A stretch of 64,000 nucleotides of DNA, from assembly GCA_938007965.1 (NCBI GenBank), contig CALLMH010000053.1, forward strand, positions 1-64,000, read 5' to 3'. Below are positions 1 to 64,000 of this stretch, piece by piece. Source of the DNA: an uncultured Saprospiraceae bacterium. GTDB taxonomy: Bacteria; Bacteroidota; Bacteroidia; Chitinophagales; Saprospiraceae. Numbering within the stretch: position 1 is the stretch's first letter; each line of letters begins with the position of its first letter. The translations under genes were made by a program, and so were the position numbers. The notes under the pieces are model-generated. The model made no database searches, had not been told where the DNA came from, and saw only the letters and a program-made list of their open reading frames with translations.

Positions 1-45
1 AAACTCGCTTACGCTCAGACAGTTGCAAGTTCTTAACGCCAAAAT
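1..45. repeat. partial intergenic AACTCGC-type element at window edge
   Basis: The first bases carry AACTCGCTTACGCTC followed by AGTTGCAAG. The last part can pair with CTTGCAAC, which occurs upstream of a similar AAACTCGC block at 63894-63915. This looks like one end of a dispersed intergenic palindromic element cut by the window edge. The rest of 1-186 shows no gene. Confidence 0.35.
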
Positions 46-186
46 GAAATCCAAATACCTAAGCCAGCTAAGGTCGATTTAATTTCTGCCACAAATTAAT
101 GCTCCTTGTAAGTGATATAATTTTAATATTGTCCTTACTTCCGAATAACCCTAATTACTAGAATATGACAGGCTTACTTTATACCT

Positions 187-981
187 TCACACAATCGTAA
201 TGCTGCTCTCCTCTCTTCTGAACTTTCCTATATCTTGGACTTCATTGGGGTAACTTATCCATATATTATCTTCATGGTAGACGCCCGTGTTATTCTCTAT
301 ACTGATATCTACGAGATTCAATGCACCTTCTACGATATATGCACCAGATCTGTCTATCTTTTTATTCATCATCTTCTCCCAAAAAGGTAAATCGCCACGA
401 ATATGCATAGCCTTCGTACATATGCTTATAATCTCAGCACCTCCTTTGAGATGCGTACGAATCCAAGGATCATAAATCTTACCATCTAGTTTCATGTCTA
501 TGTAATCATCCATTTTCATTTCTGGATACTTACTTTTGAATGTCGGTCGGATGGGTATAATGAAGTTGTCAAATTCTTTCTCATAGAACAATCGTTTGGC
601 CGCAGAGATCAATAGACTACTGTATCCCTTTCCGAGATGACTACTTAATACTATGATCTGTAATCCTCCAAGGGTATTGGGCACTATTTTGCGTTCGTAA
701 TCGAGTACTCCTTTCTCTAGCATCCAGTCCCATCCCTCATCAGGCAACTCCTCTAATGGATGATTCCAGCTTAAAGGGATCGCATTCATAAAACCCAACA
801 ATTCACCTTCCTCACTCTGTAAAAACATCTGATAGCTAGGAAAATACCTCTCTACCCTATCCCAATATTTTTCGATCACTTTAGAGCACAATATTATATC
901 AGGAAACGCATCTTGGATAGCATCTTTATACTTCGACATAGTATGCTCGTCAAGGTCGCTTATTGATCCAATATTAATCAT
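187..981 (-). CDS. GNAT-fold N-acetyltransferase-like protein
   Basis: 264 residues with the look of a GNAT acyltransferase, probably transferring an acyl group from CoA to an unknown substrate in the cytoplasm. The acetyl-CoA binding loop is visible as SSHLGKGYSS around residues 110-120, followed by a helix (LLISAAKRLF). A C-terminal DPWIRTHLKGGAEI segment and a VYHEDNIWISY segment resemble uncharacterised GNAT relatives found in other bacteria. There is no signal peptide or membrane segment. The start overlaps the end of the upstream membrane-protein gene by 8 bases (ATGATTAA), so the two are probably translationally coupled. The substrate cannot be told from sequence. Confidence 0.65.
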   Translation of the reverse strand: MINIGSISDLDEHTMSKYKDAIQDAFPDIILCSKVIEKYWDRVERYFPSYQMFLQSEEGELLGFMNAIPLSWNHPLEELPDEGWDWMLEKGVLDYERKIVPNTLGGLQIIVLSSHLGKGYSSLLISAAKRLFYEKEFDNFIIPIRPTFKSKYPEMKMDDYIDMKLDGKIYDPWIRTHLKGGAEIISICTKAMHIRGDLPFWEKMMNKKIDRSGAYIVEGALNLVDISIENNTGVYHEDNIWISYPNEVQDIGKFRREESSITIV

Positions 982-1462
982 CCGCTTTATTTGTCAACAC
1001 ACGACTAACCACCTCCCGAACCTTCGATTTTTGCTTTGTCCCTATACAATATTTTCGTCCTCCTCTTAATTTGATTGCTAATCCTTCACTTCCGCTTGCG
1101 TTATAGATAGTGCCGTATTGTGTACCTAATCTGATGCCATATCCTACAAAACCGTAATCGACAATCTCTGCGGACTCAATATTTTTCCAGAGAAATTTAG
1201 CTTTTGAGAATGGAGAAAAATTGACGGATATATACTCTTCTGATATTTCTGTTTTTAATTTTATAATCCAAAAAAACAACATCAATAATATCATAGAGCA
1301 CAAGAAGATGATGATCCCAAGATCTGACATAGGCTTATCTCCGAAGGGCTGTTTGAATATGACTTGTCTGATAAAGCCATAGAGCGGTACCAATGATATA
1401 GCAATAAGCATGAGCCAAAGCCATAATTGTCTAAACTTCTGTACTTCTGTAAATAAGATCAT
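974..1462 (-). CDS. small two-TM membrane protein with PH-like domain
   Basis: 162 residues. Two hydrophobic segments (about residues 13-31 and 48-67) precede a cytoplasmic-looking beta-rich domain of about 90 residues (SEEYISVNFSPF, FLWKNIESAEIV, GLAIKLRGGRKYCIG) with the layout of bacterial PH-like domains. I do not recognise a specific family and assign no function. It is the promoter-proximal gene of a two-gene unit with the GNAT-like protein, overlapping it by 8 bases. The 168 bases upstream show no clear feature. Confidence 0.6.
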   Translation of the reverse strand: MILFTEVQKFRQLWLWLMLIAISLVPLYGFIRQVIFKQPFGDKPMSDLGIIIFLCSMILLMLFFWIIKLKTEISEEYISVNFSPFSKAKFLWKNIESAEIVDYGFVGYGIRLGTQYGTIYNASGSEGLAIKLRGGRKYCIGTKQKSKVREVVSRVLTNKADD

Positions 1463-1630
1463 ATTGAAAAAAAATTCTATTAATAAAAATGCTGCTAACC
1501 CTAGATTTTACGATCACATTCGGATGTGCCATATACCAGTTTTCTATTCCAAATACAGATGACAGACTAGTCAGAGACGAGGCCCTCCTATATGATTATC
1601 AATGGATTTAATGCGCTTTTTTCTCACGTA

Positions 1631-4201
1631 CTAGAATACCAATATTTGTTTTACATCCGAATGTTCTCCATCCGTTACTCTTATATTGTATTGCCCAGGA
1701 GTAAATTTAGAAATATCTAATTGCTCATTTTGATATCTTAAATACTTTTCAAAAATCATCTTACCCTGCATGTCATATATGGACAGCGTATATGGAGAGG
1801 ACCAAGCTGGATTTACATTTATATACACATAATCGACCACTGGATTAGGGTATAGTGTAAAAGTTGTAGATTCTATTTCTAAAGGCACCAAATTATCAAT
1901 CCACAATGCCAGAGAATCTATATAGGGCTGATCTATCAGATTTCTACCCAATGGAGGCATCCTATTTTCATCCATCGAGGCATCTCTTATCCACAGTTCA
2001 CTCATGTGGTGATCTCCTGGCCACACAATCATCCTATCGCCATCAGATGCAATACTCTCTGTCGGCTGATCTAGAAATAAAGTCGGATGCGTATTTGATA
2101 GGCGTAGATCCATCGATACATTCGGCACTCCATCTGGTCTGTGACAAGAGGAACAATTACTATCCAAATAGGATTTGATTTTAATATCTAAGGGAGCATC
2201 AGAAAATAAACCATAGGCCTTCGGCAACTTATACGGTTCATCTATATCTTCTTCGATAAAGAAATCATTGTCCCTGAGCACAGCTATGGCATTATCCTCA
2301 CCTATACCATGATTGAGCTGGTGCGTATTTACACCTAGCGTATATCCAGCTGATGCATTATGACAGGTAAGGCATTGAGATCTACTTGGATAATTCCACT
2401 CCTGAGTGTATGCAATCTCCCCATCTATCGTAACGTCAAAATACTCAGTATCTGACCACTTCAAGAGTGTCGCATCTTTTTGATCTTCGTCCCACTTATA
2501 AGTAATACCATATCCTCGTCTATCTTCTCCTACCACGAAGAATCTGGTCTCAATATTATGCAACTTATCCGGATCATCCAATGAGAGTGGCAATGCAAAA
2601 TGCTTCACAAAGATGGTTCCTTCTGGAAATTTCCATCCATCACTTTTTGAAAATGAGATTTTTTCTTCATTAGAATTTCGATTCCCATCACTAGGTATCA
2701 ACATCCACCTTTTCTTTTCCGCTCTATCCGACCAAAGTGGACTATTGACCGAATATGGAACGAAATCATCCTTGATCTTCAGTAAATCTAGGTCCTCGAA
2801 AACGCCCAGAGATGATAGCTTAGAAGGTGGATCCGAAATCATTGAATTCTGAACCAATCGAAGGATTCTTCCTGGCTGTAAGAAGTCTTCTGTATTAGAA
2901 ATGAAAACCAGTATTTCTCCATTCTCCCTGATCTGCAATCCTGTAATGCCAGATTTGGCTGGTAGATCGAGTCCAAAAGACTTTACATCTCCAATGATAG
3001 TCTGAGGATCGGGGTCAGCACCTAGTATGCTATTTATACTTACTAATTTATTGTGCGTATAGTCTGCATAGATATATCGATCAAAGAGTTCTTCATGTCG
3101 CTCACCTCGGTAGATAGCTCCGCCTATGATACAAGTTCCCTCTGTCCTTCCATATTCATGGAATGGTGATTTCTCATTTCCAATAAGATCTTCTGGCTTG
3201 TCATGAATTTCATGTTTTTGAGAACCTTCTCTATATGGCCACTGTAGGTTATCCCCTTTTTCTACTAAGTTGACCTCCTCTCGTTCTGCTTCTCCTACGT
3301 CTGCGATCCATATATTCTCAGTTTCTTCATCCAGATACATACTGTATGGACTCCTTAAACCAATAGCCCAAAACTCCTCTAGAGTGCTTCCATCTTCACT
3401 AACCCATGGATTATCATTAGGAATACTGTACCCTTGCGTATATGTCTCTCCCCATCCATCAGGCGCATCCCCATTATCCGTTGGCTGCCTTCTTATTGGA
3501 TGACTTTTGGTAGGATCATTATCCACATCTATACGAAGTAGTCCGCTAAACATACCTCCATCTAATCTTTGGGTAGAAGTTGAAATATAGTCTTGATGAC
3601 CTTCATCTCCAATACTTAAATAGAGAAATCCATCTCTACCAAAAGTCATCCCACCTCCATTGTGCCATTCTGTCCTATCATATTGTTGGATGAGTATCTC
3701 TTCACTGTTGGTATCGAATATACCTAATGATTCATCCCAATAAAACTTTGACAGCCGGTTGAATCCTTTTTTTGACCATTCGTCAGGATTAGGTTTGTAT
3801 CGGTAAAAAACCAGTATGTAGTTATTTTCACTCCCCTCTGAATTAAAATCAGGATGTAGTACCATCCCCACTGATCCTCCCTCTCCCAATTTGAATGTAC
3901 GATCTTTAATATCTAGTACAATTTCACTTTTTTCCTCCTCAAAATTCACCTTGTATATTAATCCTGTCTTCGATAATAATAGGTAATCCTCAGAATTGGG
4001 AAAATCAATTATACGGAGCGGAGAGGCTATATCTAGTCCTGAAGAGACTTCTTCTAAAGCATATGAACCTCCAATGCCAGGCGCAGAAGAAGGAAAAACA
4101 CCGTAGAAATATTTATTCGCAGGAGGAGGCGAAAATAATGTGTTTGATAACAATATAAGTGCTATAAAAATAAATGCAGATATCGTAATTGATTTTTTCA
4201 T
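1631..4201 (-). CDS. secreted PQQ-dependent sugar dehydrogenase / diheme cytochrome c / T9SS fusion
   Basis: 856 residues. A signal peptide (about 1-23) is followed by a glucose/sorbosone dehydrogenase-type six-bladed propeller (about 45-430). The family active-site loop HNGG is followed by GRDGFLYLSIGDEG near residues 180-196. Residues of about 460-770 resemble the SO2930-type diheme cytochrome family (NSPLWSDRAEKKRW, FPEGTIFVKHF) and hold two heme-binding CXXCH motifs, CLTCH near 609 and CSSCH near 684. The C-terminus (about 784-856) is a type A T9SS sorting domain beginning LYPNPVVDYVYINV. The family oxidises aldoses or related compounds with PQQ. The fused hemes would take the electrons directly. 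Surface location is inferred from the sorting domain. Substrate unknown. Confidence 0.85.
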   Translation of the reverse strand: MKKSITISAFIFIALILLSNTLFSPPPANKYFYGVFPSSAPGIGGSYALEEVSSGLDIASPLRIIDFPNSEDYLLLSKTGLIYKVNFEEEKSEIVLDIKDRTFKLGEGGSVGMVLHPDFNSEGSENNYILVFYRYKPNPDEWSKKGFNRLSKFYWDESLGIFDTNSEEILIQQYDRTEWHNGGGMTFGRDGFLYLSIGDEGHQDYISTSTQRLDGGMFSGLLRIDVDNDPTKSHPIRRQPTDNGDAPDGWGETYTQGYSIPNDNPWVSEDGSTLEEFWAIGLRSPYSMYLDEETENIWIADVGEAEREEVNLVEKGDNLQWPYREGSQKHEIHDKPEDLIGNEKSPFHEYGRTEGTCIIGGAIYRGERHEELFDRYIYADYTHNKLVSINSILGADPDPQTIIGDVKSFGLDLPAKSGITGLQIRENGEILVFISNTEDFLQPGRILRLVQNSMISDPPSKLSSLGVFEDLDLLKIKDDFVPYSVNSPLWSDRAEKKRWMLIPSDGNRNSNEEKISFSKSDGWKFPEGTIFVKHFALPLSLDDPDKLHNIETRFFVVGEDRRGYGITYKWDEDQKDATLLKWSDTEYFDVTIDGEIAYTQEWNYPSRSQCLTCHNASAGYTLGVNTHQLNHGIGEDNAIAVLRDNDFFIEEDIDEPYKLPKAYGLFSDAPLDIKIKSYLDSNCSSCHRPDGVPNVSMDLRLSNTHPTLFLDQPTESIASDGDRMIVWPGDHHMSELWIRDASMDENRMPPLGRNLIDQPYIDSLALWIDNLVPLEIESTTFTLYPNPVVDYVYINVNPAWSSPYTLSIYDMQGKMIFEKYLRYQNEQLDISKFTPGQYNIRVTDGEHSDVKQILVF

Positions 4202-4391
4202 TCTTCTGATATTTCTTTTACGTCAAGCCGACCTCGAACCTAGATCCATCAAAATTATAAAAACTAATAAAATTTGCAGTAACTAAAACCAAATATTCAA
4301 GAGATTAGGTCTTAAATAGTGAGGTAATCAACAAGTACCAATGTAAAAGCGGGCATTATTAATCCAAATCACTCTATCGGATCGAAAAGCA

Positions 4392-4431
4392 GAAAATAAA
4401 AAAGGCTGCCTCACAACAGTAAGGCAGCCTT
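4392..4431 (-). terminator. intrinsic terminator of the giant surface-protein gene
   Basis: A perfect 10-bp stem (AAGGCTGCCT / AGGCAGCCTT, 4402-4411 with 4422-4431) has a 10-base loop. Read on the minus strand it is followed by a T-rich tract. It lies about 30 bases past the stop codon at 4460. Confidence 0.85.
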
Positions 4432-4459
4432 CAAACGAATCTAATAATATCTCTGAATC

Positions 4460-7400
4460 CTATTTCAGTTTTATCATTTTATATTGAGCACTTTGTGTAT
4501 CAGTACTTACTTCATAGAAAAACACACCAGAACCAGTCACTTTTTCATTGTCCAGTTGGATTACGTTCTTTCCTGCATTAAGCATTTGCGCTTCTTGGTA
4601 CATTATTCTACCTGTCACATCAAATACCGTGACCGTTACCGTTTTTGCAGTAGGCATAGTTACCTCTACTTGCGTGTATGCTAGCCATGGATTTGGAGTA
4701 TTCTGTGCAACAGTAAATAATATCTGCTCTTGATCTCCTTCTCGCTTCACTATCTCTAATTCAGTGATTTCAAGGTTTTCACTTACATATACTTCTGGTG
4801 ATAATCCGAAACCCTTTTCGACAGAAGAAAGGTTACATGATACACACCCGAATTCTATGGTGAATAGTTCTTGATTAGCTTCTACGGAGATAGATGTAGC
4901 ATTCGCGATGGATACATTGTACACTCCTTCTGACACCTCATTATATGCAATGCTATTATCATCGAAAATATCAGATCTAATTTCACTTATGTCATTACCA
5001 TCTGTATTGATGGTAAACTGAAGTCCTGCAATATCAATATCTTCTACTACAGAGTATAGTATAGCACCATTTTCTATATCAGACACTAGAGTTGTAGTGT
5101 TAGATGATCTAGTAGCTACTGTACCATTTTCCGTAAGATTTACGGTTGCATTACCATTGATATCACCGATCTTTACCCCTATGAAATCTATGTACATATT
5201 CGAGGCTAATTGTTGGATATTATAGTATTCAGGTATAGAGTTAGACCATGGATCAGTCGCATCATCAAATGTGTGATCTGCATCGATTGTTCTCCAACTT
5301 AGATTGTTAGGGAATTCGATATTGATTCCAAGTATCACTTTTCGCAGTGCTAATAAATCAGAACTATTTACATTTTCATTATTATTGATATCAGCGGCAA
5401 TATATTGATAAGGCGAATCAAATTCAGCCAGTCCCAATACATGTCGTTGGATCATAATAAGGTCTAATGTCGTAACACCATTCGTCACATCATCATTTTT
5501 ATATGTACCTACGGTATAATCACCGCCTGATGGCATCATCGGGAATGCATAAGAACCATCAGCATCACTTAATATAGGATCCGTATTACTACCATGTAAT
5601 TTCATTCTGAAGTTTGGTATTCCCTCTCCACTGACAGTAGTTACATCTCCTTGGATTTCAAAGATTGTGTTACCGCATACATTTGTACTATCTCTCACTT
5701 CTATTTGAATCTTACAATCATTATTAACTCCATCTGCTAGAGGATTCAAATCGAATGGAATTGTATCCATTCCCACTACCTGTGAGATGAATAAGGTAGG
5801 AACCACTGGTTCGCCTACGTCGTCACAATCAACCATTACTATGGTGTCCACAAAGTTATCCTCACTCAAGGAAGCTATTATACTACCCTGATCTGCGTCA
5901 CAATTTCCAGATACGATCAATGCATCATATATAGATACATCGAGCAAACCAGTAATGGTGTCAAGATATACTATAATCTTAGCACAGGATACATTGATTG
6001 CTGAGGTATCTACGACCATCAAATCAAATGAATCAATGGTGATGTTATCACATCCATCAGTAGCGGTAACGGTCACAGTATAATCACCTGAAGCCAATGT
6101 ATCTATGGTATTCACATCAAACTCACCGCTATCGTCATAAGCAAATGTGATATCTAGATCTTCATCGTCTGTACAATTGTCTGTAGCTGTGATCAATCCA
6201 CTAAAGTCAACAGAAGCCGAGCAAGTAGATGGATTAGCTACAAAAGTAGTATCCGCTAAGTTTAAGAATATAGGCGCTTCACTGTCATTTAGAATGATCT
6301 GCTGTAAGAAACCAAAAGTGGCATCCTGGCAGATTGCTTCTATGACGTATGTTCTGTTGATCGTATCCGGACATCCCTCACTTATAGACACATCCTCGAA
6401 TGAGACTGCAAATTGCCCACAATCAACGAGGTCAGTAAGATCCGCTACAGTAATCACATCGATATCAGGTGTACCATCTTCTGTACATCCATCGATTGTG
6501 ATACTTGCTGGTACAATACCATCTACATCTGCTTGAGTAAGAGGGTCTGTAGGTCCATTTATCACGATCATTTGCTCACAAGTATCACTCATACTACTAA
6601 GTGGATCCTCAGCTATTATAGTCCTAATCACTGTACCATAGTTGCAATCATTTACCGCAGAAGAATCTACTGTAGATGATATGATGATAAATGACTGACA
6701 ATTACCACCAACATCAGAATTAGTAGGTGACGGAATGGTTTCTAAATATTCGGCAATGCTATTGAACTCAGCGTCAAAGTCAGAACATGAAATTTCAAAA
6801 TCACTACAAGTCAATACTGGAGGTATAGTATCCAATACTATGATAGAATCTATCCCACATGGCTGCCCATCAGCAAATATTGTGACTACTAATGGGTTTT
6901 CCATTACATCATTACATGATGCAAAAGTCCTACTCAATGTGATTTCTGGAAGATCTCCACATACTCCACCTGTAACATCTACTATCGTGTTAGGATCTAA
7001 GGTAAACTCTCCATCAATATCTAAGTATGCAGTATCAATATTGAACATACAGTTAATCTCCTCATTAACGATTATATTGAATACTATTGGACATTCTGAG
7101 CTGTTACCCGCTGCGTCAGAAACTGTCGCTGTCACATTGAACATCCCTTCATCATCACATGTGAATACCGCTGGATCGAATGTTACAGATTCTACTCCAC
7201 AGTTATCCGTGAATGGTGTGGTCAATAAATCCAAAGTAATCGAATCCGTATCTCCTGGCTCAATAGTATAATCAATGATTCCTTGATCTACACATACTGG
7301 ATCAACATTATCAACAACTGTGATCGTATACGTACATGTCGACGAATTACCATTAGTATCAGTCACTGTCCAATTGATAGTATACGGTCCTCCTACTGGG

Positions 7401-10400
7401 AAGATAGCCCCATCAAGTGACCCTTCATTATTGTAATCATTGAGCATAGTACTCGGCGTGCATGGCTCTGATACCTCTGGATCAAATCCTGTTCCTGAGA
7501 CTGTGAATTGACAATCATCATCGACACCATCAGCAGAAGAATCTAAAGTCTGATCTCCGACACAATCAATTACAGGTGCTATATTATCTACTACTGTAAT
7601 ACTTGCAGTACTACACTCTACTCCGTTGAGAGAGATAGTGAGTAGTATCGGATTACTTGCTATATCTGAGCAAGAAAACGATGTAATATCTATCGATGGT
7701 ACATATGTGATTCCACATCCACCGCCTATGATATCTACCACAACATCTGGATCTATAGTCGCAGTACCGTCTGCTCCGAGGATTACCTCATCAATATTCA
7801 GTGCACAACTGACTTCAACATCTGCCATTACATTAAACTGAATATCACAATCAATAGAGTTATTATTTACATCTGTAACCGTGGCCACTACATCTACAAT
7901 ACCTTCTTGATCACAACTTAATTCTGAAGGATTAAATGTTACACTTGCCACCCCACATGCATCAGTATACTGCGTAGTAAGTAAGTCCGTAGTAATCACT
8001 AATCCATCTGTACCTACTGTGAGATCGATAGTTCCTTGATCTACACACTCTGGAGCTGTATTATCTATAACTATTACATCTACAGTACATTCTGAAGAAT
8101 TATTAGACATGTCAGTCACAGTCCATGTGATGGTATATGGTCCCCCTACTGGGAATACAGCATCCTCTAAAGTAGTATTACTCGGTGCATCTGCATAATT
8201 ATGAATTATTGTCAATCCATCTACTCCACAATTGTCACTTATGTTTATTGGATCTAGTTCTGAACCGTCAACTGTATATTGACAATCGTCTTCACCATCG
8301 ATATTATCAACTACCGTAGCATCGGCAGCACATGTAAATGATGGATCAATACTATCTACCACTGTAATCACAACCGTACAAGTAGATTCATTTCCTTCAT
8401 CATCTACAGCTGTAAATACAACTGGAGTAGATCCTAATGGGAAGGTAGCCCCTGCCAATGTCGTATTATTCGGTGCAGGTCCATAGTTATGTGTTATAGA
8501 TACTACATTTCCACATTCATCCATTGTCGAAGGATCCAATGCATCATTCGCAATTGTGTGTTGACAATCTGCATTTCCATCAGCCATATCTTCGAAGGAT
8601 GTATTTTGAGCACAAGTGATCGCTGGTCCTTCATTATCCAATACAGTAATTTGTACTGTACAAGTTGCTTGATTTCCACTTCCATCTGTGACTGTAAACA
8701 CAACAGATGTAGTCTCTAATGGGAATGTAGCCCCATCAAGAGAAGTCGTACTCGGTGCTGGTGCATAATTATGCTCGATAGTTACATCTACACAGTTGTC
8801 AGCAAATAACGGATCCAAGCTGGTTCCACTATGTGTATATTCACACCCTGTGAATCCAGAAGTATTGACTGTAAGATCTTGCGCACAGGTTATAGAAGGT
8901 GCAATCTCATCTTTTACCAATACGGTCAACTGGCATGTCTCTATCATTACTCCATTGGATATAGTCCAATTTACCACTGTAGTTCCAAGTGGGAATTCAG
9001 CACCAAATAGTGTCGTATTATTTAATGATGGTGTGTAGTCATGAGTTATCGTCAATGGTCCACAATCTGCAATTTCTTGCACTACATTAAATGTATTGTC
9101 AGATACCACGAATGAACATGCCTGAGAAATAGTAACCATCGTATCCGCTAAAATAGAGACACAATCTTTGACATCCATACAGATATCTGTATCATTATTA
9201 TCCTGAACTGTAATTGTATCTATACATGAAGATACATTTCCATTAGCATCTATTGCATATATTGTTACAGATTGGAACCCTAGATCATTACAATCAAAGC
9301 ACATCTCTGATACAATCTCTGTAGCTGAAAAACTCAAATCAAAGTCCACATCACACTGGTGGAAAGTACCAGATGGTACAATCAATGAGTTTACATCTAC
9401 ACAAGCTGCTTCAGTATCAGGCTCTCCATCACCATCTAGATCCCATGGCTCGAGCGCTATTGCAGTACTTTGACATAAGATATTAGGTGGTACATTATTT
9501 ATTATATTTATAGGGAATGACGTTGTCGTTCTTACATTACAAGGATTCAAGAATGTAACTACGGCTGTATGATTCCCCATTGGTAGCATCTGAGAGAAAG
9601 TAGTACTCGCTCCTACTCCGCCTATTGAGATTTCATATTCGTTCGTCGTATCAAAATCAGAATTAAGATCTATCTGAATCACTGATTGTAGATTATTAGG
9701 CAGGCAATCACCTGATGTGGCTGTAAATGTAACCATAGCACTATCACAAGTAGTAGCTACAATAGGATCATCTAATCCTGTCATCACTATATCGTCTGGT
9801 GCCTTAGTATTGATTACATTTATGACTTGTACATCTGATCTTTCTAGTGGAGCTCCATTGATATCCGTTTGACACCAATCTATTACTGTCCATGTTCTCA
9901 CTATCTTGAAGCATACACCTTCTGCATCTTCGAATAAAGAGAATATCTCATCATGTGGGCTAGCGCTTACCATCTCACAAGTAGAAATAGAATTAAACTG
10001 AGGCACATCAAATCCAGCTGGCAAATTAGCTGGGTCAGTGATACTGTCTACGTTACATGTATTGATCGTAAGTTCTATATCCTCTGGGAATACTACACTG
10101 TCGAAATCAAATGGATTATTATTCACCACAGTAATAGTCTGAGAAGTACTCGCAGTACCGTCACTATCCGTTGCTGTAAATGTTCTAGTAATAGTTCCTA
10201 TTCCACAATCGTTAATATTAACTGAAGAAGTAGTGACTGTATCTACATTACAAGCATCCGTAAATGCAAATTCGCCAAATTGAGACAACGGTAAGAAGTC
10301 ATCTCCACACTCTATCGTAATGTCTGCTGGACCAGATACTTCTGGAGCATGCTTATCTTGTACGATCACATTGGCCATACAAGTATTCATCAATCCTCCA

Positions 10401-13400
10401 TTATCTGTTACTTTTAGTTCTACGACTACTGGTGCGCCTAGATCCGCACAAGTGAATATCGCTCTATCAGAGAATGGTCCACCTTCATCCATCCTACGGA
10501 TTTCGATAGATGCTACTCCACATGCGTCATAACTTCCATCATCTATATTTAGCGCATATGCATACCCTACTCCTACAGAGTTGAGGCCTACGATCGTATT
10601 TTGATCACAAATCGCCACAGGTGCTATATTATCAGTAACTGTGACCTGTATAGTACATGTCGATGATAATCCCGCGCCATCGGTAGCGGTATATACTACG
10701 TCATATGGTGTTTCTGAAAACGGGAAAGTCACTACACGAGAGTCTCCTTCTCTTATCAAAGCTCCAAAAGGAGGCTTTATAGTGTAAGTCAATCCATCTG
10801 GTGAACAAGCATCAGAAATCTGCGGAGCGGGTAAATTTACCGTACCAGAACAATCGCCTGTTACCGCGGATACGTTGATATTATTAGGGCAGACGATTAT
10901 CGGCGCCTCAGTATCTCTTATTTCTATGAGTTGTTCTACTGTTCTAGTCTCTGTACCACTACAATGCCACTCCCATGCTGTCCATGTTCTAGTGATTTTG
11001 ATTACACCGTTGATCGTTCTTTTTTCATCTTCGAACGTAAGTGCAGTATTACATAACTGACCAAAGTCAGGGTACGCTACCTCATTATTGTAAGTAGGGA
11101 CTCCTGTGATATCTAGATCAGCAACTCCATCCATATCTAAATCATATTCATTACAGTTAAGCGCTGTATTGTTCATCATTAAGAAAGTATCAGGGAATAC
11201 TATATCGTCTAGATCTACCCTCTCGATAAACATACGCATATCACATACATCTGACACATTGCCTTGTGCATCTATAGCTCTATATTGTCTATCTATCACA
11301 GCTACAAAATTATCATCACACGTAAGCTTTGTCAAAGAATCTTTCAACAATTGAACTTCTGCGATAACGCCGCAATTATCCTCCGCAAATGGGCCAGGAT
11401 ATTCGTCTATTTTATTACAAGAAACGGTAACATCTTGGCAGACAACAGTAGGTTGAATTTTATCTTCAACGAAAATATCTGCCCAACAAGAGTTTCCAGA
11501 ACATGCATCAACAATCTTAGCAGTAACAGTCATTCCTATATGTGCAGCAGTTAAAGTGGCATTTGGGATGACCTCTCCTGATTCTGTAGTTAACATCACA
11601 TTATAAGCTTGTCCTGTACTGATAGGACTTGTTAGTATTATATTAGGGGTGATAGTAACCTCGCAGTTTCCATCAAGTGAAAAATTAATATCTCCGATAC
11701 ACGACATTGAGCCAGAACTAGATCCTATAGATGCTACATAAGATCCAGGTGCAACACACCCATCATCAGGAACAACATCAAGACCATAGTTTGCATTAAT
11801 CGCGGCTCCGTCCCAGTTGATCTCAACACAGGAAGCATTCGCATTTGTAGGTGTGATTATCGCTCCAGCTGCATCTGTTGACCACATATAAGTGATATCC
11901 GCATCCGCATTGATTACGCAATACTCTTCTGTACCTCCATTACATAGGGCTAGATTACCCGTTATGAATATATCTGGATATGTCTCAGCTGGTATATTGA
12001 ATGATTCTACCTCGTCGTCATCGCTTCTCAATACTAAGAAACCAGCATCTCCATCTTCTCTTATTACAGTGATCGTGTACATACTCATACCATCTTCTGG
12101 CATATTAACCATCTCGGTAAGTAGTACAGATTCGCCTGTAGCTTGCGGAATTAATGCTCCATCTCCTGGTTCTGGGCTAGATTCATCAAAGTAGTTATTT
12201 TGATCTGCTACGTACCATTCATCACCAGATGGACCGGTAACTTTAAATACATCTTGATACTGTCCATTATTTGAATCTGTAGCATTAGCAAGACATTCTG
12301 AACTCTCTAGTTGTGAGCTGATCACTACGACCCTAGCTGGATCATGATCATCCTCGTCGATATCTCTAGTTGATCCTATATCATTGTCAGTATCAGAATC
12401 TGGAACTCCTCCATTATCATTATTATTTATCTCATCTGGTGTCGAATCGATATCTTTTGATCCGATAGGATTATCATTTGCATCTAAGGCATTTGCTATC
12501 TCAGCATAATTTACTAGAGATCGTGGAGTAGCATCTCCATCAACAACTAACTTTATAGTTGTTTTCACAGCATTTCCTTGTGTCAAAGGCGCATCCAACA
12601 CCAATGTTCTTTTTACAATTCCACTTCCAGCATTCGTCCAATCTGCATCTACAAGAGACATATACTCTGGAATGTAATCTACAATCTTAATTTGATATAC
12701 AGGTAGAGTACCTTGATTTAGAATTTCGATGTCAAAAGTAACAACATCGTCAGTTTTTACCCTTTTTTGATCGGTCGTGATCATCAATGCTAGATCAAGA
12801 TACTGTGTTTTCACAACTACAGGATCATGATCATCTTCATCGGCATTACCGTGATCATTTATTACATTGTCAGATGAAGTGTAGATTTCTCCGCCTGTAT
12901 CATTATCATTTTCACCGTCGGGTGTACTATCGAAATCGAATGAATCAGGATTACCAACTGGGCTAGACTCCATGATCTCGATAAAACTAATTAATTCGTC
13001 AAGTGTATTCTCAGCGGATACATTAAAGTATATACAGTAATCTCTCGACTCTCCTGCTGCCAATATATTTTCGTCTACTAGAGTGATTTGATTATTCTCT
13101 TCAGTCCAGTCAGGATTAAGATCAGCATTGAAGATCAATTCTTTTGGACTGTAGTTTACTAGTTTTATATAGTCAGCATCAGTATTTCCTTGGTTGAATA
13201 ATTCTACATCCAATTTTACGACATCACCACCGCAGTAGTATTTATCATCAGAAACTTTGACTCTTGCAGCAAGGTCAAAAATTGCTGGTGTAGCTGGATC
13301 ATGATCATCTTCATCAATTTCTCCTGTATCATTTATTTGATCATCGGTAGATGTGAATGGCTCTCCTCCGTTGTCATTAGTAGAAATAGCATCTGGTGAG

Positions 13401-15907
13401 CTATCTACATCAAGGGCTTCATCTCCAGAGAGATCAAACGCTTCACTAATTTCAGCAACATTGGTATAGTCAGCAGCTTGGGAACTGTTAACTAAGAGTT
13501 TAAGTGTTTTTGAGATATTGGTTCCTGGGAGAATTTTCTCAACTATTTTATAGCTTAATGTACCATTACTAAGTTCCCATCCTGGATTAGAGGCTGGATC
13601 AAACGTATAGCCATTAGGCATATAATCTGTGATCGTAACTGCCGAAGCTGATACCCCACCTTGATTGAACACTGTAATCATGAAAGTCAACTCTTGACCT
13701 ACGATCGCAAATCTATTTCCAATGATTTCCTTTTGCAATGCTAGATCAAATCCCGAAGGCGTTCCTAGTGCTATATCAAAGCTATGATTCGTTTCTGTCG
13801 TATTTACCTCTATGAATGAAGATGATAAACAAGATGCTTCATCATACTGAGCATCACAATCGATCATATCATCAGCATTACTTCCTGCATCTGCAGTACA
13901 AATAGTATACTCTTCATTTCCAAAAGTATATAATCCAGTTTCTTCATCGTACAGTGAATTATCTAATTCTACATAGTAGGTAGTATTAGGATATACTCCA
14001 TCTAGATTTCCGTCTAGATCACTATCTACATTGGTATCATTGAAACCATAAACACCGTTTTCATCAGTAGTAGTTGTACCTACTAGGTCACAATCGTCAT
14101 TATATAGGTTTAATGTGATGTTACCAATTCCGTCTTCACCAGGATCTTGCAATCCGTTTCCATTGGCATCGTTCCATACATAATTGCCTATTTCTATTGT
14201 TTTGACATTACACTTTGCAATGATATCACCGAATCCTGTTGCTTTTCCAAATACGGGATAGATCGCATGAGAGTACAATTCTATAGCGCCCGTCTTAGAT
14301 CCATCGATCGTACTGTATCTATGTAATCCACCTGAGTAAGAATTAGTTAGTGGATCATATACTGCTACTACTACCTCGTCCGAACCAGGTAATACATATA
14401 CTGATCCTAAGGCTGTTTCATTATGATAGGTAGGATTTGTTGGCCAATTATCAAAACCGAAGAATTCTCCGCCTCCTGGACCTTCTCCATTTCCTATACC
14501 TGTACCGTCTCGGCCAGCGACTGTACCATTATCCTCCAACTCCCAAGATTGAGTATCCGGATTGAATGCTACCATAAGAATATCAGGAAACTGTTGATCT
14601 AGTCTATTCGTAGATGCTTTACAGTATCTATGTCCTATTCTATCCGTAAAAGATATAATCATCTCTCCCGTAGAAGTGAAATCTATATCTGTAAACCAAT
14701 GACTTACCGCTAGAGAAGCTGGTTTCTCATCTTGCCAGAATCCCTTCAAATAATTGGTTCTGAATATTTCCTTCGTCTCTCCAGTTTGTGGATTAAGCGT
14801 CATGACGACACCAAGACTATTATCTTTATTTTCTGAAACAGAACCCGTTACAGTACCACCGACATACAATAGATCCTCATGCCACTCTAAGGCGAATATC
14901 TTGTATTCCTCATCCGTATCTATATTAATAGGTCTCGGCATTTCAAAAACTTCTGTTTTTGCCAAACTTGGGTCATTAATATCAATAGCCACTACCAAGT
15001 TCTCATCTAATACAGGTGTATATAGAGTCTTGGAATCTGGTGATATTACTAGATTTCCTAATCCAACTCTACCCACCTGATTACCATAAGAACAGTCATC
15101 CACATCCTGAGTAACTGTCAGACCTTGTAACGATTGAGGTATGATATTACTTACATCTGCAAATAGCGTAGTCTTCTTTTCTCCTTCCAGTTCTGTTTTT
15201 AATATAGCATAAGGACCATATTTGAGTCCCGCATATTGCTTTACAAAAGCTGATGTATATAGGTTTTGATTTATAACATCTTGAGCTATACCCCACACAG
15301 AGCCAGTCTCACTAGCTGTAGCCAGTACTGATACTCCGGAAGAAACTGTAAAATCATGCTCTGTAGATATTATAGTAGCAAAATCAGGATGTTCTTCAAT
15401 CTCGCCCTGTACAAAACACGTCAATATAATGTCAGGATTACTACCACAAGAAGAAACATCTCTTGTAAGTCCATAATTTACTCTACATGCTGGTGCATTG
15501 ATGAATTGTACAGAAGATCTATTATCATCTCCCTGAAATCCAGAATTATAACCATCACCACTTTGAAATTCTAACCGATACTGTGTATCATTTTCCAAAT
15601 TTGAAATAGAATAGTTACCATCGGCATCAGATATTACTGAAGCGACAGAATTTCCAATTGCATCATATACAGTTACGAGAACATTACTCAATCCTGTTTC
15701 AGTACTTCTAAAAGTACCGTCATTGATTGCGTCTTCAAATACTGTCCCACTTATGGTATTGGACTCTGGAGTACACTGACTCCAAGATTGCACATTAGCA
15801 GCCATAATCAAGACCCATATAAATATGGCCGATCGGCTTAGCTTTAAAATTGCACGAGATCGTGCGAACGTAAGTTTTCTCATTTTGACCCTAGTTAAAC
15901 TTAGCAA
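4460..15907 (-). CDS. giant T9SS-exported multidomain surface protein (SdrD/B, DUF11, HYR-like, dockerin-like)
   Basis: 3815 residues. The N-terminus is a basic signal peptide; the start may be Met9 at 15883. Order: SdrD/B-like domain (about 47-133); propeller-like region (about 150-560); second SdrD/B domain (about 568-700, [19 protein letters not shown]); three DUF11 modules beginning near residues 717, 874 and 1037, each followed by a DEDDHDPA motif; PKD/Ig-like region; HYR-like modules with paired Cys (about 1480-3300); CarboxypepD_reg-like domain (about 3410-3470); dockerin-like pair ([20 protein letters not shown]; about 3475-3535); cohesin-like segment (about 3600-3710); T9SS type A sorting domain (about 3730-3815, ending YKMIKLK). 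Likely role: a very large adhesin or matrix protein. An exact 6-bp dyad (GCACGA/TCGTGC, 15852-15865) lies in the signal-peptide codons. No frameshift is seen. Confidence 0.9.
6825..8056 (-). repeat. duplicated supra-module within giant surface protein
   Basis: A block of about 155 codons starting CVDQGTIDL (about 8056-7590) recurs as CVDQGIIDY (about 7300-6825). They share LLTT, a C-G-V then SVTF segment, NID and the GGxCG region. One HYR-like module lies between them. The offset is about 755 bases, so duplication occurred at a scale above single modules. Confidence 0.7.
8150..9060 (-). repeat. tandem HYR-like modules within giant surface protein
   Basis: Four successive modules carry variants of [19 protein letters not shown], with the H codons near 9042, 8774, 8492 and 8206. 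The period is about 270-286 bases (90-95 residues). Each ends in a CTVxITVxD strand. The copies are diverged at the DNA level, which argues for old duplications. Confidence 0.75.
12335..13765 (-). repeat. three DUF11 modules with DEDDHDP spacers
   Basis: Three modules of about 160 residues each open with a DLAL/DLAA strand and an FNQGG/FNQGN/LNQGT turn. Each closes with an acidic spacer containing DEDDHDP, near 13310, 12825 and 12345. The Asp-rich spacers suggest calcium binding by analogy with similar linkers. Confidence 0.75.
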
Positions 15908-16574
15908 ATATTAATTAGATTAATTTTTGTCCATATTTCCAGTCTAGGTTGGTTTTCTTATCATCAGAGAGATAAGCACCTCATTTGTAGTCGTTTATTA
16001 TATATTGGCATTCTCAATTTCCAAAATAAACATATTACACATTATGCAAATATATAAATACTTTAGATACTATCTTATACATATTGCATTTATTTTTAAT
16101 ATGTATTGTGATTATTTTTAGCTCATCCCCGTATTAATTGACTTTTAGCGGTATAATAGTTCATTTTTTAACATATGTAGTTTTTTCTCTTTATCTCTGA
16201 TAAAAGAGGGTATGATTTTTTAATATACCTGGCTCTACTATATATAAACTACTGAACAAAGTAAGAGAAGAAGATAGGAGGATTAAGGAGGAGGAGTAGA
16301 AAAATAAGCAATTTTATAAACTGGGGCATAGTCACTATTACAGTGAAGGAAGTAAATAAAGCAAAGTGCATTATTTTGAAGCTTTTTAAGCTGAATAGAT
16401 ATAGGAAATTGATTTCACATTAAATGGAGAGAGTTAAACAATATAGAAGATAGCATGAATGCGATTATCCACAAAGTTCAAATGTTATGAAATACAATGG
16501 TTATTAAAATATAAATAACTGATGCGAAGAAGCACTGATGCTTGTGTTGATAAATAATGTGTGTTTACTTTTTA
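15908..16574. other. 667-base gene-free stretch upstream of the giant gene
   Basis: No reading frame is supportable here. It must hold the promoter of the giant surface-protein gene, but I see no convincing Bacteroidota promoter pair. A purine-rich run (16262-16307) is the only unusual composition. A terminator for the anti-sigma gene is not evident. Confidence 0.5.
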
Positions 16575-16925
16575 TTACATGCCATATTTAGCGTAAGCTT
16601 CTCTCAAAGTATTAATGTCAGAAATATTGAAAAATGAATCATCCACAGACTCCACATTTAAGTCTTCTAATATTATGGGTCTATACGCTTCGTTACTTGC
16701 GAACACTTCAGGATTGTGGTCATCAAGATACATGCTGAATACAGCTGTAACCGATAAAATAGAAATCAGAATAGCCGCTACCGAAATATTCCGATAGTTG
16801 ATCATTCTTATTTTAGCTTTTTTAGACTTAAGCTTACTGTCCAATTTATTCCACGCCTCACTTCTCGGCTCGATAGAATGCGTTTTCGCTATTTCCCTGA
16901 TCTTATCAAAATCTTTTTCACTCAT
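16575..16925 (-). CDS. probable membrane anti-sigma factor
   Basis: 116 residues: a charged cytoplasmic N-terminus with IEPRSEAWNKLDSKL, a single hydrophobic segment at about residues 47-66, and a short extracytoplasmic tail of about 50 residues. This layout, placed 36 bases after an ECF sigma gene on the same strand, is typical of small Bacteroidota anti-sigma proteins that hold the sigma factor at the membrane. There is no recognisable zinc-binding anti-sigma motif (no HXXXCXXC), so the assignment rests on topology and context. It might instead be an unrelated small membrane protein. Confidence 0.55.
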   Translation of the reverse strand: MSEKDFDKIREIAKTHSIEPRSEAWNKLDSKLKSKKAKIRMINYRNISVAAILISILSVTAVFSMYLDDHNPEVFASNEAYRPIILEDLNVESVDDSFFNISDINTLREAYAKYGM

Positions 16926-16961
16926 AATATCTATGATTTTCTATATACTAATATTTCGATA

Positions 16962-17510
16962 CTAGCTTATACTAGCCTTTGAGTATTCTTTTTTTTTCAG
17001 CAGCTCCCTCATTTTTCTTTTCGCAAGAATCAATTGAGATTTAGAAGTATTTATACTAATGTTTAGTGCCTCCGCTATTTCTCTATGTTTGTATCCCTCT
17101 ATCACGTACATGTTAAATATAGTGCGATATCCAGGAGGCAATTCATTGAGAATACTTACGAGCTCTTCATAAGCTATATCACTTATAACAGAAGAATCAT
17201 CCGGCTTATCAATATCCTTCAACTCTACCGTCATCCGAAGATTATTATGTTTACGGATTTGCATCAATGCCTCATTGACCAATATACGCTTCATCCATCC
17301 TTCAAAACTTCCCTCTCCTTTATACTTATTGATATTGTCGAAGATTTTGAAAAAACCCATAACCATGACATCCTCCGCCGATTCGTAATTTTTCATATAT
17401 CTCATCGCTATACTCATAAAAAGAGGTGCATACATATCATATAGCTTTTTCTGTGCCTTTGCGTCACCTTTTCGGCAGGAATCTACGATATGTACGAGAT
17501 GTTCTTTCAA
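16962..17510 (-). CDS. ECF-type RNA polymerase sigma factor
   Basis: 182 residues. Region 2 is at about residues 24-92 (YDMYAPLFMSIAMRYM, ESAEDVMVMGFFKIF, GWMKRILVNEALMQIRKH), and region 4 with the helix-turn-helix at about 115-168 (LPPGYRTIFNMYVIEGYKHR, EIAEALNISINTSKSQL). This is the standard two-domain group 4 sigma factor. It would direct transcription of a small regulon when released by the likely anti-sigma encoded 36 bases downstream. The next gene beyond that is the giant surface protein, a possible target, but no promoter evidence supports this. Confidence 0.93.
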   Translation of the reverse strand: MKEHLVHIVDSCRKGDAKAQKKLYDMYAPLFMSIAMRYMKNYESAEDVMVMGFFKIFDNINKYKGEGSFEGWMKRILVNEALMQIRKHNNLRMTVELKDIDKPDDSSVISDIAYEELVSILNELPPGYRTIFNMYVIEGYKHREIAEALNISINTSKSQLILAKRKMRELLKKKEYSKASIS

Positions 17511-17841
17511 TGCGATAAAATTTGCTTTTCAAAATACTAGATGAAATGTAATTCCTTTTTGGTGTGTAAAACGTTTTTAATGGCAAATAAAAAATGTGGA
17601 TTAGAATTCTTGTGGATTGGAAAAAACCATACTGATCAATGCTATTGGAACCTATACCCGCAACTTAGTAATGTTCTCGAGTTCATAAAGTGCTCTTCCT
17701 TATGATTATCTAAACTACAACATATTAGGTAGTTCTCCAATCCGAGAGACGATAGCTTGATGATATATATGCCGAGGTACTAGATTAGAAATGACCGCTC
17801 ATCATGAATAGTCGGATATATCTAATTTTAAGAACGACGAT
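17511..17841. other. 331-base gene-free stretch
   Basis: This is the region between the sigma-factor start and the end of psd, both on the minus strand. I see no hairpin with a T-tract and no reading frame. It presumably holds the sigma-factor promoter. Confidence 0.4.
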
Positions 17842-18492
17842 TTATTTTTTAGTTGCCAGCTTGGTGATATTGCCTTTTACGACGTCATCTATCTTGACAT
17901 TGATCTCTGTGCCTAGTGGAAAATAGATATCCATTCTAGAGCCCAATTTGATAAAGCCTAATTCATCGCCCTGCGTCACTGTCGTCTTTTGTTTTGCGTA
18001 GCATACAATTCTTCGTGCCAGTGCACCGGCGACTTGTCTTACGAGTACCTTTCCAGATCCATAATTGTATACTGTAGTAGACCTTTCATTTTCAGTACTT
18101 GACTTTGGGTTCCAAGCTGCGAGGTATTTTCCTGAGTGATATTTATAGTATTCTATCGTTCCAGATATCGTATGCCAATTGATATGTACATTCAAAGGAG
18201 ACATGAAAATAGAAACTTGGAGCCTTCTATCTTTGAAATATTCTGGTTCTTCTACTTCTTCTATTACGACCACTTTTCCATCACAAGGACAGAGGAAGAT
18301 AGTATCATCTACTACTTTGACTGTGCGGTCTGGATATCTGAAGAAGCTGATAAGAAAAAGGTACAGTATAATACTCACTACAAGTAGAAAAGTAAAAAGT
18401 GATGGTAAGTAAATAAAAACGATCCCATTAATTACAGCTAGTAATACTGCCGAAATCACTAAAGTGTAAGTACCTTCTCGATGGATTGACAT
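17842..18492 (-). CDS. psd: phosphatidylserine decarboxylase, short (proenzyme) form
   Basis: 216 residues. Converts phosphatidylserine to phosphatidylethanolamine at the inner membrane using a pyruvoyl group made by self-cleavage. The cleavage site is the LGS of FIKLGSRMDIYFP near residue 186, the form seen in the short PSD class. Two hydrophobic segments at about 9-48 anchor the protein. Other family landmarks are SIFMSPLNVHINWH and the GYYKYHxGKYLAA-like stretch. It lies 84 bases after cdsA, whose product supplies CDP-diacylglycerol to the same pathway. The phosphatidylserine synthase gene is not in the window. Confidence 0.92.
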   Translation of the reverse strand: MSIHREGTYTLVISAVLLAVINGIVFIYLPSLFTFLLVVSIILYLFLISFFRYPDRTVKVVDDTIFLCPCDGKVVVIEEVEEPEYFKDRRLQVSIFMSPLNVHINWHTISGTIEYYKYHSGKYLAAWNPKSSTENERSTTVYNYGSGKVLVRQVAGALARRIVCYAKQKTTVTQGDELGFIKLGSRMDIYFPLGTEINVKIDDVVKGNITKLATKK

Positions 18493-18576
18493 GATTGAGT
18501 TTTATTTTAATAAAGATTTTTTGGTATAGTAAAGGTATGAAAAGGAATGTATTTAAAGCTTATAGCATCTTATGTT

Positions 18577-19413
18577 TTAAAAACAGTATTCAAAAAATAA
18601 TAAAAATGGGATAACCATAACTAGGCTGTCAAAACGATCCAAAAATCCTCCATGACCTGGAAGAATACTACCACTATCTTTTATCTTTTGCACCCGTTTT
18701 ATTCTTGATTCTACAAGATCCCCTAGAGTTCCAAGTATCCAAACGATTATCGCAATCACAATCCACTTAACGATACTATCACCAGTAACCATCGAAAACC
18801 CCACAGCTACCAAAATACTAAAGAACCCAGCACCTAGACTCCCTTCTCTAGTTTTACCAGGAGATACAGAAGGGAATAATTTATTCTTACCAATCAGCTT
18901 ACCTGTGAAGTAAGCCATCGTATCACTCGTCCACAAAAGAAGTATGATTCCAAAAAACATGATCTGTACGTCATTACTGGTATTGTACAGTGCATAAGTA
19001 GCTAAACCAAATGGAAGCCCCCAATAAAAAAAAGTAAATAGGTATTTATATTTCTCATAAGCCAAAGGTGTCGTCCATAAATTGACGATCAAAAATATCA
19101 TCAAAACACATGAGACCAGCACTCCTATCTCATATACTATAGGCGATGCATATCCTGATCTCAATATGAGCATCGGCAATGCTGCCAATATCACATGGAC
19201 ATAAGAACCAATACTCGTTCGAGGCTTATCAAGGATTTTGGAAAGTTCGTATCCACCAAATATGACAATAACAGCAAATAACAATGATAACCCAAAGGCT
19301 CCATAATAGATAGATAACATGATAGCGGTCACTATAATAATCGCGGTAATAACCCGCGGCATATTGATCTTTCTTTTCTTGAATTGCTTGTTTTCTGTGG
19401 TTACGTTACTCAT
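18577..19413 (-). CDS. cdsA: phosphatidate cytidylyltransferase (CDP-diacylglycerol synthase)
   Basis: 278 residues, about eight membrane segments after a basic N-terminus. Makes CDP-diacylglycerol from phosphatidate and CTP, the branch point of phospholipid synthesis. The family signature is present near the C-terminus: SPGKTREGSLGAG, then GDLVESRIKRVQKIKDSG and LPGHGGFLDRFDSL with the catalytic Asp residues. The start overlaps the stop of the upstream CPBP protease gene by 4 bases (ATGA), so the two are co-translated. With psd downstream it forms a phospholipid synthesis cluster. Confidence 0.95.
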   Translation of the reverse strand: MSNVTTENKQFKKRKINMPRVITAIIIVTAIMLSIYYGAFGLSLLFAVIVIFGGYELSKILDKPRTSIGSYVHVILAALPMLILRSGYASPIVYEIGVLVSCVLMIFLIVNLWTTPLAYEKYKYLFTFFYWGLPFGLATYALYNTSNDVQIMFFGIILLLWTSDTMAYFTGKLIGKNKLFPSVSPGKTREGSLGAGFFSILVAVGFSMVTGDSIVKWIVIAIIVWILGTLGDLVESRIKRVQKIKDSGSILPGHGGFLDRFDSLVMVIPFLLFFEYCF

Positions 19414-20327
19414 GTATACTTCCCCTTCTTGTCATCAATAATTTCTATGATATGGTTTATTAATAGATGACAAAGAAAACAAGAAAAAACGACTACCATA
19501 ATTAATAGTACAATTTCTGGTTTTTCTTCTGTTTTTTGTGCCGTTTCTAAATGATCCCCAGCTACAAATAACATCACTACTTGTAGTCCATTGTTTACAA
19601 AATGCAAGACCATAGGATACCAGATGGATTTAGTAAGATAATAGGCATAACCTAGCACTAGTCCAATTATTAATTTTGGTAAAAAGCCTTGCACCTGAAG
19701 ATGAAAACCGCTAAAAATAGCTGAGGCGACAAAGATTGCTACTTGGGGACTTTTCATGTTTTTAATCAGTTCCTTTTGTATTATACCGCGAAAGAGGAGT
19801 TCTTCACTGATGGCAGGTATCAATGCAATAATAACAAGATTGACTATCAGATCAACCACGCCATCCATCTTCAGCATATTCATAAGAGACTCTATGCTTT
19901 GTTCGTCTAGTGATTTCATCCATTCTGGCAGATCGACACGCTCCAAAACTACAGAAGACAGACCAATCAACGGGTAAGTAAGAAACAATAGCACAACAAA
20001 TTTCAACAATAAGTCTAAATCGATGCTTCTGAAATCAAAATAAGAAAGCCACTTTTTCTTTCTCATCCAATATGCAAATATTACTGCACTGAGCGCAAAC
20101 ATTACCAAATGATTCAGGCCGATCCCAGCTTTGATAAATGGTCGAAAAGCGGGTTCTGTAACAGCCTCGAATACATCCATCCCTTGATTCAAATCCATGC
20201 CTCCGAGGTACGCCATACAAAATAACAATCCAGATCCAAACAGGGCACATATCAACATAATGGCAACAAGTGTAATCGTCTTAAAAAGTAGAATGGGATC
20301 TTTTTGGTTTTGGGTATTCATAATCAA
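19410..20327 (-). CDS. CPBP family intramembrane glutamic protease
   Basis: 305 residues, about eight hydrophobic segments. The Abi/CPBP catalytic motifs are visible: EELLFRGIIQKEL (motif 1, near residue 177), FSGFHLQVQGFLPKLIIGL (motif 2 with its His) and LHFVNN (motif 3 with His and Asn). The family includes CAAX-type prenyl proteases and many enzymes of unknown substrate in bacteria. It is the first gene of a unit with cdsA (4-base overlap) and lies 16 bases after the DUF2279 gene, suggesting one four-gene envelope transcript. The substrate is unknown. Confidence 0.9.
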   Translation of the reverse strand: MIMNTQNQKDPILLFKTITLVAIMLICALFGSGLLFCMAYLGGMDLNQGMDVFEAVTEPAFRPFIKAGIGLNHLVMFALSAVIFAYWMRKKKWLSYFDFRSIDLDLLLKFVVLLFLTYPLIGLSSVVLERVDLPEWMKSLDEQSIESLMNMLKMDGVVDLIVNLVIIALIPAISEELLFRGIIQKELIKNMKSPQVAIFVASAIFSGFHLQVQGFLPKLIIGLVLGYAYYLTKSIWYPMVLHFVNNGLQVVMLFVAGDHLETAQKTEEKPEIVLLIMVVVFSCFLCHLLINHIIEIIDDKKGKYT

Positions 20328-20343
20328 GCGTTCGTCAGAATCA

Positions 20344-21348
20344 TTATCTAAAAAAATGAAAGCTAATTTCTCCCCTACTATTGACCTCCAAAGCTGGAGA
20401 TGGGGCCTTAAAAATATTAAAAATCGAAAGCAGGCCTTTCAAGAAGTAATTATCAGTTTTGATCTTCGTCAAGTCAAGATCTAAACCGAGATAATATTGA
20501 TGGACTCGGGGAAAAATTTCATCTGATAACTGGAATCTCTCACCGTCTGTCACCCATTCATTTTCGAAACCACCATACATATTATCCGATCCATATCCGA
20601 CAGCAACATTTAGCCAATCGGGCCATCTATTATTTTGAGGCAGAAAACTGCTTACATTGATGCTCGCCCACAATGTCTGAGCATTATAATCTTTTAAAAA
20701 CTTCTCAGCAAAAGAAGATCCAAAAAGGTTATCCGCTCTATCTTGAAGACTGATACTAGTACCATTGTTTCCCACTACAGAAAATTCATCATAACCCTTT
20801 GGAATCGAAGATACTTTCAAAGTGATTCTTTGCTCTCCCCAGTACTTTTGTTGTAAGGCAAAAATACCGATTCCCGTAATGTTTGCTCCCATATCTGCAA
20901 TGGAAAATCCCCATTCTTCGGAGAACGCATCCATCATCTCTATCGTAGTCTGAAATAAGCCCCCACATATAGCTCCCACCATGATAGACTTACCGTCAGA
21001 AAGCCCCGTCCACTTTGCTCCTTTATAACACAAGACCCCTTGAAAATATGCGGTATACACATGACCGACTTTATCCATATTATTCCATTCTCCCCAATCA
21101 TTAAACAATTGAAAACTAGTCTGTGGATATCGCTTATACCATGCTTGATAAAGTCCGATAGAAAAACCAGTATATGTCGCCGAGGAAAAGCCTAGAGCAT
21201 AGTTAAATCTTTTCTGGTTAAATGTATCGGATGGAGTAAAAAATGAAGACTTCTTTTGAATAATATCCACCTGTCCAAAACTAGCAGACAACATCAACAA
21301 CGATATAAAAAATGGCAAAAATAATCTCGCGTATAGATAATAATTCAT
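20344..21348 (-). CDS. DUF2279 family exported protein
   Basis: About 334 residues from Met at 21348; an in-frame Met five codons upstream (21363) is also possible. I chose the downstream start because it gives a normal signal peptide ending at ASFGQ. The region at about 60-190 (YQAWYKRYP, NDWGEWNNMDKVGHVYTAY, GLFQTTIEMMDAFSEEWGFS, DMGANITGIG) matches the DUF2279 family of Bacteroidota, predicted periplasmic or outer-membrane proteins of unknown role. The C-terminal part has alternating beta-strand character and ends in SFHFFR, compatible with an outer-membrane barrel. It leads the CPBP-cdsA-psd group. Confidence 0.75.
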   Translation of the reverse strand: MNYYLYARLFLPFFISLLMLSASFGQVDIIQKKSSFFTPSDTFNQKRFNYALGFSSATYTGFSIGLYQAWYKRYPQTSFQLFNDWGEWNNMDKVGHVYTAYFQGVLCYKGAKWTGLSDGKSIMVGAICGGLFQTTIEMMDAFSEEWGFSIADMGANITGIGIFALQQKYWGEQRITLKVSSIPKGYDEFSVVGNNGTSISLQDRADNLFGSSFAEKFLKDYNAQTLWASINVSSFLPQNNRWPDWLNVAVGYGSDNMYGGFENEWVTDGERFQLSDEIFPRVHQYYLGLDLDLTKIKTDNYFLKGLLSIFNIFKAPSPALEVNSRGEISFHFFR

Positions 21349-21646
21349 ATACAAATTTAGCAAAATGAATGATAGTAATAGTCACCAAAAATGTAGAATA
21401 TACGAAGGATGATATAATATCTATCAATTTAAAATAGCCTAGCGGTTAAAGATACGTTTATTACTTATCAATCAGATCTAATATACTTGATTAAATAGGA
21501 CAATTTTCAATTATTTGCCTATTTGTCTGTACAATAGATGAAGATATTTCAACATATTAAAAAATAGCATTATCTTGCTTTTTGAATTGAGTAATTGCAA
21601 CGAATCTTACTCAATTTCAATCTTGTACACATAATAAAAGCAGTTT

Positions 21647-22705
21647 ATGCATTTTAAGAATTTAATTCTTGTTGGTTTTCTTTCATTTTTCTGTTCTTTG
21701 AGTATATACTCTCAGGACTTTCACTACACTCAGTATTTCCAGTCCCCTCTAGGAGTAAATCCCGCACTAGCTGGTGCTTTTAACGGATCTTATAGGATAA
21801 ATGGTGTCTATCGGTCTCAGTATTTTGGTATTTCTAAAGACTTCGCGGGATATAGTCTCAATGTAGATGCGCCCATTGTCCGAGGAATAAGAAAGCAAGA
21901 CTGGATCGGGATCGGAGTTCGATTAGAGTCCAATGAAGCTGGTAGCGTTGACCAAAAATTGAATATGTTTGGATTAGGAGCTTCATATCATCTAGCATTG
22001 AATAAAAAACAAACTAGTGTTCTATCCTTTGGAGTACAATATGGAACTGGGGGTTACTCATATGTCACTAATCCAAATGGTGTTTTAGCCGCTCAGAATC
22101 TGATTACTGGAACTCAATCTATGGACGAATTTGATTTCAAAGAAAAGTTTCCCCAAATGGCATCAGGTTCTATGGGTCAGACATCATCAGGTGGAAGTCT
22201 TAGTGATCTTAGCCTTGGAGCATTATACAAAAGAAAAAATCCTAAAAGTGGAGCGGAACTCCAACTCGGAGTAGGTTTAGATGGAGTACTAAATCCTAAT
22301 AGAGCTTCACTGCGTAGCCAAGATGGAAAAGGAATAGGTATCAATGCTTTTACTTCATATGAATTTGTACTTACAAGAAGAGCGTCACTTACTTCAGGAG
22401 CGTATTACTACAGCAATAAAAAAGCAAGTGCAGTCAATGTAAACTCCATTTTAAACTATCAGATGAAGCCTGATAATGCACTTACGCTCCATACTGGACT
22501 CGGATTGAGAAATGCTAGAGCTGGATTGATATATCTAGGCGCTTCTGTAAAAGATATAAGAGTAGGCTTAGCTTTCGATCTAGATTTGTCTTCTTCTTCG
22601 ATCATTACCAACTCAAGTAAGAGTATAGAGCTCGCTGTTTCCTACATAGGGAAGATCTACAAAAAGCCAAAACCGAAACCAATTATATATTGTCCTCGTT
22701 TGTAA
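21647..22705 (+). CDS. PorP/SprF family type IX secretion membrane protein
   Basis: 352 residues. A signal peptide (to about residue 22, IYSQD) is followed by the family's start HYTQYFQSPLGVNPALAGAF and a beta-barrel built of short strands, ending in PIIYCPRL. PorP/SprF proteins are outer-membrane partners of the T9SS; SprF is needed for export of the adhesin SprB, and paralogs are thought to serve individual cargo. The next gene, 69 bases downstream, is a PorE-like OmpA protein, and PorP with PorE is a known pairing in the T9SS periplasmic/outer-membrane complex. Confidence 0.92.
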   Translation: MHFKNLILVGFLSFFCSLSIYSQDFHYTQYFQSPLGVNPALAGAFNGSYRINGVYRSQYFGISKDFAGYSLNVDAPIVRGIRKQDWIGIGVRLESNEAGSVDQKLNMFGLGASYHLALNKKQTSVLSFGVQYGTGGYSYVTNPNGVLAAQNLITGTQSMDEFDFKEKFPQMASGSMGQTSSGGSLSDLSLGALYKRKNPKSGAELQLGVGLDGVLNPNRASLRSQDGKGIGINAFTSYEFVLTRRASLTSGAYYYSNKKASAVNVNSILNYQMKPDNALTLHTGLGLRNARAGLIYLGASVKDIRVGLAFDLDLSSSSIITNSSKSIELAVSYIGKIYKKPKPKPIIYCPRL

Positions 22706-22774
22706 TCATAATAAAAAGGTCAATAATTAAATTGCGATAATACAGATCGACTAAAAAATAGAATAAGCACAAAT

Positions 22775-25195
22775 ATGACATATACTAAATCAATACTCGC
22801 GACACTATTACTATTCGTAGGGATAATATGCATGGAAGCACAGCCTGTCACTGCTACATCATACGAAACAATGATAGAAGTAGCTGAGGAATCCGCTGAT
22901 AAAAAAGACTATGCCAACGCTATCGAGTGGTTCGAAAAAGCATACAAAGAAAGTAAGGATAAGAACCTTAAAATTGCTATCGGAGATCTATATATGAGAC
23001 TGAGAGACTACAAAAAAGCGAGTAGAGCCTATGACAGAGTACTAAAAAGGGACAAAGATGGTGTATATGAATTCTTAAGAATAGATTATGCCAAATCGCT
23101 CAAGTACCAAGGAAAGTACATGGATGCGCTCAACGAATTCAGAGTGGTAGCCTCTACTTCAGACAATGATACGTTGAAAAACGAGGCCCTATTCGAACTG
23201 AAAGGAATCGAAAATATGGATACATATGCTCAGAATCTAGAGGCGGTTATTCAGTTTGCTGGAAAAGATATCAATTCAGGAAGTGGAGAAAATAGCCCTT
23301 CTAGATATAATGATGGGACACTCTATTATTCATCATTCGACCGCAAATCAGTAATCATCCCCGAAGAAGAGGAAGACGCATATGAAGCAAGGATATTCAC
23401 CGCCGAACTAAACAAAGATGGTGAATATGAAAAACCAAAAGCACTCAATAAGAAGATAAATAGAGAGGGATATCACAATGCTGGCGTTGCATTCTCAGGA
23501 GATGGAAAAATAATGTACTTCACTCGTGCAAAATTGAATATCAACGAATTAGAAGAATCCACTATTTACTACTCCTACAAAACAGATAGCGGATGGGGAG
23601 GACCTAACGAGCTAGAGGCAATAAACGGAGATTATATAGCCATGCATCCCAATGAAGGAGAGCTATTTGGAAACCGAGTATTATTCTTCGTGTCAGATAT
23701 GGACGGTGGATATGGAGGATATGATATCTATTATTCTACTATCAACGGCGACACTTATTCTTCTCCAGTTAATCTGGGCCCTTCAGTCAATACGGAGAAG
23801 GACGATATTACACCATTTTATCAAAATGGTACATTATACTTCAGTACAGATGGGCGACCAGGTTTCGGTGGCCATGATGTATGGTATGCTTCTTGGAATG
23901 GATCTGCATTCGAAGAGGTGACCAATATGGGTTTCAATTACAATTCTCCACAGGATGATATGTATCTTAGATTTACTCCAGATGGTTCATCAGGATTCAT
24001 GGTATCGAATAGACCCGATAAAGACAAAAGAAAGCTAAAAGGCAGTGAAACTTGCTGTGATGATATATACAAGCTGCAGTTAAGAGAAATCGTTATAGAT
24101 CTCGCTATGCTAGTAAATGATCCTGAAGGACCACTCAAAGAAGCTACGGTAGAAGTTATAGACCTATCCATAGACGATGATAGTGCGCTACAAAGCAAGA
24201 CTAATGTAATCAGTAATGACTTCAGCTTCCTACTAGATGCAGATCATAAGTATAGAGTAGTCGTCTCAAAAGATGGATACTACCCCGACACCACGGTATC
24301 ATTCAACACTGTAGGTCTACTAGATTCCTATACAGTGAAGAAAAATGTGACGCTACAGCCACTGCCTGTGGTAGAGAAGGATCCCAATGCAGGAGAGGAA
24401 ATGGAGACAATATCGGCAAATGAGCCTATAAGACTTAATAAAATCTACTTCGACCTTGATGAGGCTGAGATTTTACCAGATGCAGAAGAAGATTTAGCTT
24501 ACCTAAAATCGCTAATGGATCAATATCCTGACATGGTCATAGAGCTATCATCTCATACAGATGCTCAAGGTGGAGACCAATATAATAGAAGACTATCTCA
24601 AAAAAGAGCAACGTCTACGAAGGCATGGTTGGTGCAGCAAGGTGTTTCCTCTCAGAGAATCAAAGCCGTCGGATACGGTGAAACGCAGATCACAAACCAC
24701 TGTGTAGATGGAGTAAGATGCAGCGATACAGAGCATAGAGTGAATCGTAGATCAGAGTTCAAGATTATAGCAGGTCCGCAGACGATCGAAGTCAAAAAAC
24801 AGATCACCCGAAAAAAAAATAGCGGAGCATCTACTGGCGGAGGAGGGCGATCGCTGAAAGAAAAATATCCAATCATGTCATTCGTCAGAGATAGCATATC
24901 ACTAGGAACACTCGTCAAGGGAGACTCGAAAGATATGGAGTTTCACTTTACCAATACGGGTGATGTAGATCTGATTATAGAGGTAGTCACGGCTTGTAAA
25001 TGCACCAATATAGAATGGCCTAAGGAAGCAATAAAGCCTGGTGACAAAGGCGTAATCAGAGCAACTTACAATACTATTGATCAACACCTAGGAGAGATGG
25101 TAAAGACAATAGATATCATATCAAATACTGAAAGTATCGTCACAGAGTTGAAGTTTTCTTCTAACCTCGTAGTAAATCTGAAAAAAACAAAATAA
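22775..25195 (+). CDS. PorE-like TPR / propeller / OmpA protein with extra DUF1573 domain
   Basis: 806 residues. Signal peptide (1-22); TPR region (about 30-160, KKDYANAIEWFEKAYKES); PD40-type propeller (about 165-440, repeated YYSxxDGGYGGYDIYYS-like motifs); CarboxypepD_reg-like domain (about 445-525); OmpA peptidoglycan-binding domain (about 550-662, KIYFDLDEAEILPDA, LSSHTDAQGG, NRRLSQKRA). A C-terminal DUF1573 domain (about 705-800, MEFHFTNTGDVDL, CKCTNIEWPKEAIKPGDKG) follows. The first four domains match PorE, which anchors the T9SS to peptidoglycan. The DUF1573 extension, an Ig-like fold usually found alone or in secreted proteins, is not part of the PorE layout I know. It is co-transcribed with the PorP/SprF upstream, and the next gene starts at the base after its stop codon. 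Confidence 0.9.
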   Translation: MTYTKSILATLLLFVGIICMEAQPVTATSYETMIEVAEESADKKDYANAIEWFEKAYKESKDKNLKIAIGDLYMRLRDYKKASRAYDRVLKRDKDGVYEFLRIDYAKSLKYQGKYMDALNEFRVVASTSDNDTLKNEALFELKGIENMDTYAQNLEAVIQFAGKDINSGSGENSPSRYNDGTLYYSSFDRKSVIIPEEEEDAYEARIFTAELNKDGEYEKPKALNKKINREGYHNAGVAFSGDGKIMYFTRAKLNINELEESTIYYSYKTDSGWGGPNELEAINGDYIAMHPNEGELFGNRVLFFVSDMDGGYGGYDIYYSTINGDTYSSPVNLGPSVNTEKDDITPFYQNGTLYFSTDGRPGFGGHDVWYASWNGSAFEEVTNMGFNYNSPQDDMYLRFTPDGSSGFMVSNRPDKDKRKLKGSETCCDDIYKLQLREIVIDLAMLVNDPEGPLKEATVEVIDLSIDDDSALQSKTNVISNDFSFLLDADHKYRVVVSKDGYYPDTTVSFNTVGLLDSYTVKKNVTLQPLPVVEKDPNAGEEMETISANEPIRLNKIYFDLDEAEILPDAEEDLAYLKSLMDQYPDMVIELSSHTDAQGGDQYNRRLSQKRATSTKAWLVQQGVSSQRIKAVGYGETQITNHCVDGVRCSDTEHRVNRRSEFKIIAGPQTIEVKKQITRKKNSGASTGGGGRSLKEKYPIMSFVRDSISLGTLVKGDSKDMEFHFTNTGDVDLIIEVVTACKCTNIEWPKEAIKPGDKGVIRATYNTIDQHLGEMVKTIDIISNTESIVTELKFSSNLVVNLKKTK

Positions 25196-25759
25196 ATGGG
25201 CTATGCAGAATGGGGAGCAACTGTCTTCTCTATTATATATCTGTTTTATGCCATTAAAAATAAGCCCATATGTTTCTTCTATGGTATCATAGGTAGCGGC
25301 ATATGGGCTTTTGTTTCTTTTGGAGGGCACTACATCTTCGATGGTGCACTGCAGATATTCTATATCCTCATGTCAATCATAGGGATCTATCGCTGGAAGT
25401 TTGGCGGTAAAGACAAATCAGAATTACCTATATCAGAGTATACATTGACCACCCACACTTTCATCATTATCGCGGGCAGTATCATAGCATATATATTATT
25501 CAGCTTGTCCCAATTCATAGATCTTATCGACCAACCATTACTAGATGCTTTCACCACCATATTCTTAATCACAGGTACGCTACTACTCGTGGAGCGAAAA
25601 CTGAGTAGCTGGATATACCTTATCATTGCTGACATAGCATGTATATACCTCTATGGGGTCAAAGGCTGGTGGCTTTTTGTAGGAATGATGGTGATATATA
25701 TCATCTTCGGAATCGTAGGTTATAATCAATGGCGGAAAGAATGGTTACGTACTGAGTAA
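25196..25759 (+). CDS. pnuC: nicotinamide riboside transporter, PnuC family
   Basis: 187 residues, about seven membrane segments. The family pattern is visible: GATVFSIIYLFYAIKNKP, WAFVSFGGHYIFDGALQIFY with the Trp/Asn-type substrate region, then SSWIYLIIADIACIYLY and GWWLFVGMMVIYIIFGIVGY. PnuC members take up nicotinamide riboside or related vitamins (thiamin, riboflavin) by facilitated diffusion. The ATG follows the stop codon of the OmpA-DUF1573 gene directly, so it is probably translated from the same mRNA although it has no functional link. A perfect 11-bp inverted repeat lies inside codons 23-39. The vitamin carried is not certain. Confidence 0.88.
   Translation: MGYAEWGATVFSIIYLFYAIKNKPICFFYGIIGSGIWAFVSFGGHYIFDGALQIFYILMSIIGIYRWKFGGKDKSELPISEYTLTTHTFIIIAGSIIAYILFSLSQFIDLIDQPLLDAFTTIFLITGTLLLVERKLSSWIYLIIADIACIYLYGVKGWWLFVGMMVIYIIFGIVGYNQWRKEWLRTE
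25262..25310. repeat. perfect 11-bp inverted repeat inside pnuC
   Basis: AAGCCCATATG (25262-25272) and CATATGGGCTT (25300-25310) form an exact 11-bp stem with a 27-base loop, followed by TTGTTTCTTTT. This resembles an intrinsic terminator or attenuator within the early coding region. Chance from codon choice is possible. Confidence 0.5.
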
Positions 25760-26000
25760 AGCCACGGATGAAAGACGGGCTGCATAGCTAATACTCGTTT
25801 TTGATTCAGTCCGTGTACGTGCACATTGGAGGTTGTTCACATTCAATTTAATGCTATCTGGTAGATAATTAACTACTGTTCGTCGAGCAATCCTAACTTT
25901 TTCTTAACCTCATTGTAACATTCTTTTAAGGATGATCGTCAACTGGGCATATATCAAAACGCACACTACGATATTAATCACAATTAAAAAATTTACTTAG

Positions 26001-26765
26001 ATGAAAAATTTATTTTATGCTTTCGTATTAACTATTTTCTCAAGCTCTGCATTCGCTCAAGGAATCATAGAAAGAGAATATGCACACTATTTAGATAAAG
26101 ATGAAGTAACCCATGTATATGTATCGGGTAAGATGTTCGACTTCGCCGCTACTATAGGAAAAGGAGTAGACGACGAAGAAGTGCAGCAGTTATCAGATTT
26201 CGCTTCTAAGATAGAATCATTTTCATTGATAAAAGTTCCAAATAAAGATGTAGCTCAGGGTGAATTCAAAAAAGGAATGAAAAGCATCTCAAGTGATTAT
26301 GACGAACTCATGAGAGTTCGAGATGACGGCACCAAATTGGCTTTATTTGTAGATGAAGAAGATGATGTAGTATTCGAAGTCGTAGGTTTAGGAGTAGTTG
26401 ATGGAGAATTCATGGCGCTGTCATTAATTGGAGAAATGGATCTCAATAAAATTGCAGAATTCGTAAGTAAAATGGACAATGACGCACTCGCCCCATTAAA
26501 AAGAATAGGAGAATTCAAACCCAATGAAGTAAAGGTATATCCAAATCCTACATCTAAAGGTTCAGATCTCACAGTAGAAATACCAGAAGGAATGGTAGAA
26601 GGTGACATCACACTATTCTCTGCTAATGGCACCAAAATCAAAACAGTAAAAGCCAATAACAAAAATGTATCTCTCAGTACAAATGAACTAGCAGCTGGAA
26701 ACTACTTCATAGAGATACAAAAGGATAGTGTCACTATGAAAAAACAAGTGATCATCATAGAATAA
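26001..26765 (+). CDS. DUF4252 domain protein with T9SS sorting domain
   Basis: 254 residues. Signal peptide (1-19, ending AFAQ); DUF4252-like region (about 30-155, with FDFAATIG, LIKVPNKD, ELMRVRDDGTKLALFVDEED and the C-terminal VVGLGVVDGEFMALSLIGEMD); then a complete T9SS type A sorting domain (about 172-254, VKVYPNPTSKGSDLTVEIP to MKKQVIIIE). DUF4252 proteins are usually small lipoproteins of unknown role in Bacteroidota. Here the domain is carried outside on a sorting domain instead of a lipid anchor. It is a single-gene unit ended by a clear terminator. Confidence 0.8.
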   Translation: MKNLFYAFVLTIFSSSAFAQGIIEREYAHYLDKDEVTHVYVSGKMFDFAATIGKGVDDEEVQQLSDFASKIESFSLIKVPNKDVAQGEFKKGMKSISSDYDELMRVRDDGTKLALFVDEEDDVVFEVVGLGVVDGEFMALSLIGEMDLNKIAEFVSKMDNDALAPLKRIGEFKPNEVKVYPNPTSKGSDLTVEIPEGMVEGDITLFSANGTKIKTVKANNKNVSLSTNELAAGNYFIEIQKDSVTMKKQVIIIE

Positions 26766-26792
26766 ATACCATATACCCCATTCTATAGAATC

Positions 26793-26828
26793 AAAATAGC
26801 TGAGCTCTCAAGTGAGTTCGGCTATTTT
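26793..26828 (+). terminator. intrinsic terminator after DUF4252 gene
   Basis: The stem pairs AAAATAGCTGAGCTC with GAGTTCGGCTATTTT, including two G-T wobbles, across a short loop, followed by a run of eight T. It lies 28 bases past the stop codon. Confidence 0.85.
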
Positions 26829-26837
26829 TTTTGATTG

Positions 26838-26880
26838 TAATGAGAGGTGGCTCGCGCTGCAAACACTCGTTTATTTTTCA
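26838..26880. repeat. AACTCG-type intergenic element (degenerate)
   Basis: GTGGCTCGCGCTGCAAACACTCG resembles GTGGCTTGCAACGCAAACTCG at 63894-63914 and the block at the start of the window. It is probably a degenerate copy of a dispersed intergenic repeat. Confidence 0.3.
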
Positions 26881-27010
26881 CGAATATCACTTGACAATTA
26901 GTAATATCACCCAATATATATTGCCAATAATCCTACACTCCATTTCAGAATCATTAGAAATGATTTGTAAACTAATTCATATATTAGCTTTTCAACTAAC
27001 ACTAGATATA

Positions 27011-27424
27011 ATGCCTACTATATTAAGAAATATACTTGCCGTAATTGCGGGATTATTCATCGGAGGGATCGTAAATGCTGGCATCATCACACTGGGATCA
27101 GATCTAATTGCACCTCCTGTTGGAGTAGACCCAAATGATATTGCGTCCATAAAAGCACACGCAGATCAATACGGAATAAGACATTTCATCGTTCCGTTTT
27201 TGGCACATGGTCTAGGGACATTGGTAGCCGCATTTATCGTTACTAAAATTGCTATTTCTAATCAGAAAAAACTATCCTACATAGTCGCAGCTTTCTTCCT
27301 CATTGGAGGAGCTATGATGGCATTTATGCTACCCGAATTTTGGATATATTCAATTTTTGATTTGTTATTTGCATATTTTCCAATGGCGATCTTAGGGTGG
27401 TCACTTGCTGGTAAGAAGAATTAA
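27011..27424 (+). CDS. small four-TM membrane protein, unknown
   Basis: 137 residues from the ATG at 27011 (MPTILRNILAVIAG). The open frame runs back to 26831, but the extra 60 codons begin inside the terminator T-run and carry the degenerate repeat, so I reject them. Four hydrophobic segments (about 6-24, 58-75, 85-105, 113-132) with small loops suggest an inner-membrane protein related to small Bacteroidota membrane proteins with conserved GLFIGGIVN and HGLGTLVAA stretches. I do not recognise a function. Its end overlaps the next reading frame by 20 bases if that gene uses its ATG. Confidence 0.7.
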   Translation: MPTILRNILAVIAGLFIGGIVNAGIITLGSDLIAPPVGVDPNDIASIKAHADQYGIRHFIVPFLAHGLGTLVAAFIVTKIAISNQKKLSYIVAAFFLIGGAMMAFMLPEFWIYSIFDLLFAYFPMAILGWSLAGKKN

Positions 27425-30107
27425 TTTTAATATCTTGAAAACAATATTTAATTATTTTTACAAACTTGTCCTACTCACACTAATAGCTACTAATAGCTAT
27501 GGACAAAACATCGTTGTCAATCCATATTTACAAAACGTACAACAAGAGCAAATCACAGTAATGTGGGAAGTTGGAGAAACGGGCCAAGGAAGTGTAATGT
27601 GGGGTCTATCTCCTTTTGATCTAAATCATACAGTAACGAGCACAACCAACAATGTAAATGGCACCTCTCATATCCATACGGCAGTAATCACCAATCTGAC
27701 GGCCAAAACGAAATATTACTATAAAGTAATAATGGCAGAAGGTCAATCATCCATCATGAGATCTTTTGTAACGCTAAGCTTGTCTTCTGACGAAGAGCCT
27801 ATACAGCTCATAGCCATCAGTGATATGCAGCGCGATGGCAGCCAACCTGACAAATTCCGAGAAATAATAGAAGAAGGCATCATACCGATCATCGATCCTG
27901 ATGGACTACATAGCCTTACGGACTTGGAGGGTATACTCATACCAGGTGACCTAGTCGCTACTGGAGGCAACTATAGTCAATGGAAAAATTTCTTTTTCAC
28001 ACCAGCAGATAGTATCATAGGCTATGTGCCGATCTACCCCGTACCTGGAAATCACGAATACTTCAGCGGTGGACTACCTAACTTCAAACATTACTTTTCT
28101 CTTCCGCAGAATGGCGCCGCTGGATTAGAAGATGAATGCTGGTTTCAAGATATATCCAACGTGAGAATAATCGGTCTCAACTCAAATAGCGGAACTGCAG
28201 ATAAGATCACTCAGCTCGATTGGTTGAGTTCGGTTTTAAGTGAAGCCTGTGCTAATGATCATATCGACTTTGTATTCGCTCAACTTCATCACCCGTTCAA
28301 ATCAGAGCTATGGACTCCTGGAGAGAGTGGATTTACGGGTCAAGTAATAGATTCCCTACAGCAGTTCTCTACCGATTGTGGTAAAGCATCTATTCACTTT
28401 TTCGGACATACGCATGGATACAGTAGAGGCCAATCTAGAGATCATAAGCATCTATGGATCAACGTAGCTACAGCAGGTGGGGCGATAGACAACTGGGGAG
28501 AATTTCCAAATGCGGATTATGAAGAATTCGTTAAGAGTCAGGATGAATATGGTTTCGTACATATTGACGTGACGGCAGATGATGATCCACAATTTACCAT
28601 TAGGCGATATGGCAGAGGAGATCAGGACGTAACAGAAGACAATCAATTAAGAGATCAGATCACAATCCTGAATAACGAAATAAAACCATCCACACCGAAA
28701 AATATATTTCCTGACGGTGACACGATCCAATCCAATTGTATCGTATTGAAAGGATCCCAATTCTACGGATTAGAAGACACGATACAAGGCGCTCACTGGC
28801 AAGTATCTACTGATAATCAATTCAATGATAACATAATCCAGGAGCATTGGAAGCAAAGCGAAAACTGGTACAACGAGGTAAACCTACAAGCATTGGATGA
28901 CTTGACAGATATAGAAATCGATCCCGTACAATCGAGTACTCAGTACCACTGGCGGATCAGGTATAGAAATCAAAACCTAGAGTGGAGCGATTGGTCTACG
29001 AGCACCACTTTCTACGTAGATGGAGAAAATGATATATTGACAAATAACTTAGTGATAAATGGAGATGCAGAAAACGGAATATCCAACTGGTCTGGGGATA
29101 TCGAATCACTAGAGGACGCTGAATGTAATTCAGTATTACCTTACGAAGGTCTATCTAACTTTGGCGTCGGTGGTATCTGTGCCAATGAAAGTGATGAGGG
29201 AATCGCCTTTCAGATCATCGACTTATCTACTTACGAATCAGACATCGATACAGACTCCGTATCCATAAACTATTCAGCATACATAAGAAACTTTAACGGA
29301 AGTGATATTCCTGAATTGTATATTGAACTGTACGATGATGGTGTACTAATTACTACCTCGCCAATAATATCAAATACGACAGGCGAGTGGATAAAAAAAA
29401 GTAACACGCTCAAATTAGATGTTGGTATAGACGAATGTAGGATCTATCTTAAAGGTACTCGTGTGGCTGGCTCAGACAATGACAGTTATTTTGATAATAT
29501 AGAGGCCTATCTAGTCAGTGGAACAGATTGTCCCTCATGTGTAGGAAAATCGAACGAAGATAACGACATGGACGGATATTGCGACGACATCGACTGCAAT
29601 GATAAAAATGCAAACATCTATCCCGGGGCATTAGAAATCTGCGATGGTCTAGACAATGATTGCGATGGAATTTTTGACACGAGTGACACTATCATTTGGA
29701 CTAATCTAGGCGGCAATAATCTCTGGTCCACACCCTCCAATTGGGATCAAAATATGGTGCCACTTCCATGTCAGCACGTAGTAATCATAGATAATGGCAA
29801 TGTGAACATCGAGGAAGCCGCATCGTGTAAATCACTAGAAATAGATAATGTAGGTTCATTGAACATAGGCACCGAAGGTACTCTACTGGTCATCAGTAAC
29901 AATAATAATTACCCATCGATCAAGGTCAATGGATCTATGTTTATCAATGGAGAATTGGTGATAAGAAACTCTAATAACGCCGCGATAGAAATATCAGGAA
30001 CGCTTACCAACAATAGTAAAATAAAATCTACACAAACCTCTTTAGAATCTATAGTCATAAAAAGCGGCGGTCGATTTGATGACTTTGGAAAAACCATCCT
30101 TAAATAA
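27405..30107 (+). CDS. secreted purple-acid-phosphatase-like metallophosphoesterase with MopE-type Asp-rich repeat
   Basis: 900 residues from ATG 27405; a TTG at 27435 would avoid the 20-base overlap and give a compact signal peptide (KTIFNYFYKLVLL...SYGQ). Fn3/PAP N-terminal domain (about 40-125, NPYLQNVQQEQITVMWEVG); calcineurin-type phosphoesterase (about 130-385) with ISDMQRDGS, LIPGDLVATGG, PVPGNHEYF, QLHHPF and FFGHTHGYSRG, the metal-binding set. Fn3-like segment (about 430-545); jelly-roll-like segment (about 550-700); MopE-like metal-binding motif (about 718-757, DCNDKNANIYPGALEICDG); C-terminal beta-rich repeat. It probably hydrolyses extracellular phosphate esters. No T9SS sorting domain is visible, unlike many such enzymes. 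It meets the marC-family gene tail to tail with 3 bases between. Confidence 0.88.
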   Translation: MLVRRINFNILKTIFNYFYKLVLLTLIATNSYGQNIVVNPYLQNVQQEQITVMWEVGETGQGSVMWGLSPFDLNHTVTSTTNNVNGTSHIHTAVITNLTAKTKYYYKVIMAEGQSSIMRSFVTLSLSSDEEPIQLIAISDMQRDGSQPDKFREIIEEGIIPIIDPDGLHSLTDLEGILIPGDLVATGGNYSQWKNFFFTPADSIIGYVPIYPVPGNHEYFSGGLPNFKHYFSLPQNGAAGLEDECWFQDISNVRIIGLNSNSGTADKITQLDWLSSVLSEACANDHIDFVFAQLHHPFKSELWTPGESGFTGQVIDSLQQFSTDCGKASIHFFGHTHGYSRGQSRDHKHLWINVATAGGAIDNWGEFPNADYEEFVKSQDEYGFVHIDVTADDDPQFTIRRYGRGDQDVTEDNQLRDQITILNNEIKPSTPKNIFPDGDTIQSNCIVLKGSQFYGLEDTIQGAHWQVSTDNQFNDNIIQEHWKQSENWYNEVNLQALDDLTDIEIDPVQSSTQYHWRIRYRNQNLEWSDWSTSTTFYVDGENDILTNNLVINGDAENGISNWSGDIESLEDAECNSVLPYEGLSNFGVGGICANESDEGIAFQIIDLSTYESDIDTDSVSINYSAYIRNFNGSDIPELYIELYDDGVLITTSPIISNTTGEWIKKSNTLKLDVGIDECRIYLKGTRVAGSDNDSYFDNIEAYLVSGTDCPSCVGKSNEDNDMDGYCDDIDCNDKNANIYPGALEICDGLDNDCDGIFDTSDTIIWTNLGGNNLWSTPSNWDQNMVPLPCQHVVIIDNGNVNIEEAASCKSLEIDNVGSLNIGTEGTLLVISNNNNYPSIKVNGSMFINGELVIRNSNNAAIEISGTLTNNSKIKSTQTSLESIVIKSGGRFDDFGKTILK

Positions 30108-30110
30108 TTA

Positions 30111-30755
30111 CTACCCCAGTAACGAATGCCCTGTGAGACTATCCACTAGACCTACTATACCTGAGATGATATACTCCACACCAATAGCCAATACAATAAA
30201 TCCCATAATACGAGCTACTGCTTTGAGCCCCGACTCCCCGAGCAACTTAAATAGTAAAGGAGAGGATCTCAATATAAAATAGATTAGAATCCCCGTAAAG
30301 GCTATAACGCCGGCAATAACAAACTTACTAGACAGCTCTTCATATTCTGTAAAATATCCGATAAGTAATGAGATAGACCCTGGGCCTGAAAGCATGGGCA
30401 TAGCCATCGGTGTAAAAGAAACATCTTCTTTTTCAATAGCTTCTTTTCGAACCTTCTCCCCTACTCTCTTCTTGGTCGTATTACCATTCAATAGTGCAAA
30501 ACCAGACATCATGATTACAATCCCACCTGCAATCCGCAGCGCAAAAATACTCACTCCAAAAAATCCTAAAATATATGTTCCAGCCCAGAAAAAACTCATC
30601 AATATGATAACAAAGTAAATACTCGTCATCAAGGAAGTGTGATTTCTCTCTTCTCTAGTATCATCGGCAGTTAATGTCAAAAACATCGGGATAGCGCCGA
30701 GTGGATTCACTACTGAAAATAGTGATGCAAGGATCGTGATTGCAATCGTACCCAT
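30111..30755 (-). CDS. MarC family integral membrane protein
   Basis: 214 residues, six hydrophobic segments. The family pattern is clear: SLFSVVNPLGAIPMFLTLT at the N-terminus, GGIVIMMSGFALLNG in the middle, AMPMLSGPGSISLLIGY with the conserved PGSI, and RIMGFIVLAIGVEYIISGI at the C-terminus. MarC proteins are inner-membrane proteins of unsettled role, once linked to multiple antibiotic resistance, a link later withdrawn. The start lies 5 bases after the stop of cmk on the same strand, so the two share a transcript. Confidence 0.93.
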   Translation of the reverse strand: MGTIAITILASLFSVVNPLGAIPMFLTLTADDTREERNHTSLMTSIYFVIILMSFFWAGTYILGFFGVSIFALRIAGGIVIMMSGFALLNGNTTKKRVGEKVRKEAIEKEDVSFTPMAMPMLSGPGSISLLIGYFTEYEELSSKFVIAGVIAFTGILIYFILRSSPLLFKLLGESGLKAVARIMGFIVLAIGVEYIISGIVGLVDSLTGHSLLG

Positions 30756-30760
30756 ACTTC

Positions 30761-31426
30761 TTATTTGATTTCTTCTATAAACTTGAGCGCTAATGTCAGC
30801 TGCTCTTCTCTTGTTAGATACGTATTGTCAATCTCTATAGCATCCTCTGCTTTTCGTAATGGAGATATTTCTCTAGTCGTATCGATATGATCTCGATGAT
30901 CAAGATTCTGTTGTACTTCTCTCATTGTGACATCTTTACCTGCGGCTATGAGTTCTTGGTATCTTCTTTTGGTACGTATCTTTCTGTCAGCCGTGACGAA
31001 AAACTTAATATCCGCATCCGGAAAAACAACAGTACCTATATCTCTACCATCCATAACTATTGACTTTGAAGAAGCTATAGATCTCTGGAGACCGACTAGT
31101 TTTTCTCTTACCGTACCGATTGCAGCGACTTCGCTCACATTATTGGATATTCGCATTGATCTGATATCGAACTCTACGTTTTCTCCATTGAGTAGACAAG
31201 TATTCTTTCCATCTATGATGACAAAGTCTATTTTTACCTTTTCTAAGGCATTAATGACCTCAATATCATTATTGATATCTACATCATGTCTCAAAAAATA
31301 ATGGGTGACAGCTCTATACATAGCTCCTGAGTCCACATATGCGAACGATAGCTTCTTAGCTAAAGCCTTGGCTAGTGTGCTCTTACCACAAGATGAATAT
31401 CCGTCGATTGCAATTGTCATTGTCAT
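30761..31426 (-). CDS. cmk: cytidylate kinase
   Basis: 221 residues; Met3 (31420) is an equally good start. Phosphorylates CMP and dCMP with ATP in pyrimidine salvage and DNA precursor supply. P-loop GYSSCGKSTLAKALAKKL at about residues 8-26; substrate region YVDSGAMYRAVTHYFL; the DGRDIGTVVFPDADIKFFV segment with the conserved Asp-Gly-Arg-Asp; and the Arg-rich lid RKIRTKRRYQEL. Length is normal for the family. It is upstream of the MarC-family gene with 5 bases between, a likely two-gene transcript. Confidence 0.96.
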   Translation of the reverse strand: MTMTIAIDGYSSCGKSTLAKALAKKLSFAYVDSGAMYRAVTHYFLRHDVDINNDIEVINALEKVKIDFVIIDGKNTCLLNGENVEFDIRSMRISNNVSEVAAIGTVREKLVGLQRSIASSKSIVMDGRDIGTVVFPDADIKFFVTADRKIRTKRRYQELIAAGKDVTMREVQQNLDHRDHIDTTREISPLRKAEDAIEIDNTYLTREEQLTLALKFIEEIK

Positions 31427-31506
31427 TAGATATAATTGCTATTAATAGTGCTCTTTTAAGTAATAAAAAATGATTAAACTCATGATGATAAGTAAGATGA
31501 TCTTAT

Positions 31507-31543
31507 AAAAAAATCCCATCTGCCAGCTAAGGAGATGAGATTT
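31507..31543 (-). terminator. intrinsic terminator after DUF2795 gene
   Basis: AAATCCCATCT (31511-31521) pairs with AGATGAGATTT (31533-31543), 10 of 11 matched. Read on the minus strand the stem runs into a seven-T tract. It lies 28 bases past the DUF2795 stop. Confidence 0.8.
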
Positions 31544-31571
31544 GTATATTTCTTAATGCTAATACATATTA

Positions 31572-31793
31572 TTAGTATTCGTCTTCATTGAACAAAAAGT
31601 CATCCTTCCTTGGATAATCAGGCCAAATATCTTCCATAGTTTCATAAACTTCCCCTTCATCCTCTAATACTTGTAAATTTTCTATTACTTCTAAAGGTGC
31701 ACCTGATCTTACTGCATAATCAATAAGTTCATCTCTTGACGCAGGCCATGGAGCGTCTTCAAGTTTGTGTGCTAATTCTAATGTCCAATACAT
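31572..31793 (-). CDS. DUF2795 family small acidic protein
   Basis: 73 residues, acidic. The core WPASRDELIDYAVRSGAPLEVIENLQVLEDEGEVYETMEDIWPDY-type layout (short: WPASRDELIDYA, GAPLEVIENLQ, DIWPDYP) matches the DUF2795 family found in nearly all Bacteroidota as a stand-alone short gene. The fold is a small helical domain; function unknown. It stands alone with its own terminator downstream. The acidic tail (DDFLFNEDEY) is typical of family members in this phylum. Confidence 0.9.
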   Translation of the reverse strand: MYWTLELAHKLEDAPWPASRDELIDYAVRSGAPLEVIENLQVLEDEGEVYETMEDIWPDYPRKDDFLFNEDEY

Positions 31794-31968
31794 TCTTTCT
31801 TTATTTAAAATCTTTCAATTCTTGCGCTTTAGTAGAACAAGATACCGAACTTATTAAGTCAAGAAGTTCGATCAAAATTCCCACAAATCTAATTTTCTTT
31901 TTGATTTGTTTAGACTAGTTTTTCAATTAACTAAAAAAATAACCTCAACTTACTGATAATGAGAAGTA

Positions 31969-33039
31969 TTATATAATCAACATTGCATCACCGTAACTAA
32001 AAAATTTGTACTTTTCTTTAATTGCTTCCTGATACGCATCCATGATTAAGTCTCTACCTCCGAATGCACAAGTCATAATAACGAGACTCGATTTCGGCAA
32101 ATGGAAGTTTGTAATCATTGAATTTGCTATGTTGAACTCAAACGGAGGATATACGAACAGATTCGTCCATCCCTCAGCTGTTTTTAGATTTTTAGTTGCA
32201 GATACTCCCGATTCTATGGTCCTCATAGATGTCGTCCCTACTCCACAGACTCTTCTATTTTCGGCTTTTGCTTTGTTGACAACATCTACAGCCTCCTGTA
32301 AGATCTTGAAATATTCAGCATCCATCTTATGCTTCGATAGATCTTCTACATCGATAGATCTAAATGTACCCAAGCCTACATGCAGGGTAACATCGGCGAA
32401 TGTGATTCCTTTGATCTCTAATCTAGTGAGCAATTCTCTACTGAAGTGTAATCCTGCAGTAGGTGCAGCCACCGCTCCTAATTCCTTAGCATACACGGTT
32501 TGATATCTTTCGGCATCCAAAGGCTCAGGTTCTCTATCTATATACTTAGGAAGTGGCGTGTTTCCTAACCTCTTCAATACCGCTCTAAACTCTTCATCAT
32601 CACCATCATAGAAAAATCTAATCGTCCTTCCTCTACTCGTAGTATTATCTACTACCTCAGCTACAAGGATATTCTCATCAGGATTCTCTTTTGGAGAGAA
32701 ATACAGTTTGTTTCCCACTCTGATCTTCCTAGCTGGATCTACTAATACATCCCATAATCTCGCGTCAGAATTTAATTCCCTTAATAAGAAAACCTCAATC
32801 TTAGCACCTGTCTTTTCCTTCTGTCCGTACATTCTCGCTGGAAAGACTTTGGTATTATTGAATATGAAAGCATCACCCTCTTCAAAATAATCAAGTACAT
32901 CCTTGAATTGTTTGTGTTCTATCTTACCTGATTCTTTATGTACGACCATTAATCTAGATTCGTCTCTTCTCTCAGAAGGATACATTGCTACCAATTCTTC
33001 AGGTAGTTCAAAATTAAATTGTGAAAGTTTAGTTCTCAT
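31969..33039 (-). CDS. queA: S-adenosylmethionine:tRNA ribosyltransferase-isomerase
   Basis: 356 residues, the usual family length. It transfers and isomerises the ribosyl part of SAM onto 7-aminomethyl-deazaguanine in tRNA to make epoxyqueuosine. Signature stretches: [19 protein letters not shown] at the N-terminus, [31 protein letters not shown] near residue 190, [13 protein letters not shown], and [15 protein letters not shown]. No other queuosine gene is in the window. It is a single-gene unit transcribed away from the ABC permease across a 270-base divergent spacer. Confidence 0.97.
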
Positions 33040-33309
33040 ATTTTAATATTCTCTTTTTAAAGCCTGCAAAAGTAATAATTTCACTAAGAAATACATCATA
33101 CTGATATATCATTGGATAATTACCATTTAATAACATCTACAATCATGCCGTATATTTAAAAAAGATCATTCTAGTTATTGAATAGTAAAGGTGACATAGC
33201 TCGTATATATGATCGTCTTCTATTCTTTGACCGATTAATAGTATTCATTTATCGAAAGATTGCAAATATCTCTTAAATAGAAAGTAAATTGCGGTAAGTT
33301 AGTTCTACA

Positions 33310-34563
33310 ATGAAAGTATTTTTTAAAATTATATACGAATCTATGGTTCAGGCACTCCAATCTTTGATTGGAAATAAGCTTAGGACATTTCTATCTCTAC
33401 TAGGGATTACTATAGGCATATTCTGTATCATCGCAGTAAAGTCCGCGGTCGATTCTCTAGAGCAATCTATCAAATCAGGATTCAATGAACTGGGAAGTGA
33501 TGTATTATACGTAGATAAAATGCCCTGGGGAGAAGACCCAAATCAGAACTACTGGAAATATGCAAAAAGACCCGATGCGAGTTTCAAAGACTTCGAAGCT
33601 ATATCAGAAAAATCAAAACTTACAGATATCGCTGCTTACACCGTATTTACGGGTGGTAAAACTATAAAATATAAGTCAAGCTCCGTATCCAATACTTTCA
33701 TCATGGGATCTACTTATGATTACAGAGAATTACAAAATCTAGAAATAGAACGAGGGAGATATCTCACTCAACAAGAATATATTACTGGAGCCAACAAATT
33801 GGTTTTGGGTTTTCAGACTGCCGAAGCACTATTCAACACTATAGACCCAATTGGTAAATATGTAAAACTATTCGGTCAGAAATTCCAAGTCATCGGAGTA
33901 TTGAAATCGGAAGGAGATAATCCATTTAACTTCCTAAACTTTGATGAAGTAATATGGGTATCATTTACCAATATCAAACGATATGTCAATACCAATGAAA
34001 ACAGCCGTATCGGGAGGATGCTAAATATCAAAGCGGAAGATGGAGTCGATGTGGAAGAACTAAAAGGTGAGGTAACCAGCATTCTCCGAGCCTCTAGAAG
34101 ATTAAAACCTAAAGAAGATGAAAACTTTGCCTTGAATGAGCTATCAGCATTATCAGGTGTGCTCGATGCTGTATTTGGAGTGCTTAATATAGTCGGTCTA
34201 CTTATTGGAATATTTGCATTGATTGTAGGCATGTTTAGTGTAGCCAATATCATGTTTGTATCTGTAAAAGAAAGGACCAATATCATAGGCATCAAAAAAG
34301 CGCTGGGTGCTAAGCGCTTTATGATTCTACTAGAGTTTTTGATAGAATCTATCATTCTGTGCATGTTTGGAGGCTTGATCGGATTAGGACTTGTGCTGGT
34401 AGCATTAAAGGCCATCTCCTCTGCGATACCTTTCGAGATGTATCTATCTACTAACAACGTAGTAGTCGGCGTTACGGTCTCGGTGGTCGTAGGTATAATC
34501 AGTGGTATCATCCCAGCCATCCAAGCAAGCAAGTTAGATCCTGTGGTAGCTATGAGAGGTTAG
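33310..34563 (+). CDS. MacB/FtsX-type ABC transporter permease
   Basis: 417 residues. One N-terminal membrane segment (about 22-45, TFLSLLGITIGIFCIIAV), a periplasmic MacB-type core domain (about 50-275), and three C-terminal segments (about 285-400) with the FtsX motif VANIMFVSVKERTNIIGIKKALGA, ending in the family's DPVVAMRG. Such permeases work with an ATPase in mechanotransmission, lipoprotein release or macrolide/peptide export. No ATPase gene lies next to it, so the partner must be encoded elsewhere. The N-terminal stretch QALQSLIGNKLRTFLSLLG is standard. Substrate unknown. Confidence 0.93.
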   Translation: MKVFFKIIYESMVQALQSLIGNKLRTFLSLLGITIGIFCIIAVKSAVDSLEQSIKSGFNELGSDVLYVDKMPWGEDPNQNYWKYAKRPDASFKDFEAISEKSKLTDIAAYTVFTGGKTIKYKSSSVSNTFIMGSTYDYRELQNLEIERGRYLTQQEYITGANKLVLGFQTAEALFNTIDPIGKYVKLFGQKFQVIGVLKSEGDNPFNFLNFDEVIWVSFTNIKRYVNTNENSRIGRMLNIKAEDGVDVEELKGEVTSILRASRRLKPKEDENFALNELSALSGVLDAVFGVLNIVGLLIGIFALIVGMFSVANIMFVSVKERTNIIGIKKALGAKRFMILLEFLIESIILCMFGGLIGLGLVLVALKAISSAIPFEMYLSTNNVVVGVTVSVVVGIISGIIPAIQASKLDPVVAMRG

Positions 34564-34580
34564 TACGTTTTAGCCTTATG

Positions 34581-35450
34581 TTATCCGCCAGCTTCTTTTT
34601 CAATATGAAATTTTTCGTCTATCTTCTCCAAGTCTTCTATCTCGCATAATTCAATTAGTTTTTCTATCAGATTGTTGGCTATTCTTGGGGGAAACATTGA
34701 TTTCAAAAATTTTCTCTTACCATTGAAGTAAATTATTATTGTTTTAATTGAACCGTCACAACAAGTAATTCCGTCGAATTCAAGAGAGTTTAAATTACAA
34801 GTTTGTACGGATTCAATTAAATCTTCTAAAGTACTATTATCCAACTTACCTTGATAATATCCGATAGTAAGAGAGTCGACCTCATATTTCCTGCGCTTTA
34901 TTTTGTTGTAAACGATTTCCTTATGCAATCTAATATTTCCTTCGCTATCAATTTCTAAGTGATAAATCGGACAATGACCAAAACAGTTAGTCGTATGAAA
35001 TATGATCCTATCAAATTGGATTGTTGAATCAATAGCATACTTTTGCTTTATAAGTCTAATAGTATCTCTATTCTGAAATAGCTTGATAGATTTATCACTT
35101 ATTGGTCTTATTGTCAAGAATGAGTCAGAGACACTATATATTCTGAAATCAAATTTGTCAATATAGAGTTTTTCAAAATTTGTCTCCGAAGAATAATACC
35201 TATTTTGAAAGCTCATGGTATCACCTAACAATTCAAAATATTTATTATTTCCGTTTCCATTTATACATACAAAATTTGAATTTCCAAGTTTTGAACCGGG
35301 CGCCTGAATTTCAAAATAATCATTTATTGCATTGACCCAAGTTCCCTGCACATCATCAAATTCAATAGTTTTTTTGTCACTGCATCCATTCGTCAGAATT
35401 AGTAATAATAAACATGTTAGTAGATTAGTATATTTCGAATTGCATTTCAT
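34581..35450 (-). CDS. DUF6438-type lipoprotein
   Basis: 289 residues from the ATG at 35450, chosen over the ATG 60 bases upstream because it places a short basic N-terminus before a hydrophobic core and a lipobox ending LTNGC (Cys at about residue 23). The mature protein has a domain at about 145-260 with HTTNCFGHCPIYHLEIDSEG, the hallmark of DUF6438, plus a later Cys pair in FDGITCCDGSIKTI. Function unknown. Its base composition is more AT-rich and codon use less uniform than the neighbouring conserved genes. It converges with the ABC permease, 17 bases apart. Confidence 0.75.
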   Translation of the reverse strand: MKCNSKYTNLLTCLLLLILTNGCSDKKTIEFDDVQGTWVNAINDYFEIQAPGSKLGNSNFVCINGNGNNKYFELLGDTMSFQNRYYSSETNFEKLYIDKFDFRIYSVSDSFLTIRPISDKSIKLFQNRDTIRLIKQKYAIDSTIQFDRIIFHTTNCFGHCPIYHLEIDSEGNIRLHKEIVYNKIKRRKYEVDSLTIGYYQGKLDNSTLEDLIESVQTCNLNSLEFDGITCCDGSIKTIIIYFNGKRKFLKSMFPPRIANNLIEKLIELCEIEDLEKIDEKFHIEKEAGG

Positions 35451-35986
35451 TCTATTTCTAATAATGTTTTTCTCAATTACACCGCGATTATAAATATACG
35501 TCGTGACCAATGTTTGCTAGACAAGTCCTTCATGTATATCGAGATTTAGTGTTTTTTATACATTTTTTGATTTCAATCATCTATATTAATCAAAAATTCC
35601 GTCATTTTTAACTACACAATGACGAAATACTCCTTCTTTTAATTTTAGACATCACGATAGCAATTCTACTCAAAGAAACCATCTCGAAGTCTAAAGAAAA
35701 TATCAAGAATACAATACTCTCCATCGCATCAAATTATAATCACCCAATCAAATAAGTAGAACACCAAAAAAAACATTATACATTTTGCAATTACGTCTTT
35801 TTTCCATCCTTAACCCATCCATTGTTCAATTTTTAGTCGAAGCCGTACGGATTTCGTCTCCCAATTATACGTAAACAGTATTTTTTAAATTGATATTAAA
35901 ATTATTACACAAGTAACCAAATAATCTTGCTGACGTCACAAGATAAACGACTTGAATAACGTTTTTCACAGTATATTTGGAGTATT
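35451..35986. other. 536-base gene-free divergent region
   Basis: This is an AT-rich spacer between the DUF6438 lipoprotein and the second PorE-like gene; both promoters should be here. The only clear structure is a near-perfect palindrome, CTTGCTGACGTCACAAG, at 35926-35942. TTTGGAG just before the ATG at 35987 may serve as a ribosome binding site. Confidence 0.5.
35926..35942. promoter_or_regulatory. 17-base palindrome upstream of PorE-like gene
   Basis: CTTG and CAAG arms flank TGACGTCA, with one unpaired C. It lies 45 bases before the start codon. The position and symmetry suit a dimeric regulator's operator; this is inference only. Confidence 0.35.
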
Positions 35987-37939
35987 ATGAAGAAGAGATT
36001 AACAAAAATAGGGCTATTGGTAGGCATCATCATGATCACGGTGCTATCTACCTCATATGCTCAAGTGGTCAAATCAAGAAAGGATTTGGACAAAAAATCA
36101 CTTAAAAATTATAAGAAAGCAATCTCAGAAGGTCGAAACGGAAAATTTGACAAGAGCCTCAAACTGTATGATAAAGTACTCAAGAAGCATCCCATGTTTA
36201 TTGATGCACAACTCCGTAAAGCAGGAATGCTTCACAATATGGAAAAATTCGATCTATCGGCAAAAGCATTCGAAGACGCGATAGCCATGGCACCAGAATA
36301 TGATCCTCAGATGTATTACTCGTTGGCGATCGTGTATAGAGATTTGAAAAATTATGATTTGGCAGCTCGTAATTTCCAATTTTACATTGACAAAAGTAAT
36401 GATGAGAAACGAAAAATCAGAGCGGCAGATCTAAGGGATAGGGCCGCATTTGCACATGAAGCTACTACCAACCCCGTACCATTCGACCCGAAAAAAGTAG
36501 GTGGAGACGTTTGTTCCGATTACTCAGAATACGCACCGATGATGAACATAGAAGGCGATCGCATGATATTCACCAGACGAGTAGGCGGTCAAGAAGACTT
36601 CTATATCGCCGAGGTCAAGGATGGAGAATTTATCCGTGTGGCTGAAATCGAAGGATTGAATACACCCCAAAACGAAGGCATACATACTATATCTGCGGAT
36701 GGACGTACGATGATATTTACCGCTTGTGACCGAAGGAAGACTGGTATAGGATCTTGTGATCTATATTATGCGAATCTTGACTCTGATTACTGGACTATAC
36801 CGAGCAACATGGGTAAGGTGGTCAATTCAGTGCTCTGGGATTCTCAGCCAAGTCTATCTGCAGATGGAAAGACATTATTCTTCAGCAGTGGAAGACAAGA
36901 TGGTTATGGAGGCAACGATATATGGATGACTACTAAGACAGATTCTAGTGGATGGTTGTTCCCAACGCTACTTCCAGAAGAAATTAATACCTCTGGCAAT
37001 GAAGAATCACCTTTCATACATCCTGATGGCCAAACGCTATATTTCAGATCTGACAAACATATCGGCATGGGTGGGTATGATATTTTCTATTCCAGATATA
37101 TAGACAGTACCAATACATGGACACCCGCTAAGAATATAGGTTACCCCATCAATACAGAAGGCTCTGAAGGCGCTCTATCTGTATCATTAGATGGTACGAC
37201 CGCCTACTTCGCATCCGATATGGCGTATCTTGATGATAAGTCCAATGCCAACTTAGATATTTACAGTTTCAAGTTGTATCCAGAGGCAAGGCCGCGACTT
37301 ACCACATTCGTAAAAGCTCAAATTAAGGATAGAGAAACAGGCCTCCCCTTGAGCGCAGACTATAGGATCGAAGTCCTAACCGGTCAATCATCACCAAGCT
37401 ATGGTAAGGCGGACGAGCGAGGTTCATTTATCAATAGTCTGTTGACCAATCAATCGTACGCACTATTCGTAACCATGGATGGATACGTACATCATTCTGA
37501 AAACTTTGATCTCGTAGGTGTCCAAGATGCTATTAATCCGTACATTTTAGATATTGAACTTACTCAGGCGAAACTACCAGATGCTAATACTCAGGTCTCG
37601 TCCGAACCAATCGTGCTCAATAATATATTCTTCGATTCTGGTCAGGCCACGCTGAAGCCAGCTTCTGACTTCGAACTGAATACACTTGCCCAAGATCTGA
37701 AAGACAATCCAAGCATCAAAATACAGATCATAGGTCATACAGATAATGTTGGGACTGAAAACGACAATCAAAAACTATCAGAAGCTAGAGCAAAAGCTGT
37801 CGCAGCTGCGTTAGTAAGTAGAGGAATCGATTACAGTAGAGTTTCTTATCTAGGACTAGGAGAATCTCAACCAATCGCTGATAATGACACAGAATCCGGC
37901 AGAAAGAAAAACAGGAGAACAGAATTTATTTTGAAATAA
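35987..37939 (+). CDS. PorE-like TPR / propeller / OmpA protein
   Basis: 650 residues. Signal peptide (1-25, TSYAQ); TPR repeats (about 38-140, DKSLKLYDKVLKKHPMFIDA and KAFEDAIAMAPEYDP); PD40 propeller (about 165-430, ADGKTLFFSSGRQDGYGGND, GQTLYFRSDKHIGMGGYD); CarboxypepD_reg-like domain (about 440-520); OmpA domain (about 541-650, NNIFFDSGQATLKPAS, IIGHTDNVGTENDNQKLSEA, NRRTEFIL). This is the complete PorE layout, without the DUF1573 extension carried by the paralog at 22775. PorE bridges the T9SS to peptidoglycan. No PorP/SprF is adjacent; a lipoprotein gene follows 11 bases downstream, probably on the same mRNA. Confidence 0.92.
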   Translation: MKKRLTKIGLLVGIIMITVLSTSYAQVVKSRKDLDKKSLKNYKKAISEGRNGKFDKSLKLYDKVLKKHPMFIDAQLRKAGMLHNMEKFDLSAKAFEDAIAMAPEYDPQMYYSLAIVYRDLKNYDLAARNFQFYIDKSNDEKRKIRAADLRDRAAFAHEATTNPVPFDPKKVGGDVCSDYSEYAPMMNIEGDRMIFTRRVGGQEDFYIAEVKDGEFIRVAEIEGLNTPQNEGIHTISADGRTMIFTACDRRKTGIGSCDLYYANLDSDYWTIPSNMGKVVNSVLWDSQPSLSADGKTLFFSSGRQDGYGGNDIWMTTKTDSSGWLFPTLLPEEINTSGNEESPFIHPDGQTLYFRSDKHIGMGGYDIFYSRYIDSTNTWTPAKNIGYPINTEGSEGALSVSLDGTTAYFASDMAYLDDKSNANLDIYSFKLYPEARPRLTTFVKAQIKDRETGLPLSADYRIEVLTGQSSPSYGKADERGSFINSLLTNQSYALFVTMDGYVHHSENFDLVGVQDAINPYILDIELTQAKLPDANTQVSSEPIVLNNIFFDSGQATLKPASDFELNTLAQDLKDNPSIKIQIIGHTDNVGTENDNQKLSEARAKAVAAALVSRGIDYSRVSYLGLGESQPIADNDTESGRKKNRRTEFILK

Positions 37940-37950
37940 AAACAAGTAAA

Positions 37951-38478
37951 TTGAAAAAACTCATATATATAATAGCACTTGGAGTAATATCCATTTTTAG
38001 CTCTTGCGAAGAATCCGCAGATCCACTATTCTTTGTAAACGTAGAACGGACATTCGAGATTCCAGGAAACTTAAACACAATAGAAACTCACTTCTTCGAA
38101 CTGAAGAATATACCTGTACTCTTAGAGGAGAATCTAGCGGTATTCAATAGGACAGAAGATGACATCGTGGCTGTGAATCCGGCCGATGCGCAGATATCCT
38201 CTGTGTTCAATGACATCGATTGGACATTCATACAACGCATAGAAATATATGCAGTATCTAGAGTTGACAACAGTAATAAAGTCCGCATGTACTATTCTAA
38301 TGAACCAGATTTTGGGAATAGAAGTCAAATAGGCATGTTCAATTCTTTCGTGGATGTCCAAGAAATATTCAAAGAAGGGCTGATTGATCTAGAAGTAAGA
38401 ATCAAAACGAGAACTTTCGTCCCCGGTAATATTAACGCCGAATTGAATTTCAGCTACGGCGTATTTGATGAAATATAA
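37951..38478 (+). CDS. small lipoprotein, unknown
   Basis: 175 residues with a TTG start 11 bases after the PorE-like stop; the first ATG in frame is too far inside. The TTG start gives KKLIYIIALGVISIFSSC, a good lipoprotein signal with Cys near residue 19. The mature part is beta-rich (VERTFEIPGNLNTIETHFFEL, IQRIEIYAVSR, VRIKTRTFVPGNINAELNFSY) and has no family I recognise. Because it sits between a PorE-like gene and a small protein in one operon, it may be an envelope partner of that OmpA protein, but nothing in the sequence proves this. Confidence 0.7.
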   Translation: MKKLIYIIALGVISIFSSCEESADPLFFVNVERTFEIPGNLNTIETHFFELKNIPVLLEENLAVFNRTEDDIVAVNPADAQISSVFNDIDWTFIQRIEIYAVSRVDNSNKVRMYYSNEPDFGNRSQIGMFNSFVDVQEIFKEGLIDLEVRIKTRTFVPGNINAELNFSYGVFDEI

Positions 38479-38481
38479 GAC

Positions 38482-38781
38482 ATGGAAAAGAAATATAAAT
38501 ATATGGTTGATTGCAACTTAGCACCTTTTACTTTAGAGATGCAAGAGCAGACGCCCCGACAGCGGATGATCGTCGACCGACTATTTAGCCAAGGTATCTT
38601 ATTGAATTACACGCTATCATCAGATCGGTCCAAGCTATGGATAGTAATCCAAGCAGACAGCGAAAGTGAATTACTCCAATATATTGAATCCCTACCCTTG
38701 ACGAAATATAGTGATTATAATTATTCTGAAATCATTTTTCATGAATCTAGTCAGTTTATTCCAAGTATATCATTGAATTGA
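38482..38781 (+). CDS. small protein with muconolactone-isomerase-like fold (tentative)
   Basis: 99 residues, no signal peptide. The pattern of a short strand, helix (QTPRQRMIVDRLFSQGI), strand (LLNYTLSSDRSKLWIVIQ), helix (SESELLQYIESLPL) and strand resembles the ferredoxin-like fold of muconolactone isomerase/YCII-type small proteins, which usually act as dimers. No catalytic residues can be assigned. It starts 3 bases after the lipoprotein stop, so it is the third gene of the PorE-like unit. Confidence 0.6.
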   Translation: MEKKYKYMVDCNLAPFTLEMQEQTPRQRMIVDRLFSQGILLNYTLSSDRSKLWIVIQADSESELLQYIESLPLTKYSDYNYSEIIFHESSQFIPSISLN

Positions 38782-38994
38782 TTTGGATTTTAGGATGCAA
38801 AACAAACGGCACAAAATTTATAATAAACCCTCTAGTAGTCGACATCAACTGGCGGTTCTGTAATTCCAGCTAGTTTATATGGAACAGACTTGGTGAGGTG
38901 TATTCTTCTGATACAACATATTTTACCTACTTTCGTATTTTTATTGGTGTCCCAGTGTGTATTGTAATTTTTTTTTACAATTATCATTATATAT

Positions 38995-40779
38995 ATGAAT
39001 ATCCGAATATATAGAGTCTTCTTATCTCTCTTCTTGGCAGGTCTAGTATCGACTGGCGTCAAAGCTCAAATAAACCTAGACTCCACATACAAGATATCAG
39101 AACTCGAAGTAATGCTGAAAGATGCACAGATCAGCAGAAACAAAGAAAACCTAGCTGCGGTATACTACCTGATGGCACAATTCGAAGCTGAGAATTTCGA
39201 CAACTCTGCTAACGCATTCAAGAACTACGGCAACTCTAGGGAGTATTATAATATTCTCAAGGATAGCTTAATGGTCAGTAAGATAGATAAAGCGATCGGA
39301 ATCGAGTATCTACAATCTGGATATTATCAAGAGTCATTGCAGGCGTTTAATAAGGCACTGACCTACTTCACTAAGGTTAATGATCTCAAAAACATAACCT
39401 ATATCAACTATTATATCAGTCAATTATATAGAGATAAAGTAGATCCTGAGATGGAACTAAAGTACCTCAATAAATCCATCCAACTCAATAAAACCTTAAA
39501 GGATTCTAGTCTGATGGTAGAATTCTTGATCCATAAGATCGGCTCATATGAGACGCTCAACGAATTGGATTCTGCTGAGATGGTCGCTATCCAAACCGTG
39601 GAGCTTAGTAGTAAGATGAAACATCGAGAAAGTATGAGTCGTAGCCTATTCCATCTCGGTGACATAAATGTAAAAAGAGGAAACCTCGACCGAGCGCTCA
39701 AATACTTGAAGGATTCCGAAGAATTTGTCTCACTAAAACCATTCAACACGCATAGAAGGACACTTTATGAGAAAACCTCAGAGGTCTACGAACTGAAAAA
39801 AGACTATAAAAATGCCTATATCTATTCCAAAAAGTACTCAGAATTAAACGATAGCATCCTCAATAAGAACAGGATAGAATCTCAAAATAAATTTGCAGTT
39901 TATTATAAAGTAGATGAAAAAGAAGAGGACAATAAAAAACTTGAACTTGATGTAGAGACAGTAGAAGAAAAAAATAAACAACAAAGAAATGCAATGTATA
40001 TCTTAACTGCTGGATTGGTCATGCTACTTGCTCTTCTATACTATATCATAAATTTCTACAGACAAAAAATAAGAGCAGAAGAAATAATAAACGGACAAAA
40101 ACAGGAAATTAGCGGCCAGAAGATTCGCGAGTTAGAAGATAACATCAAGATAAGCAGTATGCAATCTATGATCGAAGGACAGGAAATAGAGCGGGAAAGA
40201 ATATCAAAAGACCTGCACGATAGCCTTGGTGGCCTATTAAGTACCATCAAACTACAATTCGACAGTGTCCAATCAAAAGTAGACAACATAGGCGATCTCA
40301 AAGAATATAACTCAGCTAATAAAATGCTCGACACCGCAGTGAATGAAGTAAGGTCAATATCCCAAAATCTACAACCTGGAGCACTCACAGAGCTCGGACT
40401 CATAGCGGCACTCAATGATCTCTTCAACAGATTTGATGACGAGACGTATCCAGATATAGATTTCCAGCATTATAGTATTCCTGAGAGGATCCCTACGATG
40501 GTCTCTCTTTCGATATATAGGGTCATCCAAGAACTCCTGCACAATGCTATAAAGCACGCCCAAGCAAACGAGATACTCATCCAAATCAATACCGAGGAAG
40601 ATGAATTGGTGATCCAGTTCGAAGATGATGGTGTAGGCTATGATCCTGAAAACCTCACCAGAAAAGGAATGGGCCTCGAAAATATACAGTCTAGAATCAA
40701 CTACCTCAAAGGGCAACTGACTACCGAATCTTCTGATGGCAATGGGACGAGTACATTGATTCATGTGAGGTATAAGTAG
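38995..40779 (+). CDS. orphan TPR sensor histidine kinase (NarX/DesK type)
   Basis: 594 residues. Signal peptide (1-24), extracytoplasmic TPR-like helices (about 30-330), one membrane segment (about 336-358, YILTAGLVMLLALLYYII), a coiled coil, then a HisKA_3 dimerisation domain with the phospho-accepting His in RERISKDLHDSLGG (His near 408), and a HATPase domain with the N-box QELLHNAIKHAQ (about 505-516) and GVGYDPENLTRKGMGLENIQ. Such Bacteroidota kinases usually pair with a LuxR/NarL response regulator; none is adjacent here. TPR sensors of this type are proposed to sense envelope or nutritional cues; the signal is unknown. Confidence 0.92.
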   Translation: MNIRIYRVFLSLFLAGLVSTGVKAQINLDSTYKISELEVMLKDAQISRNKENLAAVYYLMAQFEAENFDNSANAFKNYGNSREYYNILKDSLMVSKIDKAIGIEYLQSGYYQESLQAFNKALTYFTKVNDLKNITYINYYISQLYRDKVDPEMELKYLNKSIQLNKTLKDSSLMVEFLIHKIGSYETLNELDSAEMVAIQTVELSSKMKHRESMSRSLFHLGDINVKRGNLDRALKYLKDSEEFVSLKPFNTHRRTLYEKTSEVYELKKDYKNAYIYSKKYSELNDSILNKNRIESQNKFAVYYKVDEKEEDNKKLELDVETVEEKNKQQRNAMYILTAGLVMLLALLYYIINFYRQKIRAEEIINGQKQEISGQKIRELEDNIKISSMQSMIEGQEIERERISKDLHDSLGGLLSTIKLQFDSVQSKVDNIGDLKEYNSANKMLDTAVNEVRSISQNLQPGALTELGLIAALNDLFNRFDDETYPDIDFQHYSIPERIPTMVSLSIYRVIQELLHNAIKHAQANEILIQINTEEDELVIQFEDDGVGYDPENLTRKGMGLENIQSRINYLKGQLTTESSDGNGTSTLIHVRYK

Positions 40780-40828
40780 AAAATACTTATTCCTATAACA
40801 ATCGGATAGACAAATGAGAGATATAACC

Positions 40829-40856
40829 AGGGATATCCGTAAATAGACATGTCCCT
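40829..40856. repeat. hairpin at convergent gene ends, copy 1
   Basis: AGGGATAT pairs with ATGTCCCT (7 of 8) around CCGTAAATAGAC. The 18 bases CAGGGATATCCGTAAATA (40828-40845) recur in reverse orientation at 56256-56273. It lies between the histidine kinase and the barrel-protein gene, which point at each other. Confidence 0.55.
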
Positions 40857-40878
40857 AAATCATAGTGCAGATATTATA

Positions 40879-41394
40879 TCAAAATATCTTATAAGATATA
40901 CCAAGGCAAAATCCAGTATTAAATTGAGTATACTCGTGTAATACTGGGATCTCCGTATAATTACTTTCTTCTAACTCAAGACGCAAACTTCCAGGAACAT
41001 ACCTCCTCTTAGTATCCGCCCAACCTATATTGACTATGAATTCATGATCTGCCCCGTATGAGAGACTCAAGCCAAATAATAACACAGGAGCCTGTACATA
41101 ACTGTAAGTATCGAGTCCTAGACCTAGATGTACTCCTATCCCATACATACGGGTAGGCTTCCACATATAATGAGAATTGAGTGCTAAACCCAACTTCTTC
41201 TGAGAAGAAAATACTGGGGTAACTTCACCTCCTATTTCATTGAAATCTACGTAGAAGTCTTCTAACCATGATTTGAATAGACCACCACTCCATACTACTC
41301 CATGCTTCTCGTATGGTTTGGCTTCTGATTCTACTTGTGATATTCCAGATGTCAAAAAAGTAGACACCAATATACTTATGAATAAATAGCGCAT
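40879..41394 (-). CDS. small outer-membrane beta-barrel-like protein
   Basis: 171 residues. Signal peptide (1-19, LTSGISQV); the rest alternates short strands rich in Gly, Tyr and aromatic residues (MYGIGVHLGLGLDTYSYVQ, LLFGLSLSYGADHEFIVNIGW, FCLGISYKIF) and ends in Phe, as outer-membrane barrels do. The size suits an eight-stranded barrel of the kind common in Bacteroidota. I do not recognise a specific family or function. It is a single gene, convergent with the histidine kinase. Confidence 0.65.
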   Translation of the reverse strand: MRYLFISILVSTFLTSGISQVESEAKPYEKHGVVWSGGLFKSWLEDFYVDFNEIGGEVTPVFSSQKKLGLALNSHYMWKPTRMYGIGVHLGLGLDTYSYVQAPVLLFGLSLSYGADHEFIVNIGWADTKRRYVPGSLRLELEESNYTEIPVLHEYTQFNTGFCLGISYKIF

Positions 41395-41563
41395 TTTTTC
41401 AGTTTTAAAAGTTTATCAATTCTCCACCTATCAATACAATGTAATTTGCTACTTCTGGTTGCAAAGCTAAGCCTAATTCTCATCCAAATTCTAACCTTTG
41501 ATCTTGAATATCTTTTATGTTTCCATTATTCTTATAACTTTGAATTCAGAAAAGAGACAAAAG

Positions 41564-42469
41564 ATGAGATACAAATGGGGCATTGACCTTGGAGGTACTA
41601 AAGTAGAGGGCGTAGTACTAGATTCCGAGGATAATAATAAGACTATTGCAAGATTAAGACTACCTACAGAACAACAAAAAGGGTACAAGCATATACTAGG
41701 TCAAATACACGGAGTAATCCTAAAACTACAGGAAGAAACAGGCATAATCCCAACGCACATCGGTATGGGGACCCCTGGAGTCATAGATCCGACGACCGAT
41801 AAAATGAAAAACTCTAATACGCTCTGTCTCATAGGTCAGCCTTTGAAAACTGATCTAGAGCAGCTTTCTGGACTACAATTCCGAACTAGCAATGATGCTA
41901 ATTGCTTCGCAGTAGCGGAGACACTTATGGGAGCAGTTGCTGATATGAATCCTTCTCCTCGGGTCGTATTTGGTGTCATCATGGGTACAGGTGTAGGCGG
42001 CGGTCTTGTCGTAGATGGTCATATCATCAATGGTCGGCATGGAATCGCAGGAGAATGGGGCCATAATGTACTAGACCCAGACGGACCAGACTGTTACTGT
42101 GGTAAGAAAGGTTGCGTAGAAAAGATAATCGCAGGTCCATCCCTTGAAAGATACTACACAGAGATATCTGGTACTCAAAAATCACTCAAGGACATCTCTA
42201 AATCTCATCAAAATGGAGAAGATCCGCATGCTACGCAAACCATAAACTATATGGTCGATAAATTTGGAGAAGCAATATCAAGAATATTGAACACCATCGA
42301 CCCTGACGTTGTTATACTCGGCGGAGGAGTAGGAAACATACCAGACTTACTTGAGAAAGCGGTAGAAGCTACGACCCCATATATATTTAATGACAAAGTA
42401 GAGACGACTTTTCTACGTCCAAAACTAGGAGATAGTGCTGGTGTGTTCGGCGCAGCACTCTTGTGGTAG
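41564..42469 (+). CDS. ROK family sugar kinase
   Basis: 301 residues from ATG 41564; the frame opens at 41498 but the extra 22 codons are hydrophobic and lie before the conserved start YKWGIDLGGTKVEG, the ATP-binding loop. Other landmarks: IGMGTPGVIDPTT, RTSNDANCFAVAE, MGTGVGGGLVVDG, the catalytic GEWGHN region, and the ROK zinc site CYCGKKGCVE. The family phosphorylates glucose, fructose, N-acetylglucosamine or N-acetylmannosamine with ATP. The presence of GEWGH and the zinc site suits a hexokinase of the fructokinase/glucokinase/NagK group. It lies 40 bases before mutS2 in the same direction. Confidence 0.92.
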   Translation: MRYKWGIDLGGTKVEGVVLDSEDNNKTIARLRLPTEQQKGYKHILGQIHGVILKLQEETGIIPTHIGMGTPGVIDPTTDKMKNSNTLCLIGQPLKTDLEQLSGLQFRTSNDANCFAVAETLMGAVADMNPSPRVVFGVIMGTGVGGGLVVDGHIINGRHGIAGEWGHNVLDPDGPDCYCGKKGCVEKIIAGPSLERYYTEISGTQKSLKDISKSHQNGEDPHATQTINYMVDKFGEAISRILNTIDPDVVILGGGVGNIPDLLEKAVEATTPYIFNDKVETTFLRPKLGDSAGVFGAALLW

Positions 42470-42509
42470 CGTCTGTAGTGAGTAAGCCAGATTAAGACAG
42501 AGCGAAAAG

Positions 42510-44894
42510 ATGATAAAGACGTATCCAAAAGATATATTCGAGAAGGTAGAGTTTGACAAAGTACTAGAGTTAGTCGATAACGCTTTATTAGGAGAGAAGG
42601 CAAGAGAGAACCTATTCAACCAAGGATTCATGATCGATATAGATCTAATCCAAAGAAAGTTAGACGAAGTAGACCAATGGCGTAAGGCCAATCAAGATGG
42701 AAACCCTATTCCATTGGAGACGTACGAAAGTGTGTCCGCTGATGTACCCATGCTCAAGAAGATAGGCTACGTATTATCCATAGATTCTATACGTCGAATA
42801 TACAGACTAATATCTATCGCCAAGTTACTTATAGAGTACTTCTCTGATGGCAGTCGTGCAAAAATGTACCCACTCATCCATGAGATTTTTAGAGAGATAG
42901 AGATAGATCCCGACCTTCTCAAAGAGATAGACCGTGTACTAGATGAAAAAGGTGATGTGAGACCCAATGCATCGCCTGAACTTATGAAGATCCACAAAGC
43001 AATCAGAAGTAAGGAGCGAGAGCTTGACACCGTATTTGGTCAAGCACTAAAAAAATATGGTAGTGAAGGTATGCTTTCTGAAAACAATGAAAGTCTGAGA
43101 AATGGTAGGCGGGTACTTACTGTGGATGCAAGTTACAAAAGAAAAGTCAATGGAGTCATTCATGATGAATCAGCAACCGGCAAAACGGTATTCTTAGAGC
43201 CTGCAGAAGTGATGCCCATCAACAATGCAATCTTTAATCTTTACACAGATAAAAAACAAGAAATATACAAAGTGCTACGTGCACTCTGTGATCAGATAAG
43301 ACCCTATGCAGAAGAACTCACCATCATAGAAAAGGTACTCATCCGACTCGATATCATAAGAGCAAAGTCTAGAGTAGCCGCCACAATGGACGCCAATAAA
43401 CCCATATTGGTCGATAAGCCACACTTCGGATTCAAGAAGGCTTATAATCCTCTACTCCTATTGAAAAACAATGCGATCAATAAAGAAACGGTACCATTCG
43501 ACTTAGAACTTCGTGGAGCGAATAGATTACTAGTACTTTCGGGGCCAAACGCGGGAGGCAAATCAGTAACTATGAAATCTGTAGGTCTACTACAATTAAT
43601 GGTGCAATTCGGGATGCATATCCCCGCTGATCAAAACAGTAAGATTGGAATCTTCAAAAAAGTATTTACTGATATAGGAGATCAACAATCGCTAGAAGAC
43701 GACCTAAGTACATACAGTAGCCGATTGAAAAACATGAAGTTCTTCATAGACAAGGCCGATAAGGATACGCTCGTATTGATAGATGAATTTGGAAGTGGTA
43801 CTGATCCTAAGATCGGTGGTGCTATTGCAGAAGCCATCCTCCGCCAATTGAATTATCAAGAAGCATACGGTGTGATTACGACCCACTATTCGAATCTGAA
43901 GTACTATGCATTCAAAGCCAAAGGAATACTTAATGGCTCTATGGAATTTGACAAAGGACAGCTATCTCCTACGTATCAACTGATTGTAGGAAAACCGGGT
44001 AGCTCTTTTGCATTTGAAATTGCCGAAAAGTCAGGACTAAATAAACATGTATTAAAATACGCCCGACACAAAACTGGAAAGAACGAAAAGGCCATCGACG
44101 AACTACTTACCAATCTCCAATCTGAGAAAAAAGAAGTCGAAAATCGGATGGCTACCCTCTTGGAAAAAGAGGATAAGCTGGACAAAATGCTCAAGTCTTA
44201 TAACGAGCTCCATAAAGAACTAGAGTTTCGTAGAAAAAAACTCAAACTACAAAGAAAAGAAGCGAAGCTGATAGAAGTCAACAATGAAAATCGCAAACTA
44301 GACAATGTCATCAAAGAACTCAAAAAAGCCAACGATCTAGAAAAAGCAAAACAGCACGCAAAAAAACACAGAGAATCTAGAAAAAAGGTACAAGAAGAAG
44401 TCGAAAAACTGCAAGATGAGGTCTACTATGGTGACTCTGCAAATATAGATACCGAAATTAAAATAGGCAGCTTCGTCAAGATGAGATCTGGTGGAGGCAC
44501 TGGAAAAGTGGTCAAAATACAGAAAAACAAAGCTACCGTAGAAATGGGCTTTCTCAATATGGAAGTCCCTCTAGCTGAACTCCTCCCAAGTGGAGCACCA
44601 ATAGAATACAGAAAGAGATCTGTCAATACCGAAGGCGTAGCCAAGTCCTCCAACTTCGACAATAAACTCGACATTAGAGGATATATGAAGTCTGACGCAG
44701 AGGCTTATGTGACCGCATTCCTCGACAAAGCCATCGTAAATAATGCATCACAACTAAAAATCGTACACGGTAAAGGCAGTGGAGCATTGAAAAAACTGGT
44801 CATCAAGATCATCCGAGACTATAGAGACGTAAGAGAATATTGGCATCCAGAAGATGAAATGGGTGGCGATGGTGTCACTTATGTAGAAATGTAG
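42510..44894 (+). CDS. mutS2: MutS2 family endonuclease/ATPase
   Basis: 794 residues. Core and clamp helices (about 1-310); ABC-type ATPase with Walker A GPNAGGKS (near 345), Q-loop and signature DDLSTYSSRLKN, Walker B LVLIDEFGSGTDP (near 420); long coiled coil (about 520-640); KOW-like segment (about 650-690); C-terminal Smr nuclease domain (about 717-794) with LDIRG and HGKGSGALKK. MutS2 suppresses recombination and, in some bacteria, rescues collided ribosomes; it does not act in mismatch repair. All domains are complete. It converges with dnaE. The Smr motif reads LDIRG instead of LDLRG, a normal variant. Confidence 0.96.
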   Translation: MIKTYPKDIFEKVEFDKVLELVDNALLGEKARENLFNQGFMIDIDLIQRKLDEVDQWRKANQDGNPIPLETYESVSADVPMLKKIGYVLSIDSIRRIYRLISIAKLLIEYFSDGSRAKMYPLIHEIFREIEIDPDLLKEIDRVLDEKGDVRPNASPELMKIHKAIRSKERELDTVFGQALKKYGSEGMLSENNESLRNGRRVLTVDASYKRKVNGVIHDESATGKTVFLEPAEVMPINNAIFNLYTDKKQEIYKVLRALCDQIRPYAEELTIIEKVLIRLDIIRAKSRVAATMDANKPILVDKPHFGFKKAYNPLLLLKNNAINKETVPFDLELRGANRLLVLSGPNAGGKSVTMKSVGLLQLMVQFGMHIPADQNSKIGIFKKVFTDIGDQQSLEDDLSTYSSRLKNMKFFIDKADKDTLVLIDEFGSGTDPKIGGAIAEAILRQLNYQEAYGVITTHYSNLKYYAFKAKGILNGSMEFDKGQLSPTYQLIVGKPGSSFAFEIAEKSGLNKHVLKYARHKTGKNEKAIDELLTNLQSEKKEVENRMATLLEKEDKLDKMLKSYNELHKELEFRRKKLKLQRKEAKLIEVNNENRKLDNVIKELKKANDLEKAKQHAKKHRESRKKVQEEVEKLQDEVYYGDSANIDTEIKIGSFVKMRSGGGTGKVVKIQKNKATVEMGFLNMEVPLAELLPSGAPIEYRKRSVNTEGVAKSSNFDNKLDIRGYMKSDAEAYVTAFLDKAIVNNASQLKIVHGKGSGALKKLVIKIIRDYRDVREYWHPEDEMGGDGVTYVEM

Positions 44895-44906
44895 TATGAT
44901 TATTCT

Positions 44907-44917
44907 AGGGATATCCC
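44907..44917. repeat. short palindrome between mutS2 and dnaE
   Basis: GGGATATCCC, perfect, preceded by A, lies between convergent genes. It shares AGGGATATCC with the hairpins at 40829 and 56247. It is too short to be sure it belongs with them. Confidence 0.3.
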
Positions 44918-44964
44918 AAGAAGTGAATTAGCTCTATGTACAACACAAAATTCACCAAGTGGCC

Positions 44965-47901
44965 TCAGTACCGCTCATCCTTCACATATGGTAGTCGCTC
45001 CATATTCCACACCTCTATACTTGGAAAGCCGAAATCTTCTACTACTTTTCCTCTAATCAGATAACACCCCTTCCCAGTGAATGGAGATCTGACCAACGAT
45101 GGCGGAAAATGTACCGTATCAAAGAATTTCCCTTTGTTATCCAACCATGTACCAAAATTCATATGTCGTTTGTTGACTGTGGTTACATGCTTGCGCGCTA
45201 CATAGTAACCCAATATGGAGACCGACTGTCCCATATATGATTTCAACTGATCACTCGATATAGTAGGACCGACTTCCGCTGCGATCAGATCAAATGGCGA
45301 ACATAGTGGAAAGCCCAATAACTCCATCTCATCAAATGCTTGTTCGTGCTTTCCCTCTTCTAGTATTGGAAGATCATAATTCTCCGTCTCTACATCAAAA
45401 AATGAAGCATACTGTGCTTGCTTGACCGCAGGATTGTGCACCGCATTCTTCTCCCACATGAGTTCATACTTATTCATACCCGTAAATCGAAATGCTGATA
45501 TCCGCACCAATATTTCCAACTGTTCTTTGGATATATCTACCCTATTTACGAAGTCTTTTAAGTCATGGTAGTCTCCATTTCGCAGTCTTTCCTTTACGAT
45601 TCTATTGGCTACTTTTTTTTCTAGATCTGCGATATGAATGAATCCGATATATATGGTTGCACCATAGATATTCGTGAGGTTGGTACTATTATTCACACAC
45701 GGTGGTTCTATCTTGGCTCCACACATCCTCGCTTCATGTACGTAAGTCTCCGTACGGTAGAATCCTCCAAAATTATTGATCACCGCCGTCATAAATTCTA
45801 ATGGATAATACGTTTTCAAATACAAACTCTGAAATGACTCCACCGCGAAACTCGCCGAATGCGCCTTACAAAACGAATAGCCACTGAAACTCTCTATCTG
45901 TCGCCACACCTCCATAGATAGGTCATCAGGGTAGCCTCGTTCTTTACAGTTTTTGAAGTACTTCATTCTCAATCTATCGAATGTGTCAGAGTTCTTACGC
46001 TTCCCCGTCATGATCCGACGAAGTACATCCGACTCATCAAGATCCAAACCTGAGAAATGATGGACAATCTTCATCACGTCCTCCTGATAGACCATCACTC
46101 CGTATGTCTCCCCCAAGTGCTCCTCGAATACCGGATGTATATAAGTGAAACTATCCGGATTATGAGATCGACTGATGTACTCTCGCATCATCCCTGACTT
46201 AGCCACTCCCGGCCGTATGATCGAACTCGCCGCTACGAGGTGTACATAGTTATCACACTTCAGCTTGGTCAGCAGTCCTCGCATGGCAGGTGATTCTATA
46301 TAAAAACAACCAATACAGTGCCCAGATTTCAGCTGTGCTTTCACATTTTGATCGTTTTTTATTTGCTCTACTTTATGTATATCGATGGCACGCCCTTGGT
46401 TTCGCTCTACCAGTTTTACGGCATCTTTGATATGTCCTAGTCCCCGCTGACTCAGTACGTCATATTTATGATATCCTAGATCTTCGGCCCCATACATATC
46501 GAAGTGTGTGATGGGAAATCCCTTGGGCATCATCTGCAATGCTGTATGATAGTTAAGCGGTCTCTCACTGATCAATATCCCGCCTGCATGGATCGATAGA
46601 TAATTAGGAAATCCCTCAATCAACTTACCGAATCTAAATATGTGCTTACCGAAGTGATGATGCCGATCCGTCGCGTTCGGATGATCTACAATGAGATCAA
46701 TATCCGCCTTCGGCAATCCGAGCACCTTACCCAGCTCCCTGATGATGGACTTCCCCTTGAATGTATTGTACGTCGCCAACAGTGCCGTGTGCTCCTTACC
46801 ATATCTCTTAAATACATAATCAGTCACATCATCGCGCTCATCCCAACTGAAGTCTATATCAAAGTCAGGTGGTGACATCCGATGCGGATTGATGAATCGC
46901 TCAAAATATAGATCTAATTCCATCGGATCTACATCTGTGATATTGAGATTGAATGCTACGATAGAGTTCGCCCCACTCCCCCGCCCTACATGATGATACC
47001 CAACCGAATGTGCGTACCGTATGATATCCCATGTAATCAAAAAATAAGAACTGAAGCCCATCTTATCTATCATCACGAGTTCCTTCGCTGTTCTCTGTTT
47101 TGCTTTTCGATTTTCCTTACCGAAGCGGGCTATACATCCATTAAATGCTAATTTTTGTAGTAAGTCATAATCATCTTTTGCGCTCCCTGTGAAGGTAACC
47201 CTATTATGATTGTAGTCATTTTCCATATCAATCTTACACTCGGCTAAGATCATCCGTGTATTTTCTATGATCTGTGGATATTGCTGAAATGCTTGTACTA
47301 AGACTTGCTCATCGTGGATCGTCTCTATTGATTTTGCATGCATCTTAGGATCCAACTTACTGATTACGATATTGAGATCTATACATCGTAAGAGCTTGTG
47401 CGTACGGAATCCTTCTTTGTCCAAAAAAGTGATCGGACTGAATACCACCAGCTTTTCCTGATGATTTTTCAAATACGAAGAATATAAATGATTCACTTCC
47501 CCAGGACGCACGCCTATGTATTCATGCGCCGCCAGATGATTGATTCCTTTCGGTAACTTTCGGTAGACCGTATAGGCATGCCTCCAATCTGGAGCAATGG
47601 CAGGCAATGTCTCCTTCTCCATGGAGTAATGTGTGAGGTGGGCACAGAGTTCTCGCCATCCTTCCTCATTCTTAGCGATACCGAGATAGAGAAAGTCATT
47701 GTCGGACCTGTATTCTATGCCTAAGATCGGCTTTATCTTATGCTCCTTACATGCTCTTATAAATTGGAATGCACAAGATGTATTATTGATGTCTGTAAGC
47801 ACGAGTTGGGTAATTCCACATGCAGCAGCGTGATTGACTAGCTGATCAGGTGATAGCGTGCCGTACTTGAGTGAATAGTATGTATGCGCGTTTAGATACA
47901 G
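44965..47901 (-). CDS. dnaE: DNA polymerase III alpha-type subunit, short form (DnaE2/ImuC-like class possible)
   Basis: 978 residues if read from the CTG at 47901. The first ordinary start is a GTG at 47802 (LTDINNT), but the frame is open 33 codons further to a CTG followed by YLNAHTYYSLKYG, the expected PHP N-terminus, with GAAGAG as a possible ribosome site; no ATG, GTG or TTG lies between there and the stop at 47961. PHP domain (about 1-210); polymerase palm with PPDFDIDFSWDE holding the catalytic Asp pair; fingers (GMMREYISRSHNPDSF, YGVMVYQEDVMKI, RIMTGKRK); HhH region; OB domain (about 880-970). It is shorter than replicative DnaE, like the second DnaE of Bacteroidota tied to translesion synthesis, but no dinB or imuB gene is adjacent. 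Three 15-bp operators lie upstream. Confidence 0.88.
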   Translation of the reverse strand: MYLNAHTYYSLKYGTLSPDQLVNHAAACGITQLVLTDINNTSCAFQFIRACKEHKIKPILGIEYRSDNDFLYLGIAKNEEGWRELCAHLTHYSMEKETLPAIAPDWRHAYTVYRKLPKGINHLAAHEYIGVRPGEVNHLYSSYLKNHQEKLVVFSPITFLDKEGFRTHKLLRCIDLNIVISKLDPKMHAKSIETIHDEQVLVQAFQQYPQIIENTRMILAECKIDMENDYNHNRVTFTGSAKDDYDLLQKLAFNGCIARFGKENRKAKQRTAKELVMIDKMGFSSYFLITWDIIRYAHSVGYHHVGRGSGANSIVAFNLNITDVDPMELDLYFERFINPHRMSPPDFDIDFSWDERDDVTDYVFKRYGKEHTALLATYNTFKGKSIIRELGKVLGLPKADIDLIVDHPNATDRHHHFGKHIFRFGKLIEGFPNYLSIHAGGILISERPLNYHTALQMMPKGFPITHFDMYGAEDLGYHKYDVLSQRGLGHIKDAVKLVERNQGRAIDIHKVEQIKNDQNVKAQLKSGHCIGCFYIESPAMRGLLTKLKCDNYVHLVAASSIIRPGVAKSGMMREYISRSHNPDSFTYIHPVFEEHLGETYGVMVYQEDVMKIVHHFSGLDLDESDVLRRIMTGKRKNSDTFDRLRMKYFKNCKERGYPDDLSMEVWRQIESFSGYSFCKAHSASFAVESFQSLYLKTYYPLEFMTAVINNFGGFYRTETYVHEARMCGAKIEPPCVNNSTNLTNIYGATIYIGFIHIADLEKKVANRIVKERLRNGDYHDLKDFVNRVDISKEQLEILVRISAFRFTGMNKYELMWEKNAVHNPAVKQAQYASFFDVETENYDLPILEEGKHEQAFDEMELLGFPLCSPFDLIAAEVGPTISSDQLKSYMGQSVSILGYYVARKHVTTVNKRHMNFGTWLDNKGKFFDTVHFPPSLVRSPFTGKGCYLIRGKVVEDFGFPSIEVWNMERLPYVKDERY

Positions 47902-47934
47902 TTGCTCTTCGTTGTTGAGTTTCCGATAAATTAA

Positions 47935-47949
47935 GTCGCAATATATGAC
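47935..47949. promoter_or_regulatory. putative operator, copy 1
   Basis: GTCGCAATATATGAC, 12 of 15 identical to the copy at 47976; GTC/GAC ends are symmetric. Its inner edge is 34 bases from the CTG at 47901. Confidence 0.5.
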
Positions 47950-47975
47950 TATATTTGATTATTAATTAATTTTAT

Positions 47976-47990
47976 GTCGGATAATATGAC
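47976..47990. promoter_or_regulatory. putative operator, copy 2
   Basis: GTCGGATAATATGAC, the best copy; 11 of 15 bases agree with its own reverse complement. It starts 41 bases from copy 1 (about four helical turns). Confidence 0.5.
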
Positions 47991-48119
47991 ATTATTTATT
48001 TGTAGAAGATCTCTTGACACAACAGTGTATATGGAGGAATATTACTCTGAATTCTCGATGATTTAGCTGCGTGCTATAGGTTTTAGAGCGATACGTGATT
48101 GAGAAAACCCGTTGTCAAT

Positions 48120-48134
48120 ATCGTATAATCTGAC
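48120..48134. promoter_or_regulatory. putative operator, copy 3
   Basis: ATCGTATAATCTGAC followed by ATT as in copy 2; TCGnATAATnTGACATT matches copy 2 at 15 of 17 bases. It lies 144 bases from copy 2. Confidence 0.45.
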
Positions 48135-48250
48135 ATTTTTCAGTTGGAAGAGGATTTGTTGATATGGTAGCATTTACGAAGTACCGTTACTATTAGTACT
48201 CTATGCTTTAGCTTTGAGCTGCCGGTGGGACGACTCGATATTGATTATCA

Positions 48251-48970
48251 TTAAGTAATCAAATTTCCTTTTTCATCCCACTCGGCTTGTGTATTCCTCG
48301 TATCGTGATTTACGTATTTCCCTATCATGTTTTCATCGTATGATAGTCCATGCTTTGCGAGTACATCATCTGGCACACCGTCCCATAGATTGGCTCTATT
48401 TCCTACATATCCTATATCATCGACTCCCATCCTGGAGGTGTAGTACCCAGTCAAAACAAGATTTCTAAATCGGTCAAAGAATTTCCTACCTGCATCATAC
48501 TGTAATGTGGACTTCGTACTAGGATAAGCAATATCGTCTAAGATTTGCTTTTGTTGTGTATCCGTGCAATTTTCGAAGATATTATTGAATCTATTATTAC
48601 TTTCTCCATTAAGCCACATCAGTCCTCCTTGTATCGGAAGCTGATGATAGGGTAAGTCTTTTACAATAAAATCAATAAATGCTGGCACTTCCGCATCAGT
48701 AGCACTTCCAGCTGTACTAGTGGCTGGCAGTATCAGATCGCACAATATCGCAATCAATGATAAATCCGCATCTGAAAAAAACTGACCTACGGCCTTGATT
48801 CTAGCATCATGCTCTTGCTCGGTGGCTGTTCTCCCATACAGTCCATCGGTCGCATCCACCTCAGGCATACTAGATTGCCCATCATTTTTACATCCTGTCG
48901 CAGCTACAGAGAGTCCAGTAGCTCCAATTCCTCCAATCAGTAGCGTCTTCAAACTATCTCTTCTATCCAT
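48251..48970 (-). CDS. gluconate 2-dehydrogenase subunit 3-like protein, Tat-exported
   Basis: 239 residues. The N-terminus MDRRDSLKTLLIGG carries an RR pair followed by a hydrophobic stretch and Cys (AATGC, about residue 27), so a Tat lipoprotein signal. The body matches the gluconate 2-dehydrogenase subunit 3 family (LSLIAILCDLILPATSTAGSA, VPAFIDFIVKDLP, FFDRFRNLVLTGYYTSRMG). In known complexes this small subunit is needed for folding and Tat export of the flavin subunit. The start overlaps the stop of the GMC gene by 1 base (TAATG), coupling their translation, which fits a 1:1 complex. Confidence 0.92.
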   Translation of the reverse strand: MDRRDSLKTLLIGGIGATGLSVAATGCKNDGQSSMPEVDATDGLYGRTATEQEHDARIKAVGQFFSDADLSLIAILCDLILPATSTAGSATDAEVPAFIDFIVKDLPYHQLPIQGGLMWLNGESNNRFNNIFENCTDTQQKQILDDIAYPSTKSTLQYDAGRKFFDRFRNLVLTGYYTSRMGVDDIGYVGNRANLWDGVPDDVLAKHGLSYDENMIGKYVNHDTRNTQAEWDEKGNLIT

Positions 48971-50685
48971 TATATGTTCTGTTTTTTGAGTTGATCAACT
49001 ATATATTCCGAGGCACGCATACTGAGTGCCAGAATCGTCCATGTACAATTTTTGTCCGCTTGCGATACAAATGGACCAGCATCAACGACGAATACATTCT
49101 TGGCATCGTGCAACTGTTGGTATTTATTCGTTACCGAAGTCCGAGGATCATTTCCCATACGAGTAGTCCCTACTTCATGAATGATCTGCCCTGGAGCCAA
49201 CAGCCCATAATCTTTATCTTTACCTGGTTTCTCCCCTATCACTTTGCCACCCATATTATGAATGATTTCTTCAAAGGTATCGACCATATGTTTCGCTTGA
49301 TTTCGTTCTTGATCAGACCATTTATAATCAAATCTCAAAGTTGGAATTCCGAATCGATCTACCTGATCTGGATCAATCTCACACCGATTATCATACATGG
49401 CGATAGATTCTCCTCTGCCAGCTATCCCGATAGTAGAACCGTAGAATCGCTTTACATCTTCTCTCAGTTTATCCCCATATCCTCCGACTTGTTTACCGAT
49501 ATATTCATTCATCTGAGTAGCTTGTCCTCCGAAGCCATAGGCAGGCATCCCTAGACCTCCCCACATCTCTATATGGTATCCTCTAGCGAAATCGAGCTTC
49601 TTATTGTCTCCCCACCAAGGGCTATATACGTGCAGTGCTCCAGTCCCATCTTCGTTATACATCTTTCGATCCATCATAGCGGGAATGAAGCCTGACAATC
49701 CAGACCCTGTAGAATCATGCAAATATCTACCTACATGGTCACTACTATTCCCTAAGCCATTAGGATGTTGTTTGCTCTTAGAATTGAGCAATATCCTCGC
49801 CGAACTACATGCGGAAGCTCCCAGAACGACCACCTTGGCCTTCATTTGATATTCCATCATATCTTCTTTATTGATATAAGAAACTCCAGTAGCTTTACCC
49901 TCTGCGTTCGTGGTTACATTCTTGACCATACATCCAGTGAAGAGATCGACCTGTCCATTCCTCATCGCGGGAAATATCAAACAAGATCCCGAAGAAAAAT
50001 CTGCGTATGCATTGCAAGACCTATTGCATTGCCCACAGTAGAAACAGACTCCTCGTTCTGCATTAATCCGTTTTGTCAATATAGAAATCCTCGCGGGGAT
50101 GACCGGGATCCCGGTTTTGCGGGCTCCTTTGGTATAGTATAGCTCATGCAACCTAGGCTTGGGTGGAGGTAAGAAGAATCCGTCAGGATCATTTGGCAAC
50201 CCTTCATTGGTTCCCGCTATTCCTATCATCTTATCTAACCGATCATAGAAAGGCTTGATTTCCTCATAGGAGATAGGCCAGTTTTCACCCAAACCATCTA
50301 TATCTTTATGTTTGAAATCTTTAGGACCGAATCTAAGAGATATTCTCCCCCAATGGTTGGTTCTACCTCCTAGCATTCGTGATCTCCACCATCTGAAATC
50401 AGTACCCTCTTTTGTAGAATACGGTTCTCCCTCTACATCCCAGTCACCCCATGACATATCGAAATCGCCGAATGCTCGGTTGGTACTAGCACCTCTTCGC
50501 GGAGACTCCCACGGCCACTTCATCTGTGTCATCGTCTTAGGATCTTTGGGATCGAAATAGCCTCCCGCTTCTAATATAGCTACCTTCAATCCATTATTGG
50601 CTAGGATATTAGCTGCCATGCCTCCTCCTGCACCAGATCCTACGATGATTGCATCGTATTGTTTAGTATTCTCCTTTATTTGCAT
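48970..50685 (-). CDS. GMC family FAD oxidoreductase with Cys cluster
   Basis: 571 residues. FAD-binding GSGAGGGMAANIL near residues 16-29, the GMC substrate domain, and the C-terminal HEVGTTRMGNDP and DAGPFVSQADKNCTWTILALSM regions with the active site. A cluster CFYCGQCNRSCNA (about residues 211-223) has four closely spaced Cys, as in FAD-dependent glucose and sorbitol dehydrogenases, where Cys in this place bind a 3Fe-4S cluster carrying electrons to a cytochrome. It has no signal peptide; export is likely by hitchhiking on the Tat signal of the partner encoded next. Substrate: an alcohol or sugar, not determinable. Confidence 0.92.
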   Translation of the reverse strand: MQIKENTKQYDAIIVGSGAGGGMAANILANNGLKVAILEAGGYFDPKDPKTMTQMKWPWESPRRGASTNRAFGDFDMSWGDWDVEGEPYSTKEGTDFRWWRSRMLGGRTNHWGRISLRFGPKDFKHKDIDGLGENWPISYEEIKPFYDRLDKMIGIAGTNEGLPNDPDGFFLPPPKPRLHELYYTKGARKTGIPVIPARISILTKRINAERGVCFYCGQCNRSCNAYADFSSGSCLIFPAMRNGQVDLFTGCMVKNVTTNAEGKATGVSYINKEDMMEYQMKAKVVVLGASACSSARILLNSKSKQHPNGLGNSSDHVGRYLHDSTGSGLSGFIPAMMDRKMYNEDGTGALHVYSPWWGDNKKLDFARGYHIEMWGGLGMPAYGFGGQATQMNEYIGKQVGGYGDKLREDVKRFYGSTIGIAGRGESIAMYDNRCEIDPDQVDRFGIPTLRFDYKWSDQERNQAKHMVDTFEEIIHNMGGKVIGEKPGKDKDYGLLAPGQIIHEVGTTRMGNDPRTSVTNKYQQLHDAKNVFVVDAGPFVSQADKNCTWTILALSMRASEYIVDQLKKQNI

Positions 50686-50841
50686 GATTCTATATTTACA
50701 AGCTAAAAGATACTACAATCGATAAGAAATGACCAAATTTTAAGAAGGAATTGTGGATCTGAGGGTTTGCGGATTTGCATTGTGAATGCAGAATGTTGGT
50801 GGTCTTTGTCTATATGTATTCGACGCTGTACCACTGGTTAT

Positions 50842-51252
50842 TTACGACCATTCTTTGCCAGTGTAATATACTGTGCCTTTGAACGAGGCTACTCGCTTTT
50901 CATCTTGATTGGTGATATCTACGTGATAGATTGCGAACTTTCTTGTTTTGCTGATCAATATTGATTTGGCGGTGAGGGTGTCTCCTTCTACGACCTTGGC
51001 AGTATGTGATATACTGGTCTCGACAGATACCGCTTGATAGCCGATCGAATTTGTAGCAAAAGCAAATGCACTATCGGCGAGCGAATATGTGATGCCACCA
51101 TGGGCGATCCCGAATCCATTTAACATTTCTTTTCTTACGGTAAGTTTAATCTCACAATCTCCATGCTGCACACTGATCAATTCGATTCCGAGCCACTTGG
51201 AGAATGCATCCTTATCATACATCTGGGTAGAAACTATATCCTTTGGTGTCAT
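50842..51252 (-). CDS. PaaI-type hotdog thioesterase
   Basis: 136 residues. The hotdog core shows NGFGIAHGGITYSLADSAFAFATNS (about residues 47-72): the HGG turn and the downstream Asp are the catalytic features of the PaaI class, which hydrolyses acyl-CoA esters such as hydroxyphenylacetyl-CoA. The C-terminal strands ASFKGTVYYTG are typical. It is cytoplasmic. It lies between the GMC gene (156 bases away) and the cytochrome gene on the same strand, but no other phenylacetate gene is present, so a general housekeeping thioesterase is as likely as a pathway enzyme. Confidence 0.9.
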   Translation of the reverse strand: MTPKDIVSTQMYDKDAFSKWLGIELISVQHGDCEIKLTVRKEMLNGFGIAHGGITYSLADSAFAFATNSIGYQAVSVETSISHTAKVVEGDTLTAKSILISKTRKFAIYHVDITNQDEKRVASFKGTVYYTGKEWS

Positions 51253-51329
51253 ATTTATTCGTTTACGATAGTATGATCGATCGAGTTGATATTACAATAT
51301 CTACTATTACAGCGTATTGACTCCATAGA

Positions 51330-52310
51330 TCAACTTGCTTCTTCCTCTATGTAAGCTCTAAGGTCAGCCAATTGTTGCACACTCATACGCTCTTCTGTAT
51401 ACTGCGGCATATAGGATTTCTTACCACTTTTTACAGGTACGCCCCACCGCGTTACTTGATATAATGAATGACGGCTATACTTACTTATATTTCTTTTTAA
51501 ATGCTTAAATGATAAGCGACTATTATCCAAATGAAGAAAGGAGTATTTCCCTCTATAGTGACAGTGAAGGCAGCTGTTTTCATAAATTAACTTTCCATTA
51601 TCAGGTCTGCCTAATAATCCAGAACCTATCTCCCTATCAGATGGTGGTGGTAGGAAAGTAGCGGGACTCCCTTGCAGGTATTTAGCTTGGATACTTTCTA
51701 CATCCATATTTGATGCAACTTCGTCGGTCAGGCCTATATCATCTACATTCAGCTCTATCGTCCATAGGTATGCTAGGATTGATTCCAGTTCCCAATCTTT
51801 TAGTTCTCGCCCTTGAGCGCATTCTGTTGCACAGAGCTGAATAGCGCCTCTGATATCATTTCTTGCAGGCTTCACGAGGTTACCGTATTTCTTATCATAG
51901 TCACCATTATAATAGGTATCTCTATTGACAGCACCATACATCGTAGTGCCTTGTAAAAATGGAATACCCTTTTCTTCAGAATATATTAGTCTCGCTTGTG
52001 GATCCGAAACAGATAGATCTGGATCTTCTTTCGTAACATTATGACACGACGTACAGACGAAGTGTTTGCTCTGTTTCCCTGACGTTCCACCATTAGGTTT
52101 AGCAGAGAACCCTTCATGGAACAATTGCTTACCTACTTCTGCACTGACTCCATCTATTCCAAAGTTTGGTTTCTTACTATTGTAATCCATCCCTTTAGAT
52201 TCCAACAACTCGACTACCGACATCGACTCTACAGAGGTGCTGGTGCCTGACCAATATACACCCATTACAAACAATAGTGAGATCGCTGATATACTATATA
52301 ACTTAATCAT
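51330..52310 (-). CDS. exported diheme cytochrome c
   Basis: 326 residues. An N-terminal hydrophobic stretch (about 4-20) acts as signal or anchor. Two CXXCH heme motifs: CTSCH (about residue 89) and CLHCH (about residue 250); likely axial Met in SYMPQY near the C-terminus. A Cys pair (CATEC, about 157-161) with AQGRELKDWELESILAYLWTIEL resembles a cytochrome domain whose heme motif has been lost. It may accept electrons from the GMC dehydrogenase complex. It overlaps the DUF5777 gene by 4 bases (ATGA). The known dehydrogenase cytochrome subunits have three hemes; here one of three sites appears degenerate. Confidence 0.88.
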   Translation of the reverse strand: MIKLYSISAISLLFVMGVYWSGTSTSVESMSVVELLESKGMDYNSKKPNFGIDGVSAEVGKQLFHEGFSAKPNGGTSGKQSKHFVCTSCHNVTKEDPDLSVSDPQARLIYSEEKGIPFLQGTTMYGAVNRDTYYNGDYDKKYGNLVKPARNDIRGAIQLCATECAQGRELKDWELESILAYLWTIELNVDDIGLTDEVASNMDVESIQAKYLQGSPATFLPPPSDREIGSGLLGRPDNGKLIYENSCLHCHYRGKYSFLHLDNSRLSFKHLKRNISKYSRHSLYQVTRWGVPVKSGKKSYMPQYTEERMSVQQLADLRAYIEEEAS

Positions 52311-53179
52311 ATTTTAAATTGCCTTCCGATTGTAAATCCTAATCTATATCCTCCATCTAGCCAATTTGACTGTGTGTAAGGTATATAATCCGTTTGTGAA
52401 ATGCCCGTTGCGTTTGTAAAGTTCATTTGGAATACGTGACCTCCACCAGTTTCCCATTCTATACCGATTCCTAATGGTGGATAATAACCATTTTCTGCGG
52501 TTCTCAATTCAGAAAACACGAATCTTCCATCTAGAATGATACCGATGCTTTTGGTCATCTGTATTCTAGAAGCAAGACCTATACTTACGATATCGTTCTT
52601 ATCACTAGAGGGTACTATATTTCTATAAGTCCATGCACCACTTAGCTGCAATGAAAAATAATTTGAAAATTTACGGGCGGTGATCAATTCTGCGTGATAC
52701 GCTAGTCTATGGGCGAATTTCGAAAAGAAATTGATCTGTCCTTCTACTTTACTTTTAGGCATAGTAGATATACTCGCTTGTCCTAGAACCGCCACGCTAA
52801 ATGGTAGAGATCCATTGACATCTTGTTCGGCTAGTCTTATTTTGGCAATTCCGTTTACATTTTGTCTTAGCGGTCCATTACCTTTTGCTCTATTGATGCC
52901 GATCATAAAATTATCAGTAAGTCCGAATTCGAAACCGATCATGACATCAGTAGCATTTTCTAATCCATAGAAAGTCTCCCAGCCACCTCCTGGCCCTGCG
53001 AAATCTCCAAATCGGTGACCGATACGAAAATCCATATATCCTGCTTGGAGAGTTTCTGTGGAGTGCGCATTTATCACTCTCGTATCTTTGAATGTCTGAT
53101 ATACTTTTTCGACCTCTTCTTGTCCGTTAGAGACGATTGAGATGAAAAGCGCAGCGACTACAAGTAAGTTTTTAATCAT
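52307..53179 (-). CDS. DUF5777 family beta-barrel protein
   Basis: 290 residues from the ATG at 53179, preferred over 53218 because MIKNLLVVAALFISIVSNGQE is a clean signal peptide. The motif INAHSTETLQAGYMDFRIGHRFG near the start of the mature protein and the Gly-rich strands to the C-terminal IGRQFKI match DUF5777, predicted outer-membrane barrels in Bacteroidota usually next to cytochrome c genes. The stop overlaps the start of the cytochrome gene by 4 bases (ATGA). The pairing suggests a porin-like or scaffolding role in outer-membrane electron or substrate transfer, which is inference. Confidence 0.8.
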   Translation of the reverse strand: MIKNLLVVAALFISIVSNGQEEVEKVYQTFKDTRVINAHSTETLQAGYMDFRIGHRFGDFAGPGGGWETFYGLENATDVMIGFEFGLTDNFMIGINRAKGNGPLRQNVNGIAKIRLAEQDVNGSLPFSVAVLGQASISTMPKSKVEGQINFFSKFAHRLAYHAELITARKFSNYFSLQLSGAWTYRNIVPSSDKNDIVSIGLASRIQMTKSIGIILDGRFVFSELRTAENGYYPPLGIGIEWETGGGHVFQMNFTNATGISQTDYIPYTQSNWLDGGYRLGFTIGRQFKI

Positions 53180-53358
53180 AATATTGTGTAAGATTGAATC
53201 TTTGGGTTCAATTACCAAAATAAAAGTAAAAATATTGAAATCTTTGTATCTTCTGTTATGTTATGTAATTATGTTGTAAATAATTATTAATTAGAAAAGA
53301 ATCGACATAATTACATCAATCTGTTTATCAATTAAATATACACCAAAAAAAATAAAAT

Positions 53359-53772
53359 ATGTATCCAGCGGAATTAACAATCCCAATGTCAAAAGATTTG
53401 ACTGATTTTGGTTTTCATAGTCTGACATCTCCGGAAGAAGTAAATGAAAAACTAGCATCGAAAGAAGGAACAGCGCTAGTCGTAGTGAACTCAGTATGTG
53501 GTTGTGCTGCAGCCAATGCAAGACCAGGTGCAAAGATTTCTGTACAGAATGAAAAGAAACCTGACAATCTCTACACCGTATTTGCAGGAGTAGATAAAGA
53601 AGCTACGCAAACGGTAAGAGAGCACTTATTACCTTATCCTGCATCCTCTCCAGCTATTGCATTATTCAAAGATGGAAAATTAGTACATATGCTAGAGAGA
53701 AGGCATATAGAAGGTCAGACTGCTGAGCGAATCGCAGAAAACTTAAAAATGGCTTATGATCACTTTTGCTAA
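53359..53772 (+). CDS. BrxA/BrxB family bacilliredoxin
   Basis: 137 residues. The redox motif CGC in NSVCGCAAANARPG (Cys near residues 52 and 54) is the bacilliredoxin signature. These proteins remove low-molecular-weight thiol caps such as bacillithiol from oxidised proteins; some Bacteroidota make bacillithiol. Length and motif are standard (YPAELTIPMSKDLTDFGF at the N-terminus, ERRHIEGQTAERIAENL near the C-terminus). It is a single gene ended by a strong terminator, divergent from the DUF5777-cytochrome unit. Confidence 0.95.
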   Translation: MYPAELTIPMSKDLTDFGFHSLTSPEEVNEKLASKEGTALVVVNSVCGCAAANARPGAKISVQNEKKPDNLYTVFAGVDKEATQTVREHLLPYPASSPAIALFKDGKLVHMLERRHIEGQTAERIAENLKMAYDHFC

Positions 53773-54140
53773 ACATTAAATTTATGCTAGAAGCAGCATA
53801 TTGATCAAATATAAGATCTATAAGACAGTCGAGAGGCTGTCTTTTTTTTGTTTCATTGTAGATTTTTTTTCTAAATGGGTCAAAATATAACAGCTCCAAT
53901 GCCAGTTTTAGTAATGAGATTCGGTAAAATAAGGAACATACGTGCTATTGAAACCTCCAAGAAATATGTAAAATAGTTGTCTTCTCTCTTTTTGAATTGA
54001 TACTTTTTTTACTGATTGAAATAATAGTATAAGTAATTTTCGGTTTTGTTAAATGAATATTACTACATTAGCAGTTCGTTGCGAATAAAAATACAGTTGA
54101 CTTTTTATCTATTCGTACATGAACTTAAAATAGAGATTAA
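53773..54140. other. 368-base gene-free region before second porP/sprF
   Basis: Contains the bacilliredoxin terminator and, at 53988-54000, CTTTTTGAATTGA, which also occurs at 21578-21590 before the other porP/sprF-type gene. No reading frame is supportable. The promoter of the porP/sprF gene must lie here. Confidence 0.5.
53822..53849 (+). terminator. intrinsic terminator after bacilliredoxin gene
   Basis: AAGACAG pairs with CTGTCTT across an eight-base loop, followed by a run of T to 53849. It lies 50 bases past the stop codon. Confidence 0.88.
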
Positions 54141-55187
54141 ATGAAAGGTTTTTACAAACTTTTAGTAGTGGCTTGTGGCTTGATGATTGGTTTTTCCAGT
54201 ACTGCACAAGATATCCACTTTACACAGTTCTACATGTCACCGCTGAATCTTAATCCAGCCATGACAGGTGTAAATAACTGTAAGACGAGAATGATTGTAA
54301 ACTATCGTAACCAGTGGGCTAGTGCCTTGGGAGCGAATGCTTACAATACATATTCTGTATCCTATGACCAAAAAATGCCAATCGGTAGAGAAGATTACTT
54401 CGGTATCGGTGGATCACTCTGGGGTGATGTAGCTGGAGAATCAAGATTCGGCACTACCCAAGGAAGATTATCTCTTTCGTACAGTAAGAAAATGGCTGGA
54501 TATAGAAAGAAGGCTTCTTATTTAGTAATTGGGGCTGACGCAGCACTCACGCAGAGAAGAATTAGCCAACAAGATCTTAGATGGCCAAGTCAGATAACAT
54601 CAACTGGTGTAGATCCTACAGCTCCTACTGGAGAAGTTCCTTTTGACGGGGACTTTATCTATCCAGACATTGCTGCTGGATTGATGTGGTTTAGCGTAAT
54701 TGATGATAAGACTAATTATTATATAGGAGCAGCTCTTCATCACTTAAATCAGCCAAATGTAAGTTTCTTAGGATCCAATCCTGTGTCACTTTACAGTAGA
54801 GCAACGATACATGGTGGAGCACAGTTTCCTGTAGCACTAAGAATGAGTGTACTTCCTTTCTTCGTTTATATGTCTCAAGGACCACATAAAGAATTTAATG
54901 GTGGAGCGTCTGTAAGATTTGCAATGGGACCTAGCAGAACATCAAACCAATCGTTCCAATTAGGAGCTTGGTACAGATTAGGAACGAAAGTAGAAGGTGG
55001 CCTTCACTCAGATGCTATCATCCTATCATCTAGATTCAACTACGATCAGTTTAGTATCGGATTCAGTTATGATTTAACTATTTCTGATTTTGCTGGAGCA
55101 GGGGCTGGAAATGGTGCATTCGAATTTTCGCTCGTATATCAGATATGCGGACCAGAGAGCAGAGGTGTATACTGTCCGAAATTCTAG
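54141..55187 (+). CDS. PorP/SprF family type IX secretion membrane protein (second)
   Basis: 348 residues. Signal peptide (1-22, FSSTAQ), then DIHFTQFYMSPLNLNPAMTG, the family start, a barrel of short strands, and the tail YCPKF. It is a second member besides the one at 21647, and both end in YCP plus a basic and a hydrophobic residue. Paralogs usually serve different cargo. It has no PorE-like or adhesin gene next to it and is ended by its own terminator, so it is a single-gene unit. The giant 3815-residue protein is one candidate client, but it is far away. Confidence 0.93.
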   Translation: MKGFYKLLVVACGLMIGFSSTAQDIHFTQFYMSPLNLNPAMTGVNNCKTRMIVNYRNQWASALGANAYNTYSVSYDQKMPIGREDYFGIGGSLWGDVAGESRFGTTQGRLSLSYSKKMAGYRKKASYLVIGADAALTQRRISQQDLRWPSQITSTGVDPTAPTGEVPFDGDFIYPDIAAGLMWFSVIDDKTNYYIGAALHHLNQPNVSFLGSNPVSLYSRATIHGGAQFPVALRMSVLPFFVYMSQGPHKEFNGGASVRFAMGPSRTSNQSFQLGAWYRLGTKVEGGLHSDAIILSSRFNYDQFSIGFSYDLTISDFAGAGAGNGAFEFSLVYQICGPESRGVYCPKF

Positions 55188-55236
55188 AATTGAAAATATA
55201 AGCGATTAAATCGCATATTGAAATAATATACAACAG

Positions 55237-55267
55237 AGCCTTTGCATTTTTGCAAGGGCTTTTTTTT
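55237..55267 (+). terminator. intrinsic terminator after second porP/sprF
   Basis: AGCCTTTGCA (55237-55246) pairs with TGCAAGGGCT (55251-55260), a 10-bp stem with one G-T or T-G wobble and a four-base loop, followed by seven T. It lies 49 bases past the stop codon. Confidence 0.9.
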
Positions 55268-55357
55268 GGGGAATTATTCTTGTGTTATGGACATTCTGAT
55301 ATTGAACGTAAGCGATAAAAATCAAGTATAAAGTAGAAACTTATAGAAATAAATAAA

Positions 55358-56155
55358 ATGAAAAATTCGATTTTAGTTCTCTTAATACTAGCCTCATTAT
55401 CTGCATTTTCCCAAGATTCTGAATACGAAGTTTCCTCATATCTTCTCGAAGGCATAAAAGCACCGAATACTCATTACCTTGGGGAAGCTTGGTTGAATAG
55501 AATTATTCACGATGATATAGAATTGGGGTATAATATCACGAAAGCAACCTTTAAAGCCAACTCGACTTTAGATTGGCATAAACATAGTTCTGCGCAAGTC
55601 TTAATCATTGTAGACGGAGAGGCATATTATCAGGAAAGAGGAAAAAAGCCTATAGTTCTAAGGGAAGGTGATATAATAAAATGTGAAAAAGATACAGAAC
55701 ATTGGCATTCTTCTTCCAAACACAATGATGTGACATATTTAGCTATGTATGGTGGAGATCAACCAACAATATGGACTGAAGTATTAACTCAAGAATACTA
55801 CGATTCAGTAGCCGAAAGTTTGAACTCGGACAAAATAATGATTAGGTTATCTGAAATAGAAATACACCCTGAACACCTTGATGAATACCTAAATATTCTA
55901 AAAGAAGAAGCTGAAGCGTCGGTTAGATTAGAATCAGGAGTAATTTCCATATATCCAATATACCAACAAGAAAAACCAAATGAAATTAGAATATTGGAAA
56001 TTTATGCAGATAAAAAAGCATACCAAGAACATTTAAAGACATCACATTTCCAGCATTATAAGACAAATACATTGCACATGGTAAAATCGCTAAAATTAGT
56101 AGATATGAACGAAATCGATGAACGAATTATGCCCATGATATTTAAGAAAAATTAA
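55358..56155 (+). CDS. exported cupin-ABM (antibiotic biosynthesis monooxygenase) fusion
   Basis: 265 residues. Signal peptide (1-18, LSAFSQ). Cupin domain (about 40-145): DWHKHSSAQVLIIVDGEAYY with the metal His pair HKH (about 73-75) and EHWHSSS as the second motif; the usual Glu of motif 1 is Gln. C-terminal ABM domain (about 160-250): IRLSEIEIHPEHLDEYLNIL, ILEIYADKKAYQEHLKTSHF, the quinol-monooxygenase-like pattern. Neither domain alone reveals the substrate; together they suggest a periplasmic oxygenase or detoxifying enzyme for a quinone- or furanone-like compound. It is a single gene convergent with the TonB receptor. Confidence 0.8.
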   Translation: MKNSILVLLILASLSAFSQDSEYEVSSYLLEGIKAPNTHYLGEAWLNRIIHDDIELGYNITKATFKANSTLDWHKHSSAQVLIIVDGEAYYQERGKKPIVLREGDIIKCEKDTEHWHSSSKHNDVTYLAMYGGDQPTIWTEVLTQEYYDSVAESLNSDKIMIRLSEIEIHPEHLDEYLNILKEEAEASVRLESGVISIYPIYQQEKPNEIRILEIYADKKAYQEHLKTSHFQHYKTNTLHMVKSLKLVDMNEIDERIMPMIFKKN

Positions 56156-56246
56156 CTTAAATCCATCGTATGACATTATCCACAAGAGCACTTTTCTGAA
56201 CTCAGAAATTTCTCAAAGTTTCTAACACAGATTGAAGTAGGCATAA

Positions 56247-56271
56247 GGATATTCGTTATTTACGGATATCC
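56247..56271. repeat. hairpin at convergent gene ends, copy 2
   Basis: GGATATTCGT (56247-56256) and ACGGATATCC (56262-56271) pair at 9 of 10 with a five-base loop. Read on the minus strand the right arm begins CAGGGATATCCGTAAATA, identical over 18 bases to copy 1 at 40828. Confidence 0.6.
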
Positions 56272-56325
56272 CTGATGACATATATTTTTTGAAAGATATT
56301 AGGAACTAAACTATAGTTTTTTTTT

Positions 56326-58542
56326 TCAAAAACTATATTTAACAATACCTCTAGCAAAGAAAGGTGTACCAGGTGTAAAATGAATTTCTTCCGTACTATT
56401 ATTTTCAAAATCCAATCTTGACTCAGTAGCAAATTGAGTTTCATTCCATTGCTGATCAAAAAGATTCTCTACACTGAACCCTATACTGACATCTCCAAAA
56501 TCGTAAGTTGCGTTTAAGTCAGTGATTAGATAACCTTCCGCTACAATACTGTTGTCCTCGTTTGCTGATCTATCGGCTAGATACCGGCTCTGTAGATTCA
56601 CTGATAGCTGTTTTCTCTTCACACTTAATCCAGCGGTCGCAGTAAACGTCGGTGCCAGTGGTATGAGTCTCTCTCCTTCTGGATTATCTATGCTTCGAGG
56701 TTTTGCATAATTGAAATCTCCATTCGTAAATAACCAATCGGTTAGTTGATATCTCATACCTAGGTCAATACCCATCCGCTGAGACCGTCCACTTGGCTCT
56801 ACTATACCAGCATCGCCGACATATACGAACTCTTGTTCTAAGAATAGATACCATAAGGCAGCATTGACAATCATCCTCTTCGTAGGCTTGACGACTGTCC
56901 CAAGATCCAAACCATATGCGGGAGGCAGTGCACTTCTTCCCTGTTGATCGAGCACTACCCTAGTATCATTGGAATGAAAACCGATACCAGATTTAGCGAA
57001 GAGTTGTACATTGCTATTCATATTATATATTACGTTTAGTTTTGGGCTAATCGCAGCTGTAGTTTCAGAAAGTTTATCATAGAGTGTATTGAGATTATCA
57101 ACATAGTCAAATTTAAATAAGTCTAGTCTAACACCTGGTTGCACTAGCCACTTACCGTAGTCTAGCTCTGCACTTGCAAAAGTATAGAGGTTATTTTCAT
57201 TTACGTCGCCTAGCTGAATTCTACTGAGTGTCTCCCTTCTGTTCTTAGTTCTAGATAATTCGTTATCATTGACTATATCATTTCTGAGACCTACCCCGAT
57301 TTGATACTCAGATGAAGCGGATCCCAAGTGACTTGATTTGTTCCACGAAGTTTCCATCCCAAATATCTGTCGATCTTCGAATTGCCGAATCTGATCACCA
57401 TTGATCGGATCTTCTAAAAAGAAGGTAAAATTCGAAAACAACTCAAAATCGTACAATGAATAGTATACATTACTCTTGACATAAGTACTTTCGTCAATCG
57501 CTTTGGTATAATTCAATGATAAGTTTGATCGGCTAGTATTCCCTCCCTCAGTATCGTCAATAGCCCCAAATCGCGTAATAAGACCAGAATCTACAGCTCT
57601 CTGCGGAATCTGCCCAGAAGCATCCCAAGTACTATTAAAGTGAGATGCAATGATTGTTAACTTCTCGCTTTTGCTAATATTGCCAGCATATTTTGCAAAA
57701 AAGTTATTCCTAGAAAAATTTTGAGAAGACTCAAATGGTCCATCTGATAATGAATACTCAGCAGCAATGTATGCACTATGGTTTTCAGTATCCAATACAT
57801 TCAACATAGCTACAGTTCTAGCTGTATTAAACGCGCCATATTCTAAGCTCAATTGAGAAGATTCCAAGATATCTTTCGTCTGAAACTGAACATAACCCGC
57901 CGTACCGAAATTGCCAATGTCCGCATAATACGGTCCTTTTCCAAAGTCTATTTTTGACAATGTCTCAGGTATCACAAAATGGAGATCCGCGTAACCTTGT
58001 CCATGGGCATGGGAAACCATATTTACAGGCATCCCATCAACAGATATGGCTATATCCGTTCCATGATCGATATCAAATCCTCGTAAGAATATCTGCTCAG
58101 CTTTACCACCTCCAGCATGCTGACCGATAAATAAACCTGGCACCTTGCGTAATATTTCTTGGGAAGATCTCACGGGAGAGGTTTGAGCATCTATTGCGGT
58201 GATAATATTGGCTTGTTTTCTATTTTGACCGACGACCACTTCATCCAACTGGAAGCTGCCTTCTACCATTTCTATGATTATTTTATCAGTGGTGGACTGG
58301 ACTATATATTTTTGCGTTTCGAAACCCAGATAGATTATTTGTAGCGTATGACCTATCTCAACCCCATTTAGTTGGAAATCACCAAATTGATTAGAATGTG
58401 TATGCTGATCATTGTCTAAGCTGATAATATATGCACCTATAATCGGATCATTATTTTGATCAACAATACTTCCAATGATGGTAGCTCCATATGAGACCAA
58501 TCCATTAAAAAGTAAAACTGCAAAAAGTATATATTTTTTCAT
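56326..58542 (-). CDS. TonB-dependent outer-membrane receptor
   Basis: 738 residues. Signal peptide (1-20, VSYGA); CarboxypepD_reg-like domain (about 22-100, GSIVDQNNDPIIGAYIIS); plug domain (about 110-230, SSQEILRKVPGLFIGQHAGG, GFDIDHGTDIAISVDGMPVN, SHAHGQGYADLHFVIPE); 22-stranded barrel to the C-terminal Phe. The His/Gln-rich plug stretch SHAHGQGYADLHF is seen in a subset of receptors thought to take up metals or metal chelates. There is no SusD partner. No ferric-uptake site or transport gene is adjacent, so the ligand is open. It converges with the cupin-ABM gene. Confidence 0.93.
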   Translation of the reverse strand: MKKYILFAVLLFNGLVSYGATIIGSIVDQNNDPIIGAYIISLDNDQHTHSNQFGDFQLNGVEIGHTLQIIYLGFETQKYIVQSTTDKIIIEMVEGSFQLDEVVVGQNRKQANIITAIDAQTSPVRSSQEILRKVPGLFIGQHAGGGKAEQIFLRGFDIDHGTDIAISVDGMPVNMVSHAHGQGYADLHFVIPETLSKIDFGKGPYYADIGNFGTAGYVQFQTKDILESSQLSLEYGAFNTARTVAMLNVLDTENHSAYIAAEYSLSDGPFESSQNFSRNNFFAKYAGNISKSEKLTIIASHFNSTWDASGQIPQRAVDSGLITRFGAIDDTEGGNTSRSNLSLNYTKAIDESTYVKSNVYYSLYDFELFSNFTFFLEDPINGDQIRQFEDRQIFGMETSWNKSSHLGSASSEYQIGVGLRNDIVNDNELSRTKNRRETLSRIQLGDVNENNLYTFASAELDYGKWLVQPGVRLDLFKFDYVDNLNTLYDKLSETTAAISPKLNVIYNMNSNVQLFAKSGIGFHSNDTRVVLDQQGRSALPPAYGLDLGTVVKPTKRMIVNAALWYLFLEQEFVYVGDAGIVEPSGRSQRMGIDLGMRYQLTDWLFTNGDFNYAKPRSIDNPEGERLIPLAPTFTATAGLSVKRKQLSVNLQSRYLADRSANEDNSIVAEGYLITDLNATYDFGDVSIGFSVENLFDQQWNETQFATESRLDFENNSTEEIHFTPGTPFFARGIVKYSF

Positions 58543-59077
58543 TTAGAATATTTTTCATGTCAATTTCAATTAATTTTAATTATCAAAATCTACATATTAA
58601 ATTACGTAACCAAAGGCAAAAATGGATTCCATTTTTTCAACAAAAATATAATTTTAAAAGTATAATGTAACACACAATCAAAAACTCAGCAACGAATAGA
58701 GCAGAGAGCATCTCAATGATAAATATTAACCAATTCCCTCGCTCTTCAGTATACCAATCTTTTGGATTTATTAATCTCTCAGCGACACAACTAAATAAAT
58801 ATGCTATTCGACTGATTTTATCTGTCGTTTAGAGACAAAACAATAATAGAGTATTATTTGTACATATATTTGTTATCGAAAAAATTGAAAATCATAACAA
58901 ACTGAGCAAATTAGTATGATTTATTTACAAAAGCGATGTAAGAAAATCTTATAAATTGTAGCAAACACTATTTGATCTAATGCACAACTAAAAAACAGTT
59001 GAAAAGCGAAGAAGGATCCAATTATAGTCTTCACTAGATTAAACCCTCGAAGTTAAATAAAGTCTAAAAATAAATAT
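58543..59077. other. 535-base gene-free divergent region between receptors
   Basis: AT-rich spacer between two receptor genes transcribed away from each other; both promoters should be here. A TATATTTG match to the Bacteroidota -7 consensus at 58865-58872 has no partner box at the right distance. No reading frame, repeat or hairpin stands out. Confidence 0.45.
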
Positions 59078-61480
59078 ATGAAAAAAATATTCACACTATC
59101 ATTAATATTGTCTTCTCTATGGAGTTTCTCACAAATATCTGTGAATGGCCCTAGTGCAGGCTCTATAAATCCAACAATCTATTCTATAGTTGGGCAGGTA
59201 GTAGAAGCCTCATCTAATCAGTCAATAGACTATGCGACAATAACTGTAATGGACCTCAAGACAGATGAACTCATCTCAGGGACCACTACTGAAGGCGGCG
59301 GTGTATTTCGCTTAGAAACCAAAACAAAAGAAGTCTACATAGAAGTAAGTTTCATAGGATACTCGACAAAGCGAGTTGAAGAATTCAATTGGAATGGCAA
59401 CAAAGCCGATCTCGGGGTAATCAAATTGGGCGAAGACACCAAAACACTTGATGAAGTGGTGGTAACGGCCACTAAGTCAACTACAGAATTCAAACTAGAC
59501 AAGAGAGTATTCAACGTAGGTACAGACCTGAGTACTACTGGAGCAAGTGCGCTGGAAGTACTGAACAATGTGCCCTCGGTAAATGTCAACATAGAAGGCG
59601 AGGTTACACTGAGAGGAAGCGGCGGCGTACAGATATTAATCAATGGAAAACCATCTGTACTCACAGATGAAGCTGGTGGAGCACTCGGTACGATCACAGC
59701 AGATATGCTAGAGAGTGTAGAGGTGATAACAAATCCATCTGCAAAATATGAAGCGGAAGGCACCTCTGGTATAATCAACTTAGTCCTCAAGAAAAATGAA
59801 AAAAATGGACTCAATGGCTCCTTAACACTGAATACTGGATGGCCACACAATCATAGTGTAGGGCTTAGCCTCAATAAGAGAACTCAGAAGCTCAATCTAT
59901 TCACACAGTTCGGTGTAGGATATAAGGTACAACCTAACGAAGTAGAAAATATCAATAGAGACTTAGTAACTGGCAGAACGATCAATAGCGATGGAGAAGA
60001 ATTCAGAAATGAGAACTTCTACAATATAATTTTAGGATCAGACTACTATATCAATCCGCAGAATATCATCACTCTCTCTGGAAGTTTTGCATATGAAATA
60101 GAAGACCAACCTTCTACTACTAAATTTACTTCCTTTGACGGAAATGAACTACTGACTAGAGAATGGCAAAGGACTGAAGTAACAGAAGCTACTAACCCAA
60201 AGTTACAATACGAACTTCAATACAAAAGAGACTTCACTGATCATAAAGACCACCAACTACAGTTCAGCGCTATAGGAAACTACTTCGGTAAAGATCAGTC
60301 ATCAATATTCAACGAGCGGACCATCTCTGGTCCAGATAACCCGACAAATCAAACTACAGCAACTGCTTTCGATGAAGGTAAGTATACATTCAATCTCGAT
60401 TACACGAAACCAATTGCAGAGCAATGGCAGATAGAAACGGGTGCTCAATATGTAGACAATAGTGTAAGCAATGACTTCTCAGTCAGTGACATTATAGATG
60501 GTGAGACTGTAATAAATGAAGGGCTAACCAATATATTCGAATATGATCAAAAAGTACTCGGCGTATATACTACGGGATCATATGAAGGGGATGTTTGGGG
60601 CGTAAAATTAGGCCTTAGGGCAGAAAATACCGACCTAAGTACACTATTGAAAAATACGAATGAAGAAAATAGTCAGAACTTCACTAACTTATTTCCATCA
60701 GCTCATACCTCTTATAAGCTATCAGAGCGGGTTTCTCTTCAAGCTGGTTATAGTCGACGGATATATAGACCGAGATTATGGGATCTAAATCCGTTCTTCA
60801 ATATCAGAAATAACTTTTCTATACGTGCAGGAAACCCAAATCTACTTCCAGAATATACAGATTCCTATGAGGTAGGAAGCATCTTTATCTATGAGCAGAT
60901 ATCCTTCAACGTAAATGCTTATCATAGATATACTACTGAAAAAATCGAAAGAGTATCCACATTTTCTGACAATGTAAATATATTCTCCCCAGAGAATATA
61001 GGTACAAATAGAACAACTGGATTAGAATTGAACTTTAAGTACTCACCTATGAAGAAGGTCACGATTAATGGGGATGGGAATTATAATATATTCCGAAGAA
61101 AAGGAGAGTTTAATGATCAAGTTTTTGATTTCAATGCAGATCAATGGTCTACCAAAATTACATCCAAATTTAAGTTCAGTAGGAGTTTTGATTTTGAAGT
61201 AACTGGTCAGTATCAATCGTCCGAACAAACTATACAAGGGACAAGATCAGCCAATCTTTTTGGAGATCTTGGAATGAGATATAAGATATTAAATGGCAAA
61301 GCGGTCGTTAATCTATCAGTAAGGGATATATTTGCATCTAGAATCCGAGAAAACATCGCAGAAGGGGCCGACTTCAGCGCATATAGTTTCAGACAGAGAG
61401 GTAGATTCATATCTCTTGGCTTCAGTTATGGATTCGGTAAAGGTGAAGCTATGACTTATGGAGGCGGTCGAAGACGATAG
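59078..61480 (+). CDS. TonB-dependent receptor-like protein, OMP_b-brl_3 family
   Basis: 800 residues. Signal peptide (1-18, LWSFSQ); CarboxypepD_reg domain (about 30-115, GQVVEASSNQSIDYATITV); plug (about 125-235, EVLNNVPSVNVNIEGEVTLR, GVQILINGKPS, VITNPSAKYEAEGTSGIINL); a long barrel with an outer-membrane beta-barrel 3 layout (LQAGYSRRIYRPRLWDLNPF, ISLGFSYGFGKG). The family is widespread in Bacteroidota, often beside secreted enzymes or CotH-type proteins. It lies 47 bases before the CotH-family gene, so they are likely co-transcribed and functionally linked. The tail GGGRRR is basic and Gly-rich. Confidence 0.92.
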   Translation: MKKIFTLSLILSSLWSFSQISVNGPSAGSINPTIYSIVGQVVEASSNQSIDYATITVMDLKTDELISGTTTEGGGVFRLETKTKEVYIEVSFIGYSTKRVEEFNWNGNKADLGVIKLGEDTKTLDEVVVTATKSTTEFKLDKRVFNVGTDLSTTGASALEVLNNVPSVNVNIEGEVTLRGSGGVQILINGKPSVLTDEAGGALGTITADMLESVEVITNPSAKYEAEGTSGIINLVLKKNEKNGLNGSLTLNTGWPHNHSVGLSLNKRTQKLNLFTQFGVGYKVQPNEVENINRDLVTGRTINSDGEEFRNENFYNIILGSDYYINPQNIITLSGSFAYEIEDQPSTTKFTSFDGNELLTREWQRTEVTEATNPKLQYELQYKRDFTDHKDHQLQFSAIGNYFGKDQSSIFNERTISGPDNPTNQTTATAFDEGKYTFNLDYTKPIAEQWQIETGAQYVDNSVSNDFSVSDIIDGETVINEGLTNIFEYDQKVLGVYTTGSYEGDVWGVKLGLRAENTDLSTLLKNTNEENSQNFTNLFPSAHTSYKLSERVSLQAGYSRRIYRPRLWDLNPFFNIRNNFSIRAGNPNLLPEYTDSYEVGSIFIYEQISFNVNAYHRYTTEKIERVSTFSDNVNIFSPENIGTNRTTGLELNFKYSPMKKVTINGDGNYNIFRRKGEFNDQVFDFNADQWSTKITSKFKFSRSFDFEVTGQYQSSEQTIQGTRSANLFGDLGMRYKILNGKAVVNLSVRDIFASRIRENIAEGADFSAYSFRQRGRFISLGFSYGFGKGEAMTYGGGRRR

Positions 61481-61527
61481 AATATTTCTATGCGTCTAAT
61501 TAGAATCTAAAACACAAAAATAAGCAT

Positions 61528-63813
61528 ATGCATAAAATACTCTGTTCATTATTGATTCTAATAGGTTCTACCATTTCATATAGTCAAGAATTATACGATA
61601 TAAATACTATCCAAGAAATAGAAATAACATTTGCCGAAAGCAACTGGGATCAACTACTAGATAATGCGTATGCTAGCTCTGGTGACTACATATTGGCTCA
61701 AAGCGTAAGCATAAATGGAGAGGTATTTGACAGTGTAGGAGTAAAATACAAGGGCAATAGTACATATAACCCAAACCAAAATAAAAATCCATTTCACATA
61801 GAATTAGACACGTATAAGGATCATAAATATGAAGCCTACACAGATATCAAACTAAGTAATGTAGCCAAGGATCCGTCTTTTCTCAGAGAAGTCCTATCCT
61901 ATCAAATACTTAGGCAGTATATGGATGCTCCCCTATCGAACTATGCAAATGTATTTGTTAATGGATCATTGATAGGATTATATAGTAACTCCGAGTCTGT
62001 ATCAAAGAAATTCGTAGACAGTAGATTCGGTAGTAAGAAAAATACTTTCGTCAAATGTAATCCACCAGAAGGAGCAGGACCTGGTAGTAGTGATTTTCCT
62101 AATCTAGTATACCTTGGGCAGGATAGCACCGACTACTACGATTCTTATGAAATAAAATCAGACTTTGGATGGCAAGAATTGATCGATCTATGTGATACAT
62201 TAACTAATCATACTGAATCCATCGAAAGGATATTAGATGTAGATAGAACATTATGGATGCATGCATTTAACAATGTATTGGTCAATCTAGACAGCTATAG
62301 TGGAGGTTTTACCCAAAATTATTATTTATACAGAGATGATTACGGTAGATTCCTACCTATTGTTTGGGATCTGAATGAATCATTTGGTCGTTTTTCAAAC
62401 ACTGGCAGCGGCAATCTCAACGGAACACCTGCAAAACAAAACATGAATCATTTACTCCATGTCAACGACTCGGATTTTCCTTTGATTCAAAAACTGCTAG
62501 CAGTACCTACCTATAGACGTATGTATCTAGCCCATATAAAGACTATGGTTATTGAAAATTTTGATGATGGATCTTACTTTGATACTGGACAGGCATTACA
62601 AGAATTAATAGAGGCTGATGTACAAGCAGACATGAATAAGTTCTTTACGTATAATAATTTTCTCAATAATCTGGAAAACGACGTCAGCTCAGGTGGAGGT
62701 CCTGGTCCAGGAGGAGGATCTACGGTCGGAATTACTAATTTAATGGATAGTAGAACTGATTATTTACTAGGCTTGTCCGAATTCACAGCAACTGAGCCAA
62801 ACATTACCAATATATCCTTATCATCTAGCACACCAGTTATAGGAGAGTCTATAACTATCACTGCCAATATAACAAACGGTCAATCAATATTTGTAAGTCA
62901 TAGAGCTGAAGCGGGCGCACCCTTCAATAAAACAGAAATGTTTGACGATGGCTCTCATAATGATGGAAGCGCCAATGATGGTATCTATGGAGCTGATATA
63001 GAACTCACATCAACAATAACTCAATACTATATCTATGCTGAAAACGATATCATAGGTAAATTTTCACCTGAAAGAGCGCAACATGAATTTTATCAGATCG
63101 CCGCAAATTCAACAAACATAGAAATCGGAGATTTGGTGATAAACGAATTTATGGCTTCAAATGATGCAGCTGTAGCAGACCAAGATGAAGAATTTGATGA
63201 TTGGATTGAATTGTATAATAACGGAAATCTGCCGATTGACTTGAGTGGTTATTTCCTATCTGACAACCCAGAGAATATATCAAAGTGGTCATTTCCTGAA
63301 AATACCATCATCGAACCGAATGAATATATCACCATATGGGCTGATGGTGATGAAGACCAAGATGGACTTCATGCATCCTTCAAGCTATCTGCAGCTGCAG
63401 AGTCTGTAATTTTATCTGATATAGATTCGGTTGTTATTGATGAGGTGTCTTATTTGGACCAGAAAACCGATATATCTTATGGTAGATTTCCAAATGGAAC
63501 GGGAGATTTTAGAGAGATGAATCATACTTTTGGAGCGGAGAACATAGGAACTACAAAAAGCGAAGACACTTCGATCAATCAATCTAATGTACTGGTATTT
63601 CCTAATCCATCCGCTGGTGTAGTGCGTATAACTTCTGATAAGACGATGAATGCGATCACGATATTGGACATTTCTGGCAACGTTATTTATGCTAAGCATA
63701 TAGATATAGATAGGATTACTGTCAATCTTGAGCCTCTTTCGTCAGGTATTTATCTTTTACAGGTTCTCATGGAAGACGGACTTTTGGAATACCAAAAAGT
63801 AGTTATTTTATAG
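61528..63813 (+). CDS. CotH kinase family protein with lamin-tail and T9SS domains
   Basis: 761 residues. Signal peptide (1-19, ISYSQ); CotH kinase-like domain (about 25-415) with VGVKYKGNSTYN, FLREVLSYQILRQY, and the metal/catalytic stretch YYLYRDDYGRFLPIVWDLNE (about 264-283); Gly/Pro-rich linker (SSGGGPGPGGGSTVG, about 388-402); lamin-tail domain (about 538-665, DLVINEFMASNDA, DWIELYNNGNLPIDLSGYFL); T9SS type A sorting domain (about 687-761, VLVFPNPSAGVVRI to YQKVVIL). CotH proteins phosphorylate proteins on Ser in spore coats; in Bacteroidota the target is unknown. It would be attached to or released from the cell surface. It follows the OMP_b-brl_3 gene closely. Confidence 0.9.
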   Translation: MHKILCSLLILIGSTISYSQELYDINTIQEIEITFAESNWDQLLDNAYASSGDYILAQSVSINGEVFDSVGVKYKGNSTYNPNQNKNPFHIELDTYKDHKYEAYTDIKLSNVAKDPSFLREVLSYQILRQYMDAPLSNYANVFVNGSLIGLYSNSESVSKKFVDSRFGSKKNTFVKCNPPEGAGPGSSDFPNLVYLGQDSTDYYDSYEIKSDFGWQELIDLCDTLTNHTESIERILDVDRTLWMHAFNNVLVNLDSYSGGFTQNYYLYRDDYGRFLPIVWDLNESFGRFSNTGSGNLNGTPAKQNMNHLLHVNDSDFPLIQKLLAVPTYRRMYLAHIKTMVIENFDDGSYFDTGQALQELIEADVQADMNKFFTYNNFLNNLENDVSSGGGPGPGGGSTVGITNLMDSRTDYLLGLSEFTATEPNITNISLSSSTPVIGESITITANITNGQSIFVSHRAEAGAPFNKTEMFDDGSHNDGSANDGIYGADIELTSTITQYYIYAENDIIGKFSPERAQHEFYQIAANSTNIEIGDLVINEFMASNDAAVADQDEEFDDWIELYNNGNLPIDLSGYFLSDNPENISKWSFPENTIIEPNEYITIWADGDEDQDGLHASFKLSAAAESVILSDIDSVVIDEVSYLDQKTDISYGRFPNGTGDFREMNHTFGAENIGTTKSEDTSINQSNVLVFPNPSAGVVRITSDKTMNAITILDISGNVIYAKHIDIDRITVNLEPLSSGIYLLQVLMEDGLLEYQKVVIL

Positions 63814-64000
63814 CGCTAACTTGTTATAATATTTCACCTTAATATACAAAATCCGCCTCCAATCATTAAAAACAGAACTATATTTTAGTCAGAGTGGCTT
63901 GCAACGCAAACTCGCGTCACTTTAGAAATCCTTAGGCGTTGAGTTTGGTGCTGATTAGAAAGTTTGTTTTCTAAAAACGATAAGCAGGGTAATCTTTTCA
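63814..64000. other. gene-free window end with AACTCGC-type element
   Basis: GTGGCTTGCAACGCAAACTCGC at 63894-63915 resembles the elements near 1-45 and 26838-26880. No reading frame is supportable to the end of the window. Confidence 0.4.

Follow-up and report, generated by a model that had tools for sequence, protein, structure and literature searches.

Probable SOS-repressor operators of a new class upstream of a short dnaE gene in an uncultured Saprospiraceae bacterium

Three 15-bp palindromes in front of a short dnaE gene from an uncultured Saprospiraceae bacterium are probably operators of this organism's SOS repressor, a non-canonical LexA of the Bacteroidetes type; judging from sequence comparison, we give this reading a probability of about 0.88. 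The motif core is GTCG-N7-CGAC (15 bp), a recognition sequence that is very probably used across Saprospiraceae, and the cognate regulator is almost certainly a predicted protein with HTH_3 and S24-peptidase domains, S24-B, encoded on contig C21 of the same genome. The first-pass annotation of this DNA had suggested operators for an SOS-type, S24-family repressor, a suggestion now supported by the presence of the motif before dinB, splB, a TIGR03915-like repair gene and the repressor's own gene.

Probable operators in the dnaE control region

The window (the whole 64-kb stretch of DNA that was analysed) and the host genome (G000) contain the following features.

44965..47904, minus strand: short dnaE, DNA polymerase III alpha-like, ~978 aa plus start, with PHP, polymerase, finger and HHH domains (Pfam)
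47905..48250, minus strand: intergenic dnaE control region with operators, between the dnaE N-terminus and the upstream gene end at 48251
47935..47949, minus strand: operator 1, proximal, GTCATATATTGCGAC in the dnaE direction, exact strict-motif match
47976..47990, minus strand: operator 2, GTCATATTATCCGAC in the dnaE direction, exact strict-motif match, 41 bp from operator 1
48120..48134, minus strand: operator 3, distal, probable on the basis of its score, GTCAGATTATACGAT in the dnaE direction
G000:C21:30650-31414, minus strand, outside the window: S24-B repressor gene, 254 aa, HTH_3 plus S24 peptidase

The gene had been described as the short form of dnaE that is often linked to translesion synthesis, a polymerase of mutagenic type. 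It is the second dnaE of the genome; the other, longer one (at G000:C30) encodes 1177 aa. Its start codon seems to be CTG in the host (window 47902-47904) and TTG in three congeners, these being the codons that precede the conserved YLNAHTYYSLKYG (YLNAHTYY); no in-frame ATG, GTG or TTG is available upstream of the CTG. A more distant relative has ATG at this start. Just upstream of the control region, genes for a gluconate 2-dehydrogenase subunit 3 and a GMC oxidoreductase (48251-50685) likely form one operon, and elsewhere in the window the minus strand of 4460-15907 holds one uninterrupted open frame of 3815 aa.

All three 15-mers reported upstream of dnaE are present at exactly the coordinates given for them. 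Under a matrix trained solely on repressor-gene promoters from other genera, operator 2 ranks first in the 64-kb window (PWM score 17.6), operator 3 third (13.0) and operator 1 fifth (12.0). Operator 3 is the least secure of the three sites: it scores well, but no counterpart was found in the dnaE promoters of congeners. No clear promoter box, and none of the TAnnTTTG type, was located in the dnaE promoter of the window.

The consensus originally offered for these sites, GTCGnATAATATGAC, proved not to be their best description, the true signal being palindromic, GTCR-N7-YGAC, around an A/T core. With up to two mismatches, GTCGnATAATATGAC matched the 4.19-Mb host genome 45 times against 44 for a reversed control, and with up to three it matched the window eight times against 8.4 expected by chance; showing no enrichment over the reversed control, it was dropped as a genome-scan motif for the symmetric palindrome. 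The strict form of the latter, GTCRWWTWWWNCGAC, has just three matches in 4.19 Mb: operators 1 and 2, and GTCGAATAAACCGAC at C26:3254, 80 bp upstream of a DNA polymerase IV gene (dinB). A looser symmetric form, GTCRNWWWWWNYGAC, occurs in nine places in the host genome, the six not at dnaE or dinB falling within open reading frames. This near-confinement of the strict form to dnaE and dinB speaks against a random distribution across the genome.

Conservation and further targets

Orthologs of dnaE were gathered from 40 relatives. Operators 1 and 2 are kept in two congeners (L042 and L043; dnaE 90–91% identical) with their 41-bp spacing unchanged, while much of the intergenic sequence around the pair has diverged; one of these congeners carries an extra tandem site 23 bp further. 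In a third congener (L044) and in other genera, dnaE is preceded by tandem sites that differ from these yet are just as good, among them GTCGTATATTGCGTC (the L044 counterpart of operator 1) with GTCGAATAAAACAAC in L044, GTCGGCTTATGCGGC with GTCGAATAAAACGAC in L048, and GTCGATTAATTCGTC in L045. Scoring sites are present at each of the eight close stand-alone orthologs of dnaE (≥64% identity), with best scores of 9.2–21.7 (seven of the eight at ≥11.7), compared with a best score of 9.3 and a median of 2.5 in a control set of 22 promoters of an unrelated S24 gene (S24-A). Absence of the motif before orthologous dnaE genes, which would have spoken against its relevance, is not seen among close orthologs; more distant dnaE genes have no site directly in front, and several of these sit close behind dinB.

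That these are A/T-rich palindromes alike by chance and without a part in regulation, to which the lack of genome-wide enrichment of the literal consensus might point, is extremely improbable given how the refined motif is distributed, its conservation across species at fixed spacing, and the outcome of shuffling: the 347-bp intergenic region has three sites at score, and none of 2,000 dinucleotide shuffles had even two.

The expectation that matches would also be found before dinB is borne out in the host genome and its relatives, with two sites in the dinB promoter of each of the genus's four species, 52 bp apart in three of them. The motif precedes splB (PA0069-family radical SAM) in the congeners G002 and G003 and in G005 and G020; no match was found at splB in the host genome. 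G002 also has it before a TIGR03915-like DNA-repair gene with a DUF4130 domain, the NCBIfam score of which (104.4) is just below the curated cut-off of 112.25. Matrix scoring covered the 64-kb window and selected promoters, and there may be further targets elsewhere in the genome.

The sequence TAnnTTTG is the Bacteroidota -7 element. In the host dinB promoter, such a box, TATCTTTG, lies 16 bp downstream of an operator centre, and a repressor bound to that operator would obstruct RNA polymerase. In the promoters of repressor genes, boxes of this kind are concentrated 14–18 and 25–26 bp downstream of the centre of the proximal operator.

The same check at recA came out negative: the host recA promoter has no site, and at a score of ≥12 sites were found in only two of 30 recA promoters from relatives, so recA was ruled out as a conserved target. 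As recA is the usual core SOS gene, this counts against an SOS reading.

The candidate repressor

The host genome encodes two S24-type regulators, S24-A (C18) and S24-B (C21). S24-B matches HTH_3 (PF01381, E = 1.1e-13) and, above cut-off, the S24 peptidase family (PF00717), and its residues A104-G105, S141 and K180 are invariant in 26 sequences. A search of 84,980 species, with one genome per species, recovered 80 loci with S24-B relatives, nearly all from Saprospiraceae, with Portibacter marinus, P. lacus and one Aureispira genome among them.

Matches before an S24-family repressor gene had been named as a further check, and S24-B provides them. Its host promoter contains GACGAAAATCACGAC (score 17.8), and GTCG-N7-CGAC occurs within one mismatch in 41 of 70 non-redundant repressor promoters, against a mean of 0.9 (maximum 4) in shuffles; outside the window's genus, 12 of 68 repressor promoters have no scoring site. 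We assign the operators to S24-B because the motif is found in the promoter of its own gene, in the host and in most Saprospiraceae, and because the gene lies back-to-back with dinB in many genomes; dinB is divergent and adjacent in many of the loci, and dnaE follows dinB in two.

Refinement of a palindromic matrix over the repressor-gene promoters, seeded with the GTCG-N7-CGAC pattern, yielded 114 sites with a GTCG/CGAC core and an A/T centre. Gaps between neighbouring sites of this refined set were 23 bp in 32 cases, 22 bp in 12 and 41 bp in three, and this regular spacing of 22–23 and 41 bp suggests paired dimers on one helix face, from which we infer cooperativity between them.

In an AlphaFold model of a 90%-identical congener protein (mean pLDDT 69; ~88 in the N-domain and <50 in the linker), the nearest structures are lambda and 186 repressors and LexA; the N-domain is all helical and aligns with P22 c2 at 1.4 Å over 63 columns. 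The predicted recognition helix of the GTCG group is RTTLGDYERGKT, that is, R[TS]TLGDYERGKT-like.

Promoters of S24-A carry no such sites in relatives (22 promoters), and it was rejected as the regulator; a loose site ~500 bp upstream of S24-A was likewise discarded, since it falls where a neighbouring gene begins. The sequence upstream of S24-A (L036:8400-8551, G000:C18) lacks GTCG sites and has palindromes of its own, TATGTATACATA and GTACATAT...ATATGTAC. In one congener (L080:1535-2545, G001:C159), the gene immediately upstream of dinB encodes a WYL-domain regulator, and two GTCG operators stand in the gap separating the two genes. The sites could in principle belong to another damage-response regulator, either such a WYL-domain activator, as this arrangement might hint, or S24-A, in which an S24 domain and Ala-Gly bond are likewise present, with the S24-B gene as just another target. 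We consider this unlikely: the WYL neighbour was seen in a single genome, the S24-A promoters of 22 genomes lack the sites and its upstream palindromes are of another type, while the palindromic form of the sites, autoregulation and a back-to-back dinB all fit S24-B, as does a recognition helix that is not the same in the GTCG group as in the CTAA group.

With S24-B as the repressor, dimers would bind GTCG-N7-CGAC, mostly as spaced pairs with 22, 23 or 41 bp between centres (about two or four helical turns), and would overlap or flank the promoter, holding down the expression of dnaE, of dinB and of the repressor gene itself. On DNA damage, RecA filaments would trigger cleavage of the repressor at A104-G105, the dimers would fall off and the error-prone polymerases would be made. 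Binding, repression, RecA-triggered cleavage and induction are here extrapolated from characterised members of the family (PMC8565304). Constitutive or growth-linked control without a link to DNA damage would fit the missing recA site in most genomes, but it is very unlikely, as the repressor retains its RecA-cleavage residues and the targets (dinB, dnaE, splB, TIGR03915 and autoregulation) resemble the SOS set reported for the family (PMC8565304).

Relation to known repressors and significance

In E. coli, classical LexA has a winged HTH (PF01726) and the operator CTGT-N8-ACAG. S24-B would share the role proposed here, that of repressing polymerase and repair genes until DNA damage triggers its self-cleavage, but its HTH is all-helical and of the CI type and its operator is unrelated; it has no match to PF01726, with HTH_3 in its place. 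It resembles lambda CI and P22 C2 in the fold of its DNA-binding domain and in the pairing of palindromes at a distance of about two helical turns; unlike theirs, its predicted targets are chromosomal SOS genes rather than phage promoters.

The closest likeness is to the Bacteroidetes non-canonical LexA proteins, for which two operator groups have been described, CTAA-N5-TTAG (13 bp) and GGA-N5-TCC (11 bp) (Sanchez-Osuna et al., 2021, PMC8565304). In common with these, S24-B has a CI-like HTH_3 and S24 peptidase with the Ala-Gly and Ser-Lys residues, the N-terminal penta-helical phage-repressor HTH (PF01381) by which the family is recognised, a gene that carries the regulon motif itself, and several sites per promoter at targets that include dinB, dnaE, splB and other repair genes. 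It differs in its 15-bp GTCG-N7-CGAC operator, in place of a 13- or 11-bp motif, and in that recA is mostly not a target. In the same 70 repressor promoters and with up to one mismatch, neither published operator was enriched (CTAA-N5-TTAG, 8 vs 7.9 expected; GGA-N5-TCC, 17 vs 26 expected). With these counts the two published operator groups are ruled out, though not membership of the protein family, because diverged operators have been described within it (PMC8565304), among them TTAC-N5-GTAA, shown by EMSA for a regulator of Elizabethkingia anophelis (PMC8565304). That case is likewise one of an altered palindrome in the same repressor family, but it concerns one species, with another sequence and spacer, where GTCG-N7-CGAC spans most of a family.

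Two Cyclobacteriaceae relatives (L224 and L225), recovered in the 84,980-species search, are recognisable homologues with perfect CTAA-N5-TTAG sites, and the recognition helix in these two CTAA-bearing relatives is KPPVIGAYEEGRA, unlike the RTTLGDYERGKT of the GTCG group. In the G005 lineage (L132, L172, L174, L176; L046, L230), the dnaE and splB operators resemble GACA-N7-TGTC and the repressor's recognition helix is RTTLSAYERGFV; a further operator switch is possible there.

The first-pass annotation had remarked that the motif was not a familiar one for LexA, and GTCG-N7-CGAC indeed departs from the SOS motifs described in the phylum to date. The main text of PMC8565304 does not mention Saprospiraceae, and we found no Saprospiraceae LexA motif in the open-access papers that were searched. 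On the sequences compared here, the motif is a new class of operator within a repressor family already known, and the recognition helix has changed with it. More tentatively, and at rather less than even odds, the Saprospiraceae repressor may be a specificity class of its own that is still moving, using GTCG-N7-CGAC in most genera with lambda-like cooperative dimer pairs 22–23 or 41 bp apart, and shifting to GACA-N7-TGTC in G005 as the helix changes from GDYERGKT to SAYERGFV. If that is true, the family would offer a natural series of an SOS repressor changing its operator.

For Saprospiraceae, which in this comparison are known mainly from environmental genomes, these results provide a candidate for the SOS operator and for the core regulon, and they link a stand-alone short dnaE to probable SOS control. 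A repressor family with two main known operator classes would thereby gain another, well-sampled one, with a visible change in the recognition helix.
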